Virus record (IMG/VR): IMGVR_UViG_3300013137_000004
Span: 1 to 43,642 of that record
Source of the DNA: a virus
Length of the DNA: 43,642 nucleotides
Direction: 5' to 3' (one strand)
The notes below the pieces were generated by a model that had not been told where the DNA came from, searched no databases, and worked only from the letters and a program-made list of their open reading frames with translations. The position numbers and the translations under genes are program-made. Within the stretch, counting starts at the first letter, position 1. Every line of letters starts with the position of its first letter. This document shows, one piece after another, positions 1 to 43,642 of the stretch.

Positions 1-123
1 ACTTTTTTCATGTCGTTAATATCAATCACACCGTTACCTTTGGCCGCGAAATACTCAAATGGAGCGGTAGGCACTCCTCTATCATCGTAGAAATCAAAGC
101 CGGTAATATCACCGTCTGCATTC
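1..123. repeat. Terminal direct repeat, copy A (assembly overlap of a circular genome)
   Basis: These 123 bases are identical to the last 123 bases of the window. The gene lying across the junction stays in frame when the copies are merged, so this is best read as the overlap left when a circular or circularly permuted genome was assembled. It is too short to be a convincing physical terminal repeat, although a short real repeat cannot be excluded from sequence alone. Confidence 0.9.
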
Positions 124-1043
124 TTTTGAGGTTCATACTTATAATTCTTGGCGGCAGAAGCGGCCTCTTTGGCACCGGCATCTGACTTAGAATTAGCTTG
201 AGAAACATTAAATTGACGGATAGATTCGTTGAATTTCCTAACCTCGAGATCATATTGTTTTTGATCCTGTTCAACCTGATATTTGAATTTTTTAACCTCT
301 TCATCATCACCAAACATCTGTTGAGCGAGAGACAGAATATCCTTCTTCTCATCAATTTTAAGCTTGGCAATATCAACCATAGCTTTGGAGTACTCGGTAT
401 CGCCGGTAATCCGATATTGATCGGCCTTGTCGTAGAGATCCTGAATAGAACTGTTCATCTCGGAAGTCAAAGTCTCTTGCTTTAGATTATATTTATCGGC
501 GATCGAAGCAACATCATTTATCAATTTATCTTGCTGTGCGGTAATCGGAGCGGCAAAAGCGCCTTGACCGGCCTCAACACCGGAAGCCGCTACATTCGCG
601 CGCGCGCCTCCGATATTTTGCTCACCGATCCGAGAAGCTACATTAGTTTCCCGAATTTGGCTAGCTCCGAATTCCTTTGAAAGATTCGCATAAGTTTGAC
701 GGACAAGTGGCTCTCTAGCTAATTGCTGATCGGCCAACTTGCCATAAGTATCTTTGGTTTTATCGGCGGCTGCTTGAGTAGCAGTTTCGGCGGCATCATA
801 GCCGGGAGAAACTTGTTTGGTAGCCGCGTCAATGTACGGCTCGAGAACATTGCCGGTAGGAGCGACAGGAGTGGGGGCCGGAGCATTATTTTCAGGAGCA
901 GGCGCACCCCAAGCTAATTTAGTGCCGATTTGTAGAGTTCTCGGATCGCCGCCATAACCCAAAGCTTGCCAGTTTGATCCCAAACCGACCTTTTGAGCAA
1001 TCCCTGACAGCGTGTCGCCTTTTTGTACAATATATTCAGGCAT
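1..1043 (-). CDS. LysM-domain virion protein, N-terminal part (gene crosses the circle junction)
   Basis: Starts at the ATG at 1043-1041 after a GAGGG-type ribosome site. The first 45 residues form a LysM peptidoglycan-binding domain (YIVQKGDTLSG near the N-terminus, then a WQAL-type segment and an IGTKL end). An Ala/Pro-rich linker follows (about residues 52-65), then a long Ala/Gln/Lys-rich, probably helical, region. The frame runs off the left edge and continues at 43519-43390, giving 390 residues in all. LysM domains bind cell-wall glycan. In a late operon beside fibre-like and internal-virion genes, this suggests a virion protein that touches the wall during entry. It has no catalytic domain that I can recognise. 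The LysM call is strong; the virion role is inferred from position. Confidence 0.85.
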   Translation of the reverse strand, partial: MPEYIVQKGDTLSGIAQKVGLGSNWQALGYGGDPRTLQIGTKLAWGAPAPENNAPAPTPVAPTGNVLEPYIDAATKQVSPGYDAAETATQAAADKTKDTYGKLADQQLAREPLVRQTYANLSKEFGASQIRETNVASRIGEQNIGGARANVAASGVEAGQGAFAAPITAQQDKLINDVASIADKYNLKQETLTSEMNSSIQDLYDKADQYRITGDTEYSKAMVDIAKLKIDEKKDILSLAQQMFGDDEEVKKFKYQVEQDQKQYDLEVRKFNESIRQFNVSQANSKSDAGAKEAASAAKNYKYEPQKNADGDITGFDFYDDRGVPTAPFEYFAAKGNGVIDINDMKK

Positions 1044-1107
1044 AAATCCCTCACTTCTATTTGATTAAATTATATCATTATTTGTTTTTTATGCTAATAA
1101 GCTTCGC

Positions 1108-1365
1108 TTATTCTCCACAACACTTGGTAATTTCTTTTCCGGCCGACTTCAAAGATGCTCGCGCCTTGTCGGCTCTATCTCGGAAAAATGAAGCCATATT
1201 GTGCAACGGCTTACCTTGCATCTTCATTTTTTTGACTTTTTCTTCGACCAATTTTATCTTTGCTCTTCGCTCATCTTGATTGCGCAAAATCTTTAATTCA
1301 TCGAGAGAATCGACTATCTCTTGTTCATCTTTTGAAAATCTAGCGCCCTGTGCCAACTCCGGCAT
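1108..1365 (-). CDS. Small charged helical protein, unknown
   Basis: This 85-residue protein is dominated by Lys, Glu and Arg and is probably all helical, with a C-terminal ITKCCGE. Its start overlaps the end of the upstream cysteine-ladder gene by 26 bp, so translation is likely coupled. I recognise no family. Its position between fibre-like genes and the LysM gene suggests a small virion or assembly factor. It does not resemble a DGR accessory (Avd) protein closely enough to call it one. Confidence 0.6.
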   Translation of the reverse strand: MPELAQGARFSKDEQEIVDSLDELKILRNQDERRAKIKLVEEKVKKMKMQGKPLHNMASFFRDRADKARASLKSAGKEITKCCGE

Positions 1366-2134
1366 TTTGCTCTCCTTCCATTTTTAATTCTGAAAAACCA
1401 ATATCATATTTGAAATGAAACGCTCGGCCGACCATATTGAGGAAAGTTCCGGCCGGATAACCACAAGAAGGGGCAGGGTGGCCGGTAATCTGAAAATAAA
1501 TCTTGAGATCTTGGTCATCGGTGATTGCCTTAACGCCATACTGGACAATCGCTCTTCGCTCCATGCTCATCGGGTAATCTCCGCAAAGATAGTGGCAAGT
1601 GCCATCATTATCAACACAAGTTTGATAAGCGGCGTTCCAGTTAGCATCACACGCATCAAGTCTCGGCCATAAGGCGGCATCACAACCGGCTACCCATTCG
1701 TCCCAACGGTCAGGATAAACATAAGGATAAGCGTCAAGGCAACTAGAATAGAGAGCAAAAGCGTTATCGACACAAGCGTTGTAAGCGTTATCGGCGTTGG
1801 CGGTGCAAGTATTCCAAGCGGCCACACAAGCATCGACACAACCCGGACACATCTGATCTTGAGTGTAGTAGAAGAGGTAGGGCAGAATTGACCACGCGAC
1901 ATTATCTATCGAGAATTTTACGGTTGCTTGGGGAATATAGCCAAGCCCATGATGGATAGTTGCAAGAAGGATCTCGCAAACATCAGACGGTGAAGTGGAA
2001 AAAGTGTAATCAACTGTCCCCGACAATTTATTCATAAAAGTTTTGAAATCCGTGTCGATCACACTATCAAAAACATCGGTACTGGAAGTATCTTCGGCGT
2101 CCTTACTAATTTTTAATTTATATTTATCTGTCAT
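1340..2134 (-). CDS. Fibre-like virion protein with an inserted cysteine-ladder helical hairpin
   Basis: 264 residues from the ATG at 2134, one base after the upstream stop. The longer frame to 2197 overlaps the previous gene and adds an unrelated leader, so I chose the inner start. The N-terminal part (to about residue 90) has a GLGYIP motif like the HNLGFFP of the neighbouring gene, pointing to a related tail-fibre fold. Between two beta-like segments sits an insert with cysteines at 99, 110, 121, 132 and again at 151, 162, 173, 184, every 11 residues. Extra cysteines are at 53, 96, 103, 180 and 224. The spacing fits two antiparallel helices stapled by a row of disulfides. Function is unknown; an exposed spike or receptor-contact element is an inference. 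Confidence 0.75.
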   Translation of the reverse strand: MTDKYKLKISKDAEDTSSTDVFDSVIDTDFKTFMNKLSGTVDYTFSTSPSDVCEILLATIHHGLGYIPQATVKFSIDNVAWSILPYLFYYTQDQMCPGCVDACVAAWNTCTANADNAYNACVDNAFALYSSCLDAYPYVYPDRWDEWVAGCDAALWPRLDACDANWNAAYQTCVDNDGTCHYLCGDYPMSMERRAIVQYGVKAITDDQDLKIYFQITGHPAPSCGYPAGTFLNMVGRAFHFKYDIGFSELKMEGEQNAGVGTGR

Positions 2135-2135
2135 A

Positions 2136-2960
2136 TTAAACTTCGTTGATAGCGTCCTTAAGCATGATATAAGCCGCAATTCCGGCGGCAGAGCCATTAA
2201 ATACTAAATTCGTGCCATTCACTCGATATTCCAAATAATTTACGCTCGGTTCCGCGCCATCGTGCGAGTAATGCTGACTGCTTGGATCTACAAAGTGGTA
2301 TTCATCAGTTCCCCAAGCCCAGTTTTTAGTATAAAGGTAAGTTTCCGGCGCATAGGGCAAATGGTGAGCCACCGTGTAGGTATTCGGCGTGATTCCATCA
2401 TCATCTGAAGTAAGGACATTCCCTTGCTTATGAATGGCAAGCGATTGGCCGTTGGAAGACAAAGAAGTGAAATTCGGCAAAACCGTTTTTACATCTTTTC
2501 CTTGCTCCGAAACCATAATTCCGTACTGCTTCTCGAGAGAGTATTTCGGCACATACGGATCACCGGTAACATCTTCAAAGGTCTTTTCAAGATCCACATC
2601 GAAGATAAAGTAATGGTAGCGCGTAGGAAAAGTTCCGACATGATCGGCCAGATCCGAAAACAGGGTAGCCGTAAGTTTTGTCTTGCTAATATGCGAATAA
2701 TAAGCGTGTTCGAAAACTCCGGGCCTGACTTCGACATAAAGGAAGAACATCGGGAAGAAACCAAGATTATGGGTAATTTCGATCTCAAATTTACCGCCAA
2801 TCTCGAAAGCATCAATGAAATCAACGACTATATCGAAAGATCCCCACCCCTCTCTTAAAATTTTTAAGGTTCTGTGTTTGGTGGAGAAGAGTAATTTATT
2901 GTCGGGACAACTCTTTGCATCATATCCCGGTTGCGAAGCAATAATGCCAAATTCGCCCAT
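2136..2960 (-). CDS. Tail-fibre-like protein with an internal duplication
   Basis: 274 residues. Two segments resemble each other: residues 4-30 (GIIASQPGYDAKS, then LLFST) and about residues 147-175 (GIMVSEQGKDVKT, then TSLSS). Both have the GI-S-x-G-x-D-pattern seen in repeated modules of phage fibre or host-contact proteins. A THNLGFFP motif follows the first module and HHLPYAPETYLY occupies the same place in the second. The gene sits one base upstream of the cysteine-ladder gene, which shares the LGYIP-type motif, so this looks like a duplicated domain family within one tail-tip complex. Family membership is by eye only. Confidence 0.7.
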   Translation of the reverse strand: MGEFGIIASQPGYDAKSCPDNKLLFSTKHRTLKILREGWGSFDIVVDFIDAFEIGGKFEIEITHNLGFFPMFFLYVEVRPGVFEHAYYSHISKTKLTATLFSDLADHVGTFPTRYHYFIFDVDLEKTFEDVTGDPYVPKYSLEKQYGIMVSEQGKDVKTVLPNFTSLSSNGQSLAIHKQGNVLTSDDDGITPNTYTVAHHLPYAPETYLYTKNWAWGTDEYHFVDPSSQHYSHDGAEPSVNYLEYRVNGTNLVFNGSAAGIAAYIMLKDAINEV

Positions 2961-2973
2961 CTTTTTTTTACTC

Positions 2974-3234
2974 CTATCCTAAATAGCCAATGATAATCCT
3001 ATCATTCACCCCATCGTTAATAATAATTCTCTTGTTCGGGCTATCTATGCGGATAAAACCACCGCCGTTTGATTGCCCGATTCCCAACATGGAATTAAAA
3101 TTGCCATAGAGCGCAGTTGCGCCGAGGCCATTCTGCTCGATGCTCGCGTCCAATGCTAAACTACCTTCCGGCAAAGAAGGTAGATCTAGTTTGGAGCCGC
3201 TTCGAGGTAAAAAATTAGTCCAATCTTGGAGCAT
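2974..3234 (-). CDS. Small glycine-rich virion protein, unknown
   Basis: 86 residues. The C-terminal part is rich in Gly, Asn and Ile (IIINDGVNDRIIIGYLG), a pattern common at the ends of phage baseplate or fibre proteins. The start codon shares a base with the stop of the nozzle-like gene upstream. No family is recognised; a structural role is inferred from position. Confidence 0.6.
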   Translation of the reverse strand: MLQDWTNFLPRSGSKLDLPSLPEGSLALDASIEQNGLGATALYGNFNSMLGIGQSNGGGFIRIDSPNKRIIINDGVNDRIIIGYLG

Positions 3235-4916
3235 TATTGCCTCCGTTGATCTTTACTATCAATCGGCCGATCGTCCATATCCTTGAAGCCAATCGAGTAA
3301 CCGTGGAATTCAGGCCGGTTTGTCGAAGTAGATCCCATAATCTGAACTGACATCGCCTGAAAATCTCTTATCTGTTCGTTAAAGTTTTCTTTGGTCAAAA
3401 AGCCGGGGGCATTCGTTTGCTCTTTTCCGGCGTAATCATCTTGATAGTCGAGAGCGACTTGAACGATTGCGCCATCACCGTCATCGAGAGCCAAAGCGTA
3501 GCGATCAGGGCTTTTCTCTTTATATGGATCACCGAAATTATTGTAGTGAGTTCTCAAATGGAAAGCGATTGCTACTCCGTTGTCGCTTGAATACTCTTCG
3601 CCCCAACGATAAACATTTCCGGCGCTATCGCCCGAAACCAATATCTCTTCATTGGTAGAAGGATCGATATAACTACCGAAAGTGGTCATCGCATTAGCCA
3701 AGCTCCAAATATCCCATTGATCGAATTTCTCGTGATGAACCAAGCAACCATTTACAATATCCTTCGCGCGGTTGCCTCGACCTAATCGGATTGTACCGAT
3801 GAAAAAGATCGTATAATTGCCGAGAGAAAAAGAACAAGGATTTGCGATACCGTGCGCCTTGATAGTGTCTTCAATAATTGTAGAAACACCCATATCGGCC
3901 GGCACCATTTGAGTACCGGTATTGCGGAAAATTCCGTTTGTAGCCAAGACATAATCAACATCGTCTTTGGTCGTACAAACCGAGAGGATATTGCCGCGAT
4001 AAGGCATTCGGAAAAATGATTGACCGTTAAATTTATATGCGCCGAATTGTTTATAAACATTCACACGATCGACTGAACTTGTCATAAAATTAATCTGACC
4101 GTCTTTTCCGGCTGTCATTGGAGTAGTACCGCCGCCGGCCGGATCGTTGGAATTGAGATAAAAAGGATCGGCCGAATAAGAAGTTTTGGCTGTTTTTCCG
4201 GTAATAGTTGATCCGGTGTAAACCGCAGTCAATTCTAACGCGGTATCGCTAGTAATCGAGGAAATACGATAAACAATGCCTTCAACCAAGAGAGACATCG
4301 CGGTAGTCAATTCTGTGGTGAATAGAGTGCCGCTACCGGTAACAGTCGCGTCATTATTGGTCAAAGTAACCGTACCGGTGATGCTGTAACCATTAAGATC
4401 AAAACTGATCGCCGATTCTGCGAGCAGTAGCTTATTCACATCGGTAAAAATGCGAGAATTCCAAGCCGTCATCGCTGAAGGACTAGGGGTAGAGAGGCCG
4501 TACTGTCTTTTGAAGGTCGTGCCGTCCCAAGTAAAGTAACCATCGGTTGCATTACCAAGGTGAAACTCCATCGCAGTACCCAACAAAACAGCCGAAGGAA
4601 TCTTGACATCGACCGTAAATGTTTTAATCGGAGATCCCCAAGTATTACCGGTGAAATCGTATTTATAAACATTTTTATTGGAAACACGGAGAATTCCCTT
4701 CTTGCCGGTTCCGAGATCGTAATAAATCAAATTTCTGATCGGTTGACTATCAATCGTATCGAGAAGTTTGGCATAGCCGAAACGGACTTTCTTTGAGCCA
4801 AATAATCGAGAATAAAAATTAGTGCTTTCAAGCAAATCGGAAGCTTGCGCCATAAAAGGATTAACATCGCGATTAATCCCTCCATGATTATAAAAGTTTT
4901 GTCCGGCTGATTGCAT
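3234..4916 (-). CDS. Large beta-rich tail protein, nozzle or stabilisation-like
   Basis: 560 residues, almost entirely beta-type sequence with repeated short strands and W/Y/G turns (YFTWDGTTF, NVYRWGEEY, FDQWDIWS), a pattern typical of propeller-like phage tail nozzle or stabilisation proteins. About residues 185-245 form a Thr/Ser-rich strand-dense segment that looks like an inserted beta domain. It follows the connector-like gene with a one-base stop/start overlap, the usual order adaptor then nozzle in podoviruses. The C-terminus is charged (DDRPIDSKDQRRQ). Assignment rests on size, order and composition; a structure prediction would test it. Confidence 0.6.
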   Translation of the reverse strand: MQSAGQNFYNHGGINRDVNPFMAQASDLLESTNFYSRLFGSKKVRFGYAKLLDTIDSQPIRNLIYYDLGTGKKGILRVSNKNVYKYDFTGNTWGSPIKTFTVDVKIPSAVLLGTAMEFHLGNATDGYFTWDGTTFKRQYGLSTPSPSAMTAWNSRIFTDVNKLLLAESAISFDLNGYSITGTVTLTNNDATVTGSGTLFTTELTTAMSLLVEGIVYRISSITSDTALELTAVYTGSTITGKTAKTSYSADPFYLNSNDPAGGGTTPMTAGKDGQINFMTSSVDRVNVYKQFGAYKFNGQSFFRMPYRGNILSVCTTKDDVDYVLATNGIFRNTGTQMVPADMGVSTIIEDTIKAHGIANPCSFSLGNYTIFFIGTIRLGRGNRAKDIVNGCLVHHEKFDQWDIWSLANAMTTFGSYIDPSTNEEILVSGDSAGNVYRWGEEYSSDNGVAIAFHLRTHYNNFGDPYKEKSPDRYALALDDGDGAIVQVALDYQDDYAGKEQTNAPGFLTKENFNEQIRDFQAMSVQIMGSTSTNRPEFHGYSIGFKDMDDRPIDSKDQRRQ

Positions 4917-6052
4917 TAATACCCCTCAAATCCGCGACTAGCGCTCGAGGCAATCGGCATATTCCCCTGTTTAATTCGCTTACGCAATTTATAGAGTAAT
5001 CCGCCGTCTTCTTTTGCTCGTCTGATTCGAGCGTCAATAGCATAATTTAATTCAGGTTTTCGATCTTTCTCATTAGCCCGAGACATGCCGTAATCGTGGA
5101 AATATCCAAGCATAGGAATTAAAGGATTCAAAAGTGTGTCGGTTGGATTGACCAAAGCAATAGGGTTGGTCGTGTACCAAATTCTCATAATATAACCGGC
5201 CGGAATGATATTCGAAGTAAAGTAGATTTTGTTTCCGGCCATGCGGTAATCGTATTCAGTAATATCGCCCGATTCGTCTCGGAAACGAAAATCTTTTGGA
5301 GTGATTGGCTCACCGAAGGTAACGCCGCCATCGCGAGATAATTCAACCATAAATACCCCGAGGATCTCATAAGTATCGAGGTCGTAATTATCGGCTCCTG
5401 TGGAGGTAATATCGTGATAATCAACGAAATAAGGTGATTCACCGCCCATTAAAAGAGTTTGAACTTCAAGATTGAAATAATTGAGCCAACGAGTAATATC
5501 GGCTCGTTTGATAAACTTCTCATTAGTATCGCCGAAATCCCCCAAGATAGCGTCCTGCATGGCCTTGAGCGACCATTCGGGATAACCATCGAAGGCCAAC
5601 TCATCAGAGAAAGAGCTTTCAAGGCCAGTAACGGAATTGTAGAAACAGTATTTATAAGAATAAGGACTGGCTGAAGCGGCATCGCGATAAACATTTTTGA
5701 TCTGATCTATCTGCAAAGAGGCCTCTACTAAGAGGGTGTAAGTACCGCCAACTCCAAGAACGGATCGGTAAATTCTGAATTTATCGTAAGGAATGTGAAC
5801 TACGCTCGTATCGGAAGCGTGAGTGAAACTTCCACTCGCATTGAGCGTCAATCCGGTAGCATTCGGGATAGCATTAATTTTGACTATTTCCGCTTGCTCA
5901 AGTCCGGGACGGCCAAGAATTACAAAGTCATTGGCGTTGAATCCGGCAGAGTTAGCCACTACCAAATTAACACCGGAAGAATAATCGGACTTTAAGAAAG
6001 TCTCGATATTATTCGATAGATCGGGGTGGGACATTGTAATTGGCTTTATCAT
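4916..6052 (-). CDS. Putative head-tail connector/adaptor protein
   Basis: 378 residues. The first ~165 look beta-rich and fibronectin-like (RIYRSVLGVGGTYTLL, then a YSYKYCFYN strand). The middle contains an adaptor-like helix pair (FIKRADITRWLNYFNLEV, about 182-199). The C-terminus is Arg/Lys-rich (ARIRRAKEDGG...LRKRIKQG), suited to contact with DNA or portal. It lies upstream of the nozzle-like gene, as expected for a connector. The proposed role is inference from order and composition. It has also been separated from the capsid genes by the DGR cassette and fibre-like genes. Confidence 0.5.
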   Translation of the reverse strand: MIKPITMSHPDLSNNIETFLKSDYSSGVNLVVANSAGFNANDFVILGRPGLEQAEIVKINAIPNATGLTLNASGSFTHASDTSVVHIPYDKFRIYRSVLGVGGTYTLLVEASLQIDQIKNVYRDAASASPYSYKYCFYNSVTGLESSFSDELAFDGYPEWSLKAMQDAILGDFGDTNEKFIKRADITRWLNYFNLEVQTLLMGGESPYFVDYHDITSTGADNYDLDTYEILGVFMVELSRDGGVTFGEPITPKDFRFRDESGDITEYDYRMAGNKIYFTSNIIPAGYIMRIWYTTNPIALVNPTDTLLNPLIPMLGYFHDYGMSRANEKDRKPELNYAIDARIRRAKEDGGLLYKLRKRIKQGNMPIASSASRGFEGY

Positions 6053-6076
6053 GTTAGTCCTTCATTATTAAATTTA

Positions 6077-6301
6077 TTATATCACTTCAAAATCTGTAGA
6101 ACTATCAACCTGCATCGTCCTTATTTCAATTCCGACAAAAATATCATCACCCCTGTCAATCGGCTCTGACTGCACCACAAATTCGGTTGATTGGTCGAAT
6201 ACTGGTATTTCAGCATAAACAACCGGCTTATAATTATAAAGCTGGTATTCGCTTGTTTCTAAAATTCCGTTAAATATGAGTCCGTAAAGTTCCTTTTGCA
6301 T
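6077..6301 (-). CDS. Small conserved-type phage tail protein, unknown
   Basis: 74 residues, beginning MQKELYGLIFNGILE. It reads like the short proteins often found beside phage fibre genes, with a PVVYAEIPVFDQSTEFVVQSEPI core and a D/E-rich end. Its start lies inside the 3' end of the reverse transcriptase gene (32 bp overlap), so the two are probably translated together. It is not helical and shows no resemblance to the DGR accessory protein Avd. Confidence 0.6.
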   Translation of the reverse strand: MQKELYGLIFNGILETSEYQLYNYKPVVYAEIPVFDQSTEFVVQSEPIDRGDDIFVGIEIRTMQVDSSTDFEVI

Positions 6302-7325
6302 AATTACTCACAATCTTTTTTGCTAAATTAATATTTAATATTTCTTTAATATATTTATTGTAAAATTTGTAACTATTACTCCGTTTTATCCAACCCCAAT
6401 ATGATATTACCGCACAAGCGTCTTTGCGACTGGCTTCGTTTTTTCTATTGATTTTTACCATACGGCGTTTGACTCTCAAACAATTTCTTTTTCGCAGTAT
6501 CGTCTTATTTTTGAAAAACCGTAATCCTAAAAAATCAATCGCTCTGTCTTTAACTGGTGAAATTTGCCAGTTGTCTTTCATTTTTAATTTTATTCTCGCA
6601 AGATATTTTTCAATTTCTTTTCTTGCTTTGTGGAGTTTTCGCTTATTACCTCCCAATATAACCAAGTCGTCAACATAACGGATATAATAATTTATGCCTA
6701 ATTCTTCCTTAATAAAGTGGTCAAGTCCCTGCATAAAAAAGTTCGAAAACCACTGACTTGTATAATTTCCAATCGGCAGCCCTTTGTTACTGTTAATAAT
6801 TTCCTCAATTAAATATATGCAATCTTGGTCTTTTATTTTGTTGCGGAACATTTGCTTTAATATATCGTTATCAACAGAGTTATAAAACTTTGAAATGTCC
6901 ATTTTAAGGCAATATTTCGTTCCTCGGTGGTCTGTGTCCAACCAATGCCTTAAAATCTTCTGTCCGTGGCTTGTGCCTCGATTTGGAACACTTCCACAAT
7001 TATACTCATACATTCCGCTCATAATAATATCGTGAAGTTGAAGCATTAAAGCCCAATGTATTATCTGATCTGGGAAATATCTCGGCTTAAATATCACCCG
7101 CTCTTTTTTGTTCGCCCCGTCAAGTATTGTTTTGATGGTGTAGGGCGAAGCCTTGTAACTCTTATTTACAAGCATTTTTTGCACTTCCTTGGAATAATAA
7201 TCAATGTTGTCTAAAACTTTTTTAACGAACTTCTTATTGCGTTTTCCCGCTGAAGATTTGTGTATTGCCTTGCGGATATTTTCAATGTCGCAAATTTTAT
7301 CGTAAATAAAGCCTACTCGTTTCAT
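6270..7325 (-). CDS. DGR-type reverse transcriptase
   Basis: 351 residues, the usual length for a diversity-generating retroelement RT. Motifs in order: VIFKPRYFPDQIIHWAL near residue 78, catalytic Asp143 in LKMDISKFYNSVD, LPIGNYTSQWFSNFFM at 183-198 (the [IVL]GxxxSQ signature of DGR RTs), catalytic YVDD at 217-220, then RAIDFLGLRF near 261. No maturase or endonuclease domain is present, which argues against a group II intron. It makes mutagenised cDNA from the template repeat lying 123 bp upstream of its start. The order target, template, RT on the minus strand is the common DGR layout. Confidence 0.93.
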   Translation of the reverse strand: MKRVGFIYDKICDIENIRKAIHKSSAGKRNKKFVKKVLDNIDYYSKEVQKMLVNKSYKASPYTIKTILDGANKKERVIFKPRYFPDQIIHWALMLQLHDIIMSGMYEYNCGSVPNRGTSHGQKILRHWLDTDHRGTKYCLKMDISKFYNSVDNDILKQMFRNKIKDQDCIYLIEEIINSNKGLPIGNYTSQWFSNFFMQGLDHFIKEELGINYYIRYVDDLVILGGNKRKLHKARKEIEKYLARIKLKMKDNWQISPVKDRAIDFLGLRFFKNKTILRKRNCLRVKRRMVKINRKNEASRKDACAVISYWGWIKRSNSYKFYNKYIKEILNINLAKKIVSNYAKGTLRTHI

Positions 7326-7448
7326 TAATTACTTTCTTATTAGCCTCAAGGTATTTCGAGAATAAACCTACTAAACCCTGCTCTTAACGGCTTAATTTTC
7401 ACCAAGGGGTGAGGAATATGGAATGCAAGTTTTTAATAATAAATCTAA

Positions 7449-7561
7449 TAAGAGTCTGACCGCCAATGTTCACATTCGTGTTAGACGAGGTGTTATTCAA
7501 GTTCCAGTAGAACAGCCCCGTATTCGTACCGTTGTTCCAGTTACCGCCGAATTGAGCGACC
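7449..7561 (-). repeat. DGR template repeat (TR)
   Basis: These 113 bp match 7646-7758 with a fixed offset of 197. In the coding (minus) sense the TR has 31 adenines. Of these, 21 differ in the variable repeat, while only 2 of the 82 other positions differ, one near each end. This is the hallmark of adenine-directed mutagenesis. Read in the target's frame, TR is rich in Asn codons (AAC/AAT) at the diversified positions, as usual for DGRs. It lies outside any gene, between target and RT. Confidence 0.93.
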
Positions 7562-7605
7562 ACGCACTCCATATCCCTATGTTATTTAATTGTTAATTTT
7601 ATATA

Positions 7606-7623
7606 TGGGAGAGGTATCTCCCA
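7606..7623 (-). promoter_or_regulatory. Hairpin/cruciform downstream of the DGR variable repeat
   Basis: A perfect 7-bp stem (TGGGAGA/TCTCCCA) with a 4-nt loop lies 8 bp beyond the target gene's stop codon, between VR and TR. In the Bordetella phage DGR a similar short-loop hairpin just downstream of the VR is needed for efficient retrohoming. The position and size match, and the homing role here is by analogy. It has no following T-run in the minus direction, so it is not a typical terminator. Confidence 0.65.
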
Positions 7624-7631
7624 AACCCTCT

Positions 7632-8990
7632 CTAAAGAGCTTTTTTAAGAAGCCGACCGCCAACGACCACATTCGCGTTAGACGAGGTGCTATACAAGTC
7701 CCAGAAGAACAGCCCCGCAGACGCACCGCTGCGCCAGCAACCGCCGAAGCCAGCGACCCTTTGTCCTGTGTTTCTGTAATAATAATCAGAATAATAGGTA
7801 TTTGACGCTCCACCTGTTGAAACTACTGGCAATTCCGCAAACTGTAAATTTGAACCAAAGCCCATTTGCTTGGTATATCCGTCTGAATTTGCATTAACAT
7901 ACCCAAGTTGTTCATAAGGACTAGCAAAGACATTGGATGTATAATTGCTTGCGTCCTTGCAAACCCAACCTTGATATTCATTGATATTTAAGCCGTCAAT
8001 CCATTGGTAAACGCTACCGTAAATGTTTTCAATTCCCCTGTAAATAAATGGACTTTTACCGTCTGAATTGCTGGTTAAACTTCCGCTTGAAGCAACGATA
8101 TTTGAACTAAATCCACTCTTCCAACCAGTGTTATAAAGAAAATTACCAACAGCAATATTGACTGTCGTTCCGTCAAAAGTAATTGCCTTGTTGCTTGCAT
8201 CATAAACATCAATAGAGGTAATAGTTCGTCCATAACAAATTTGATTTCCACCCTGCGAAGTTCCAATGCTTATAGGTTGACCAACCGCATATAAATTGGC
8301 GTTAGCGTTGGCGAGTATAATTCTGTTGGTGTTGCTCTCTGCAACAGTGGCAAGGTGCGTTGCCGTGTATTGTCCGCTTGTCCAACCATTCATTATTGCT
8401 TGTGAATTTAAGTTTGCAAACTCAACTAAAAACAAGCATTGTAATAAATCGGTTGTATGGATATCCATTTGTTGATAACCATTGTAGAGGTTGCCTGCGT
8501 TTCCATATGCTCTGGCGTAAGTGCGAAAATCAACAATAGTTTTGCTGATTAAAGGATATTTATCCTCCTTGCTTTCAAGCTTATTATCCCCACTCAAAGA
8601 CCCAACATATTTACCTATGTCAAAGTAGGGCAATTCACGACTATTTGCAAAATCCCAAAAACACATTGGCAAATAAAATCCAAAGTATTGTTTTTTAGAA
8701 ATCTCTATCTTTTTAATTCCGACTACATCGGTTTTTTTAATATAGAACTTTGGAATGCGAATAAACACATTTCCAAAACTATCGGTAACTTGTTTTATTT
8801 CCTTATAAATCTCGGCATTATCAAAGTCATTTCTAACTGGTGTATTTCCAACACCTGCGTTGGCGACCATTCCGATAGCGTCACCAGTCCTTGTCAAAAC
8901 TGTGCCAGAGTTTTTGTCCCAACTAACACCGTAAATTTTAGTTTGAGAAATTCCGTCAATAATTCTGCGGAACCTTAACCTATTTGGCAT
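7632..8990 (-). CDS. DGR target protein with C-terminal lectin-fold variable domain (putative receptor-binding tip)
   Basis: 452 residues. The C-terminal third has the features of a C-type-lectin/formylglycine-type DGR target: IYGSVYQWIDGLNI, QLGYVNANSDGYTKQMGF, and a final variable segment FGGCWRSG...LFFWDLYST...NVVVGGRLL. The variable repeat covers about residues 411-448. Comparison with the template shows diversified residues at 418, 420, 421, 423, 424, 425, 429, 431, 433, 434, 439, 442, 443, 446 and 447. The N-terminal region (TDLLQCLFLVEFANLNSQ, VRNDFDNAEIYKEI) resembles phage proteins that carry such domains. It sits among fibre-like genes, so host-receptor binding is the likely role. 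The diversification is seen directly; the binding partner is unknown. Confidence 0.9.
   Translation of the reverse strand: MPNRLRFRRIIDGISQTKIYGVSWDKNSGTVLTRTGDAIGMVANAGVGNTPVRNDFDNAEIYKEIKQVTDSFGNVFIRIPKFYIKKTDVVGIKKIEISKKQYFGFYLPMCFWDFANSRELPYFDIGKYVGSLSGDNKLESKEDKYPLISKTIVDFRTYARAYGNAGNLYNGYQQMDIHTTDLLQCLFLVEFANLNSQAIMNGWTSGQYTATHLATVAESNTNRIILANANANLYAVGQPISIGTSQGGNQICYGRTITSIDVYDASNKAITFDGTTVNIAVGNFLYNTGWKSGFSSNIVASSGSLTSNSDGKSPFIYRGIENIYGSVYQWIDGLNINEYQGWVCKDASNYTSNVFASPYEQLGYVNANSDGYTKQMGFGSNLQFAELPVVSTGGASNTYYSDYYYRNTGQRVAGFGGCWRSGASAGLFFWDLYSTSSNANVVVGGRLLKKAL
7646..7758 (-). repeat. DGR variable repeat (VR)
   Basis: The 3' end of the target gene, matching the template repeat at 7449-7561. 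Template codons for N, T, Y and Q have become C, R, S, A, D, Y, F, V and L. The unchanged framework (GG-W, GLF-W, TSSN-N, GG) keeps the lectin fold. The last 25 or so bp on the 3' side, with one non-adenine mismatch, are the likely IMH/IMH* region that sets the direction of transfer. Confidence 0.92.
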
Positions 8991-9000
8991 TTTAGGCTCC

Positions 9001-9897
9001 TTAGTTTAATTCTGTGTTCAATTTGATTGTGAATTTTTGACCAGCGTCAGGAGTGAAAGCGTCCAAGGTTTCAATAGCAATAAAAATTGAAGTCGTTGCG
9101 TCTGCACATTTGAAAGGTACTCGAACAGTAGCGTCCATTGTTCGGCTCATATCTGAATTTGTAGTATCGGCAGCAGTAACCATTGCAGGCAGGTCAACAT
9201 AGGTAACTCTTTTGGCAGCATCAGCGTATTTATCTTGCCAAGGGAGATTGTCGGCTGAAATTGTCGGATTAGAAGCATTGAAAAAATGCAACCTTAGTCT
9301 TGGAGTTATTGATTTTTTATTAGTAGAAACTCTTATTTGTGTAATATAACCGCTACCACCAGCAATGCGAGCGACATTAGTAATTTCACTTAAACCGCCA
9401 GCAGCAGGAGTAACAGCATCATTTGCAGCATAAGCAGTAGCGTCAGGGGTGGCACGAGTTATCTCAACAGAAGAAACAACGGTACGACCTCCGGTTTCGC
9501 CGATATGACTTTCACTTGCACTTCCAAATTGATACAGACCAATATTAAGATCAAAAACCATCGCCGGGTTGGTACCACCGACAAAGGTAAGAGTATAAAC
9601 CGATCGGATATACTGAAAACCTTGAATATTAATCGAAAGAGAAGTAATCCCAAGAGCAGTTTGGGCCGGGAAAGAACCTCCGGTTATGTCAACCCAATCC
9701 TCATTATTAACCGATCCCTGTAATTTAACTTTTAGAGAGTAACTTGTTGGCGAACCGGAAACTGATTTAATATTAATAACTGGAACGATAGCACTAGAAA
9801 GATTAACTTGAATCGCCGCAGAAATAACACTTGCCCCGGCCGACTTGCTAACCAAAGGAATTAGTACCTGATTGTCTTGCCTTAAAATAACGCTCAT
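9001..9897 (-). CDS. Beta-rich virion surface protein, unknown
   Basis: 298 residues, beta-rich, with two parts. Residues 1-125 resemble a decoration-type sandwich (LIPLVSKSAGASVISAAIQVNL and a VKLQGSVNNEDW strand). Residues 140-298 contain the phage-wide pattern AGGLSEITNVARIAGGSGYITQI, then LHFFNASNPT and IAIETLDAFTPDAGQKF. It is placed 10 bp upstream of the DGR target gene, so the two are probably co-expressed and may sit in the same complex. A capsid or fibre surface role is inferred. A GGAGG site precedes the ATG. Confidence 0.6.
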   Translation of the reverse strand: MSVILRQDNQVLIPLVSKSAGASVISAAIQVNLSSAIVPVINIKSVSGSPTSYSLKVKLQGSVNNEDWVDITGGSFPAQTALGITSLSINIQGFQYIRSVYTLTFVGGTNPAMVFDLNIGLYQFGSASESHIGETGGRTVVSSVEITRATPDATAYAANDAVTPAAGGLSEITNVARIAGGSGYITQIRVSTNKKSITPRLRLHFFNASNPTISADNLPWQDKYADAAKRVTYVDLPAMVTAADTTNSDMSRTMDATVRVPFKCADATTSIFIAIETLDAFTPDAGQKFTIKLNTELN

Positions 9898-9910
9898 TTT
9901 TATTTACCTC

Positions 9911-9937
9911 CATAGGAAAGGGTTTTGTGACCCTATG
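9911..9937 (-). other. Hairpin between the repeat protein and surface protein genes
   Basis: CATAGG at 9911-9916 pairs with CCTATG at 9932-9937. An alternative AGGGT/ACCCT stem (9919-9923/9930-9934) is also possible. It lies just upstream of the ribosome site of the 9001-9897 gene in an 88-bp gap. It lacks a clear T-tract in the minus direction, so an mRNA-processing or partial-termination role is a guess. Confidence 0.35.
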
Positions 9938-9985
9938 TTTATTAATAATTATCTATATTCTACCATTATTTATTTTTTTACAAAA

Positions 9986-11455
9986 CTATTGGTCATAAAT
10001 GTCTAATTTTTCTTCTTCATTTCCAATATTTAAATCTCTGTCTGCACCCGATCCGGCAATATTCGCCTCCTCTTCGAATGATATTGTCTTGTTATTTTCC
10101 TCTGAATCGACGGAGGGATTGTCAGAAAAAAAACCGATGAACATGTTTTTTCCCGTTTCTCTCAACTTGAAAACGAATAAATCAATAGTGGTTATCGCAT
10201 CAACAAAACTCTTTGATATTCTCTTCGAAATAGTCTCAACAATAGTTAAATTCTCGAAAATATTTTTACAGATTGACCTAAAAGATGAATCTGCAACCGA
10301 AAAAGATTCTTGAAAAATTTGTGAAGTTTTTTTACCTATACCTTCAATTACGGTGACAACATCACCGAAAGATAATAATAACGATTTTGATATATTTTCA
10401 GTGATCGTTAATGTTTCGTTAACAAATAATAGGATACCCTTAATATAAGAGAACGCATCAGAGATTGAAAAAGAATCAGAAATATTGATATTGGGTTTTT
10501 TTCCACAATATTCAGTCAATGAAATTTCGTCTGAGACTGATAAAGATATTGGAGTAACATCATAATCTATGATTATTGAATCGACATACGGCGGAGAATC
10601 GACATATGTTCCATGAATGATAATCTTCCACCTTAGATCATTACCGGTGGTCGGGAAAGTATATTGTACATCAGGGACAACAGTATAAAAATTCGCTCCG
10701 CCATCGTTCGATAAACAATATTCAATATTTAAACCACCCGGGACATAATCAACTTTTGAAAGAGTAGCTCTTGGGATATTTTGGAAAGTACTACCAACAT
10801 TAATAGATTGAGCGACATTATTATCGGCATAATAATAAGTATAATAAACGGTAATTTTTACATCATCAGAGTAAGTCGTATAAGCAGTCATTGATTGATT
10901 TGAATTTCTAAATGCAACACCAAAATTAGCATTATTAATATCATCTCTAGTCCAAGTATCTCCCCATAAATCACCATTACCACCAAGGGAATTCCACCTA
11001 TTAGTTGTATTCAATTCACCGTCAACTCCGGTTCTGCCAGAAGCCGAAATACTACCATTTTTAACCAAGCGAACACCAGCCCAATAATCGCTTGAATGGT
11101 CACTTTTAGCTTTAATTTCTACCTTTATTCCAGTAATTGACGCTCCATAAGGAATATTAAATCCAAAATTAGTAGCTTTTAACCATTCAGAAGTCCAAAC
11201 TCCACCATTAAGATTAGTTGCCAAAGTTACTGTCGCAAAATTTCCATCTTCCGTGATAGAATACCCGGGATTAGTCCACGGAACATGTGATCCACCAGTC
11301 TCGTTTGTACTTATTACTGATCCACCATGAAAACCACCTGTATTAGAAACTCCTCCAACTAAAGTAAGACGACCTAGAAAATCGTCCCAATAAGCGGTTG
11401 TATGAGCGCCATCTTTTTTAGTAGTAGTCGAGAAATTTTCGCTAACTTGGGCCAT
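9986..11455 (-). CDS. Fibre-like protein with seven 18-19-residue C-terminal repeats
   Basis: 489 residues. Residues 1-205 are a beta-rich domain (Trp/Gly-rich, KVEIKAKSDHSSDYWAGVRLV, ending in VKITVYYTYYY). Residues 215-300 form a second beta domain (LSNDGGANFY, RWKIIIHGTYVDSPPYVDSI). Residues 305-433 hold about seven degenerate repeats of the type F-x-[DE]-x-h-[ST]-h-x-[DE]-x-h-x-K, for example FVNETLTITENISKS and FENLTIVETISKRISKS. The end is acidic. The repeats look like an extended stalk. It lies in the late operon between capsid-proximal and DGR genes. A surface-fibre role is inferred. Confidence 0.6.
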   Translation of the reverse strand: MAQVSENFSTTTKKDGAHTTAYWDDFLGRLTLVGGVSNTGGFHGGSVISTNETGGSHVPWTNPGYSITEDGNFATVTLATNLNGGVWTSEWLKATNFGFNIPYGASITGIKVEIKAKSDHSSDYWAGVRLVKNGSISASGRTGVDGELNTTNRWNSLGGNGDLWGDTWTRDDINNANFGVAFRNSNQSMTAYTTYSDDVKITVYYTYYYADNNVAQSINVGSTFQNIPRATLSKVDYVPGGLNIEYCLSNDGGANFYTVVPDVQYTFPTTGNDLRWKIIIHGTYVDSPPYVDSIIIDYDVTPISLSVSDEISLTEYCGKKPNINISDSFSISDAFSYIKGILLFVNETLTITENISKSLLLSFGDVVTVIEGIGKKTSQIFQESFSVADSSFRSICKNIFENLTIVETISKRISKSFVDAITTIDLFVFKLRETGKNMFIGFFSDNPSVDSEENNKTISFEEEANIAGSGADRDLNIGNEEEKLDIYDQ

Positions 11456-11471
11456 TTAGAAACCCTCCCAA

Positions 11472-11903
11472 TTAGCTGATAGTAAGAGTCCAAGTAATCT
11501 CCATTGAATCTGCGGCTCCTTTAGCAATAGCACCAAAAGAAGTAGAACACCACATGTTACCATCACTAGAAGCGTCAAATAGACCAGCTTCGGTGATAGC
11601 GGCATTTGTACCATCTCCGGCCGCCCAATCTCCAATCAATGTGACAACAGCGTTATTTCTCGTTTTGGAGGTTAAAGCGTTACGGTCGATCTCGGCGCCA
11701 AGGACAGTCGCTCCCGGAGTTCCGGTACCAAGTGCCATGTGACTGACTTTAGATAAAGAGGGGGACGCAAGAAGCTGATCCAAAATACCATATAATCCGG
11801 CATTCTTTACCGTATTATGAATTTTGCGTTCATCTTTTAATTCACCTTCAGAATTAAAAATCTTGATATGCAAATCTCCTTTTATTTTGAATGTGTCTTT
11901 CAT
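11472..11903 (-). CDS. Small tail/virion protein, unknown
   Basis: 143 residues with the pattern often seen in small phage tail-associated proteins: an N-terminal KIFNSEGELKDER strand, an HNTVKNAGLYGILDQL helix, HMALGTGT and a C-terminal MEITWTLTIS strand. About 8 bp separate it from the gene upstream. No specific family name is claimed. Confidence 0.6.
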   Translation of the reverse strand: MKDTFKIKGDLHIKIFNSEGELKDERKIHNTVKNAGLYGILDQLLASPSLSKVSHMALGTGTPGATVLGAEIDRNALTSKTRNNAVVTLIGDWAAGDGTNAAITEAGLFDASSDGNMWCSTSFGAIAKGAADSMEITWTLTIS

Positions 11904-11912
11904 CTTGCCTCT

Positions 11913-12119
11913 CTATTTAATATTTTTTGATATCTTTTCAAATTCGCGTCTTTGCCTTTTTGGATCAGTGATCTTCTTGCGGTTGATCGCGGAGACTACC
12001 GCCCCGAGGGTTTGAAACCCCCGAGGCAGTTTGTCCCCTCGCCGTTCCGTTTGATTGGATTCGGCGACCTCCCTAACAGCATTGAGATTATGAAATCTTA
12101 ATTCGTTAATGGAGTGCAT
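11913..12119 (-). CDS. Small basic protein after the capsid gene, unknown
   Basis: 68 residues, strongly basic at the C-terminus (DPKRQRREFEKISKNIK), beginning 4 bp after the capsid stop. The ribosome site is weak. A GC-rich inverted repeat lies inside its coding DNA around 12000-12025 (GGGTTT/AAACCC core), which might also act as an mRNA hairpin after the capsid gene. The frame is open and tightly packed in the operon, so I keep it with moderate confidence. Confidence 0.5.
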   Translation of the reverse strand: MHSINELRFHNLNAVREVAESNQTERRGDKLPRGFQTLGAVVSAINRKKITDPKRQRREFEKISKNIK

Positions 12120-12123
12120 ATTT

Positions 12124-13374
12124 TTAACCTACTCTGTTTGTGAGCTTGGAGAAGGCGCTTCGTAGAGATGTACCGACATTGCAAGCGGTATCCATAACTA
12201 CTTCGTAATCAAGCTGTTGCTTAATTCTCTGACCGCCACCAAGTGTACCCGGCTCGAACTCTAAAGGATAAAGTTCAGCTTTGAAGAGTTCATCGGAGGA
12301 TAGGAATAAAACCTCATCATCAGGACAATCACCGTCCATCAAGATATTGGCTTGACCACCCATGAAGGATAGACCATTCCAACCACCGGAAAGAACATCT
12401 TTAACGGCCGCTCTGACCATATCGGTCAAAGTATTACCGTAGGCGTTGAACTCTGACATATTACAGACAATAAGATCAACTTTACCGGTAACATTAGCTT
12501 TTTGGTAAGGGATATTCCAATCACCTTTAGCGTAGGTTTTGGCCGTATCGCTATTAGTGTTTTTGTATGCCTTCCAAGTAACATCGGTCGCAGGATCAAT
12601 GTTCAAGTAAGCAAGTGTATCATCAACAATTTTGCCAAGACCATCAAGCTCGGCGGCTACGGCATCGGAAGCATTGTATTTGATAACTGCTGTGTCAGCT
12701 ACGAGATCCTGATTATCGGCAACAGTAATGGAATTATCACCGGCAATCGTTGCAACGGTAGTAATAGCATTAGCACCAATCTTAATCTTTTGACCAACAC
12801 GGAAGTAACGGACTGCCAAAGGAATATCTCCGTTGTAGAGAGAAGCGGCAGTTGCTTTTGGCTTCAAAGTAACAGTTTTGGTCGTGCTACCGGAAGCGGC
12901 AACATAAGCCAAAGTAGCCGTAGCATCACCGTAGCACTGTCTGTTTAAGGACATTGCCAAAGCGTTGGTCGTGCTTTTGTTCTTGAAGTTAAGAGCGTTG
13001 ATAATAGCACCACTGTTTTTCATTTTCAAAACAGCTTTAGGGATTATGAAGGCACCAACGGCTGTAACGAAGGTTAGATACCCCTGATCTGTATCAACAG
13101 ACCCGTAACCAAACTTCTCGCCGACATCAATACCGTCAGTAGCCGGTCGGCCATTTTCGATAGTGATGTTAATTTTGTTGTTCGCAAAAGTTTCCATCTG
13201 AACTTGAGGTGGATTGACACGACTTTCGGTCATGCCGCCATCTTGTTCAGCTTTGAAACCACCAAAAACCTGCCACATTGGGGCCTTTTGCGGAAGTTGC
13301 ATTTTGACTGATGGCATAATGTCTTTGTTCAAAATGTCATCAAGCAGGGTGAAATCAATAGGTGTATCGCTCAT
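12124..13374 (-). CDS. Major capsid protein (HK97-type fold expected)
   Basis: 416 residues, immediately downstream of the scaffold gene. The ITIENGRPATDGIDVG segment, the AFIIPKAVLKMKN strand/helix and the C-terminal block LFLSSDELFKAELYPLEF...GGGQRIKQQLDYEVVMDT fit phage major capsid proteins of the HK97 lineage. About residues 152-232 are a Thr/Ala-rich beta segment that looks like an inserted domain. The position terminase, portal, chaperone, scaffold, capsid is classic. It is the most likely client of the phage GroEL/GroES-like pair. Confidence 0.85.
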   Translation of the reverse strand: MSDTPIDFTLLDDILNKDIMPSVKMQLPQKAPMWQVFGGFKAEQDGGMTESRVNPPQVQMETFANNKINITIENGRPATDGIDVGEKFGYGSVDTDQGYLTFVTAVGAFIIPKAVLKMKNSGAIINALNFKNKSTTNALAMSLNRQCYGDATATLAYVAASGSTTKTVTLKPKATAASLYNGDIPLAVRYFRVGQKIKIGANAITTVATIAGDNSITVADNQDLVADTAVIKYNASDAVAAELDGLGKIVDDTLAYLNIDPATDVTWKAYKNTNSDTAKTYAKGDWNIPYQKANVTGKVDLIVCNMSEFNAYGNTLTDMVRAAVKDVLSGGWNGLSFMGGQANILMDGDCPDDEVLFLSSDELFKAELYPLEFEPGTLGGGQRIKQQLDYEVVMDTACNVGTSLRSAFSKLTNRVG

Positions 13375-13402
13375 TGTAACTCACTTTCTTTGTGAAGATT
13401 AA

Positions 13403-14086
13403 TTAATTTACTTTATTTAATCTTTCTGCGATTCTCTCACTCATTGCTGAAGATCCTAGAGGCAAAATTTTTGGTTTCGGCTCTTCAATAGTGCCTTTGT
13501 TTCCTTTTTCGGCACCCGGCAAATCAGCCGGTTTGATATTGTTGGCTATGAACTGATCTTTGTACAGAAGCGTTGCCGCCTCATCTACCGTAAGCACAGT
13601 TCCACCTTTTGCTCTTTCGGACAAGTATTCTTTCAACTTCTCTTTATCAATGAATGTGTGCTGACTTGCAAGAGTATCAATTTCCTTTTCGGTTTGAGCG
13701 AGCTTTTCCTTTTTGGTCAACTTTTCTTCGACCTCTTTGGTAGCGTCCTCTTTGACTTTGGCTAGCAACTGTTCCAATTTACTTTCAGGAACTAGATTGA
13801 GCTTTTTCGTCATGTACTCAAAATCCTCTTTTTCTTGCTCGGTCATTTCGGAGGCAGAAATTTCTCCTGAAATGATCTTATCAGCTTTCTCTGTAAGATC
13901 GGACTTCTCAAGCTCGGATAAGCGAGCTGATTTTTTAGAGTAGTCGCTCTGAAGGTTTTTGTATTGTTCGTCCTTCTCGGCATTCGCCTTCTCTAATTGT
14001 TCGATCTGTTCCGCCGTGTACTCCTTGTCTCCAACTTTTAAGGTTGTAGGTGAAGCAGGGACTTCGGGTTTGTTTTCTTCTGGCAT
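13403..14086 (-). CDS. Capsid scaffolding protein
   Basis: 227 residues, nearly all charged helix with high Glu and Lys content: coiled-coil from about residue 25 to 140 and a helical C-terminal segment ending AERLNKVN that may contact the capsid protein. It starts MPEENKPEVPASP. No catalytic motif for a protease is seen. Length, composition and position directly before the major capsid gene are typical of scaffolds. A promoter and a direct repeat lie just upstream. Confidence 0.8.
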   Translation of the reverse strand: MPEENKPEVPASPTTLKVGDKEYTAEQIEQLEKANAEKDEQYKNLQSDYSKKSARLSELEKSDLTEKADKIISGEISASEMTEQEKEDFEYMTKKLNLVPESKLEQLLAKVKEDATKEVEEKLTKKEKLAQTEKEIDTLASQHTFIDKEKLKEYLSERAKGGTVLTVDEAATLLYKDQFIANNIKPADLPGAEKGNKGTIEEPKPKILPLGSSAMSERIAERLNKVN

Positions 14087-14100
14087 TGTAGCCCTTTCTG

Positions 14101-14152
14101 GGGTTCTGCTTTGCGATTATCCGGTTGCCCGGGTTCTGCCAAACGATTATCC
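14101..14152. repeat. Two 22-bp near-identical direct repeats before the scaffold gene
   Basis: Copies at 14101-14122 and 14131-14152 share GGGTTCTGC at one end and CGATTATCC at the other, differing only in the middle, with a 30-bp period. They sit between the promoter at 14166-14194 and the scaffold start, so they fall in the 5' leader of the capsid transcript. They could be a protein-binding site or an RNA element; no function is known. Confidence 0.6.
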
Positions 14153-14165
14153 CAATGTTTATTTT

Positions 14166-14194
14166 ATTATCTAATGTGCTATATTGCTTGTCAA
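14166..14194 (-). promoter_or_regulatory. Sigma70-type promoter for scaffold and capsid genes
   Basis: On the minus strand, TTGACA (14194-14189) and GATAAT (14171-14166) are separated by exactly 17 bp. It lies between the GroES-like gene and the scaffold gene and would start RNA near 14159. It would give extra expression of scaffold and capsid over the rest of the late operon. Confidence 0.65.
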
Positions 14195-14201
14195 GCGCAC
14201 G

Positions 14202-14447
14202 CTATTCGATAGTCTTGATAACATCATCGAATTCAAGTACGAACTCTTTTTTGCCGTCAAATTCTATCTCGACCAACGAATTTTCGTAATAGACGACCCG
14301 ATCGCCCTCGTGAATATGACCGCACTCTTGTTGGGTTTCAAGACCAACTTCTTTGACTATCCCGACCTGACTTTTCTTGGTAGGATCAATGATCCCCTCT
14401 TTTTTCGATTCCTCTTTCTCAATGATAACCGTTTTGTGTAGCAACAT
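14202..14447 (-). CDS. GroES-like co-chaperonin
   Basis: 81 residues, a little shorter than cellular GroES (about 95-97). The order of features matches GroES: an N-terminal HKTVIIEKEE strand (compare HDRVIVKR in Escherichia coli), a Gly-Ile-Ile-containing loop (KKEGIIDPTKKSQ) in the place of the mobile loop that docks on GroEL, VGIVKEVG, then IHEGDRVVYYENS and a C-terminal FVLEFDDVIKTIE like the VLIMSESDILAIVE end. It lies between portal and scaffold, which points to capsid-protein folding, as T4 gp31 does for gp23. A phage GroEL is encoded at 30113-31723. The call is by motif order only. Confidence 0.75.
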   Translation of the reverse strand: MLLHKTVIIEKEESKKEGIIDPTKKSQVGIVKEVGLETQQECGHIHEGDRVVYYENSLVEIEFDGKKEFVLEFDDVIKTIE

Positions 14448-14475
14448 TTTTGCCCTTTGTTAAATTATTTATAAT

Positions 14476-16437
14476 TTATTTTTTTGCCATTGCCTTTGGT
14501 TTTGTAGGTTTCGCAGTTTTCGATCCGCCCATCATTGATCGCATTTTGGCCCGAACTTGATCCGGTGTCATCTCGCCTGAAGGAGCAGGTGCCGGAGTTG
14601 CGGCGGCCTGATCTGCCTGTTGAACAGCCGGTAGATTTGTCTGAACTCCCATGTCTTCAGCTTTCGGCGTAGGCGACTGTTGAGATAACCAGTTAAGGAA
14701 GATTGAGAATGCCTGTTTAATTTCAGGGCTGACATTACCTGCGCGCATTTGAGAAATAATGGCTTGGAATTCAGGATTGTCGAGTAATGTCTTGTTTTTC
14801 TCAAGAGCGGCCATAAGATCGGCGGTATTGCCAACCTTATAAAGATCAAGTAAAACTTCTTGAAAGATCGGGGGAATGTTCGCCCACTCTTTGGCGATGG
14901 AGAGAAGTTCTTGTCGTTTGGCGTAGATGGAATTTGCGCTGACATCTTCAATCTCAATCTCCATAGATTTGATCGTATGTGGGATAACAACGGCATTAGG
15001 ATCTTTAGCTTTGTATTTCTCACCGATGAATTTGCGTTCGGTGTATTCTTCTCCTTGAGCGCGGAAGCTAAACGAAGTTGGCTCATCAGTGAATTCTGAA
15101 AGATAGTAAATGGTAATATCAGCGATTCTCTTGAAAGCTTGGATCATATTATCAAGCGGAGTTTTTTGATTAATTTTGGCGCCGGCCATAGCGTCTTTAC
15201 CCTGCTCGGCCGTTCTATTCTGCGATCCTCTAGGAGTAAGACCAAGCGCAGTAGCGTTTTGACCGTATCTCTCGGCGATCGAGAAAAGCATATTGAGCCA
15301 TTGAATAATCGCCGGTGGAAGTTGAGGCATCGTCATAGCGTCCGGCTTCTCGCCTTCATACTTAACAATGACACCGTTTTCATCGGAAAACATAATGTCG
15401 GAGCCGTCTCTGACCAAGAAAGCGCCTTTTGCGAACTTCTGAATAAACTCCTCAATTCTATTGACGATAAAATTGATTGATCGGTTGATTGGAATCATAT
15501 TTTCAGCGAAAGAAGGAGCGTACTCATCGTTGGAAAAGAGAGAAAGTGGGATAACCGGATATTCGGTCGCTCCTCGATAAAACTTCGTGCGGAGAACTTC
15601 GCCGCCGGTGGACATAATTGTTTCCTTGATCCCTTCAGGTAATTTCTCCATGATCTGATAAAGGAATTGAGTTTGCATATCGCCGACACCGCCGCGAAGG
15701 CCGTACTTATCATTGAAGATAGCTTCTTTCATATCATCAGGAAATCCGCCGGAAATTGTCGGAGCTTTGTAATCCTTGTAAGCTTTAATTTCCTTTAAGC
15801 TTCTTTTTATCTTTTTAGCGATAATTGGATTCTCGGTAAAAGGAATATGGGGATCAAATAAATAATCGAAAGCATCGCCGACACTCGGGACAATGACATT
15901 TTGCATTTTATTGGTAAGCGGATTGATTCGCTTTTCAACGCCGATCTCCCAAAAAGAGATAGGATATTTGATCGCATTGTGCAAAAACTTATGTACCAAG
16001 TTTTTCGAATCCCAATCAATATAGTGTTTGCGAAGTAACTTTGAAAGATAGCGAGAAGCGTCTCTTGCTTGCTCATTATCAATCTCATCGGGATAGACCA
16101 CAAACATCGGCATAAATTGAAGCAAATTATTCTCAAAAGAATCGCATTGCTTCTTGACCTCGGGAAGATTGATAAAAAAGCGCTTCCGGTAAGGAATTTT
16201 GACAAGAGATTGAGTTACCCTAGACCACGCTACAAAACAATTATTCTCGTAAGCGTGATAAGCGCGATACCAATTCGGCTCGAATTTACTTCTAATTTTT
16301 TGGAGAGTTTCTACATAAGTCAAAAGTTCCGTAGTGGACAAAGAAGTGGGGATAGTCTCGACCGCCGGTTTGGCTTCTTCGACTTGAGGAGGTGAAACAA
16401 TAGTCTCATCGGTTGTCTTTATGTCTTTTTCGGCCAT
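14476..16437 (-). CDS. Portal protein
   Basis: 653 residues, the size of podovirus-type portals. Early features are FEPNWYRAYHAYENNCFVAWSR (near 52-73) and NLPEVKKQCDSFENNLLQFMP. The middle has LSLFSNDEYAPSFAENMIPINRSINFIVNRIEEF, typical of a portal wing/stem region, and LTPRGSQNRTAEQG. The C-terminus is Gln/Ala/Pro-rich and basic (SKTAKPTKPKAMAKK). It follows terminase and precedes scaffold and capsid. It forms the ring through which DNA enters and leaves the head. Confidence 0.8.
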   Translation of the reverse strand: MAEKDIKTTDETIVSPPQVEEAKPAVETIPTSLSTTELLTYVETLQKIRSKFEPNWYRAYHAYENNCFVAWSRVTQSLVKIPYRKRFFINLPEVKKQCDSFENNLLQFMPMFVVYPDEIDNEQARDASRYLSKLLRKHYIDWDSKNLVHKFLHNAIKYPISFWEIGVEKRINPLTNKMQNVIVPSVGDAFDYLFDPHIPFTENPIIAKKIKRSLKEIKAYKDYKAPTISGGFPDDMKEAIFNDKYGLRGGVGDMQTQFLYQIMEKLPEGIKETIMSTGGEVLRTKFYRGATEYPVIPLSLFSNDEYAPSFAENMIPINRSINFIVNRIEEFIQKFAKGAFLVRDGSDIMFSDENGVIVKYEGEKPDAMTMPQLPPAIIQWLNMLFSIAERYGQNATALGLTPRGSQNRTAEQGKDAMAGAKINQKTPLDNMIQAFKRIADITIYYLSEFTDEPTSFSFRAQGEEYTERKFIGEKYKAKDPNAVVIPHTIKSMEIEIEDVSANSIYAKRQELLSIAKEWANIPPIFQEVLLDLYKVGNTADLMAALEKNKTLLDNPEFQAIISQMRAGNVSPEIKQAFSIFLNWLSQQSPTPKAEDMGVQTNLPAVQQADQAAATPAPAPSGEMTPDQVRAKMRSMMGGSKTAKPTKPKAMAKK

Positions 16438-16438
16438 A

Positions 16439-16732
16439 TTAATCTACCGCCTTTTCTTCGCCGACATTCACTCGATTGCCCTCGCCATCGAATGCAGACT
16501 CGTCTTTAATGATATTTTCCTTGATATTTTTGCCAATTTTTTCTTGTAAGTTCGATAAATGACTAGAGATTTGGTCATCGCTTGCTTCTTCAAATTCAGA
16601 ATCGTCTTCTGCCTGTTTTTTCTTCGGAAGTAATCTCGGCAGAGATTTGTTTTGAAAAAGAGAGATCAAATAAACAACGAAAATAGCCCAAACTACATTA
16701 TTGAGGATAAAAGCTATTAGTATTCCGACCAT
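16439..16732 (-). CDS. Single-pass membrane protein, unknown
   Basis: 97 residues. One hydrophobic segment near the N-terminus (about residues 3-26, ILIAFILNNVVWAIFVVYL) is followed by a short basic stretch and a long acidic, helical tail. It overlaps the end of the large terminase gene by 16 bp and ends one base before the portal start, so it is firmly in the operon. Membrane proteins are uncommon between terminase and portal. A holin-like or membrane-anchoring role is possible but unproven. Confidence 0.6.
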   Translation of the reverse strand: MVGILIAFILNNVVWAIFVVYLISLFQNKSLPRLLPKKKQAEDDSEFEEASDDQISSHLSNLQEKIGKNIKENIIKDESAFDGEGNRVNVGEEKAVD

Positions 16733-18051
16733 GAATCCGCCTCCATATCTCTACTAAATCCTATATTATCATTATCACCTGATTCCAAATGTTTGTAAAG
16801 TTCTTTCTTGCGCTCCCAAAATTGGTTTGGCTCTTCTTCTTTTTCCGGTGGTTTGGCTTTATGATTAATCTGATCCCAAGTGGTGCGGATAGCATAGCCG
16901 AAGGAATCCATACAGTGATTATTTTTATCAGCCGGAACATTCGGATTCTTTTCATCATACATGTAATTTTCAAATTCCCGGACGGTGTTGGTACATTTCT
17001 TAAGAACATAGATCCGGCCCTGATAAATCAAGTTTCGGATCAAGGTAACACGCTCAAAGATATTCTTGATACCCTCGGTAGGCCTACAAGCGTTGGTGAG
17101 CGCATTGCGCGCGATACCGGAAGCCGTATCGTAGCAAGTAGCATAAGGGCGCCTCTTGTAAGTATCAATGAAGTGATTGAGCCAATGGTTGACCTGATCC
17201 GGCGACATATCCGGTTCGTAGTATTCATCAACGATATACCAACAGCCGTCATTGCCAAGAGCGTTGACCGTGATAACATTCGGATCATTCAAACCGTAGT
17301 CCAAACCATAAACATACTCAACGATCTTAAATTCGTGGATATTCTTGTCTTTGTCTTCCCAAGTTTTCGGCAATTCATTAATGAAGTGATCTTCTTGGAG
17401 AGGATAGACCTGACCGGTAGCGAACGAGAATTCGCCGCCAAATTCTCGAGCAAAATCAATCGGATCCCAAGTCCTTTTCAAACGCTCATACTCTTCGGGT
17501 GGGAAGCTAGGATTCGCCACCGACTGCCAAGTAATGAACTCGTAATCAGGATCTTTTTTGAATTTTTTGTACATCTCATGCACAAACGACCTGCGATAAA
17601 TCGAGGAAGTACCGAGGATTCTGCCTTTGGTGTTGGAGGTACGGCCTTCGAGGATCTTCCAAGTATTCATATTTTGGCCGTCAATTTCATCTACCCAAAT
17701 CCAATGGAGATTAAGACCTCGAATAAGCTCGGGATTATCAAGAGAGCGAAAATAGACACGGTTGCCGTTTGGCAACTGCAACATCTTGTCGCGTTTGATC
17801 CAAAACCTTTTTAATTGAGGAAATTCGCTAAAAAACTTGTCTAGGACTGACTGATTTAACTGGTCGATAGTATTGGCACAGATCATACCGGTCGTGCCTT
17901 TGATATTCATGTTGATATTCGCCCAATAGCAACCGGCCTTCGTTTTGCCGCCTCTTTGACCTGCGGAAGCAAAGATAAACCGAGCTTTACTCGTGAAAAT
18001 TTTATCCTGTCCGGGAAATGGTACAAATTCGATGACTTCCTGTTTAATCAT
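16717..18051 (-). CDS. terL: Terminase large subunit (packaging ATPase/nuclease)
   Basis: 444 residues. The N-terminal ATPase has a Walker A-like ASAGQRGGKT (residues 28-37) and a Walker B WIWVDE (117-122), followed by the coupling motif ILGTSS (145-150). The C-terminal nuclease domain has GLDYG with Asp251, YDTA with Asp308, and an NHCMDSFGYAI segment that supplies a further acidic residue. It drives DNA into the head through the portal and cuts concatemers. The tail after the nuclease is Lys/Glu-rich. It starts 10 bp after the presumed small subunit. Confidence 0.93.
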   Translation of the reverse strand: MIKQEVIEFVPFPGQDKIFTSKARFIFASAGQRGGKTKAGCYWANINMNIKGTTGMICANTIDQLNQSVLDKFFSEFPQLKRFWIKRDKMLQLPNGNRVYFRSLDNPELIRGLNLHWIWVDEIDGQNMNTWKILEGRTSNTKGRILGTSSIYRRSFVHEMYKKFKKDPDYEFITWQSVANPSFPPEEYERLKRTWDPIDFAREFGGEFSFATGQVYPLQEDHFINELPKTWEDKDKNIHEFKIVEYVYGLDYGLNDPNVITVNALGNDGCWYIVDEYYEPDMSPDQVNHWLNHFIDTYKRRPYATCYDTASGIARNALTNACRPTEGIKNIFERVTLIRNLIYQGRIYVLKKCTNTVREFENYMYDEKNPNVPADKNNHCMDSFGYAIRTTWDQINHKAKPPEKEEEPNQFWERKKELYKHLESGDNDNIGFSRDMEADSWSEY

Positions 18052-18061
18052 TATTTTCGCC

Positions 18062-18718
18062 TTAAGGTGTTACATCAATAATAGGATTAAACTCGGCCTT
18101 CGGAATCCCCCCGATGACAACATTTACCTGTACCGGCATTGGAGATTCCTTACCCCCATCACCGCCCGGGCCTTTGTAATTCGCCCGATCAAGAATGGCG
18201 GTCGCGGCTTTGATTCGATCCGAATCCTTAGCCGTAGGTTTGCCGGAAATAGATGCCAAGACGGCCAACTGTTCAGGCGCTAGAAGCTTAAAAAGACCGG
18301 TAATATCACAAACAAAGTCGTGGTAATCGGTTTTTCCAACAATATGCTTAACTTCAGTCTTGGCGATACGCAGGAGCCGTTCATAAGAGAACGCGTCAAG
18401 GTTGCAAACATTCTCAAGAGAAAGGTGTTTTGTAAGCAGAGCTTTCGGCTTGCCGGTTTCGGGATCATCTTCCTTCAAATAGACCACTTTGGCGATTGTA
18501 GTAATGCCGTGGCGGTGTCCGGCCTTCAAGAGTGCAACGAGTTCATCTTCCCCTGAAGATAGAGACACAAAAAGAGCGCGATTGCGATCCCCCATCTTGC
18601 TAAAGATTTCTTTTGCCTCTTCAATCGCTGTTTTAGTAGCCACTATGGCTTTACCAACGCCTTTTGGCTTCTTTGGTTTACGCCCCCTCTTTTTTGGTAG
18701 AACTTGAACTGCCTCCAT
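18062..18718 (-). CDS. terS: Putative terminase small subunit
   Basis: 218 residues. It begins with a basic, AT-hook-like patch (KKRGRKPKKPKG, about 9-20) suited to DNA binding, followed by a helical body and a C-terminal KAATAILDRANYKGPGG segment often seen in small terminase-like proteins. Its place as first gene of the late operon, directly before the large terminase, supports the call; the sequence itself is divergent. Confidence 0.65.
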   Translation of the reverse strand: MEAVQVLPKKRGRKPKKPKGVGKAIVATKTAIEEAKEIFSKMGDRNRALFVSLSSGEDELVALLKAGHRHGITTIAKVVYLKEDDPETGKPKALLTKHLSLENVCNLDAFSYERLLRIAKTEVKHIVGKTDYHDFVCDITGLFKLLAPEQLAVLASISGKPTAKDSDRIKAATAILDRANYKGPGGDGGKESPMPVQVNVVIGGIPKAEFNPIIDVTP

Positions 18719-18761
18719 ATTTGCCCTCGCTTTTCTTTTTTGCCTTAAATCATTTGACTAT

Positions 18762-18789
18762 ATTATAAAACAATTCAAGGAAGAGTGAA
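18762..18789 (-). promoter_or_regulatory. Late-operon promoter before terminase
   Basis: On the minus strand, a perfect TATAAT (18767-18762) with TTCACT as a -35 (18789-18784) at 16 bp. An AATACTGCAA motif (18789-18798) abuts the -35, the same motif that recurs in the rightward promoters. RNA would start about 35 bp before the terS ATG. Confidence 0.5.
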
Positions 18790-18838
18790 ATACTGCAAAT
18801 TTGCCTTCAAAACGCAAAAGTACCCTTGCTAACGCAAA

Positions 18839-18985
18839 AGAGGCCGGGCAAGACCTCTCTTGGGAGCATCGGAGGCGGCAAATACCTCCTTAAAAAGTGC
18901 GCTCGATATAATTATCCCATATTTGCTTGAATGGAGGGAGGGGAGTAGTTGCCGAGACGCTATGCTCTCGTTTTTACGCCCCTCC
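18839..18985. other. Three hairpins between the leader peptide and terS
   Basis: Stems lie at 18839-18858 (AGAGG/CCTCT), 18871-18889 (GGAGG/CCTCC) and 18937-18985 (GGAGGGG/CCCCTCC enclosing CGAGA/TCTCG at 18953-18970). On the plus strand the inner stem is followed by TTTTT, so it could stop stray rightward RNA. On the minus strand the three stems follow a translated 21-codon frame, an arrangement reminiscent of attenuators. The regulatory idea is inference. Confidence 0.45.
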
Positions 18986-18999
18986 GCCGGAAAGTAGTG

Positions 19000-19065
19000 C
19001 TAACGGACTTGCCGTTGGCGCCGTGCGCGGATCTTCATCAGCCACTTGCGATATTTACCGGTCAT
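19000..19065 (-). CDS. 21-residue Arg/Lys-rich leader peptide
   Basis: A 21-codon frame with 9 Arg/Lys residues (starts MTGKYRKW, ends RRQRQVR). Its ribosome site is an ideal match to the 16S rRNA tail: AAGGAGGTG 6 bp before ATG, much better than those of most genes here. A perfect TATAAT (19093-19088, minus) lies just upstream. It precedes the hairpins before terS. It could be a regulatory leader peptide, a small nucleic-acid-binding protein or a host-acting toxin; no homologue is recognised. Confidence 0.55.
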   Translation of the reverse strand: MTGKYRKWLMKIRARRQRQVR

Positions 19066-19087
19066 GGCGGACACCTCCTTAATAATT

Positions 19088-19093
19088 ATTATA
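19088..19093 (-). promoter_or_regulatory. -10 element before the 21-residue leader peptide
   Basis: A perfect TATAAT on the minus strand ending 22 bp before the leader peptide's start codon. No good -35 is visible at 16-18 bp, so it may need an activator. Confidence 0.35.
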
Positions 19094-19144
19094 GTCCTAT
19101 CACAAACAAAATGCTCGGTTGAAAAGTTATCCACAAGGTAGTAA

Positions 19145-19174
19145 TTGACCGATTTGGCCGGACAGCGCTAGAAT
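19145..19174 (+). promoter_or_regulatory. Rightward sigma70-type promoter
   Basis: TTGACC (19145-19150) and TAGAAT (19169-19174) with an 18-bp spacer. It would produce a short RNA that starts near 19181 and ends at the hairpin plus T6 at 19320-19344. Confidence 0.5.
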
Positions 19175-19226
19175 AAGGACACAAGAAAAAAGCGAAAGCT
19201 TATCAATAATTTAAGAGAGGGTTTAT

Positions 19227-19334
19227 ATGCGACATTTGACAGACACAACGCAATACTGTAAATTGAATGTGGTTATAAATCCTTTCTTATTGATAGGTAA
19301 ATCTTGTCCAAACGGCCTGCTAACTTTATGTTAG
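19227..19334 (+). CDS. Possible 35-residue peptide in a short transcript
   Basis: An open frame of 35 codons (MRHLTDTTQYCKLN at the start, GLLTLC at the end) after a GAGAGGG ribosome site. It lies inside the small transcription unit between the promoter at 19145 and the terminator at 19320, and its stop codon falls in the terminator stem. It may instead be a non-coding small RNA. No homologue is recognised. Confidence 0.3.
   Translation: MRHLTDTTQYCKLNVVINPFLLIGKSCPNGLLTLC
19236..19264 (+). promoter_or_regulatory. Possible promoter with AATACTG motif in the spacer
   Basis: TTGACA (19236-19241), 17 bp, TAAATT (19259-19264). The motif CAATACTGTA (19251-19260) fills the 3' end of the spacer and abuts the -10, as at 20208-20236. 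It overlaps the small frame at 19227-19334, so only one of the two may matter. Confidence 0.35.
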
Positions 19335-19344
19335 TGGGTTTTTT
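19320..19344 (+). terminator. Intrinsic terminator of the short rightward transcript
   Basis: Stem CTAAC/GTTAG with a 5-nt loop (19320-19334), followed by TTTTTT at 19339-19344. The stem is short, so efficiency is uncertain. Confidence 0.45.
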
Positions 19345-19364
19345 GGTTGTGTTTTTGTTTGAGC

Positions 19365-19970
19365 GCCCCTACTGCTAATTGCGACCCCGGCCGGGTGTAT
19401 GTAGGGGGCTAAAACTAGAACATAATATGCTGAAGTGCCTACGGTTAGAATACCGCCTCTCGCTTCAGGGAAGAATGGCTTAATGAGAGGATACCTTCTG
19501 GGTGAAGCCCGCCGGACTGAAATCCAGCGTCCTTGCACGGAGGGAATAAAAAAACGGAAGATCCTATGCTGAAAAGGATCCGTACACTACTTTCCAACCA
19601 ATGAGACATGGCCGTAAGCACTACGCTACCAAAAGCTCGCCGGAAAGAGTGATAACGAGCGACTATTCGTACCCGGAGGGAAAAACCGGTCGTTACAAAA
19701 AGCTCTTAAGCTTCCGTAACCGAAGAGCATTACCGAATACCACTTGGAGAGAGGGGGGTAAGGGGGGTGTGTGGCGGCTTACAGCCGTAACAGACCGAAC
19801 ATACGGATCTTAAGATCCTTCGGATCAACACCATTTCCTCGGGATTCTTGTCCTTACCGGAGTGTAAGATTTTTACCCGAATTGGTAATTTCGCTTACCT
19901 GTTTAGGTAAATTTCTTATCGAGAAATAGCAGTATTGCCGGTCGTTTTTACCTTTGTTGGTTTTACACTC
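19365..19970 (+). ncRNA. Candidate large structured non-coding RNA region
   Basis: About 600 bp without a convincing gene but dense in stems: 19365-19372/19401-19409 enclosing the palindrome 19386-19395; CCTCTC/GAGAGG at 19456-19490; CGGCT/AGCCG at 19775-19787; a 14-bp palindrome at 19805-19818; and a domain closed by GAGTGTAA/TTACACTC (19860-19867/19963-19970) holding two perfect 6-bp hairpins at 19895-19910 and 19911-19927. Phage intergenic regions of this size sometimes hold large RNAs such as GOLLD or ROOL, but I see no diagnostic motif for either. Strand and ends are uncertain. Confidence 0.4.
19631..19680 (+). repeat. Structured repeat, copy 1
   Basis: Shares AAAAGCTCGC, AGTGATAACGAG and a TACC-CGGAGG tail with a second, shorter copy at 20286-20320. 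GCTCG/CGAGC can pair in this copy, so the repeat is probably an RNA hairpin motif. Confidence 0.45.
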
Positions 19971-20039
19971 TAGGCCATATTGTAGTTCGGAATTTCCCCA
20001 TCGGTTATTTGGCAATAAAGTGCATTATTTGTCAATCTA

Positions 20040-20067
20040 ATGTCGCATAACAATCATTATACGACAT
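20040..20067. repeat. 28-bp imperfect inverted repeat (possible operator)
   Basis: ATGTCG and ATAA on the left mirror TTAT and CGACAT on the right around a 6-bp centre, with one mismatched pair between the blocks. It lies in the gap between the divergent operons, about 25 bp upstream of a TTGACA. Size and symmetry suit a dimeric repressor site; a hairpin is the alternative. Confidence 0.5.
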
Positions 20068-20207
20068 AACTTGAGCGTGAGGGGGGTTTAACACTTGACA
20101 AAAATAACATATTACAACACATTTTGAGCTATTTCAAAGCTTTTTAAGCTCGAGCCGATAGAGAACGGCAAAAATCAAGCAATTCCAAGATCGTTGGGTG
20201 TCTTGAC

Positions 20208-20236
20208 TTGACACGCCTTCGGCGATACTGCAAAAT
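20208..20236 (+). promoter_or_regulatory. Possible rightward promoter with AATACTG-type motif
   Basis: TTGACA (20208-20213), 17-bp spacer, CAAAAT (20231-20236). The motif GATACTGCAA (20224-20233) overlaps the spacer end and the -10. Same geometry as 19236-19264. Confidence 0.4.
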
Positions 20237-20285
20237 CGCTACGCTACGCGCTAATTGTTTTATTGCTTCCAGTCTTTAAGAGCTT

Positions 20286-20320
20286 AAAAGCTCGCTAGTG
20301 ATAACGAGATACCGGAGGGG
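20286..20320 (+). repeat. Structured repeat, copy 2
   Basis: Second copy of the motif at 19631-19680: AAAAGCTCGC, then AGTGATAACGAG and TACCGGAGG, with shorter connecting segments. The flanking 20070-20500 stretch otherwise holds only AT-rich or short-stem sequence and no supported gene. Confidence 0.45.
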
Positions 20321-20511
20321 GGTATTCTGAAAGTAACCGCCGGACAAATAACGGCTAACGCCGGACGCTTTAAGCTTTCCGGCTTTTCAGATCGTAAGCG
20401 ATCAAGGAAAGCTCACAAGTTCGCACCTCTAAAAAAGCATAAAATACTCAATACAGAAGCCAATAATCAAGCAAAGCAATACTGCAATCGCTTTCTAACC
20501 TACTAAAGCTA

Positions 20512-20540
20512 TTGACAGCAGAGCAATACTGCATTATTAT
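20512..20540 (+). promoter_or_regulatory. Strong early promoter of the rightward operon
   Basis: TTGACA (20512-20517), 17-bp spacer, TATTAT (20535-20540): the best promoter in the window. GCAATACTGCA (20523-20533) sits wholly in the spacer, where a bound protein would block polymerase. It would transcribe the genes from 20696 onward. Confidence 0.7.
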
Positions 20541-20695
20541 ATAGTAGGGCAAAGCAGAACGGACGCAACGCGGACGGTGAGGACTGCAAAGCAGGACTTT
20601 AATAAATAAATATGATTGAATACTTGAAGCCGGATAAACGGACAAGCAACGAAAAAATGCGATAAATCGCAATGCTTGAGAATGGAAAAAACACA

Positions 20696-20857
20696 ATGGC
20701 AAAATATCGAGTTAACTACTACTTTGACGGCAGAGCTAGCGCAATTGTTGAAGCTAACAGCCCCGAGGAAGCACGGCAGAAATGGGAAGAGGGCGAGACA
20801 GAAGACGATCAAGACAATAGCGAAAATTATTGCTTTGATAGTGCAGAGCTAGCATAA
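20696..20857 (+). CDS. Small early protein, unknown
   Basis: 53 residues from the ATG at 20696. An upstream in-frame ATG at 20672 exists, but comparison with the two following genes, which share the same leader, favours the inner start. The N-terminal KYRVNYYFDGRASAIVEANSPEEARQKWEE is a beta-beta-helix pattern found in many small phage and plasmid proteins, with an acidic C-terminus. It is the first gene after the strong promoter. Confidence 0.65.
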   Translation: MAKYRVNYYFDGRASAIVEANSPEEARQKWEEGETEDDQDNSENYCFDSAELA

Positions 20858-20879
20858 CAAAAAACAGGAGGGCAAAAAG

Positions 20880-21032
20880 GTGAAAAAAATAATCGCTTAC
20901 GCGCTTATCATCGCCGGCATAATAATAGTATTATGGGCGATCAGTGAGCCACAAACAAAGATCGAAACAAAATGCTTCAATGACTATCGGGGCGCGCATA
21001 CTTGCATAGAGCAAAGGCAAATAATTAAATAG
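20880..21032 (+). CDS. Small secreted or membrane protein
   Basis: 50 residues from a GTG start after a good AGGAGGG site. A hydrophobic segment (about 4-21) is followed by a polar tail with two cysteines (30s and 40s), which could form a disulfide outside the membrane. It may be a superinfection-exclusion or lysis-timing peptide; there is no homologue I recognise. Confidence 0.6.
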   Translation: MKKIIAYALIIAGIIIVLWAISEPQTKIETKCFNDYRGAHTCIEQRQIIK

Positions 21033-21141
21033 TTAAAATCTCCGGCTTCAGATACTCAATCATATTTTATAACTCAACAACAACACACAGAACAAAGAGG
21101 GCAGGCACAAGGCGCATGCCTTGAGAATGGAAAATAATCAA

Positions 21142-21489
21142 ATGAACAACAAAAGAGCGGAAGAGATCGAAAACTACAAAAACGAATTGCGAGACTTGCT
21201 CGAGCAAGGTAATTACCAAGTTTATGGCATTGTGAGGCATGTGAGCGCTTCAGGTATGAGCCGAGTAATTGACTTTTGCACTATCATCGACAACGAGCCG
21301 ATTTGGCTAAGTTATCGAATGGGCGAAGTCTTGGACTATAAAAGGCATAAAAGCTATGACGGCTTAACGGTCGGCGGTTGCGGTATGGATATGATTTTTC
21401 ATACCATCTGCCAACTATCAGTCGCGCTATATTGCCCGAAAAAATACGATCACGATCAAGCGTACAAATTAAAAAGTAGCCAACTCTAA
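21142..21489 (+). CDS. Phage conserved protein with VRHVSASGMSR motif
   Basis: 115 residues from the second ATG. The block VRHVSASGMSRVIDF...LSYRMGEVLDYKR...GLTVGGCGMDMIFHTICQLS matches a pattern widespread in phage early regions (VRHVS-SGMSR then VGGCGMDM). Its biochemical function is not known to me. The conserved Gly-Cys-Gly-Met-Asp could be a metal or catalytic site. It is preceded by the shared leader TTGAGAATGGAAAA, with an in-frame ATG at 21127 as an alternative start. Confidence 0.75.
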   Translation: MNNKRAEEIENYKNELRDLLEQGNYQVYGIVRHVSASGMSRVIDFCTIIDNEPIWLSYRMGEVLDYKRHKSYDGLTVGGCGMDMIFHTICQLSVALYCPKKYDHDQAYKLKSSQL

Positions 21490-21561
21490 AAAATAACCTA
21501 AAATCTGCCCTCTCCGTCTTGTGTGCTGATTGTTGAAAGCTGAAGAATGGAAAAAAACACA

Positions 21562-21996
21562 ATGGACAACGAAACTTTTGAAGCATTAAAAAGGGTTATT
21601 TTTACGCTTCACAAAACACCGGTGCAAGGCATTAACGGCTTGGATTTTGTGAAAGTTCGGGACTGGATTGATAAAGAGCAAGGCAAGGCGCACGGCGATT
21701 TTATTTGCTCAAAGTACAATCAAAAAGTATTACCGGACGAAGAGGGAAACTGCTCGCTATGCGGTGCGCGGTTAGATCGAAAGCTAAACAAAAAAAGCTA
21801 TTTTCAGATCATAGATCTACAAGGCGCAGGCATACACGAAGCCGAATACTACGAGACAAAAGAAGAAATCAGGCAACATTTAATTGCTTACCACTCTATT
21901 GATTGGGAAGCAGAGGACGGCGACATCAATCAAAAAACTCTCGAATTTTTGCTAGATTATGGCACTTGGCAGATCGAAGAAGTCGAGGCGGAATAA
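21562..21996 (+). CDS. Early protein with a zinc-ribbon segment, unknown
   Basis: 144 residues from the second ATG (an upstream in-frame ATG lies at 21547). The segment FICSKYNQKVLPDEEGNCSLCGARL (about 50-74) contains CSLCG and a preceding Cys, suggesting a small zinc ribbon with non-standard spacing. The C-terminus is acidic. It carries the same AATGGAAAA leader as its two predecessors and overlaps the next gene by one base. Confidence 0.65.
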   Translation: MDNETFEALKRVIFTLHKTPVQGINGLDFVKVRDWIDKEQGKAHGDFICSKYNQKVLPDEEGNCSLCGARLDRKLNKKSYFQIIDLQGAGIHEAEYYETKEEIRQHLIAYHSIDWEAEDGDINQKTLEFLLDYGTWQIEEVEAE

Positions 21997-22304
21997 TGGA
22001 AATTAAAACACCGCGAGAGCTTGCCAAGCATTTAATTGCGCCGTATGTATTGCGAGGAGACACGCCGGAAAGCATACTTGACGGCATGGGTGGAATGTCA
22101 TCGACTGAATACTCTGTTAATTTGGGCAATTACCTAGTTTTGACGCACGGCTCGAATAATATGAAAAATTGGCGAAGTATTAAGCTAAAAAGAGAAGAGA
22201 TCGGCGTCTCAAAATTTGAGGGGCGCGAGTGTTGCTATATTTTCAAGTTTTGGGAACTTCATCGAGAGATTAGGGAGGGCGTCAAACAGTTGGCGCTACT
22301 ATAA
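21996..22304 (+). CDS. Early protein, unknown
   Basis: 102 residues from an ATG that overlaps the previous stop (TAATG). Starts MEIKTPRELAKHLIAPYVLRGDTPESIL, which looks like a helix-turn-helix-like pair, then beta-type sequence (NYLVLTHGSN). No family is recognised. Translation is probably coupled to the gene before it. Confidence 0.65.
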   Translation: MEIKTPRELAKHLIAPYVLRGDTPESILDGMGGMSSTEYSVNLGNYLVLTHGSNNMKNWRSIKLKREEIGVSKFEGRECCYIFKFWELHREIREGVKQLALL

Positions 22305-22331
22305 ACAAATTAAAATATCAGCTTTCAACAA

Positions 22332-22470
22332 CCGGCGCGCAAGTGTCGGGGTGCGAGGTGGCGGATTAATTAGGTCGCCGTAATGTATTCGGTCGGTCGC
22401 TAGCTTAGAAAGCCGGAAACGCAAGTTTCTACGAATAAAATACGCCTCGCTTCCATTCTAAACGCTAGCG
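22332..22470 (+). ncRNA. Structured RNA element upstream of a small gene
   Basis: The 179-bp gap holds CCGGCGC-GCAA-GTGTCGG (22332-22349), GGCG/CGCC (22360-22379), and a 13-bp stem with one 2-nt bulge (22398-22410 with 22456-22470) that encloses GAAAC-GCAA-GTTTC (22416-22429). Two hairpins carry GCAA (GNRA) tetraloops. It ends 13 nt before the next start codon, like the elements at 24816 and 32213. It may be a cis-acting leader or a processed RNA; the class is unknown. Confidence 0.5.
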
Positions 22471-22483
22471 CGTCAACGCAACA

Positions 22484-22657
22484 ATGGACAAAATCCGGAT
22501 TGTAAAAACAGCCGGAGGGTTTCAACTAAAATTAGACAACTACAATTTTGCTATTTTTGAGGAACGCGAAGAGGCAAAAAAATGCAGGGATTTTATACAA
22601 AATTTAAGCGAGGAAGAGGGTAAAAAATGGAACAACAAGAAGCAGGCAGGGAGTTAA
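22484..22657 (+). CDS. Small protein, unknown
   Basis: 57 residues (MDKIRIVKTAGGFQLKL at the start, KKQAGS at the end). It has no clear ribosome site but follows the structured leader directly and overlaps the membrane-protein gene downstream. The pattern (beta-strand pair then charged helix, EEREEAKKCRDFIQNL) is common in small phage proteins. Confidence 0.5.
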   Translation: MDKIRIVKTAGGFQLKLDNYNFAIFEEREEAKKCRDFIQNLSEEEGKKWNNKKQAGS

Positions 22658-22755
22658 TCCGATTTATGATTGGGTTCGGGATCGGTGCTATAATAATACT
22701 AGCGCTAGCAATTTTTTGTTATTTCAAAGGAGTGCAACAAATAAATCGCAAATAG
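22627..22755 (+). CDS. 42-residue single-span membrane protein (possible holin-like)
   Basis: A polar N-terminus (MEQQEAGREL), one hydrophobic span (about 13-33, MIGFGIGAIIILALAIFCYF) and a short basic tail. It starts inside the preceding gene after GAGGG and lies 41 bp before the wall-degrading transglycosylase. This neighbourhood suggests a lysis or entry partner. Small size alone cannot prove a holin. Confidence 0.5.
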   Translation: MEQQEAGRELIRFMIGFGIGAIIILALAIFCYFKGVQQINRK

Positions 22756-22796
22756 CCATAAACGGCTACTTGCTAAGCCCTCGGAGGGGGCAAAAT

Positions 22797-23435
22797 ATGG
22801 ACAAGCTTTCTTTGTATCGAAGAACGCGCGCGACATTAAACACACGGCTCAAATTTGCGCCGTCAATAAAGCGCTCGGGAGCGAAGATCGGGGCAACGGT
22901 TGCATTAACCGTAATCGTGAGTGTACTTGGGTTCGGGATAGGCAAAGCGCCAAGTGCTAGCGAAGATAATGAGCCACCTAGTACGCAGGCAAGCGAAAGC
23001 ATCGCTTCGTATCTTGATATGGGTTCGGGATTGGTTGATCCGCCCGAAGATCAATTTGCTGAACTTAGTCAACAACAACATCAAGAGGCCAACGACCGCG
23101 ATATGGTAGCGGAAAGGGACAGAGAAGAGGCACGGCAAACGCCGGAGCCGGTAGCACTCGACTATTACATGAAGCTAGCAAACAAATACTCTCGAAAGTA
23201 CAACGCTGATCTTAATTGGCTTACTCGAGTTAGATCATGTGAGAGTGGCAATAATCACTTGAACGACCGCAATCCGGTTTGTAAGGGACTATTCCAATTT
23301 ATGCCTAGTACCTTTTATGCGAATGCCAAGAGAGCAGGGCTAGAAAATCCTGATATTTGGAGTGCGGACGATCAGACCAATGTGGCCGCCTATATGCAAT
23401 CAATCGGGCAACAAGGGCAATGGACTTGTAAATAA
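22797..23435 (+). CDS. Membrane-anchored lytic transglycosylase-like protein
   Basis: 212 residues from the ATG at 22797, preceded by GGAGGGGG. A longer frame to 22716 is unlikely because it has no ribosome site and overlaps the membrane peptide. A basic N-terminus is followed by one membrane span (31-49), then a Glu/Gln-rich linker. The C-terminal domain (about 122-212) looks like an SLT/resuscitation-type wall hydrolase: VRSCESGNN with the likely catalytic Glu149, GLFQFMPSTF, and a GQWTC end. Cys148, Cys162 and Cys211 may form a disulfide. It would cut peptidoglycan from outside the membrane. It lies in the early operon, away from the amidase. Confidence 0.75.
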   Translation: MDKLSLYRRTRATLNTRLKFAPSIKRSGAKIGATVALTVIVSVLGFGIGKAPSASEDNEPPSTQASESIASYLDMGSGLVDPPEDQFAELSQQQHQEANDRDMVAERDREEARQTPEPVALDYYMKLANKYSRKYNADLNWLTRVRSCESGNNHLNDRNPVCKGLFQFMPSTFYANAKRAGLENPDIWSADDQTNVAAYMQSIGQQGQWTCK

Positions 23436-23453
23436 TAATAGAAAGGCAAAGAA

Positions 23454-23789
23454 ATGGGCTACAACTTGAGAGATTTATTTAAGGCAAAAAAGAAATTAGA
23501 GTTTTTCGGTGTACCGATCCAAGTTTATTGTTGGTGGCACAAATTAGTTTTTCCATTTTTGAAGACCTATGTTTCTGTCGATATGGGACATGGTCATAGT
23601 TCGGCCGTTTATTTCAAAAAATTTCGAGGGGTGATCTATGTAGTTAAGATGGAAGGGAAGGACGAACCGGAAGAGGAAGCTTTAACAAAATCAGAAAAGG
23701 AAGATCTAAAATATATCAGGAAAATCGGAGTGATGGACAGGTCAACTTTGAATAAAACGCTTCGTAAAATCAAGGAACAACATGATTGA
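23454..23789 (+). CDS. Protein of unknown function
   Basis: 111 residues. An aromatic central part (YCWWHKLVFPFLKTYVSVD, about 25-43) is followed by beta-type sequence and a charged C-terminal helix. It is not clearly membrane-spanning. It overlaps the next gene by 8 bp. Confidence 0.6.
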   Translation: MGYNLRDLFKAKKKLEFFGVPIQVYCWWHKLVFPFLKTYVSVDMGHGHSSAVYFKKFRGVIYVVKMEGKDEPEEEALTKSEKEDLKYIRKIGVMDRSTLNKTLRKIKEQHD

Positions 23790-23976
23790 GTATGGTCAAT
23801 TCAAGTTTGTGGGTGAAAATATGTCGATGGGATTTGAGACAGGTCGAGTTTATAATCTCCGGCTTACTACAACAGCAGGGCAAATTAAAATTGAGGCAAG
23901 TGGGAATGAGGAACTCTACTGCCTATATTCATCGGTGCGAAACTTTATGAAAAATTGGGAAATCGTAATTAATTAG
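23782..23976 (+). CDS. Small protein with a beta-rich core, unknown
   Basis: 64 residues. The motif MSMGFETGRVYNLRL resembles the start of a small phage protein type with a G-x-x-Y-x-L strand. It starts within the end of the preceding gene, so translation is probably coupled. Confidence 0.6.
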   Translation: MIEYGQFKFVGENMSMGFETGRVYNLRLTTTAGQIKIEASGNEELYCLYSSVRNFMKNWEIVIN

Positions 23977-24004
23977 AAACTTAAAAAAAGGAAGTGAGGG
24001 GACA

Positions 24005-24619
24005 ATGGCAAAAAACAACAAGCTAAATTCGTGGTGGAGTATTAATCTTCGCCGGTTCGCAAATTGGTTATCTAAAAGGGCATGGGGTACGAGTTACATG
24101 GGGCAAGTGGCAAAGATCGGGGCATTAGGCCGAGCGAAGGATAAGATCATCAATAGTTTGAAGCAAGTGATCCGCGAGCAGAATGAGCGGAAGCACGCAT
24201 ATCGCAGAGAGGCCGAGAAACAAGCTTTGCTAGTACAGCAAAAGGTCAGGACTATCAATTCCAAGAATTCACTCATCGGCAAATTAAAGCACGACAAAGA
24301 ATTCTTGAGAGCTTGCTACGAGCAAGATGTCGAGGAGCTAAAAAGTCAGATCTCATTCAGAGATAAAATTATCGAAGTGGCTATTGTTAATGAGGCCGAG
24401 CTTAAAAGAAGAATCAAATGCTTGCATGAGCGCGTCAGAGTTCGGGATATTAAGATCGAACGATTCGCTTCCGGCAAAGAATTTTCAAAGGTCGTCCGCA
24501 ATAATATCTTGACCGCCAATGAATTGAGCAAGGTACGGAGCGAAAAGTATCAGTTAGAGCGCAAAATGCGCGCCTTAAGAGGCACACTAGCGCGGACAAT
24601 GGATAAGAAGGCGGCATAA
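24005..24619 (+). CDS. Long coiled-coil protein, unknown
   Basis: 204 residues, basic, with a predicted continuous helix from about residue 40 to the end (many K/R/E/L heptad positions). A GTSYMGQVAKIGALGRAKDKI segment marks its start. The AAGGAAG-type ribosome site is weak. It may be a DNA-associated or structural early protein; no family is recognised. Confidence 0.6.
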   Translation: MAKNNKLNSWWSINLRRFANWLSKRAWGTSYMGQVAKIGALGRAKDKIINSLKQVIREQNERKHAYRREAEKQALLVQQKVRTINSKNSLIGKLKHDKEFLRACYEQDVEELKSQISFRDKIIEVAIVNEAELKRRIKCLHERVRVRDIKIERFASGKEFSKVVRNNILTANELSKVRSEKYQLERKMRALRGTLARTMDKKAA

Positions 24620-24620
24620 C

Positions 24621-24794
24621 ATGCTTAAGCTCAAAGAGTGCGAAATGTGTAAGCAATTCAAAGAGCATTTAATCGGCGGTAGATTGTGCAAATTCTGTTA
24701 TAATGATGCGCCAGACTGGATAAAACAGCTTGTGGATAACCGAAAGTCCAAGAATAGCTTAGAGTATTGCACCGAAGAGGAAGAGCAAGTATAA
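24621..24794 (+). CDS. 57-residue zinc-ribbon protein
   Basis: Two CxxC knuckles (CEMC at residues 7-10 and CKFC at 23-26) form a small zinc ribbon; an acidic tail follows. It starts right after the coiled-coil gene. Small zinc ribbons in phage often bind nucleic acid or host proteins; the target is unknown. Confidence 0.65.
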   Translation: MLKLKECEMCKQFKEHLIGGRLCKFCYNDAPDWIKQLVDNRKSKNSLEYCTEEEEQV

Positions 24795-24815
24795 TTAAAT
24801 AAATAATCAAATAGG

Positions 24816-25135
24816 GCATCTGCATTGTTTGGTAGAGTGGTCGCTGATTGAATCAGCGCTAATCGAAAATTAGAGCGATAAGACCGGCAGGGGTAAAGCA
24901 GATTCTTTGAATCTAGTCTCCCGGTTAAAGAGCGTCAAAGCTTGCTACAAAACAGCTATAATTTCCAGTCCTTGCAAGGCATAGAGCCGCAAGCTCTATA
25001 AGGAAAGAAGAAGCTAGATGTTGATTCGGCTTCTCTGTATTGCAGAGAAAATGAAGAGACTATCACTAGCGGCGGAAAAAACTTGTTGAGTAGTGCTGAA
25101 GTCAAATCTTCAACTCTATCAAACTATGCAGGTGT
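24816..25135 (+). ncRNA. 320-nt multi-branched structured RNA candidate
   Basis: The ends pair over 10 bp with two G-U pairs (GCATCTGCAT 24816-24825, ATGCAGGTGT 25126-25135). Inside are perfect hairpins at 24842-24858 (CGCTGAT/ATCAGCG), 24859-24873 (CTAAT/ATTAG), 24900-24914 (AGATTC/GAATCT, within ACCGG/CCGGT 24883-24925), 24981-24999 (ATAGAGC/GCTCTAT) and 25031-25049 (TTCTCTG/CAGAGAA). A longer stem lies at 25052-25112. There is no open frame. It ends 19 nt before the next gene. It does not fit a tRNA, tmRNA or RNase P RNA by their key motifs. Class unknown. Confidence 0.55.
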
Positions 25136-25154
25136 TCTCTAAACAGGGCAACAA

Positions 25155-25361
25155 ATGGCAACCAAAAAAATGACACCGGAAGAGCTACAAAAGGCAAATT
25201 ACTGGACGGAACGCGCCGAGCAATGCGTCCGCCGGACGATTAAAGATCTCCAAGAGGCCAACGAATACATGAGACGATCCGGCATTATGGAAGTCTATGT
25301 TATCGGCCGTCAAAAATTATCAAAACTTAAACCGGTGAAACAAAAAACCGAAAAGAAATAG
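25155..25361 (+). CDS. Small helical protein, unknown
   Basis: 68 residues, charged and helical (MTPEELQKANYWTERAEQCVRRTIKDLQEANEYMRR). It follows the structured RNA and precedes the helicase by 6 bp. No family is recognised. Confidence 0.6.
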   Translation: MATKKMTPEELQKANYWTERAEQCVRRTIKDLQEANEYMRRSGIMEVYVIGRQKLSKLKPVKQKTEKK

Positions 25362-25367
25362 GGCAGA

Positions 25368-26597
25368 ATGTATCAATTAAGACCATATCAACAAGAGGCA
25401 TCAGATTTAGCAGTCAAACATTTACAAGAGTACGGACAGCCGTTTGTAGTCGTCATGGCTACCGGCGCCGGAAAATCGCTTGTGATCGCTGATATTTGCC
25501 ATAAATTAGATGAGCCGGTGCTGATCTTGCAACCTTCAAAGGAGATTTTGGAGCAGAACTTCTTGAAGTTGAAATCCTACGGCATTGAAGACATCGCAAT
25601 CTATTCGGCTTCGATGGGGCAAAAAGAGATCGCGAAATATACTTATGCGACAATCGGATCAATCTATAAATGCTCGGAGAAGTTCAAGCATTTCAAGTAT
25701 GTGATAATGGACGAGTGCCATTTCCTATCGCCGAAGAATATCTCGGGCATGTACACGCAATTCTTCCGAGAGATCGAGTGCCGGAATGTTTGCGGACTTA
25801 CAGCCACACCTTACCGGCTAGAAAATAAGTTCTTCAAGGACGCGGCCGGACAGCTCAATTACACCGCAACGCTCAAGATGATAAATCGAATCTATCCCTT
25901 CTTTTTTAAGAAGATGGTTTATAAGATCGAAACTCAAGAGCTGATTGAACAGGGCTATTTATCGCCGATCAAATACTACTGTGAGGAAGTCGATTTGTCA
26001 GAGTTGCGCGTCAACTCCACTGGTCGGGACTTCACGGAAGAGAGCGTCCATAAGTTTTGGAATAACATCAAGTTGGCTCGGATCGCCGCCAACATCAAAT
26101 TGATCGACAAGAATTGCAAGCGCAATCTGATCTTTTGCTCTTCAATCTTTCAGGCATCGCAACTCAAAGAGTTCTTAAACACCTCCGGCCTTGAATGCGA
26201 AATGGTAACAGGCAAAACGCCGAAGAAAGAACGAGAGAGTATTATCGCTCGATTCCGGGCCGGTAGTCTTCGCCATATTGTAAATGTTGGCGTCTTCACA
26301 ACCGGCTTTGATGTACCGGAGCTTGATTCGATAATCTTGGCCCGGCCGACAATGAGCTTGGCTTTGTATTATCAGATGGTAGGCCGAGGAGTTCGTCTTG
26401 ATCCGGCTGTTAAGAGTAAGGTATTGAGAGTATTTGACTTTGCCGGAATAGTCGAGCGCATGGGTAAAGTAGAAACAATTAAAATAACGAAGGAAGTGGA
26501 CGGCTTCAGGGATCGGGTAGAATCCGAGAGGGGGATCATGACAGAGATCCCACTATTCACTTTCCAAGTTAAGAAAGACATGGGGTTTGCACAATGA
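25368..26597 (+). CDS. Superfamily 2 DNA/RNA helicase
   Basis: 409 residues. Helicase motifs in order: a Q-like RPYQQEA (5-11), Walker A ATGAGKS (31-37), DECH box (115-118), LTATPYR (144-150), then a C-terminal RecA-like domain with LIFCSS, VGVFTTGFDVPELD, and the arginine-finger motif QMVGRGVR. It uses ATP to unwind or translocate on nucleic acid. The domain order resembles UvsW/RadD-like phage helicases. With no polymerase or primase in the phage, it probably helps host-driven replication or recombination. It overlaps the next gene by 4 bp. Confidence 0.9.
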   Translation: MYQLRPYQQEASDLAVKHLQEYGQPFVVVMATGAGKSLVIADICHKLDEPVLILQPSKEILEQNFLKLKSYGIEDIAIYSASMGQKEIAKYTYATIGSIYKCSEKFKHFKYVIMDECHFLSPKNISGMYTQFFREIECRNVCGLTATPYRLENKFFKDAAGQLNYTATLKMINRIYPFFFKKMVYKIETQELIEQGYLSPIKYYCEEVDLSELRVNSTGRDFTEESVHKFWNNIKLARIAANIKLIDKNCKRNLIFCSSIFQASQLKEFLNTSGLECEMVTGKTPKKERESIIARFRAGSLRHIVNVGVFTTGFDVPELDSIILARPTMSLALYYQMVGRGVRLDPAVKSKVLRVFDFAGIVERMGKVETIKITKEVDGFRDRVESERGIMTEIPLFTFQVKKDMGFAQ

Positions 26598-26893
26598 TTC
26601 AATGTCCATATTGTAAAGGCGGTGCGAAAAATAAAAAACAATTAGAGATTCATAAATCTATAATTCATAAAGAAGAATTGGTATCGGAGTTGGTTAAATA
26701 TCCGGTTCGCTATGACGATCAAGGTCAATATATTTGGGACGCCGACAATCACATGGTTTTGATGATTCGAGGGTGGGGACGGTTGCAATACCTCGAAGAC
26801 GCTGAAGCCAAGCAAGATGTTATAGGCGAGTTTGTGGCTGAAGCAATCAACGAAAAGTTGAGAAAGCAGAGCGATGGACAAAATAAACTTTGA
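26594..26893 (+). CDS. Zinc-finger phage protein, unknown
   Basis: 99 residues. The N-terminus carries a C2H2-like finger (CPYC at 4-7, then HKSIIH at 20-25). The rest (YIWDADNHMVLMIRGWGRLQYLEDAEAKQD) is a pattern seen in many phages beside replication genes. It begins with ATGA overlapping the helicase stop, so it is probably a helicase partner or nucleic-acid-binding protein. Confidence 0.65.
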   Translation: MIQCPYCKGGAKNKKQLEIHKSIIHKEELVSELVKYPVRYDDQGQYIWDADNHMVLMIRGWGRLQYLEDAEAKQDVIGEFVAEAINEKLRKQSDGQNKL

Positions 26894-27134
26894 TCCTGAA
26901 CGCTTCGCGCCTCCGGCCAAACGCAAGCGTCCCACCAATCCAATTTATTTGAAGGCGTGTGAGGTAGCGAAGATTACCGGAATGCCGGCGGTGCGGTGGC
27001 TCCGAGTAGTAAAACAACACGAGTGGGCGGTGAATCGGGCATTGATCGAATTAAGAGAGATGACACCGCGAAACAAATCGGCGTATCTACAATGGCTAAT
27101 TAAGAAATTTATCGGAGAGGAGAAGGCAAAATGA
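26874..27134 (+). CDS. Small basic helical protein, unknown
   Basis: 86 residues. A basic N-terminal patch (PPAKRKRPTNP) is followed by helices with conserved-looking Trp residues (VRWLRVVKQHEWAV, LQWLIKKFIG). It could bind DNA. It overlaps both neighbours by a few bases in a replication-type cluster. Confidence 0.6.
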   Translation: MDKINFDPERFAPPAKRKRPTNPIYLKACEVAKITGMPAVRWLRVVKQHEWAVNRALIELREMTPRNKSAYLQWLIKKFIGEEKAK

Positions 27135-27316
27135 AAAGAAATTTACGGAATTTAATTGAAAATTTTTATCGCTTCGTTGCGAAAATTATTCCGAATAAAC
27201 TTAGATATTTTGTGATTATAGATTCTTGGGCGAAAACTACAACCGGTGAATACTCTAAAGAAATAGTTACCGATTTGAAAGTTGTGGACATGATAAATAG
27301 GATTGAAAAAAGATGA
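27131..27316 (+). CDS. Small protein, unknown
   Basis: 61 residues, starting with an amphipathic basic helix (MKRNLRNLIENFYRFVAKIIPNKL), then a beta-type segment. ATGA overlaps join it to the genes on both sides. No family is recognised. Confidence 0.55.
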   Translation: MKRNLRNLIENFYRFVAKIIPNKLRYFVIIDSWAKTTTGEYSKEIVTDLKVVDMINRIEKR

Positions 27317-27546
27317 AGCTTAAATGGCATAGAAAAATTCAGGGCGTCATGGTCGAGGCGTGGGCTGATACCGGCCACAAAAGATTCGGGTGTAGTTTTG
27401 ATCTTGTGGACGGCAATCATTGGTTTGAAAGGGACATTGAGGAAGAGGAAGGAGAAGCAAAATTAGGGCAGTTGGAAGCGGATATCGCTTCATTCGTGTA
27501 CGAGTGTTTAACAAAATTATTAAGGGCAATTAAGAAAGGTTACTAG
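27313..27546 (+). CDS. Small protein, unknown
   Basis: 77 residues. A beta-type N-terminal half (KIQGVMVEAWADTGHKRFGCSFDLVDG) is followed by an acidic helix and a basic end. It overlaps the previous stop by 4 bp and lies 4 bp before the coiled-coil gene. Confidence 0.55.
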   Translation: MKLKWHRKIQGVMVEAWADTGHKRFGCSFDLVDGNHWFERDIEEEEGEAKLGQLEADIASFVYECLTKLLRAIKKGY

Positions 27547-27550
27547 GAGC

Positions 27551-28414
27551 ATGGAAGAATTGAATATCGAAAAATTTAGCCCGAAGAGGGCAGAGTTAGT
27601 CACGCTTGCTACTAATTGCAAGAATTTAAAGATCAAGGGCATTGACGATACGGCCGGTTATAATGCCGTTGATAAGGCCCGAAAAGATCTTAAGGCCGCG
27701 CGTGTCGAGATTCAAAAGGCCGGCAAATCACTTCGGAGCGAAGCTCTAGCGTTTCAAAAGAAAGTGATCGACATGGAGAAGGAACTCGTTGCTCTTGTTG
27801 AGCCAGTCGAACAAGAATTGGAAGAGAAGTTGGCAAAGATCGACCATGAAAAAGAGATGATTGCTCGCAAGGAGCGTTTGCCGGAGCGGAGAGAAAAGCT
27901 TGAGACTGTTCAGGCCACCGCTACGGACGAAGAGCTACTCGAGATGGACGATCAGCAATTTCAAATTTTCTTCTACGATAAAAAGGACGAGTTTATCGCG
28001 GCCGAGAAAAAGAAAGCCGAAGACGAAGCGGCCAAACTAGCCGAGGAAAAAGCGAAAATCGAGGAAGAAAAAAAGGCCGTTCAAGAACAGCAAGAAAAAC
28101 TCGAGAAGGAAAAGGAAGCGCTCGAAGATGCCAAGAAAAAGATCGCCGAGGAAGAAGCTGAACGCGAAGCCGATGCCGAGGCAATCAAGAAAAAAGAAGA
28201 AGAGGACGAGAAAGAGCGCAAACGGCTTGAAGACATCAATATCGCCAAAGAGAAAGAGGAAGCCGAAAGACAGAAAGAACTTTTGGGAAAGAGAAAAGTT
28301 TATAAGGATTGGCTCGCCAAAAATAATTACAACAAGGAAGAGTTTATCATTCAGAGCTTCCAAGATAACACCGTGTTTGTAATGTACAAAAAGGTTGACG
28401 AGCTAACGATTTAA
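27551..28414 (+). CDS. Long coiled-coil protein next to the ssDNA-binding-like gene
   Basis: 287 residues with one of the longest charged coiled coils here (about 55-240, rich in E and K, little else). The N-terminal part (VDKARKDLKAARVEIQKAGKSLR) matches a protein type often placed beside phage recombination or ssDNA-binding genes (DUF1351-like). The C-terminus is compact (KVYKDWLAKNNYNKEEFII). A recombination-associated scaffold is a reasonable guess. Confidence 0.6.
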   Translation: MEELNIEKFSPKRAELVTLATNCKNLKIKGIDDTAGYNAVDKARKDLKAARVEIQKAGKSLRSEALAFQKKVIDMEKELVALVEPVEQELEEKLAKIDHEKEMIARKERLPERREKLETVQATATDEELLEMDDQQFQIFFYDKKDEFIAAEKKKAEDEAAKLAEEKAKIEEEKKAVQEQQEKLEKEKEALEDAKKKIAEEEAEREADAEAIKKKEEEDEKERKRLEDINIAKEKEEAERQKELLGKRKVYKDWLAKNNYNKEEFIIQSFQDNTVFVMYKKVDELTI

Positions 28415-28467
28415 TAAAGTAAGGATTAAGAAAATCTTAAAAAAAAGTTAAAAAAGAAAGGTTTGCG

Positions 28468-29172
28468 ATGCTTAAAGCACCAAAACAAGAAGGTTCGTTT
28501 GAGCCGGTCAAGGCCGGCAGTTACGCCGCTCGTTGCTACTCGATCGTAGTAGTTGGGACAGTTCAGCCGAATAATCCGGCTTACAGTCCTTCGAGCAAAA
28601 TTAGAATCGGTTGGGAATTGCCAACAGAGATGAGAGAAAGCGCAGACGGCGAAGTCCCTCATACAGTAACGCGCGAATATGGCTTTACAATGGGTAAGCG
28701 CGGAAAATTGCGCCCCATGATCGAGGGTTGGTTTGGGCGTAGTTTTCCTTCCGATGACGCCGCCTATGATTTCGATCTTGAGAAGTTGATCGGCAAAACT
28801 TGCATGGTCGCAGTCGTCAATGAGACGAGCGATGATAAAGTTTATGCCAATATCTCAAGTGTCTCTCCGGTTCCAAAAGGGTTAGAAGTACCCGGCGAAG
28901 TCAACGCGCCATTCTTCTTGAGTTACGAGAATTGGGATCAGAATGCCTTTGAAGCTTTGCCACAGTTCTTAAAAGATAAGATGGCCGGCACGCCGGAATA
29001 CAAAACTCTTGTCTTGCAGGGCAAAGCCAAAGCCGTTGAAGCTTCGGACACCGCTTCGGCCCCGGCCGAAGACAAAGATGTTACCTCCGCCGATGTTAAT
29101 GATGCGATGGAAAAAGCTTCTCCGGTTAAGCCAAGTGAGGCCGAGATCGAAGAAGACGAATGCCCTTTTTAA
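28468..29172 (+). CDS. ssDNA-binding-like replication protein with acidic tip
   Basis: 234 residues. The first ~150 form a beta-rich OB-type domain (KAGSYAARCYSIVVVGTVQ, SKIRIGWELP, GKTCMVAVVNETSDDKVYANISSV). A long flexible Ala/Pro/acidic linker follows, and the protein ends EIEEDECPF, close to the DDDIPF tip through which SSB proteins recruit partners. This architecture fits phage SSBs. It follows the coiled-coil protein by 53 bp. Confidence 0.75.
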   Translation: MLKAPKQEGSFEPVKAGSYAARCYSIVVVGTVQPNNPAYSPSSKIRIGWELPTEMRESADGEVPHTVTREYGFTMGKRGKLRPMIEGWFGRSFPSDDAAYDFDLEKLIGKTCMVAVVNETSDDKVYANISSVSPVPKGLEVPGEVNAPFFLSYENWDQNAFEALPQFLKDKMAGTPEYKTLVLQGKAKAVEASDTASAPAEDKDVTSADVNDAMEKASPVKPSEAEIEEDECPF

Positions 29173-29220
29173 TAAGACAGTTGCGTAGAAGGTACGCGGA
29201 TCAACTCGGAGGCAAATTAG

Positions 29221-29481
29221 ATGCTGAATAAAAAAACTAAAAAAAAGATCGAAGGCCTCATATCCGGCTACGAATTGTCGCAAGTGCTTGAAAAGGCATT
29301 TAAGGAAAACAAGATCGACAAGCAAACTCGTACCGATTCCTATGCTTACTGGTTGATCTTTCGAGGACACCACGGACGGTGGGATCAATTCTACAACAAG
29401 GACGGAGATCGTCTTGATGAGATTCCACCAAATCCGAATTTAGAAGCCGAGGTTAGAGAAGTATTCGAAATCGAGGAATAA
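29221..29481 (+). CDS. Small early protein, unknown
   Basis: 86 residues. A basic N-terminal patch is followed by a helix, then a Trp/His-rich stretch (YAYWLIFRGHHGRWDQFYNKDGD) and an acidic end. It ends with TAATGG, sharing a base with the next start. Confidence 0.6.
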   Translation: MLNKKTKKKIEGLISGYELSQVLEKAFKENKIDKQTRTDSYAYWLIFRGHHGRWDQFYNKDGDRLDEIPPNPNLEAEVREVFEIEE

Positions 29482-29615
29482 TGGAAGAAGAAACATACAA
29501 AATTGATACCGGTAATTTGACCGATGATTGCAAAACTGCTCTTGAAGAGCATTTCAACAAAGAAATCGACAACATTTCCGATCAGGAAATTACTGAATTC
29601 TTATTAGAAAATTAA
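29481..29615 (+). CDS. 44-residue acidic protein, unknown
   Basis: Very acidic (MEEETYKIDTGNLTDDC, then EITEFLLEN) with a net charge near -11. Its start overlaps the previous stop. Small acidic phage proteins can mimic DNA or bind host proteins; nothing more can be said here. Confidence 0.55.
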   Translation: MEEETYKIDTGNLTDDCKTALEEHFNKEIDNISDQEITEFLLEN

Positions 29616-29647
29616 ACAAAAAAAAGGAAAGAAAGGAGTGGGAAGCC

Positions 29648-29806
29648 ATGAGCGTCATGTTTATTGAGTGCAAAGATTGCGGAAAAAAATTTGAGATCGA
29701 GGAAAAAGAGCAACAATGGTATGAGGACAAAGGTTTGACTTTGCCGAAGCGTTGTACCGGTTGCAGACAGAAAAACCGAGAGCGCCGAGAAAAAGAAGGT
29801 CGTTAA
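29648..29806 (+). CDS. 52-residue zinc-ribbon protein
   Basis: Two knuckles, CKDC (8-11) and CTGC (36-39), separated by an acidic helix and followed by a highly basic end (RQKNRERREKEGR). Good AGGAG ribosome site. It resembles the small zinc-ribbon type seen across phages and bacteria and is probably a nucleic-acid or host-factor binder. Confidence 0.7.
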   Translation: MSVMFIECKDCGKKFEIEEKEQQWYEDKGLTLPKRCTGCRQKNRERREKEGR

Positions 29807-29847
29807 AGCGCGTTCAAAAGAAAAAATCATTTACGGAGAATTGAGAC

Positions 29848-30120
29848 ATGAAACAAGAAGAAAATATAGTCATCATCAAAGAGGGCATAATCGGTAGTAT
29901 TATCACCGATTTTGTGAGCTTTGGTGTTTTGGCCGCAATGCTATGGATAAACTTCGCGTATTTAGGCAATCAATGGCTTATCACCCTGTTTATCCTGACA
30001 ATTTGGTTTTTAGAAATGATGATGAGATCGAAAGACCTTCACAATTTGCATCGTTTCAAATCGGTCGATGAAGCTTTACTATTCTTAAATGAGCTGAAAG
30101 GGGATAAAAAGAATGGCTAA
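29848..30120 (+). CDS. Two-span membrane protein, unknown
   Basis: 90 residues with two hydrophobic segments (about 13-35 and 42-58) joined by a short loop, then a polar tail that ends GDKKNG. It ends inside the GroEL start (8-bp overlap), so expression is linked. It may be a holin or membrane anchor, although its place before GroEL does not favour lysis. Confidence 0.55.
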   Translation: MKQEENIVIIKEGIIGSIITDFVSFGVLAAMLWINFAYLGNQWLITLFILTIWFLEMMMRSKDLHNLHRFKSVDEALLFLNELKGDKKNG

Positions 30121-31723
30121 TAAAGAATTATTATTTGATAGAGAGGCGCAGGAAAAATTGCTTTCCGGCGTCAATCAAGTCGCGAATGCGGTTCGCATTA
30201 CTCTCGGGGCCAAAGGCCGGAATGTAATGTTTTCGAATCACGCCTTCGGGATTGCTCCTCGAGTTACTAATGACGGTGTTACCATCGCCAAAGAGATCAA
30301 GCTCAAAGATCCTTTTGAGGACATGGGCGCACAACTCATTATCGAGGTAGCGCAGAAGACCAATGAGACTTCAGGAGATGGCACAACGACCGCCACGATC
30401 CTCGCTCAAGCGATTATCGCCGAAGGATTGAAGAATGTAGCGGCCGGTGCAAATTCTATCGAGATTAAGAGAGGAATTGAGCTTGGCGTTGCAAAGGTTG
30501 TCGGGAAGCTTAAAAAGATGGCTACTCCGATTGTCGATCAAAAAGACATTGAAAAGGTAGCAACCGTTTCGTCCGGCGATCCCGAGATTGGTAAAATCAT
30601 CGGCGAAGTCTTCTCTATTATCGGCAAGGACGGCATTATCTCCGTTGAGGAATCCGGCCATATCGGACTTTCAAAGGATATTGTCGAGGGTATCAAATTT
30701 CCGAAAGGACTTTTCCACCCTTACCTTGTGAATAATAAAGAGAAGATGGTTTGCGAGATCGAGGATCCGGTTATTCTGATTACTGATAAGAAAATCACAA
30801 TGACCGATGAGATCGTCCCGATCCTTAGCAAAATCGCTCAAAGCGGTATCAAAGAGATTGCAATCATAGCTGACGATATTCACGCCGAGGCCTTGAATGC
30901 TATCATCACCAACAAATTGCGCGGTGTAATTGATGTTTGCGCAGTTCCGGCTCCCGGATTTGGCGAAAACAAAAAAGAATTGCTTGGCGACATTGCGGCC
31001 ATTACCGGCGCTACCCTCATAACTTCCGAGGCAGGTATCGAATTGGAAAACTTTGAGATTGGAATGCTCGGGAAAGCTCGCAGAATTATTGCCGATCAGT
31101 ATTCGACCACGATTGTTGACGGCAAAGGAGATAAGAAGGCAATCAAGGAGAGAGAAAATCAGATCCGAACATTGCTTAAAAAGGCCACCGATGGCAATCA
31201 GAAGATGCTTTTGACTGATCGTCTTGCCAAGATCACCGGCGGATTTGCCGTTATCGGAGTTGGCGCTATCTCGGAGATCGAGCTTAAGGAAAAGAAGTTC
31301 AAGTTAGAAGATGCCGTTGAAGCGGCCAAAGCGGCCATTGAAGAGGGAATAATACCCGGGGGGGGTATCGCTCTTTTGAACTGTCTTTACGCGGTTGACT
31401 ACACCGAGAATCAAGAAGTCGGTACCGGTATGGAGATTATCAATCGTGCGATTCTCTATCCGATCAAGCAGATTGCTTCAAATGCCGGAGAAAATGGCGA
31501 TGCAATCATCAAAGAGATCAAACATAGAGTTGGAATGCTCGGGCCGGTTGGTGGAGAAGTCTTCGGTTGGAATTGTAAAACCAACGAATACGGCTCCATG
31601 ATTAACATGGGTATTATTGATCCGGTCAAGGTAACAAGGTGCGCTTTGGAAAACGCCGCTAGCGTGGCGATGATGATCCTCACGACTGAAGTATTAATCA
31701 CCGATGAGGTCGTAAAAGCATGA
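30113..31723 (+). CDS. groEL: Phage-encoded GroEL chaperonin
   Basis: 536 residues, full length for the family. It has the GroEL nucleotide signatures TLGAKGRNV (31-39) and [16 protein letters not shown] (near 86), TKDGV-like [13 protein letters not shown], the apical-domain blocks PYLVNN and [21 protein letters not shown], and PGGGIALLN of the intermediate/equatorial region. It lacks the usual Gly-Gly-Met tail and ends LITDEVVKA. It folds proteins in its chamber with a GroES lid; a GroES-like gene lies beside the capsid genes on the other strand. Phage-encoded GroEL is known but rare in small genomes. Confidence 0.95.
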
Positions 31724-31947
31724 CTGAATTAATCGACATGACTGACAGAAAAAAACTGTTCAAGGAATTCGTCTTTTGTGTTCAAGAGATGCGTAAGGCG
31801 CAACGCGCCTACTTCAATGCTAAAAAGCGAATGGATTTCAAAAGCTCCGGCTTTTTATCCGAAGCGGTGCGATGGGAATCGAAAGTCGATAATATCTTGG
31901 CGGCAGTCGATGCTTCCAAGAGTGTAAAATTACCATTAGATATTTAG
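31720..31947 (+). CDS. Small helical protein after GroEL, unknown
   Basis: 75 residues, helical and basic (REKLFKEFVF-type start, then QRAYFNAKKRMDF). Its ATG overlaps the GroEL stop (ATGA). It is probably co-translated with GroEL; no family is recognised. Confidence 0.6.
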   Translation: MTELIDMTDRKKLFKEFVFCVQEMRKAQRAYFNAKKRMDFKSSGFLSEAVRWESKVDNILAAVDASKSVKLPLDI

Positions 31948-31954
31948 GAGAAAA

Positions 31955-32200
31955 ATGACACCAGAGAGAGAATTGACACCCGGCGAAGACGCAGTAGGTT
32001 TGAATTTCAATCCGGGCGGAAGTGAAGTTGTGAATGAATTGAAGGCACTCTTTGCAAAGGCATTCGATATTGTAGAGCAAAGTGTACCGGCTGATGACGG
32101 CACAATTCCAACGGCAAGAAAGCGCAAGCTCCGCGATGCGGCCTTGCATGAGATCGTAACTGCTCAAATGTGGGCGGTGAAAGTCGTTACCAAGAAATAG
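31955..32200 (+). CDS. Possible Acb2/Tad1-hairpin-type anti-defence protein
   Basis: 81 residues. The order AVGLNFNPGGSEVVNELKALFAKAFDIVEQS, then ARKRKLRDAALHEIVTAQMWAVKVVT matches my memory of small phage proteins with a two-helix hairpin that ends in an MWA-K-T-type segment, grouped with Acb2 and the Tad1 hairpin. Those proteins form hexamers that bind cyclic nucleotides and blunt CBASS or Thoeris immunity. Length (about 80) fits. The call is by pattern, so I keep it tentative. Confidence 0.5.
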   Translation: MTPERELTPGEDAVGLNFNPGGSEVVNELKALFAKAFDIVEQSVPADDGTIPTARKRKLRDAALHEIVTAQMWAVKVVTKK

Positions 32201-32206
32201 GGCAAA

Positions 32207-32330
32207 AAGCAGGTTAATCCCTGCTTGGTGAGAAATTACCGGAGATAGATCTGGGATTCCGGCGTTACCCTACCTGAATACTAGTTCAACAGGCAAAAAA
32301 GCATCTATCCTCACCAACATAGGGATTAAC
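32207..32330 (+). ncRNA. Structured leader RNA with two exclusive folds
   Basis: Long-range stems nest perfectly: 32213-32222 with 32321-32330 (10 bp, no mismatch), 32227-32232 with 32310-32315 (6 bp), 32244-32250 with 32303-32309 (7 bp). Inside, CCTG/CAGG pairs at 32273-32293. A competing hairpin AAGCAGG/CCTGCTT (32207-32226) uses the 5' strand of the 10-bp stem, so both cannot form fully at once. It ends 12 nt before the ATG at 32343. This mutually exclusive layout is typical of riboswitches or leader regulators; the ligand, if any, is unknown. Confidence 0.55.
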
Positions 32331-32342
32331 AAAGGTTAAATT

Positions 32343-32651
32343 ATGAAAAACAAAAAAACAGAAAGAAAATGCTACGGCTGTGGCTTCGTAAAACCTTTGA
32401 CTAAGGAATTTTTTGCTAAAGCCGGAAAAAGCTATGATCGGTTGTGCAAGATCTGCAAGGCCGATTGGAACGACAAGTATTATAAAAATCACCCGAAGCC
32501 GGTAATCCTTCAAAAGACTATCGGCAAATATCTAGTCAGAAACGCCAAGAAGACAGGCCTTTGGACAGTTTATATCAAAGAGCCGTGGGTAAAGTTAAGA
32601 AGCTTTGAGTGCCTTGAAGACGCTGAAGCTTGGATTGCAGAGCAGAGATGA
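32343..32651 (+). CDS. Zinc-finger protein behind a structured leader
   Basis: 102 residues. Two knuckles, CYGC (10-13) and CKIC (35-38), bracket VKPLTKEFFAKAGKSYDRL, giving a zinc ribbon; the C-terminal half (GLWTVYIKEPWVKLRSFECLEDAEAWIAEQR) forms a strand/helix unit often seen as a small phage domain. AAAGG serves as ribosome site. It is probably a regulatory or nucleic-acid-binding protein controlled by the leader. Confidence 0.65.
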   Translation: MKNKKTERKCYGCGFVKPLTKEFFAKAGKSYDRLCKICKADWNDKYYKNHPKPVILQKTIGKYLVRNAKKTGLWTVYIKEPWVKLRSFECLEDAEAWIAEQR

Positions 32652-32857
32652 AAAAACAAATAAGCGATCAAGAAATGAGAGATCATATCTGCGATTATTA
32701 CGATCGGCTGAAGATGAAGGCGCTCGAGAAATTTGATAAAGGTCGAGCAGAACATCACGAAAGTTTCGATCAGATAAATTATCCGGCGGAATCAGAAAGC
32801 GAGATGATCGACTTGCTGAATTACCGAGCGATGGCAGAAAAAGTCGAGGAAAATTAA
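32648..32857 (+). CDS. Small acidic helical protein, unknown
   Basis: 69 residues from the ATG at 32648 that overlaps the previous stop (ATGA); a longer frame lacks support. The segment DKGRAEHHESFDQINYPAESESEMIDLLNYRAMAE recalls MazG-like nucleotide-hydrolase helices (E-x-H and D-x-x-NY), but it is too short to be sure. A nucleotide-pool enzyme fragment or partner is possible. Confidence 0.55.
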   Translation: MKKQISDQEMRDHICDYYDRLKMKALEKFDKGRAEHHESFDQINYPAESESEMIDLLNYRAMAEKVEEN

Positions 32858-32887
32858 TTTACAATTAATTCACACCGGAGGGGATCC

Positions 32888-33211
32888 GTGAAAATAATGC
32901 TAAAACCGGTGAGCGTCAATCGCGCATGGCAAGGACGCCGATTTAAGACAAAGGAATATAAAGATTTTGAAGAACAAATGCTTTGGACTTTGAAGGGTTG
33001 GCGCAAACGGACGAACGGCAATTACGAGATACATTTCAAGTTCCATCTCAAGAATGCCGCCGCTTCCGATTTAAGCAACTTTATCAAGACAACCGAGGAT
33101 TGCATTGTAAAAGCCGGCATTGTTAAGGACGATAGATATTGTTGGCGCATGGTAATAGAAAAATTTAGAAGCGAAGTCGATTGTTTCGAATTCGAGATTA
33201 AGGACTTATGA
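32888..33211 (+). CDS. rusA: RusA-type Holliday junction resolvase
   Basis: 107 residues from a GTG start 5 bp after GGAGGGG. The family pattern is clear: PVSVNRAWQGRRF, KEYKDFEEQ, then ASDLSNFIKTTEDCIVKAGIVKDDRYC with the acidic residues Asp61, Asp71 and Asp81/82 expected at the active site. RusA cuts four-way DNA junctions in recombination and before packaging. It overlaps the following gene by 4 bp. Confidence 0.85.
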   Translation: MKIMLKPVSVNRAWQGRRFKTKEYKDFEEQMLWTLKGWRKRTNGNYEIHFKFHLKNAAASDLSNFIKTTEDCIVKAGIVKDDRYCWRMVIEKFRSEVDCFEFEIKDL

Positions 33212-33687
33212 ATCAAATTAACATTATTGGCGGAGGGTTGGCCGGTTGCGTGATCGCAAGACGGCTAGCCGATAAGGGGAAAAATGTTAAAGATTTCGAC
33301 TTGACCGGAAAAATTGTATTAACTGGCGCTATTGATGAGTATTTTGACAACTGTTATGGCAAGTTACCCTACCGAGGCATGAAAGCGGTACATTTTGAAT
33401 CAGAAGTACCACTTGAGGGCGACTTTGTTACTTTTTCGGACGAGCTTATTCCGTTTCAGCGATTGGTCGATTATCACCGGCTCGGATATGAGGGGAATTG
33501 GATCGGCCTCGAGGTCGCTTGCAATGAGAAGCATTACCCGATTCGGGACAAGGAGAGCGAAAAAATCTATAATAAGTACAAGCAATTAGCCGAGAGAAAA
33601 GGAGTAACCTTAGCCGGACGGCTTGGGACATACCACTATCTCGACATGGACGAAGTAATTGAGCAAGCTTTAGAAATTAAATTATAA
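33208..33687 (+). CDS. Internally shortened UDP-galactopyranose mutase-like protein
   Basis: 159 residues against about 370-390 for normal Glf. The N-terminus has the dinucleotide (FAD) signature INIIGGGLAGCVIARRLADKG (residues 4-24), followed straight away by the late part of the family: KIVLTGAIDEYFDNCYGKLPYRG, then YRLVDYHR-type, YPIRDKES-, GRLGTYHYLDMDEVIEQAL. The central roughly 200 residues (the helical substrate domain) are missing, joined cleanly in frame. It may keep FAD binding but with changed chemistry, or be a regulatory remnant. It begins the sugar cassette. Confidence 0.75.
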   Translation: MNQINIIGGGLAGCVIARRLADKGKNVKDFDLTGKIVLTGAIDEYFDNCYGKLPYRGMKAVHFESEVPLEGDFVTFSDELIPFQRLVDYHRLGYEGNWIGLEVACNEKHYPIRDKESEKIYNKYKQLAERKGVTLAGRLGTYHYLDMDEVIEQALEIKL

Positions 33688-33704
33688 GTAGAATGGAGGG
33701 CATT

Positions 33705-34718
33705 ATGCCAAAGAGAGTGCTTATCACCGGTATTTCCGGTTTCATCGGGGCGCATTTCGTGGATCATTTTTTAGCTAAAACCGATTGGGAAGTGATCGGG
33801 ATTGATTCGTTCAGACACAAAGGCATCGCCGAGCGTATTCTTGATTCAGAATACTACAAAGCGAACAAAGAGCGCGTAACTATTTACACGCATGACCTTA
33901 CCGCGCCACTATCCGAGATCTTGAAAAACAGAATCGGCAAAGTGGACTACATTATTAATATGGCCTCTCAAAGTCATGTTGACCGCTCAATCACCGATCC
34001 GGTTCCTTTTATCAAAAACAATGTTGATTTAGCATTAAATATCTTGGAGTACGCTCGAGAATATAAGCCGGAGAAATTAATTCAGATTTCTACCGATGAG
34101 GTCTATGGGCCGATTAAGGAAGAAGGCCACCCCGAGTGGGCGCCGATTCTACCTTCGAATCCTTATTCGGCTTCCAAAGCGGCTCAAGAGGCAATCGCAG
34201 TCTCGTATTGGCGAACATACGGCTTGCCGGTGATGATTACTAATACAATGAATGTGATCGGAGAGCGCCAAGATCCCGAGAAATATGTGCCGAAGTGCAT
34301 CAAGTGCATCACAACCGGCGAGAGTCTCACTATTCACGCGCAGGGCGAGAAGATCGGCACTCGATTTTATCTTCATGCTCGCAACTTCGCCGATGCAATC
34401 CTCTTTATTTTGAATAATGTTAAGCCGGCAATGTACCCTGAAGCCGACCGGCCGGAGAGATTCAATATCGTTGGTAAAACCGAATTGGATAATTTGACGC
34501 TCGCTCAAATGATCGCCGAGATTATGGGTAAGCCATTAAATTACGAGCTTGTCGATGTTCATTCAACGCGCCCCGGCCATGATCTGCGGTACGGCTTGGA
34601 CGGCAAAAAGCTTGCTGATCTCGGCTACAATTTTCCGGTTTCATTCGAAGATTCTCTTAAACAAACAATTAAATGGCACATGGCTAGGGAGAACGAGGAA
34701 TGGCAAAGTATAAAGTAA
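33705..34718 (+). CDS. dTDP-glucose 4,6-dehydratase-like NAD(P) sugar epimerase/dehydratase
   Basis: 337 residues from the ATG at 33705 after TGGAGGG. Extended SDR signatures: GISGFIG Rossmann loop (9-15), ISTDEVYGP, and NPYSASKAAQ with the catalytic Tyr-Lys near residue 150. The TDE-VYG acidic pair fits 4,6-dehydratases. C-terminal parts (RPGHDLRYGLDGKKLADLGY) match RmlB-like enzymes. It would make a 4-keto-6-deoxy nucleotide sugar. It overlaps the glycosyltransferase downstream by 19 bp. Confidence 0.85.
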   Translation: MPKRVLITGISGFIGAHFVDHFLAKTDWEVIGIDSFRHKGIAERILDSEYYKANKERVTIYTHDLTAPLSEILKNRIGKVDYIINMASQSHVDRSITDPVPFIKNNVDLALNILEYAREYKPEKLIQISTDEVYGPIKEEGHPEWAPILPSNPYSASKAAQEAIAVSYWRTYGLPVMITNTMNVIGERQDPEKYVPKCIKCITTGESLTIHAQGEKIGTRFYLHARNFADAILFILNNVKPAMYPEADRPERFNIVGKTELDNLTLAQMIAEIMGKPLNYELVDVHSTRPGHDLRYGLDGKKLADLGYNFPVSFEDSLKQTIKWHMARENEEWQSIK

Positions 34719-35491
34719 AATATGCCGTTTCCGTCATATTTGCCACTTGGAATCGCAAGGAAATGCTCGAGCGGTCGTTGATATCATACGAAAAACAGAC
34801 CGAGAAGGATTTTGAGATTATTGCGATTTCTGATGATTGCACGGACGGCACCTACGAGATGCTCCGTGCTTGGCAGAAGAAGCTTGATATTAAGATCATC
34901 ACTCTTTCAAAAGAGCCGGGCAAATGGCGTGATTGCTCTTCGATCATCAATCTTGGTATCTCGATGTCTCGTGGCCGAGTTTGTATTTTGACACAGCCGG
35001 AGGTAATACCCGGCTTAGATGTCGTCAAGATTGCGGCGCAAACCGAAGATTGGCAATGGATCGGATTCAAACCATACTGGCTTCAGCAAGAAATTCAAGA
35101 CAAAATTGATCTCTATCCGTGGCGAGAATTTGGCCCGATTGCTTTCCGACAACACCCCGGATTTTATGATTTGCCCTCCGTCAATGTTACCGAGGAATAT
35201 GCTCACCGGAGTATGGAAAATCATTCAATTTGGCAATCTTGGACGATCGGAGCAATGACAAGAAAGACACTCTTCGAGATTGGCGGATTGCAAGAATACG
35301 AATTGTGGGGAACGGTTGATGTCGATTTTATGCACCGCCGAGCCATTCTTGAGATCCCGACAATTACGCCGATGGAAGATAGCGCGCTTTGCGCCCATCA
35401 ATGGCACGAAAGTCCTCGCCACATGGAAGCGAGTATGGCGATCTTAAAAACATACAACACGAGAGAGGAAGCGATATTATGCAACTTATGA
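34700..35491 (+). CDS. Family 2-type glycosyltransferase
   Basis: 263 residues. The N-terminus VSVIFATWNRKEMLERSLISYEKQ and SDDCTDGT are GT-A/GT2 features, with EIIAIS and NLGISMSRGRVCILTQPEV at the usual place of the DxD metal site; that motif is replaced by TQPE. The ELWGTVDVDFMHRR region is typical of the catalytic acid side. It probably transfers an activated sugar onto phage or host glycan. It overlaps neighbours on both sides. Confidence 0.8.
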   Translation: MAKYKVKYAVSVIFATWNRKEMLERSLISYEKQTEKDFEIIAISDDCTDGTYEMLRAWQKKLDIKIITLSKEPGKWRDCSSIINLGISMSRGRVCILTQPEVIPGLDVVKIAAQTEDWQWIGFKPYWLQQEIQDKIDLYPWREFGPIAFRQHPGFYDLPSVNVTEEYAHRSMENHSIWQSWTIGAMTRKTLFEIGGLQEYELWGTVDVDFMHRRAILEIPTITPMEDSALCAHQWHESPRHMEASMAILKTYNTREEAILCNL

Positions 35492-36003
35492 AATTAAATA
35501 TCGGTTGCAATCAATGGAAGCTCAAAGGATTTCACAACATTGATATTGATCCGGCCGTAAATCCCGATGAGGTCGTTGACGGCCTGAATATGCCTTATCC
35601 CGATAAGTCGATTCAGACAATTTACGCCGGACACTTCCTCGAGCATTTATCTTGGGAAGAAGGGCAATTATTTTTCAAAAAATGTTATGCCCTTCTCATT
35701 CCGGGCGGCGAGATAATGATTGTCGTACCCGACTTCGAATGGGTAGCGAGAGAGTACACGGACAACCGGACGAAGCTTAAAAAGCTCAATGATATGTTTA
35801 TTTATTCTTACGAGCAGAAAGAGCATGTCGCCGGAGAGCTAATCTCTCGCCATAAGTATTGTTACGATGACAATCTTTTGAAGCAAGCATTGCAGGAGAG
35901 CGGATTCGTCAAAATTAAAAAGATGCCGCAAAATCACCCTTATTATGTAGCGCCGGTTGCTTGGCAAATCGGTTGGAAAGGAGTTAAACCAAATGGAAAA
36001 TAA
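35479..36003 (+). CDS. SAM-dependent methyltransferase-like protein
   Basis: 174 residues from the ATG at 35479. A longer frame back to 35389 is probably not used because it overlaps the GT2 gene without a ribosome site. Class I methyltransferase cues: LNIGCNQWKLKGFHNIDID (glycine-poor motif I), then DGLNMPYPDKSIQTIYAGHFLEHL and LIPGGEIMIVVPDFE. It may methylate a sugar or glycan in this cassette. Confidence 0.75.
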   Translation: MQLMKLNIGCNQWKLKGFHNIDIDPAVNPDEVVDGLNMPYPDKSIQTIYAGHFLEHLSWEEGQLFFKKCYALLIPGGEIMIVVPDFEWVAREYTDNRTKLKKLNDMFIYSYEQKEHVAGELISRHKYCYDDNLLKQALQESGFVKIKKMPQNHPYYVAPVAWQIGWKGVKPNGK

Positions 36004-37048
36004 ATTAAAGATCCTCTACATCAACAATCGACCGGAGCCGGACGGTTGTGCGATGTACCGCAATATCATTCCGGCCGAAGGATTGCAAAGTCTCGGTTGG
36101 GATCCACACTTCTTGCCGATCCCCGAGAATGATCCCTTCGACTACGATATTGTCGTTTTTAGCCGGATCTATCAGCTCTCCGGCATTAAGCCGATTGTTG
36201 AAATGCTTAGAAAGAAGAGTAAGGCGAAAATTGTGTACGATACCGATGATCTGATTGACCATATTGCGCCGGACAATCCTTTTCAGTCCGAGATCAACAA
36301 AAAGGAGTTGGTCGGATCATACCTCTATTTTCTCGACAATGCTGATCTCGTTACTGTAACGACCGATTATTTGAAGCAAGAAATTGCGAAGAGGCGTAGC
36401 GGAGCTATTGCCGTAGTGCCGAATGCCGTTCGAGAGATCAAAATCAGAGATCGAAGAGAGCCGCGCGTCCGCGTTCTCTACTCCGGTAGTGATACCCACT
36501 TTCCCGATCTCAACATTTTCCTTGATGTTTTCTTGGATCTTCAAAAGAAATACGATATTGAGTTAGTTACTCAATCAATCGGCAAGAATAAGTATTTTGA
36601 GCAAAATTACGCTCATTTGCCTATGGTAATGAAGCCGTACAACGAGTGCATGGAAAAGATCAAAAAGGTTAAGCATTATCAATTCGTCAAGAATGTTCAT
36701 TGTTTTGAATATGTCGATATGCTTCGAAGTATTGATGCCACAATCGGCGTTTGCCCTCTCCACGATGATAAATTCACGCGATGCAAATCGGCTATCAAAT
36801 ACTACGATTGGGCGGCCATCGGCACAGTTACTTTGGCGCAGAAATGCGTTGCCTACGAAGATTGTAATTTCACAGCTCGATCATACTCCGATTGGAAAAA
36901 TAAATTAGAATGCCTTATCACCGACATACCGTTGAGAAATAGTATTCTGAAATCGCAAATCAAATATGTAATTGAAAACCGGTACATTGATGTCGTCCGG
37001 TATCAATGGGATCAGGTCTATCGAGATCTTCTAGCCGGAAAAATATAA
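35993..37048 (+). CDS. GT4-like glycosyltransferase
   Basis: 351 residues from the ATG at 35993 after AAAGGAG. Two Rossmann-like halves: KILYINNRPEPDGCAMYRN and VYDTDDLIDHIAPDNP in the first; VRVLYSGSDTHFPDL, VPNAVREIKI and IKYYDWAAIGT with a conserved acidic/Tyr region in the second. This is a GT-B layout close to family 4. It is the last rightward gene, ending 8 bp before the bidirectional terminator. Confidence 0.8.
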   Translation: MENKLKILYINNRPEPDGCAMYRNIIPAEGLQSLGWDPHFLPIPENDPFDYDIVVFSRIYQLSGIKPIVEMLRKKSKAKIVYDTDDLIDHIAPDNPFQSEINKKELVGSYLYFLDNADLVTVTTDYLKQEIAKRRSGAIAVVPNAVREIKIRDRREPRVRVLYSGSDTHFPDLNIFLDVFLDLQKKYDIELVTQSIGKNKYFEQNYAHLPMVMKPYNECMEKIKKVKHYQFVKNVHCFEYVDMLRSIDATIGVCPLHDDKFTRCKSAIKYYDWAAIGTVTLAQKCVAYEDCNFTARSYSDWKNKLECLITDIPLRNSILKSQIKYVIENRYIDVVRYQWDQVYRDLLAGKI

Positions 37049-37050
37049 AA

Positions 37051-37093
37051 AAAGAGAGCGTCAGCAGTAAAATGCCGGCGCTTCTTTAATTTT
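37051..37093. terminator. Bidirectional terminator between convergent operons
   Basis: Stem of AGCG plus GCA pairing with TGC plus CGCT (37057-37066 with 37073-37082), extended by AAAGA/TCTTT on the outside with a bulged G. An A-tract lies on the left and a T-rich run on the right, so it could stop RNA from either side. The remaining bases to 37154 hold no gene or other clear element. Confidence 0.6.
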
Positions 37094-37154
37094 GGGGTGT
37101 CCCGAACTTGCTACAAGGCAACCGAGACGAGAGACTATTTTAATATAATTTTGT

Positions 37155-38267
37155 TCACACAGTCAAGCAATCGTTCTTGGCTTTTTCGGTCTTTGTACCG
37201 ATCCACTTGAGGAAGCCGGTGCCAAAACCGTTCACAAAGGCCACAGACGCTAGATTTAATTCGGTTGAAGTGATTGTAGTATCAAGCACTCGAAGATCGT
37301 GGAAATGGTAGCCGGTCAGCCGTTGCAAGCCGAAGGAAAAGATAGCGGAGCCGGAAACCCATGCAAAGACTTTGAGCCATTTCTTGATACCGAGCCAAAT
37401 TCCGCCGCCATGAAAATCAGCGTCCATAATAAATTGACCTAACTTTTGGATAGAACTACCAAGCTCGGCTTTGTTGGCCTCATCTTTGAAGACAACTCCA
37501 AGCGCTCGGAGATACTCAATATCATTATCTTGAGGAGAAGCCGGAGCTTCAGGTATTGGCGGCAATTCAGGTTCCGGTTGTACTTCCGGTGTAGGATCGG
37601 CCGGTAAATCTTCAGGGACGACAATAATCGGCGTTGGATCAACAGGAGCCGGTTCGGCCGGGGGAGTTGGGACAACTTCTGGTTGAGGTGTTAGTGTCGG
37701 TGTTGGCACAACTTCCGGTTGCGGAGCAGGCGGAGGTGTTTGATCCTTCAAGGTAAAGCCGAAAGAATCACGAAGCCATAGAGCGATACCTCGAGCGTAT
37801 GCTTCGACATTACCGGTAACATCGCCGGTAGGATCGTCAACGAAATCGCATTCGACAAGGAAAGCCCACGGTTTTGTATCGTGAATAATTCCGAATTGGC
37901 CGTATCGGCAATTCTTCTCATCTTTAGCCCCACGATTCGGATCGCCGGTTTCTCGAGCAATAATTGCACAACCATCGGCCGCTTTTTTGCGTGATGGCTC
38001 GCTATCTTTGTAGTACCAAATTTCAATACCGTCCCCACCTCCGGCGTTGGTATGAATAGAGATCAAAAGATCATCGGTCGTAAAACGAGCGTTGATCCAT
38101 TTAATTGTATTGGCCAAAGAGCCAGTACCGTCAGGATCTTCTTCGAAGTCGATCCATTTTCGTAGTGCATTTTTGATCGCGATATTCCTATCCGCTTCGA
38201 CCACAAGGCCGACTGCCCCCGGATCAGCCGGATTATCACGATGACCGCTATCAATGATAAGTCTCAT
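37155..38267 (-). CDS. N-acetylmuramoyl-L-alanine amidase endolysin with hydrophobic C-terminus
   Basis: 370 residues. Residues 1-170 are an Amidase_3 zinc hydrolase: His9, Glu24, His72 and Glu139 stand at the expected zinc and catalytic places (LIIDSGHRD, VVEADR, ISIHTNAGGG, FLVECDF). A Pro-rich linker (about 175-245, with repeated PQPEVVPTP) leads to a C-terminal domain with hydrophobic stretches (VFAWVSGSAIFSFGL and VAFVNGFGTGFLKW) and no evident wall-binding module. It would cleave the peptide from glycan strands. The hydrophobic end suggests membrane contact, an uncommon layout. Confidence 0.85.
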   Translation of the reverse strand: MRLIIDSGHRDNPADPGAVGLVVEADRNIAIKNALRKWIDFEEDPDGTGSLANTIKWINARFTTDDLLISIHTNAGGGDGIEIWYYKDSEPSRKKAADGCAIIARETGDPNRGAKDEKNCRYGQFGIIHDTKPWAFLVECDFVDDPTGDVTGNVEAYARGIALWLRDSFGFTLKDQTPPPAPQPEVVPTPTLTPQPEVVPTPPAEPAPVDPTPIIVVPEDLPADPTPEVQPEPELPPIPEAPASPQDNDIEYLRALGVVFKDEANKAELGSSIQKLGQFIMDADFHGGGIWLGIKKWLKVFAWVSGSAIFSFGLQRLTGYHFHDLRVLDTTITSTELNLASVAFVNGFGTGFLKWIGTKTEKAKNDCLTV

Positions 38268-38665
38268 CTTTTGCCTTTCTGTTTATTATTTTTTTCCAAC
38301 ATACTCGCATCTTTATCGAGCCGTTCCAAAATTTTCGTATTTATTTCGAAGAGTTTTTGATTAAAAGTGGAAATTTCCTTGAGTGTTACATCTATATTCA
38401 CCAACGGTATGCTTTTGAGAATGTCTAATTGCCCTTGAAGTTGCGCGATTCGTTGATCTTTGGCCGCACCTTCTTTCTGCAATCGTTCGATGGTGAGTTT
38501 GACCGCATCGAGTTCACACCGGTAGGCCGTTACCGCATCAGCATTGGCTTTATTAGCTCCGCCCTTCCATTGCCCCCAAGCGTATGAGATTACAAATCCA
38601 AACGCCGATAAAACTGCTATAAGATCCAAAATATCATCAAATGGGTGTGAAATTCCTGAAAACAT
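38264..38665 (-). CDS. Membrane-anchored coiled-coil protein (lysis or virion-associated)
   Basis: 133 residues from the ATG at 38665, which has GAGAGGG 7 bp upstream; the ATG at 38680 lies too close to that site. One span (about 12-31, DDILDLIAVLSAFGFVISYAW) is followed by a coiled coil (45-125). It overlaps the amidase start by 4 bp. A spanin-, holin- or anchor-like partner of the amidase is plausible. Confidence 0.6.
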   Translation of the reverse strand: MFSGISHPFDDILDLIAVLSAFGFVISYAWGQWKGGANKANADAVTAYRCELDAVKLTIERLQKEGAAKDQRIAQLQGQLDILKSIPLVNIDVTLKEISTFNQKLFEINTKILERLDKDASMLEKNNKQKGKR

Positions 38666-38710
38666 ATTAATCCCTCTCATTATTAATTTTTGTTTTCTTA
38701 ATTATAGCAA

Positions 38711-40789
38711 TTAATACTGCGTAGAAGAAGTTTTCTTCGGTTTTTTGTAACCGTACTTCTTAAGCAAGCTCTCCAAAACTTTGGACTTGTCGTCTTCGAG
38801 CGCCTTCTTCTTATTCTCAACAGTCTTGCTTTTATAGAGAGGAGATTCGATTCGCTCGAGCATTCGAACTTCATAAGCGGCACCGAATTCTTGAACGAAT
38901 TGTTTATATTTAGCAGGTGAAATCTGATCTTTTAATCTCTTCGAGTATTCGCTTGATTCGATATTACCAATGGCCGGAGCATTTCCGGTTTTTGCAAGCC
39001 GGTCAATTTCGGCCGTAATTTTAGGATTAGGATTTTTATTGCCGAGGAAAGTTTCAAGTCGCGTCTCGGACGATCCGTAAGTATTGGTAGAGATACCCAT
39101 ACCATCGGCGATCAGAGATAACAGAATGTTGGCCGAATTAGGTTCGTCTTTTAAGGTCTGGTAGGTATTAACCGGAAGAGGCAAGAGCAGGTTGGAAATT
39201 TCACCTCCGAGAGTAATTTGCTTGTTGTTGAAGTCTCTTTGTTGAGCCAATTCGAGAACTACTCTAGCCATAGGCGAGAGTTTATTTGAGGCAAAGTTGA
39301 CCATGACATCGAGAGCCGTCATTGATCCGAATTCACCGGAATTTAATTTGCTTAATCTACCGCTAATCGAACTTTTAGTGAATTGCCCCCAACGGCCTTT
39401 TTCGTCTTTGGTTGGAAGAATTCTTGAGGCGAGAGTTACCACCGAGGACATACCGCCGGAAACATCGAAGCGCGTATTGCCGACCTTGATTTTGCCGAAG
39501 TCTGAACTTCGAGGATCGAGATCGACACTATTGGGATTAAGCGCTTTGGCAACTCCGAGAATAAATGAAGTACCGACCACTATCTTTGTAAGATTAATGG
39601 CCGCACGCTTTCTAGCGAAAGAACTCATTTCTTTTTCGCCGGGCAATCTTATGGAGTGAGCCGTCAAAGTATCAATGTGGCTTTTGAGCAATTTCGGCGA
39701 GAAGAGAACATTGTTGACCTCTTTGCCGACTTTCTCAAATGATCCTAAATTACCTCGACCAGTGATCGAATTAATAAGATTCCCGATGCTTTCAGCTTCG
39801 AATTTATCAGCCGTATTCACCCCGGCGTTTTTAGCTATAATCAAAGTTTTGTCGGCAATATCAGCCCTCATTCTCAATAAGAATCCTTTGTAGGCCGTCT
39901 CGGAAGCCGTGAACAATTTGCCTAGCCCCGGCACTCTTTCAGGCAAGGAAGTCGGGAAGGCCTCTTCATTCAAACCAACCTCAAGTTTCATCATATCGTA
40001 CATACCATTCATGGCATTATCGCGAGAATAAACTTCGGTCTTGATCGCCTTCATCACATCATCGCCTTTTAAGCTTCGAGCAATATCTCGGAAGGATTGG
40101 ACTGCATTTCGTCCCCAATCAGTCGGATTAGTAAACATAGTTTTCCAACCTTGTCTGAAAACGGCCGAATCATCAAGAGAAGCTTTCATCGCTTTGGCAA
40201 GTCCGGCAAGATCGCTAACTCCGCGCAGAACACCTTTTTTAGAGAAGTATTCGCTCAATTTAACTCTTTTGGCTTCAGTTTTAAGACCACTCACATACTC
40301 CATCAGATCAACTTTGGCGGCGCCGTATTCCAATCTCTTCGGCGCACCGTCTGGCAAGGCCTCCGTGATACCTTCGCGCAATGCTTCAGCTTTACTTGAT
40401 AGAGTGGAAATTTGCTTGGCCTCCGTTTGAGAAACTGATACCCCAAGTTTTTGCTCGGCAAGATCGGCCATAAACATCTTGGCCTCATCGGGATTCAAAA
40501 CTTTATCCATTCGTTGAATCGTTGCGACAATATCTCTTTTCACCTCCGGCCGAGTACCCATAATAGTTTCGGCCCAAGTTATCATGCCTTTTTTCTGATT
40601 TTTCAGAAGCATTTTGCTTTCGAAGAGGGCGTTGGCATTTTTACCGTTTTCTTCACCAACAATACCGGAGAGAAACTTATTTCTCTCTTCGCTAGCCATC
40701 GTCATCATTTTTTCAGGATTGATTGTACCGTCCTTCAATTTATTGACGAAGCTATCGGCCACATCTTTTGTTAAGCAAAATTTAGCCAT
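38711..40789 (-). CDS. Large internal-virion or ejection-type protein
   Basis: 692 residues, largely helical, with charged and Ala/Leu-rich stretches and a basic C-terminal tail (KKYGYKKPKKTSSTQY). A hydrophobic part lies at about 400-420 (IVVGTSFILGVAKAL). No enzyme motif is visible. Size, helical content and placement with another giant helical gene match ejection proteins of podoviruses, which cross the envelope before DNA. Confidence 0.55.
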   Translation of the reverse strand: MAKFCLTKDVADSFVNKLKDGTINPEKMMTMASEERNKFLSGIVGEENGKNANALFESKMLLKNQKKGMITWAETIMGTRPEVKRDIVATIQRMDKVLNPDEAKMFMADLAEQKLGVSVSQTEAKQISTLSSKAEALREGITEALPDGAPKRLEYGAAKVDLMEYVSGLKTEAKRVKLSEYFSKKGVLRGVSDLAGLAKAMKASLDDSAVFRQGWKTMFTNPTDWGRNAVQSFRDIARSLKGDDVMKAIKTEVYSRDNAMNGMYDMMKLEVGLNEEAFPTSLPERVPGLGKLFTASETAYKGFLLRMRADIADKTLIIAKNAGVNTADKFEAESIGNLINSITGRGNLGSFEKVGKEVNNVLFSPKLLKSHIDTLTAHSIRLPGEKEMSSFARKRAAINLTKIVVGTSFILGVAKALNPNSVDLDPRSSDFGKIKVGNTRFDVSGGMSSVVTLASRILPTKDEKGRWGQFTKSSISGRLSKLNSGEFGSMTALDVMVNFASNKLSPMARVVLELAQQRDFNNKQITLGGEISNLLLPLPVNTYQTLKDEPNSANILLSLIADGMGISTNTYGSSETRLETFLGNKNPNPKITAEIDRLAKTGNAPAIGNIESSEYSKRLKDQISPAKYKQFVQEFGAAYEVRMLERIESPLYKSKTVENKKKALEDDKSKVLESLLKKYGYKKPKKTSSTQY

Positions 40790-40790
40790 A

Positions 40791-43385
40791 TTAACACCTT
40801 ATTTTATTAATGAAGTCGCTCCAATCATTTGTTGTTGGCTTTGGAATTTTTGATTCGATTTCGGTAATAGTTTTATCGACTTCGCCGGAAACTTTTTTGC
40901 CGACATTTCTCTTTTCCCATTCAGCTCGGCGAGTATTTATAACATTTTTGGTAGCTCCAAAAGCCGAATCATCATTAGTAAGATTTCTCAAAGCTTGAGT
41001 TTCTTGTCCACCGCGAGTAGCTCGATCAATCGTCCTTGTCAAAACCAAGCGCTCCGTGGCGACATCGCCCTCTTTGCGCGCCTTATCAAGAACGGCCGTA
41101 GCAACTATATTCGATAGGACATCATCGCTCTTTTCGGCACCGGTCGCAATTCTGATCGCTTTCTGATAATCATCATTAACCAAAGTAACCGCTTTGGCAA
41201 TCTGCTCTCTATTTGAAGCAACCGTGTGAGTAGTAATTTCTTGGCCGGTCGGGAACATCTCTTCGTATCTCTTCGATAACCGGCTAATATCTTTTTCACC
41301 GATAGCATTGATCGGCTTATCGGGAGTTAATCTTTCTGCTTTGAAAACTCTGCCCTCGGTCGGGAAAGTAACTTGAGGCATATCGGATCGGAGGCGTAGC
41401 TCATTATGGACAATATCGTAGAGAGCTAATTGAGTTTCATCGGTCGGGACTGTGCCGTTTAGCATGTGAGATTGAACTTCATCAAATAATTTTCGAGATC
41501 TCAAGCTGACAACCTTGCCATTTTCTTTGGTATAAGTTTCCGGTACCCATTTCGGAAAACTAGATTTTTGAGAAATAGTTTCGAATCCGGCGCCCTGTCC
41601 ATCGGCTAACTCCGCACCTCTTTTTCTGAAACCGGCTTCCGCCGTTGCCATTTCGTCAAAGATTTGCGCGCCTTTTTCTGAATCCATTAAATCATCATGT
41701 ATTTTTCGGGAAACGCCAGTTTTTTCTTGAAACTTTGCTTCAGGTTTTGCGCTTGGGATAGTCTCGCCTGCTTTTGCCGTAGAAACTTCGGGAGATTCGC
41801 TCGTAGGGGTTTTTACGCTCGCGGAAGGCGTCTTTTCGGTCGGTTTTGCCTCCGGCGTAGTACCCATCGCCGTTGGAGCCGGTTTTTGCATATCTTCGGG
41901 GAGCAGAGAGCGCATGCTTTCCTTATATGGATCGCCTTCAGGGATAGAATCAAAGGCCTGTTTGATTGCAACTTTGTCGCCGGAGTTCAAAGCATCTTCT
42001 AAAGCTTTTTGATGTTCGGGCCTTGTAGCGCCTTTGGCGGAAACTTCGGCAATAGTCTGATCCATTTCGCTAAGTGCTGGATTGACAACGCCCAAGACCG
42101 AATCTGTATATTTGGAAGTTAGGGAAAGGTTGCCTCTCACATTTTTGCCATTCGCCAAAACGGATTCAATACCTCTTTGAATGACTGAATCGACTGAATC
42201 GCCTTTTTCAATTTTGAATAAGCCGGAATCAACGATTTCTTTATAAACTGCTCGGCGCGCATTTTGGGACATCTTGGAAGTAACGACACCACCGGCCAAA
42301 GCTCTTTGACCTTCTTCGGTCGCCATTTCCGTAGTTCTCTTTGTGAGATCCTCGCCGACATGCGCTAGAGATTCCGGCAAACTCGCGGAAACCTTGAGAG
42401 ATTTTGAGCCATTATCGAGCAACTCTTTCGCCATCTTGGCGTCATTGATACCGCTTATCAAATGTTGATCGTATTCATCGGTGAGGCCGTCTCTGATCTT
42501 CTTCATCGGAGCTTCCTTCATCTTTTCGAAGACCTTGCTTGCGCCATATCCGGCGGCCGCTAAACCTCCGCCGAAGACTGCACCGGTGATCGCTTTGTTC
42601 TTGATCCCTTGCCAATCATCGCCCTGTTGAGCGCCTCCGCCTCCACCATAGGCCGCACCCCAACCGGCTCCTTCGAGAACTGATTTGAAGAAGGTTTTTT
42701 TGACCAAAGTTTCAGTAGCAATTTTATACCCTGTCTCTTTGGTAGCGGCTACTCCGAGATTTGCGCCTACGCCCTTGATCCCCGATTTGACCAACTGGCC
42801 GGAAGCGTCTTTTGCAAGTCCGGCGCCCAAAGCCGTGAAGCCGAGCATGTCCAAGCCCATCATCGCGAAGTCGGCGTACACTTGAGACGGTTTTTTGTTC
42901 AAGACCGGTACTTCTTTGAAAACATCAATACCTTGAACACTATTATCGTAATCCTGCATTATTTTAATTAGATTTTTTCTTTTTTCAGGATCCGCTTCCT
43001 TGCGAATGCGGTCGAGCATCAGATTCATTTGCTCTTGTTTTTGCGCAAAGATTTTCTCATTAGTGTCATTGTAGATATTGGCCGCAAAGACACCGGAAAT
43101 ATCCTCACCGGCCGCCTTGATACCGGAAACAAAAGTAGAGCCGACATTCTTAGCGGCTTGAATCGGATTATCTTTAACAAATTTAGCTTGACCGGAAACA
43201 TACTCGCCGGCCTTTTGCCAAATTGATTTATTATTTTCGGCGTCAATCCTTGCCTGCTCGGCTATGGCCGCATCTTCCTCTTCTTTTTTCTTTCGATCAT
43301 ACTCATTGAGAAAGTTTACAGCCGAATCATTCTCCTCGGGAGTGGATTCGCCGAAATTATAGTTTCCGGTATTAAAATATCCCAT
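40791..43385 (-). CDS. Very large internal-virion or ejection-type protein
   Basis: 864 residues. Residues 1-130 are charged and helical; about 170-290 contain Gly/Ala-rich hydrophobic segments (MGLDMLGFTALGAGL, GWGAAYGGGGGAQQG, GAVFGGGLAAAGYGASKV) that could insert in membrane. A Pro/Thr/Ala-rich linker lies near 500-555, followed by a long helical C-terminal part. It ends KIRC, and the next gene starts one base later. I see no catalytic signature. It is a likely ejection protein, by analogy with podovirus core proteins. Confidence 0.55.
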   Translation of the reverse strand: MGYFNTGNYNFGESTPEENDSAVNFLNEYDRKKKEEEDAAIAEQARIDAENNKSIWQKAGEYVSGQAKFVKDNPIQAAKNVGSTFVSGIKAAGEDISGVFAANIYNDTNEKIFAQKQEQMNLMLDRIRKEADPEKRKNLIKIMQDYDNSVQGIDVFKEVPVLNKKPSQVYADFAMMGLDMLGFTALGAGLAKDASGQLVKSGIKGVGANLGVAATKETGYKIATETLVKKTFFKSVLEGAGWGAAYGGGGGAQQGDDWQGIKNKAITGAVFGGGLAAAGYGASKVFEKMKEAPMKKIRDGLTDEYDQHLISGINDAKMAKELLDNGSKSLKVSASLPESLAHVGEDLTKRTTEMATEEGQRALAGGVVTSKMSQNARRAVYKEIVDSGLFKIEKGDSVDSVIQRGIESVLANGKNVRGNLSLTSKYTDSVLGVVNPALSEMDQTIAEVSAKGATRPEHQKALEDALNSGDKVAIKQAFDSIPEGDPYKESMRSLLPEDMQKPAPTAMGTTPEAKPTEKTPSASVKTPTSESPEVSTAKAGETIPSAKPEAKFQEKTGVSRKIHDDLMDSEKGAQIFDEMATAEAGFRKRGAELADGQGAGFETISQKSSFPKWVPETYTKENGKVVSLRSRKLFDEVQSHMLNGTVPTDETQLALYDIVHNELRLRSDMPQVTFPTEGRVFKAERLTPDKPINAIGEKDISRLSKRYEEMFPTGQEITTHTVASNREQIAKAVTLVNDDYQKAIRIATGAEKSDDVLSNIVATAVLDKARKEGDVATERLVLTRTIDRATRGGQETQALRNLTNDDSAFGATKNVINTRRAEWEKRNVGKKVSGEVDKTITEIESKIPKPTTNDWSDFINKIRC

Positions 43386-43389
43386 ATTC

Positions 43390-43642
43390 TTATCCTTTCA
43401 AATGAGGATATTTGCTAGCAATCGCATTTCCGATAGAGGCATTGGAAAGTCCTTGTCTTTGCATGAGTGAGATAGCCGTAGCAATATCTTTATCGCCCTG
43501 ATTAGATGAAGATTGAAAGACTTTTTTCATGTCGTTAATATCAATCACACCGTTACCTTTGGCCGCGAAATACTCAAATGGAGCGGTAGGCACTCCTCTA
43601 TCATCGTAGAAATCAAAGCCGGTAATATCACCGTCTGCATTC
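43390..43642 (-). CDS. LysM-domain virion protein, C-terminal end (continuation of the gene at 1-1043)
   Basis: Continues in frame from position 1 across the repeat. The extra C-terminal part is a short Gln/Ser/Ala-rich stretch ending in YPHLKG. It ends 4 bp upstream of the next late gene (start at 43385), as expected within one operon. Confidence 0.85.
   Translation of the reverse strand, partial: NADGDITGFDFYDDRGVPTAPFEYFAAKGNGVIDINDMKKVFQSSSNQGDKDIATAISLMQRQGLSNASIGNAIASKYPHLKG
43520..43642. repeat. Terminal direct repeat, copy B
   Basis: Exact second copy of bases 1-123. Removing it gives a unique circle of about 43,519 bp. Both copies lie inside the coding sequence of the LysM-domain protein. 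Confidence 0.9.

Follow-up and report, generated by a model that had tools for sequence, protein, structure and literature searches.

An Avd-less diversity-generating retroelement in a phage genome and the pairing of its spacer RNA with the template repeat

The window analysed here is the whole 43,642-nt stretch of the viral record IMGVR_UViG_3300013137_000004. On its minus strand, a reverse transcriptase (RT) gene lies near a 113-nt template repeat (TR), and the direct copy of TR, the variable repeat (VR), is found at the 3′ end of a neighbouring target gene. Is this a diversity-generating retroelement (DGR) that still diversifies a virion protein, and which of its parts would direct the process? 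Tens of thousands of DGRs have been reported (PMC8144416), and the one in the window is of a common type and is documented unusually well. We hold with high confidence that it is a complete, currently active phage DGR without the accessory protein Avd, working by the mechanism proposed below. The DGR reading of the preliminary description is supported by the adenine bias between TR and VR, the class of the RT, the TaqVP-like fold predicted for the target, and a hairpin after VR.

The window begins and ends with an exact 123-bp direct repeat (1-123 and 43520-43642), compatible with an assembly overlap or with a complete genome that is either circular or terminally redundant; the sequence is probably complete. 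It also encodes a GroEL chaperonin (536 aa; 30113-31723, plus strand) that exceeds the NCBIfam GroEL cut-off and, at 33208-37048 (plus strand), sugar-nucleotide/glycosyltransferase-like genes (UDP-galactopyranose-mutase-like and dTDP-glucose-dehydratase-like). A region of ~ 1.7 kb at ~ 18720-20450, where two operon directions meet, is free of ORFs longer than ~ 70 aa.

Template and variable repeats

The features of the cassette, all on the minus strand, were arranged in the order p298, target gene with VR at its 3′ end, hairpin, TR, spacer, RT and p74. The BPP-1 DGR (mtd-avd-TR-brt) shares the order of target/VR, TR, spacer and RT, as well as A-specific mutation. VR (7646-7758) corresponds to residues ~ 411-448 of the 452-residue target, and TR occupies positions 7449-7561. 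The preliminary description gave the same limits and reported differences at 21 of 31 template adenines and at 2 of the 82 other bases; recomputation returned these values exactly (hypergeometric p = 2.6e-13). The mismatches at template adenines, characteristic of a DGR, comprised twelve A>G, five A>T and four A>C changes, accompanied by one C>G and one C>T. Elsewhere in the window, no second VR was present at ≤ 3 mismatches (0 expected by shuffling). A VR-TR pair was detectable at 62 of 69 related RT loci examined, and the adenine bias pointed toward the copy nearer the RT.

To read these differences position by position, 33 related loci were aligned on the TR-spacer helix described below, and positions were numbered relative to it. 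Upstream of the helix, 593 of 911 A sites were mismatched versus 23 of 2,323 other bases (~ 1%). At the 3′ end, a TR adenine differed from VR at −8 in 10/10 cases, at −4 in 21/21 and at −2 in 24/24, and the base at −1, a C/T site, differed in 27/32. In the window, the 3′-most differences (the TR adenines at −4 and −2 and the TR cytosine at −1; VR positions 7654, 7652 and 7651) recurred in all four cassette VRs. Since these differences are near-constant across the 33 loci, we read them as IMH/IMH*-like fixed differences, as in BPP-1, and not as fresh mutagenesis. The IMH-like segment of VR spans 7646-7658; further upstream, the differences among the loci look random, as expected on the two sides of an IMH/IMH* boundary. 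Setting aside the two A and one C fixed differences leaves 19/29 adenines versus 1/81 other bases. The preliminary description had taken all 21 of 31 as direct evidence of adenine mutagenesis; about 19 of 29 appear to deserve that interpretation, and the two remaining A differences, together with one of the two non-A differences, are fixed in the lineage.

The hairpin (7606-7623) lies 22 nt after the IMH-like segment and consists of a 7-bp stem, TGGGAGA/TCTCCCA, and a 4-nt loop. BPP-1 also has a hairpin after VR, and this positive control was recovered by our scan, which found a hairpin at 27 of 28 lineage loci, mostly at the same place. The loop in the window differs from the GRNA consensus of PMC3240598.

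Receptor-binding genes of phages often recombine, and ordinary recombination between strains, together with diversifying selection, could be invoked for the variation in VR. Such a process, however, has no means of tracking the adenines of another, non-coding repeat at a distance of 197 nt, and the non-A bases and flanks are almost unchanged. We therefore give this explanation practically no weight.

Reverse transcriptase and sister contigs

The RT (351 aa; 6270-7325) contains the IGNYTSQ and YVDD motifs, just as the preliminary description had placed them beside the repeats. The protein matched PF00078 (E = 9e-16) and phrog_1423 (E = 1e-103), and its best PDB sequence match was 8ub7_A, ‘Reverse transcriptase’ (E = 2e-28), at double the bit score of the runner-up. 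We take 8ub7 to be the RT of BPP-1 (bRT). In a tree of 22 rows, with few outgroups and one retron on a very long branch, the RT grouped with those of BPP-1, LBR48, Arawn, crAss-like, Epona and other DGRs, while group II introns and retron Ec86 fell outside. The DGR rows shared one side of a branch with support of 92/84, found in 98% of bootstrap trees. The affinity with retrons or group II introns, against which the preliminary description wished the RT to be checked, was thus not recovered, and the enzyme belongs to the DGR clade in this tree.

An RT derived from a retron, group II intron or defence system, next to a coincidental repeat, would be hinted at by weak NCBIfam matches to group II (87.9 of 300 bits), retron St85 (76.2 of 235) and Drt3a (68 of 200) models. 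All of these lie far below cut-off, and no group II intron or retron RT family model in NCBIfam exceeded its curated threshold. Both the tree and the motif oppose such an origin, and most relatives share the VR-TR-RT architecture with its A bias, so that we regard it as extremely improbable. Among phage DGRs, the RT of Lactobacillus phage LBR48 is 49% identical over 99%, and the RTs of Butyrivibrio phages Arawn and Idris are 45% identical. The RT relatives in bacterial genomes (L107-L139) were mostly from Bacillota, with the best ones, from Salirhabdus and Alkalihalobacillus, at 64%.

Scanning IMG/VR with the RT yielded three sister contigs from other IMG metagenomes, L002, L003 and L004 (IMGVR_UViG_3300013126_000204). 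L002 differs from the window at five positions in 7,516 bp, and all five are VR sites at which TR has A (binomial p ~ 1e-12). L003 shows 19 differences in 4,181 bp, of which 17 are at such sites (binomial p ~ 1e-34); one of the remaining two is a VR position where L003 matches TR, and the other is elsewhere in the target. TR shows no difference among the window, L002 and L003, and carries one change in L004. The VR of L004 is 23% divergent from that of the window (TR-A sites account for 22 of the 26 differences), compared with 5% divergence in the RT gene, 7.5% in the target outside VR, and an almost unchanged spacer and TR. Over TR, its short 3′ flank and the RT-18 RNA discussed below, only 2 of 229 bases differ between L004 and the window.

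These comparisons bear on whether the element is dead, a relic with old differences in VR. One TR/VR comparison by itself gives no age for the changes, and some of the 3′ differences are indeed fixed. Nevertheless, the sister genomes that are nearly identical to the window depart from it at TR-A sites of VR and hardly anywhere else, the RT is open and conserved, and so are TR, the spacer and the hairpin; a relic is very unlikely. The evenly spread variation that would have spoken against adenine mutagenesis was looked for at the contig level, where the changes in L002 and L003 were almost confined to TR-A sites, and the element called active-looking in the preliminary description is, judging from three assembled consensus contigs that are blind to within-sample frequencies, currently active in nature. 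The population data agree with RT-dependent mutagenic retrohoming.

Spacer RNA and its helix with the template repeat

The spacer (7326-7448, 123 nt) occupies a position between TR and RT that is conserved across the lineage, and it contains a structured RNA with covarying helices, as is known for DGRs. At 7333-7411, the spacer scored 73.6 bits with the covariance model of Rfam RT-18 (RF03021; gathering threshold 41.3 bits), and this was the only RT-18 match in the record. RT-18 occurred once per record and above threshold in 13 of 15 records tested, and in the loci scanned locally the match sat between TR and RT. LBR48 has an RT-18 spacer as well, whereas the match in Arawn is below cut-off, and BPP-1 has none. 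We found no paper on RT-18 in a literature search. The slot between TR and RT in a more distant DGR (L092, 2771-2858) is filled by Rfam RT-17, suggesting that RT-17 may also be a DGR spacer.

RNAalifold, run on 36 sequences and unprompted, paired the 3′ end of TR (TCTTATTAG, 7445-7453, spanning the TR 3′ edge) with the 3′ end of the spacer (CTAATAAGA, 7335-7343). In this helix, 99.3% of cells were paired and five of eight pairs had changes on both sides. None of 500 shuffles gave a structure as good as that of the whole RNA, which was also better than all slid versions. The RT-18 match covers only the 3′ arm, so Rfam RT-18 as catalogued misses the TR-spacer helix. In more distant DGRs, the corresponding helix had a mean length of 6.7 bp versus 5.3 bp in shuffles and was mostly non-significant individually, which is only suggestive; we do not claim that the helix is universal.

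The 3′ arm adjoins A7334 and A7333, which are candidate priming nucleotides. In BPP-1, 7 bp of complementarity link TR to the spacer segment immediately before spacer nucleotide A56, which we take to be the priming nucleotide. An internal spacer adenine has been reported to prime cDNA in IMH* (PMC12875486). Because of these two observations, the helix in the window probably serves as a cDNA-priming scaffold and would keep the primer positioned at the 3′ junction of TR.

In the mechanism that we propose, the template would be an RNA transcribed from the 3′ end of the target gene onward, across both TR and the spacer. The RT-18 spacer would pair with the TR 3′ end and bring a spacer adenosine beside the TR 3′ junction, where the RT would start the cDNA, by analogy with BPP-1. 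Misincorporation by the RT opposite template adenines would follow, and the cDNA would replace VR as far as the IMH-like segment and the hairpin. The expected outcome is a virion protein of lectin fold with randomised residues on its ligand face, and this protein most likely binds the host receptor.

Target protein and exchange of the cassette between phages

The target gene (7632-8990) encodes 452 residues. Searches of PDB and Pfam, by single sequence or by profile, returned no usable match, and in a first full-length AF2 model the VR region was unusable and no significant PDB match was obtained. When the alignment was deepened for the 322 C-terminal residues, the AF2 model of residues 131-452 reached a mean pLDDT of 91.8 and a pTM of 0.88. 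The best Foldseek match of this model in the PDB was the Thermus aquaticus DGR variable protein, TaqVP (5vf4; E = 1.2e-6, TMq 0.46), and TaqVP chains were the only significant matches. The lectin fold claimed in the preliminary description thereby gains structural support from a predicted model, in which VR falls at the C-terminal end of a C-type-lectin-like DGR variable-protein domain (~ residues 131-452). The closest fold is that of TaqVP and not of Mtd, the BPP-1 target; LBR48 carries a related target C-terminus.

The target matched tail protein phrog_5302 (E = 7e-50), and the best match of the full-length model in a viral structure library was ‘Tail collar fiber protein’ (E = 2e-25). We consider the target a likely receptor-binding tip protein, presumably seated at the tail tip, of a phage that appears to be a podovirus (the window has a P22-type portal above cut-off and an SU10-type adaptor just below its cut-off). 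In most relatives surveyed, the cassette has tail/baseplate genes upstream and lysis (endolysin) genes downstream; in Arawn, the DGR is found where the tail genes end, and in LBR48, a contractile-tailed phage, it follows the baseplate genes. The window and L004 are unusual among the relatives in that the cassette lies between the major capsid and head-tail adaptor genes. This location, together with the phage-specific N-terminus of p298, the likely anchor, would suit a target displayed by the head or neck, either as decoration or as an adhesion fibre, with the DGR machinery unchanged. However, the homologues of the target are classed as tail or tail collar fibre proteins, and gene order is a weak indicator of virion position for a cassette that is clearly mobile. 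A head or neck location thus seems to us unlikely, and a tail-tip protein seems the likelier reading.

Avd (Pfam bAvd, PF22296), which BPP-1 needs, was found neither in the window record nor in 15 further records of DGR phages, several of which are fragments; the search recovered the BPP-1 protein as a positive control (E = 2e-37). Likewise, no Avd was found in Arawn. A different small gene, p74 (74 codons; 6077-6301), overlaps the RT stop codon, as a small gene does in BPP-1, and homologues of p74 are found at the same place in ~ 34 loci. Family searches gave no match for p74, and it has no detectable similarity to BPP-1 bbp4 or to the small post-RT genes of three other DGR phages. In the comparison with LBR48, likewise, no homology to p74 was detectable. 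On contig L014 (8962-10655), a related target with a VR-like end is followed by a p74-like gene; no DGR RT was found on this 30.8-kb contig, and L013, from the same sample, carries the RT. Since a relative of p74 follows the target on L014, where no RT was found, we think it more probable that p74 works with the target than with the RT.

The cassette of L004 encodes an RT 97% and a target 95% identical to those of the window, with a nearly identical spacer, and yet the phage that hosts it is unrelated. L004 has its own scaffold, capsid, connectors and tape measure, i.e. it is a long-tailed phage, and its capsid and connectors are unrelated to those of the window; the window terminase was not found on L004, which is a fragment. 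Homology between the two ends beyond the C-terminal domain of p298 and p74. The upstream structural gene p298 (9001-9897) contains the join: its C-terminal ~ 172 aa (9001-9519) belong to the cassette and are 82% identical in L004 and 70% in L018, while the N-termini are unrelated in all three. The window junctions were reproduced in L002 and L003, and those of L004 rest on one contig. Divergence at four-fold sites between the window and L004 was 14% for the RT and 21% for the target, versus 49% for the p298 C-terminal domain and 43% for p74. The simplest reading is a nested exchange, with an older shared module followed by a more recent swap of its core; the cassette has moved between unrelated phages, probably recently.

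Beyond the window, we lean slightly towards a wider proposal. The RT-18 RNAs, and probably also RT-17, would supply the spacer and the priming of cDNA in a lineage of phage DGRs that lack Avd, and the covarying helix between the 3′ ends of TR and spacer, with its 5′ arm outside the span of the Rfam model, would be the scaffold fixing where mutagenic cDNA begins. The unit formed by the C-terminal half of the anchor protein, the hypervariable lectin, the TR/spacer RNA, the RT and p74 would be swapped among phages of differing virion architecture as a plug-in adhesion module.

Two points merit following, in our view: the RT-18 assignment together with the TR-spacer helix, and the exchange of the module between phages. 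An Rfam family listed merely as gene/sRNA would gain a concrete role, testable by reconstitution, and the near-isogenic contigs make natural diversification visible at base resolution. Finally, the exchange join within a structural gene suggests how a hypervariable binding module may be fitted to different virions.
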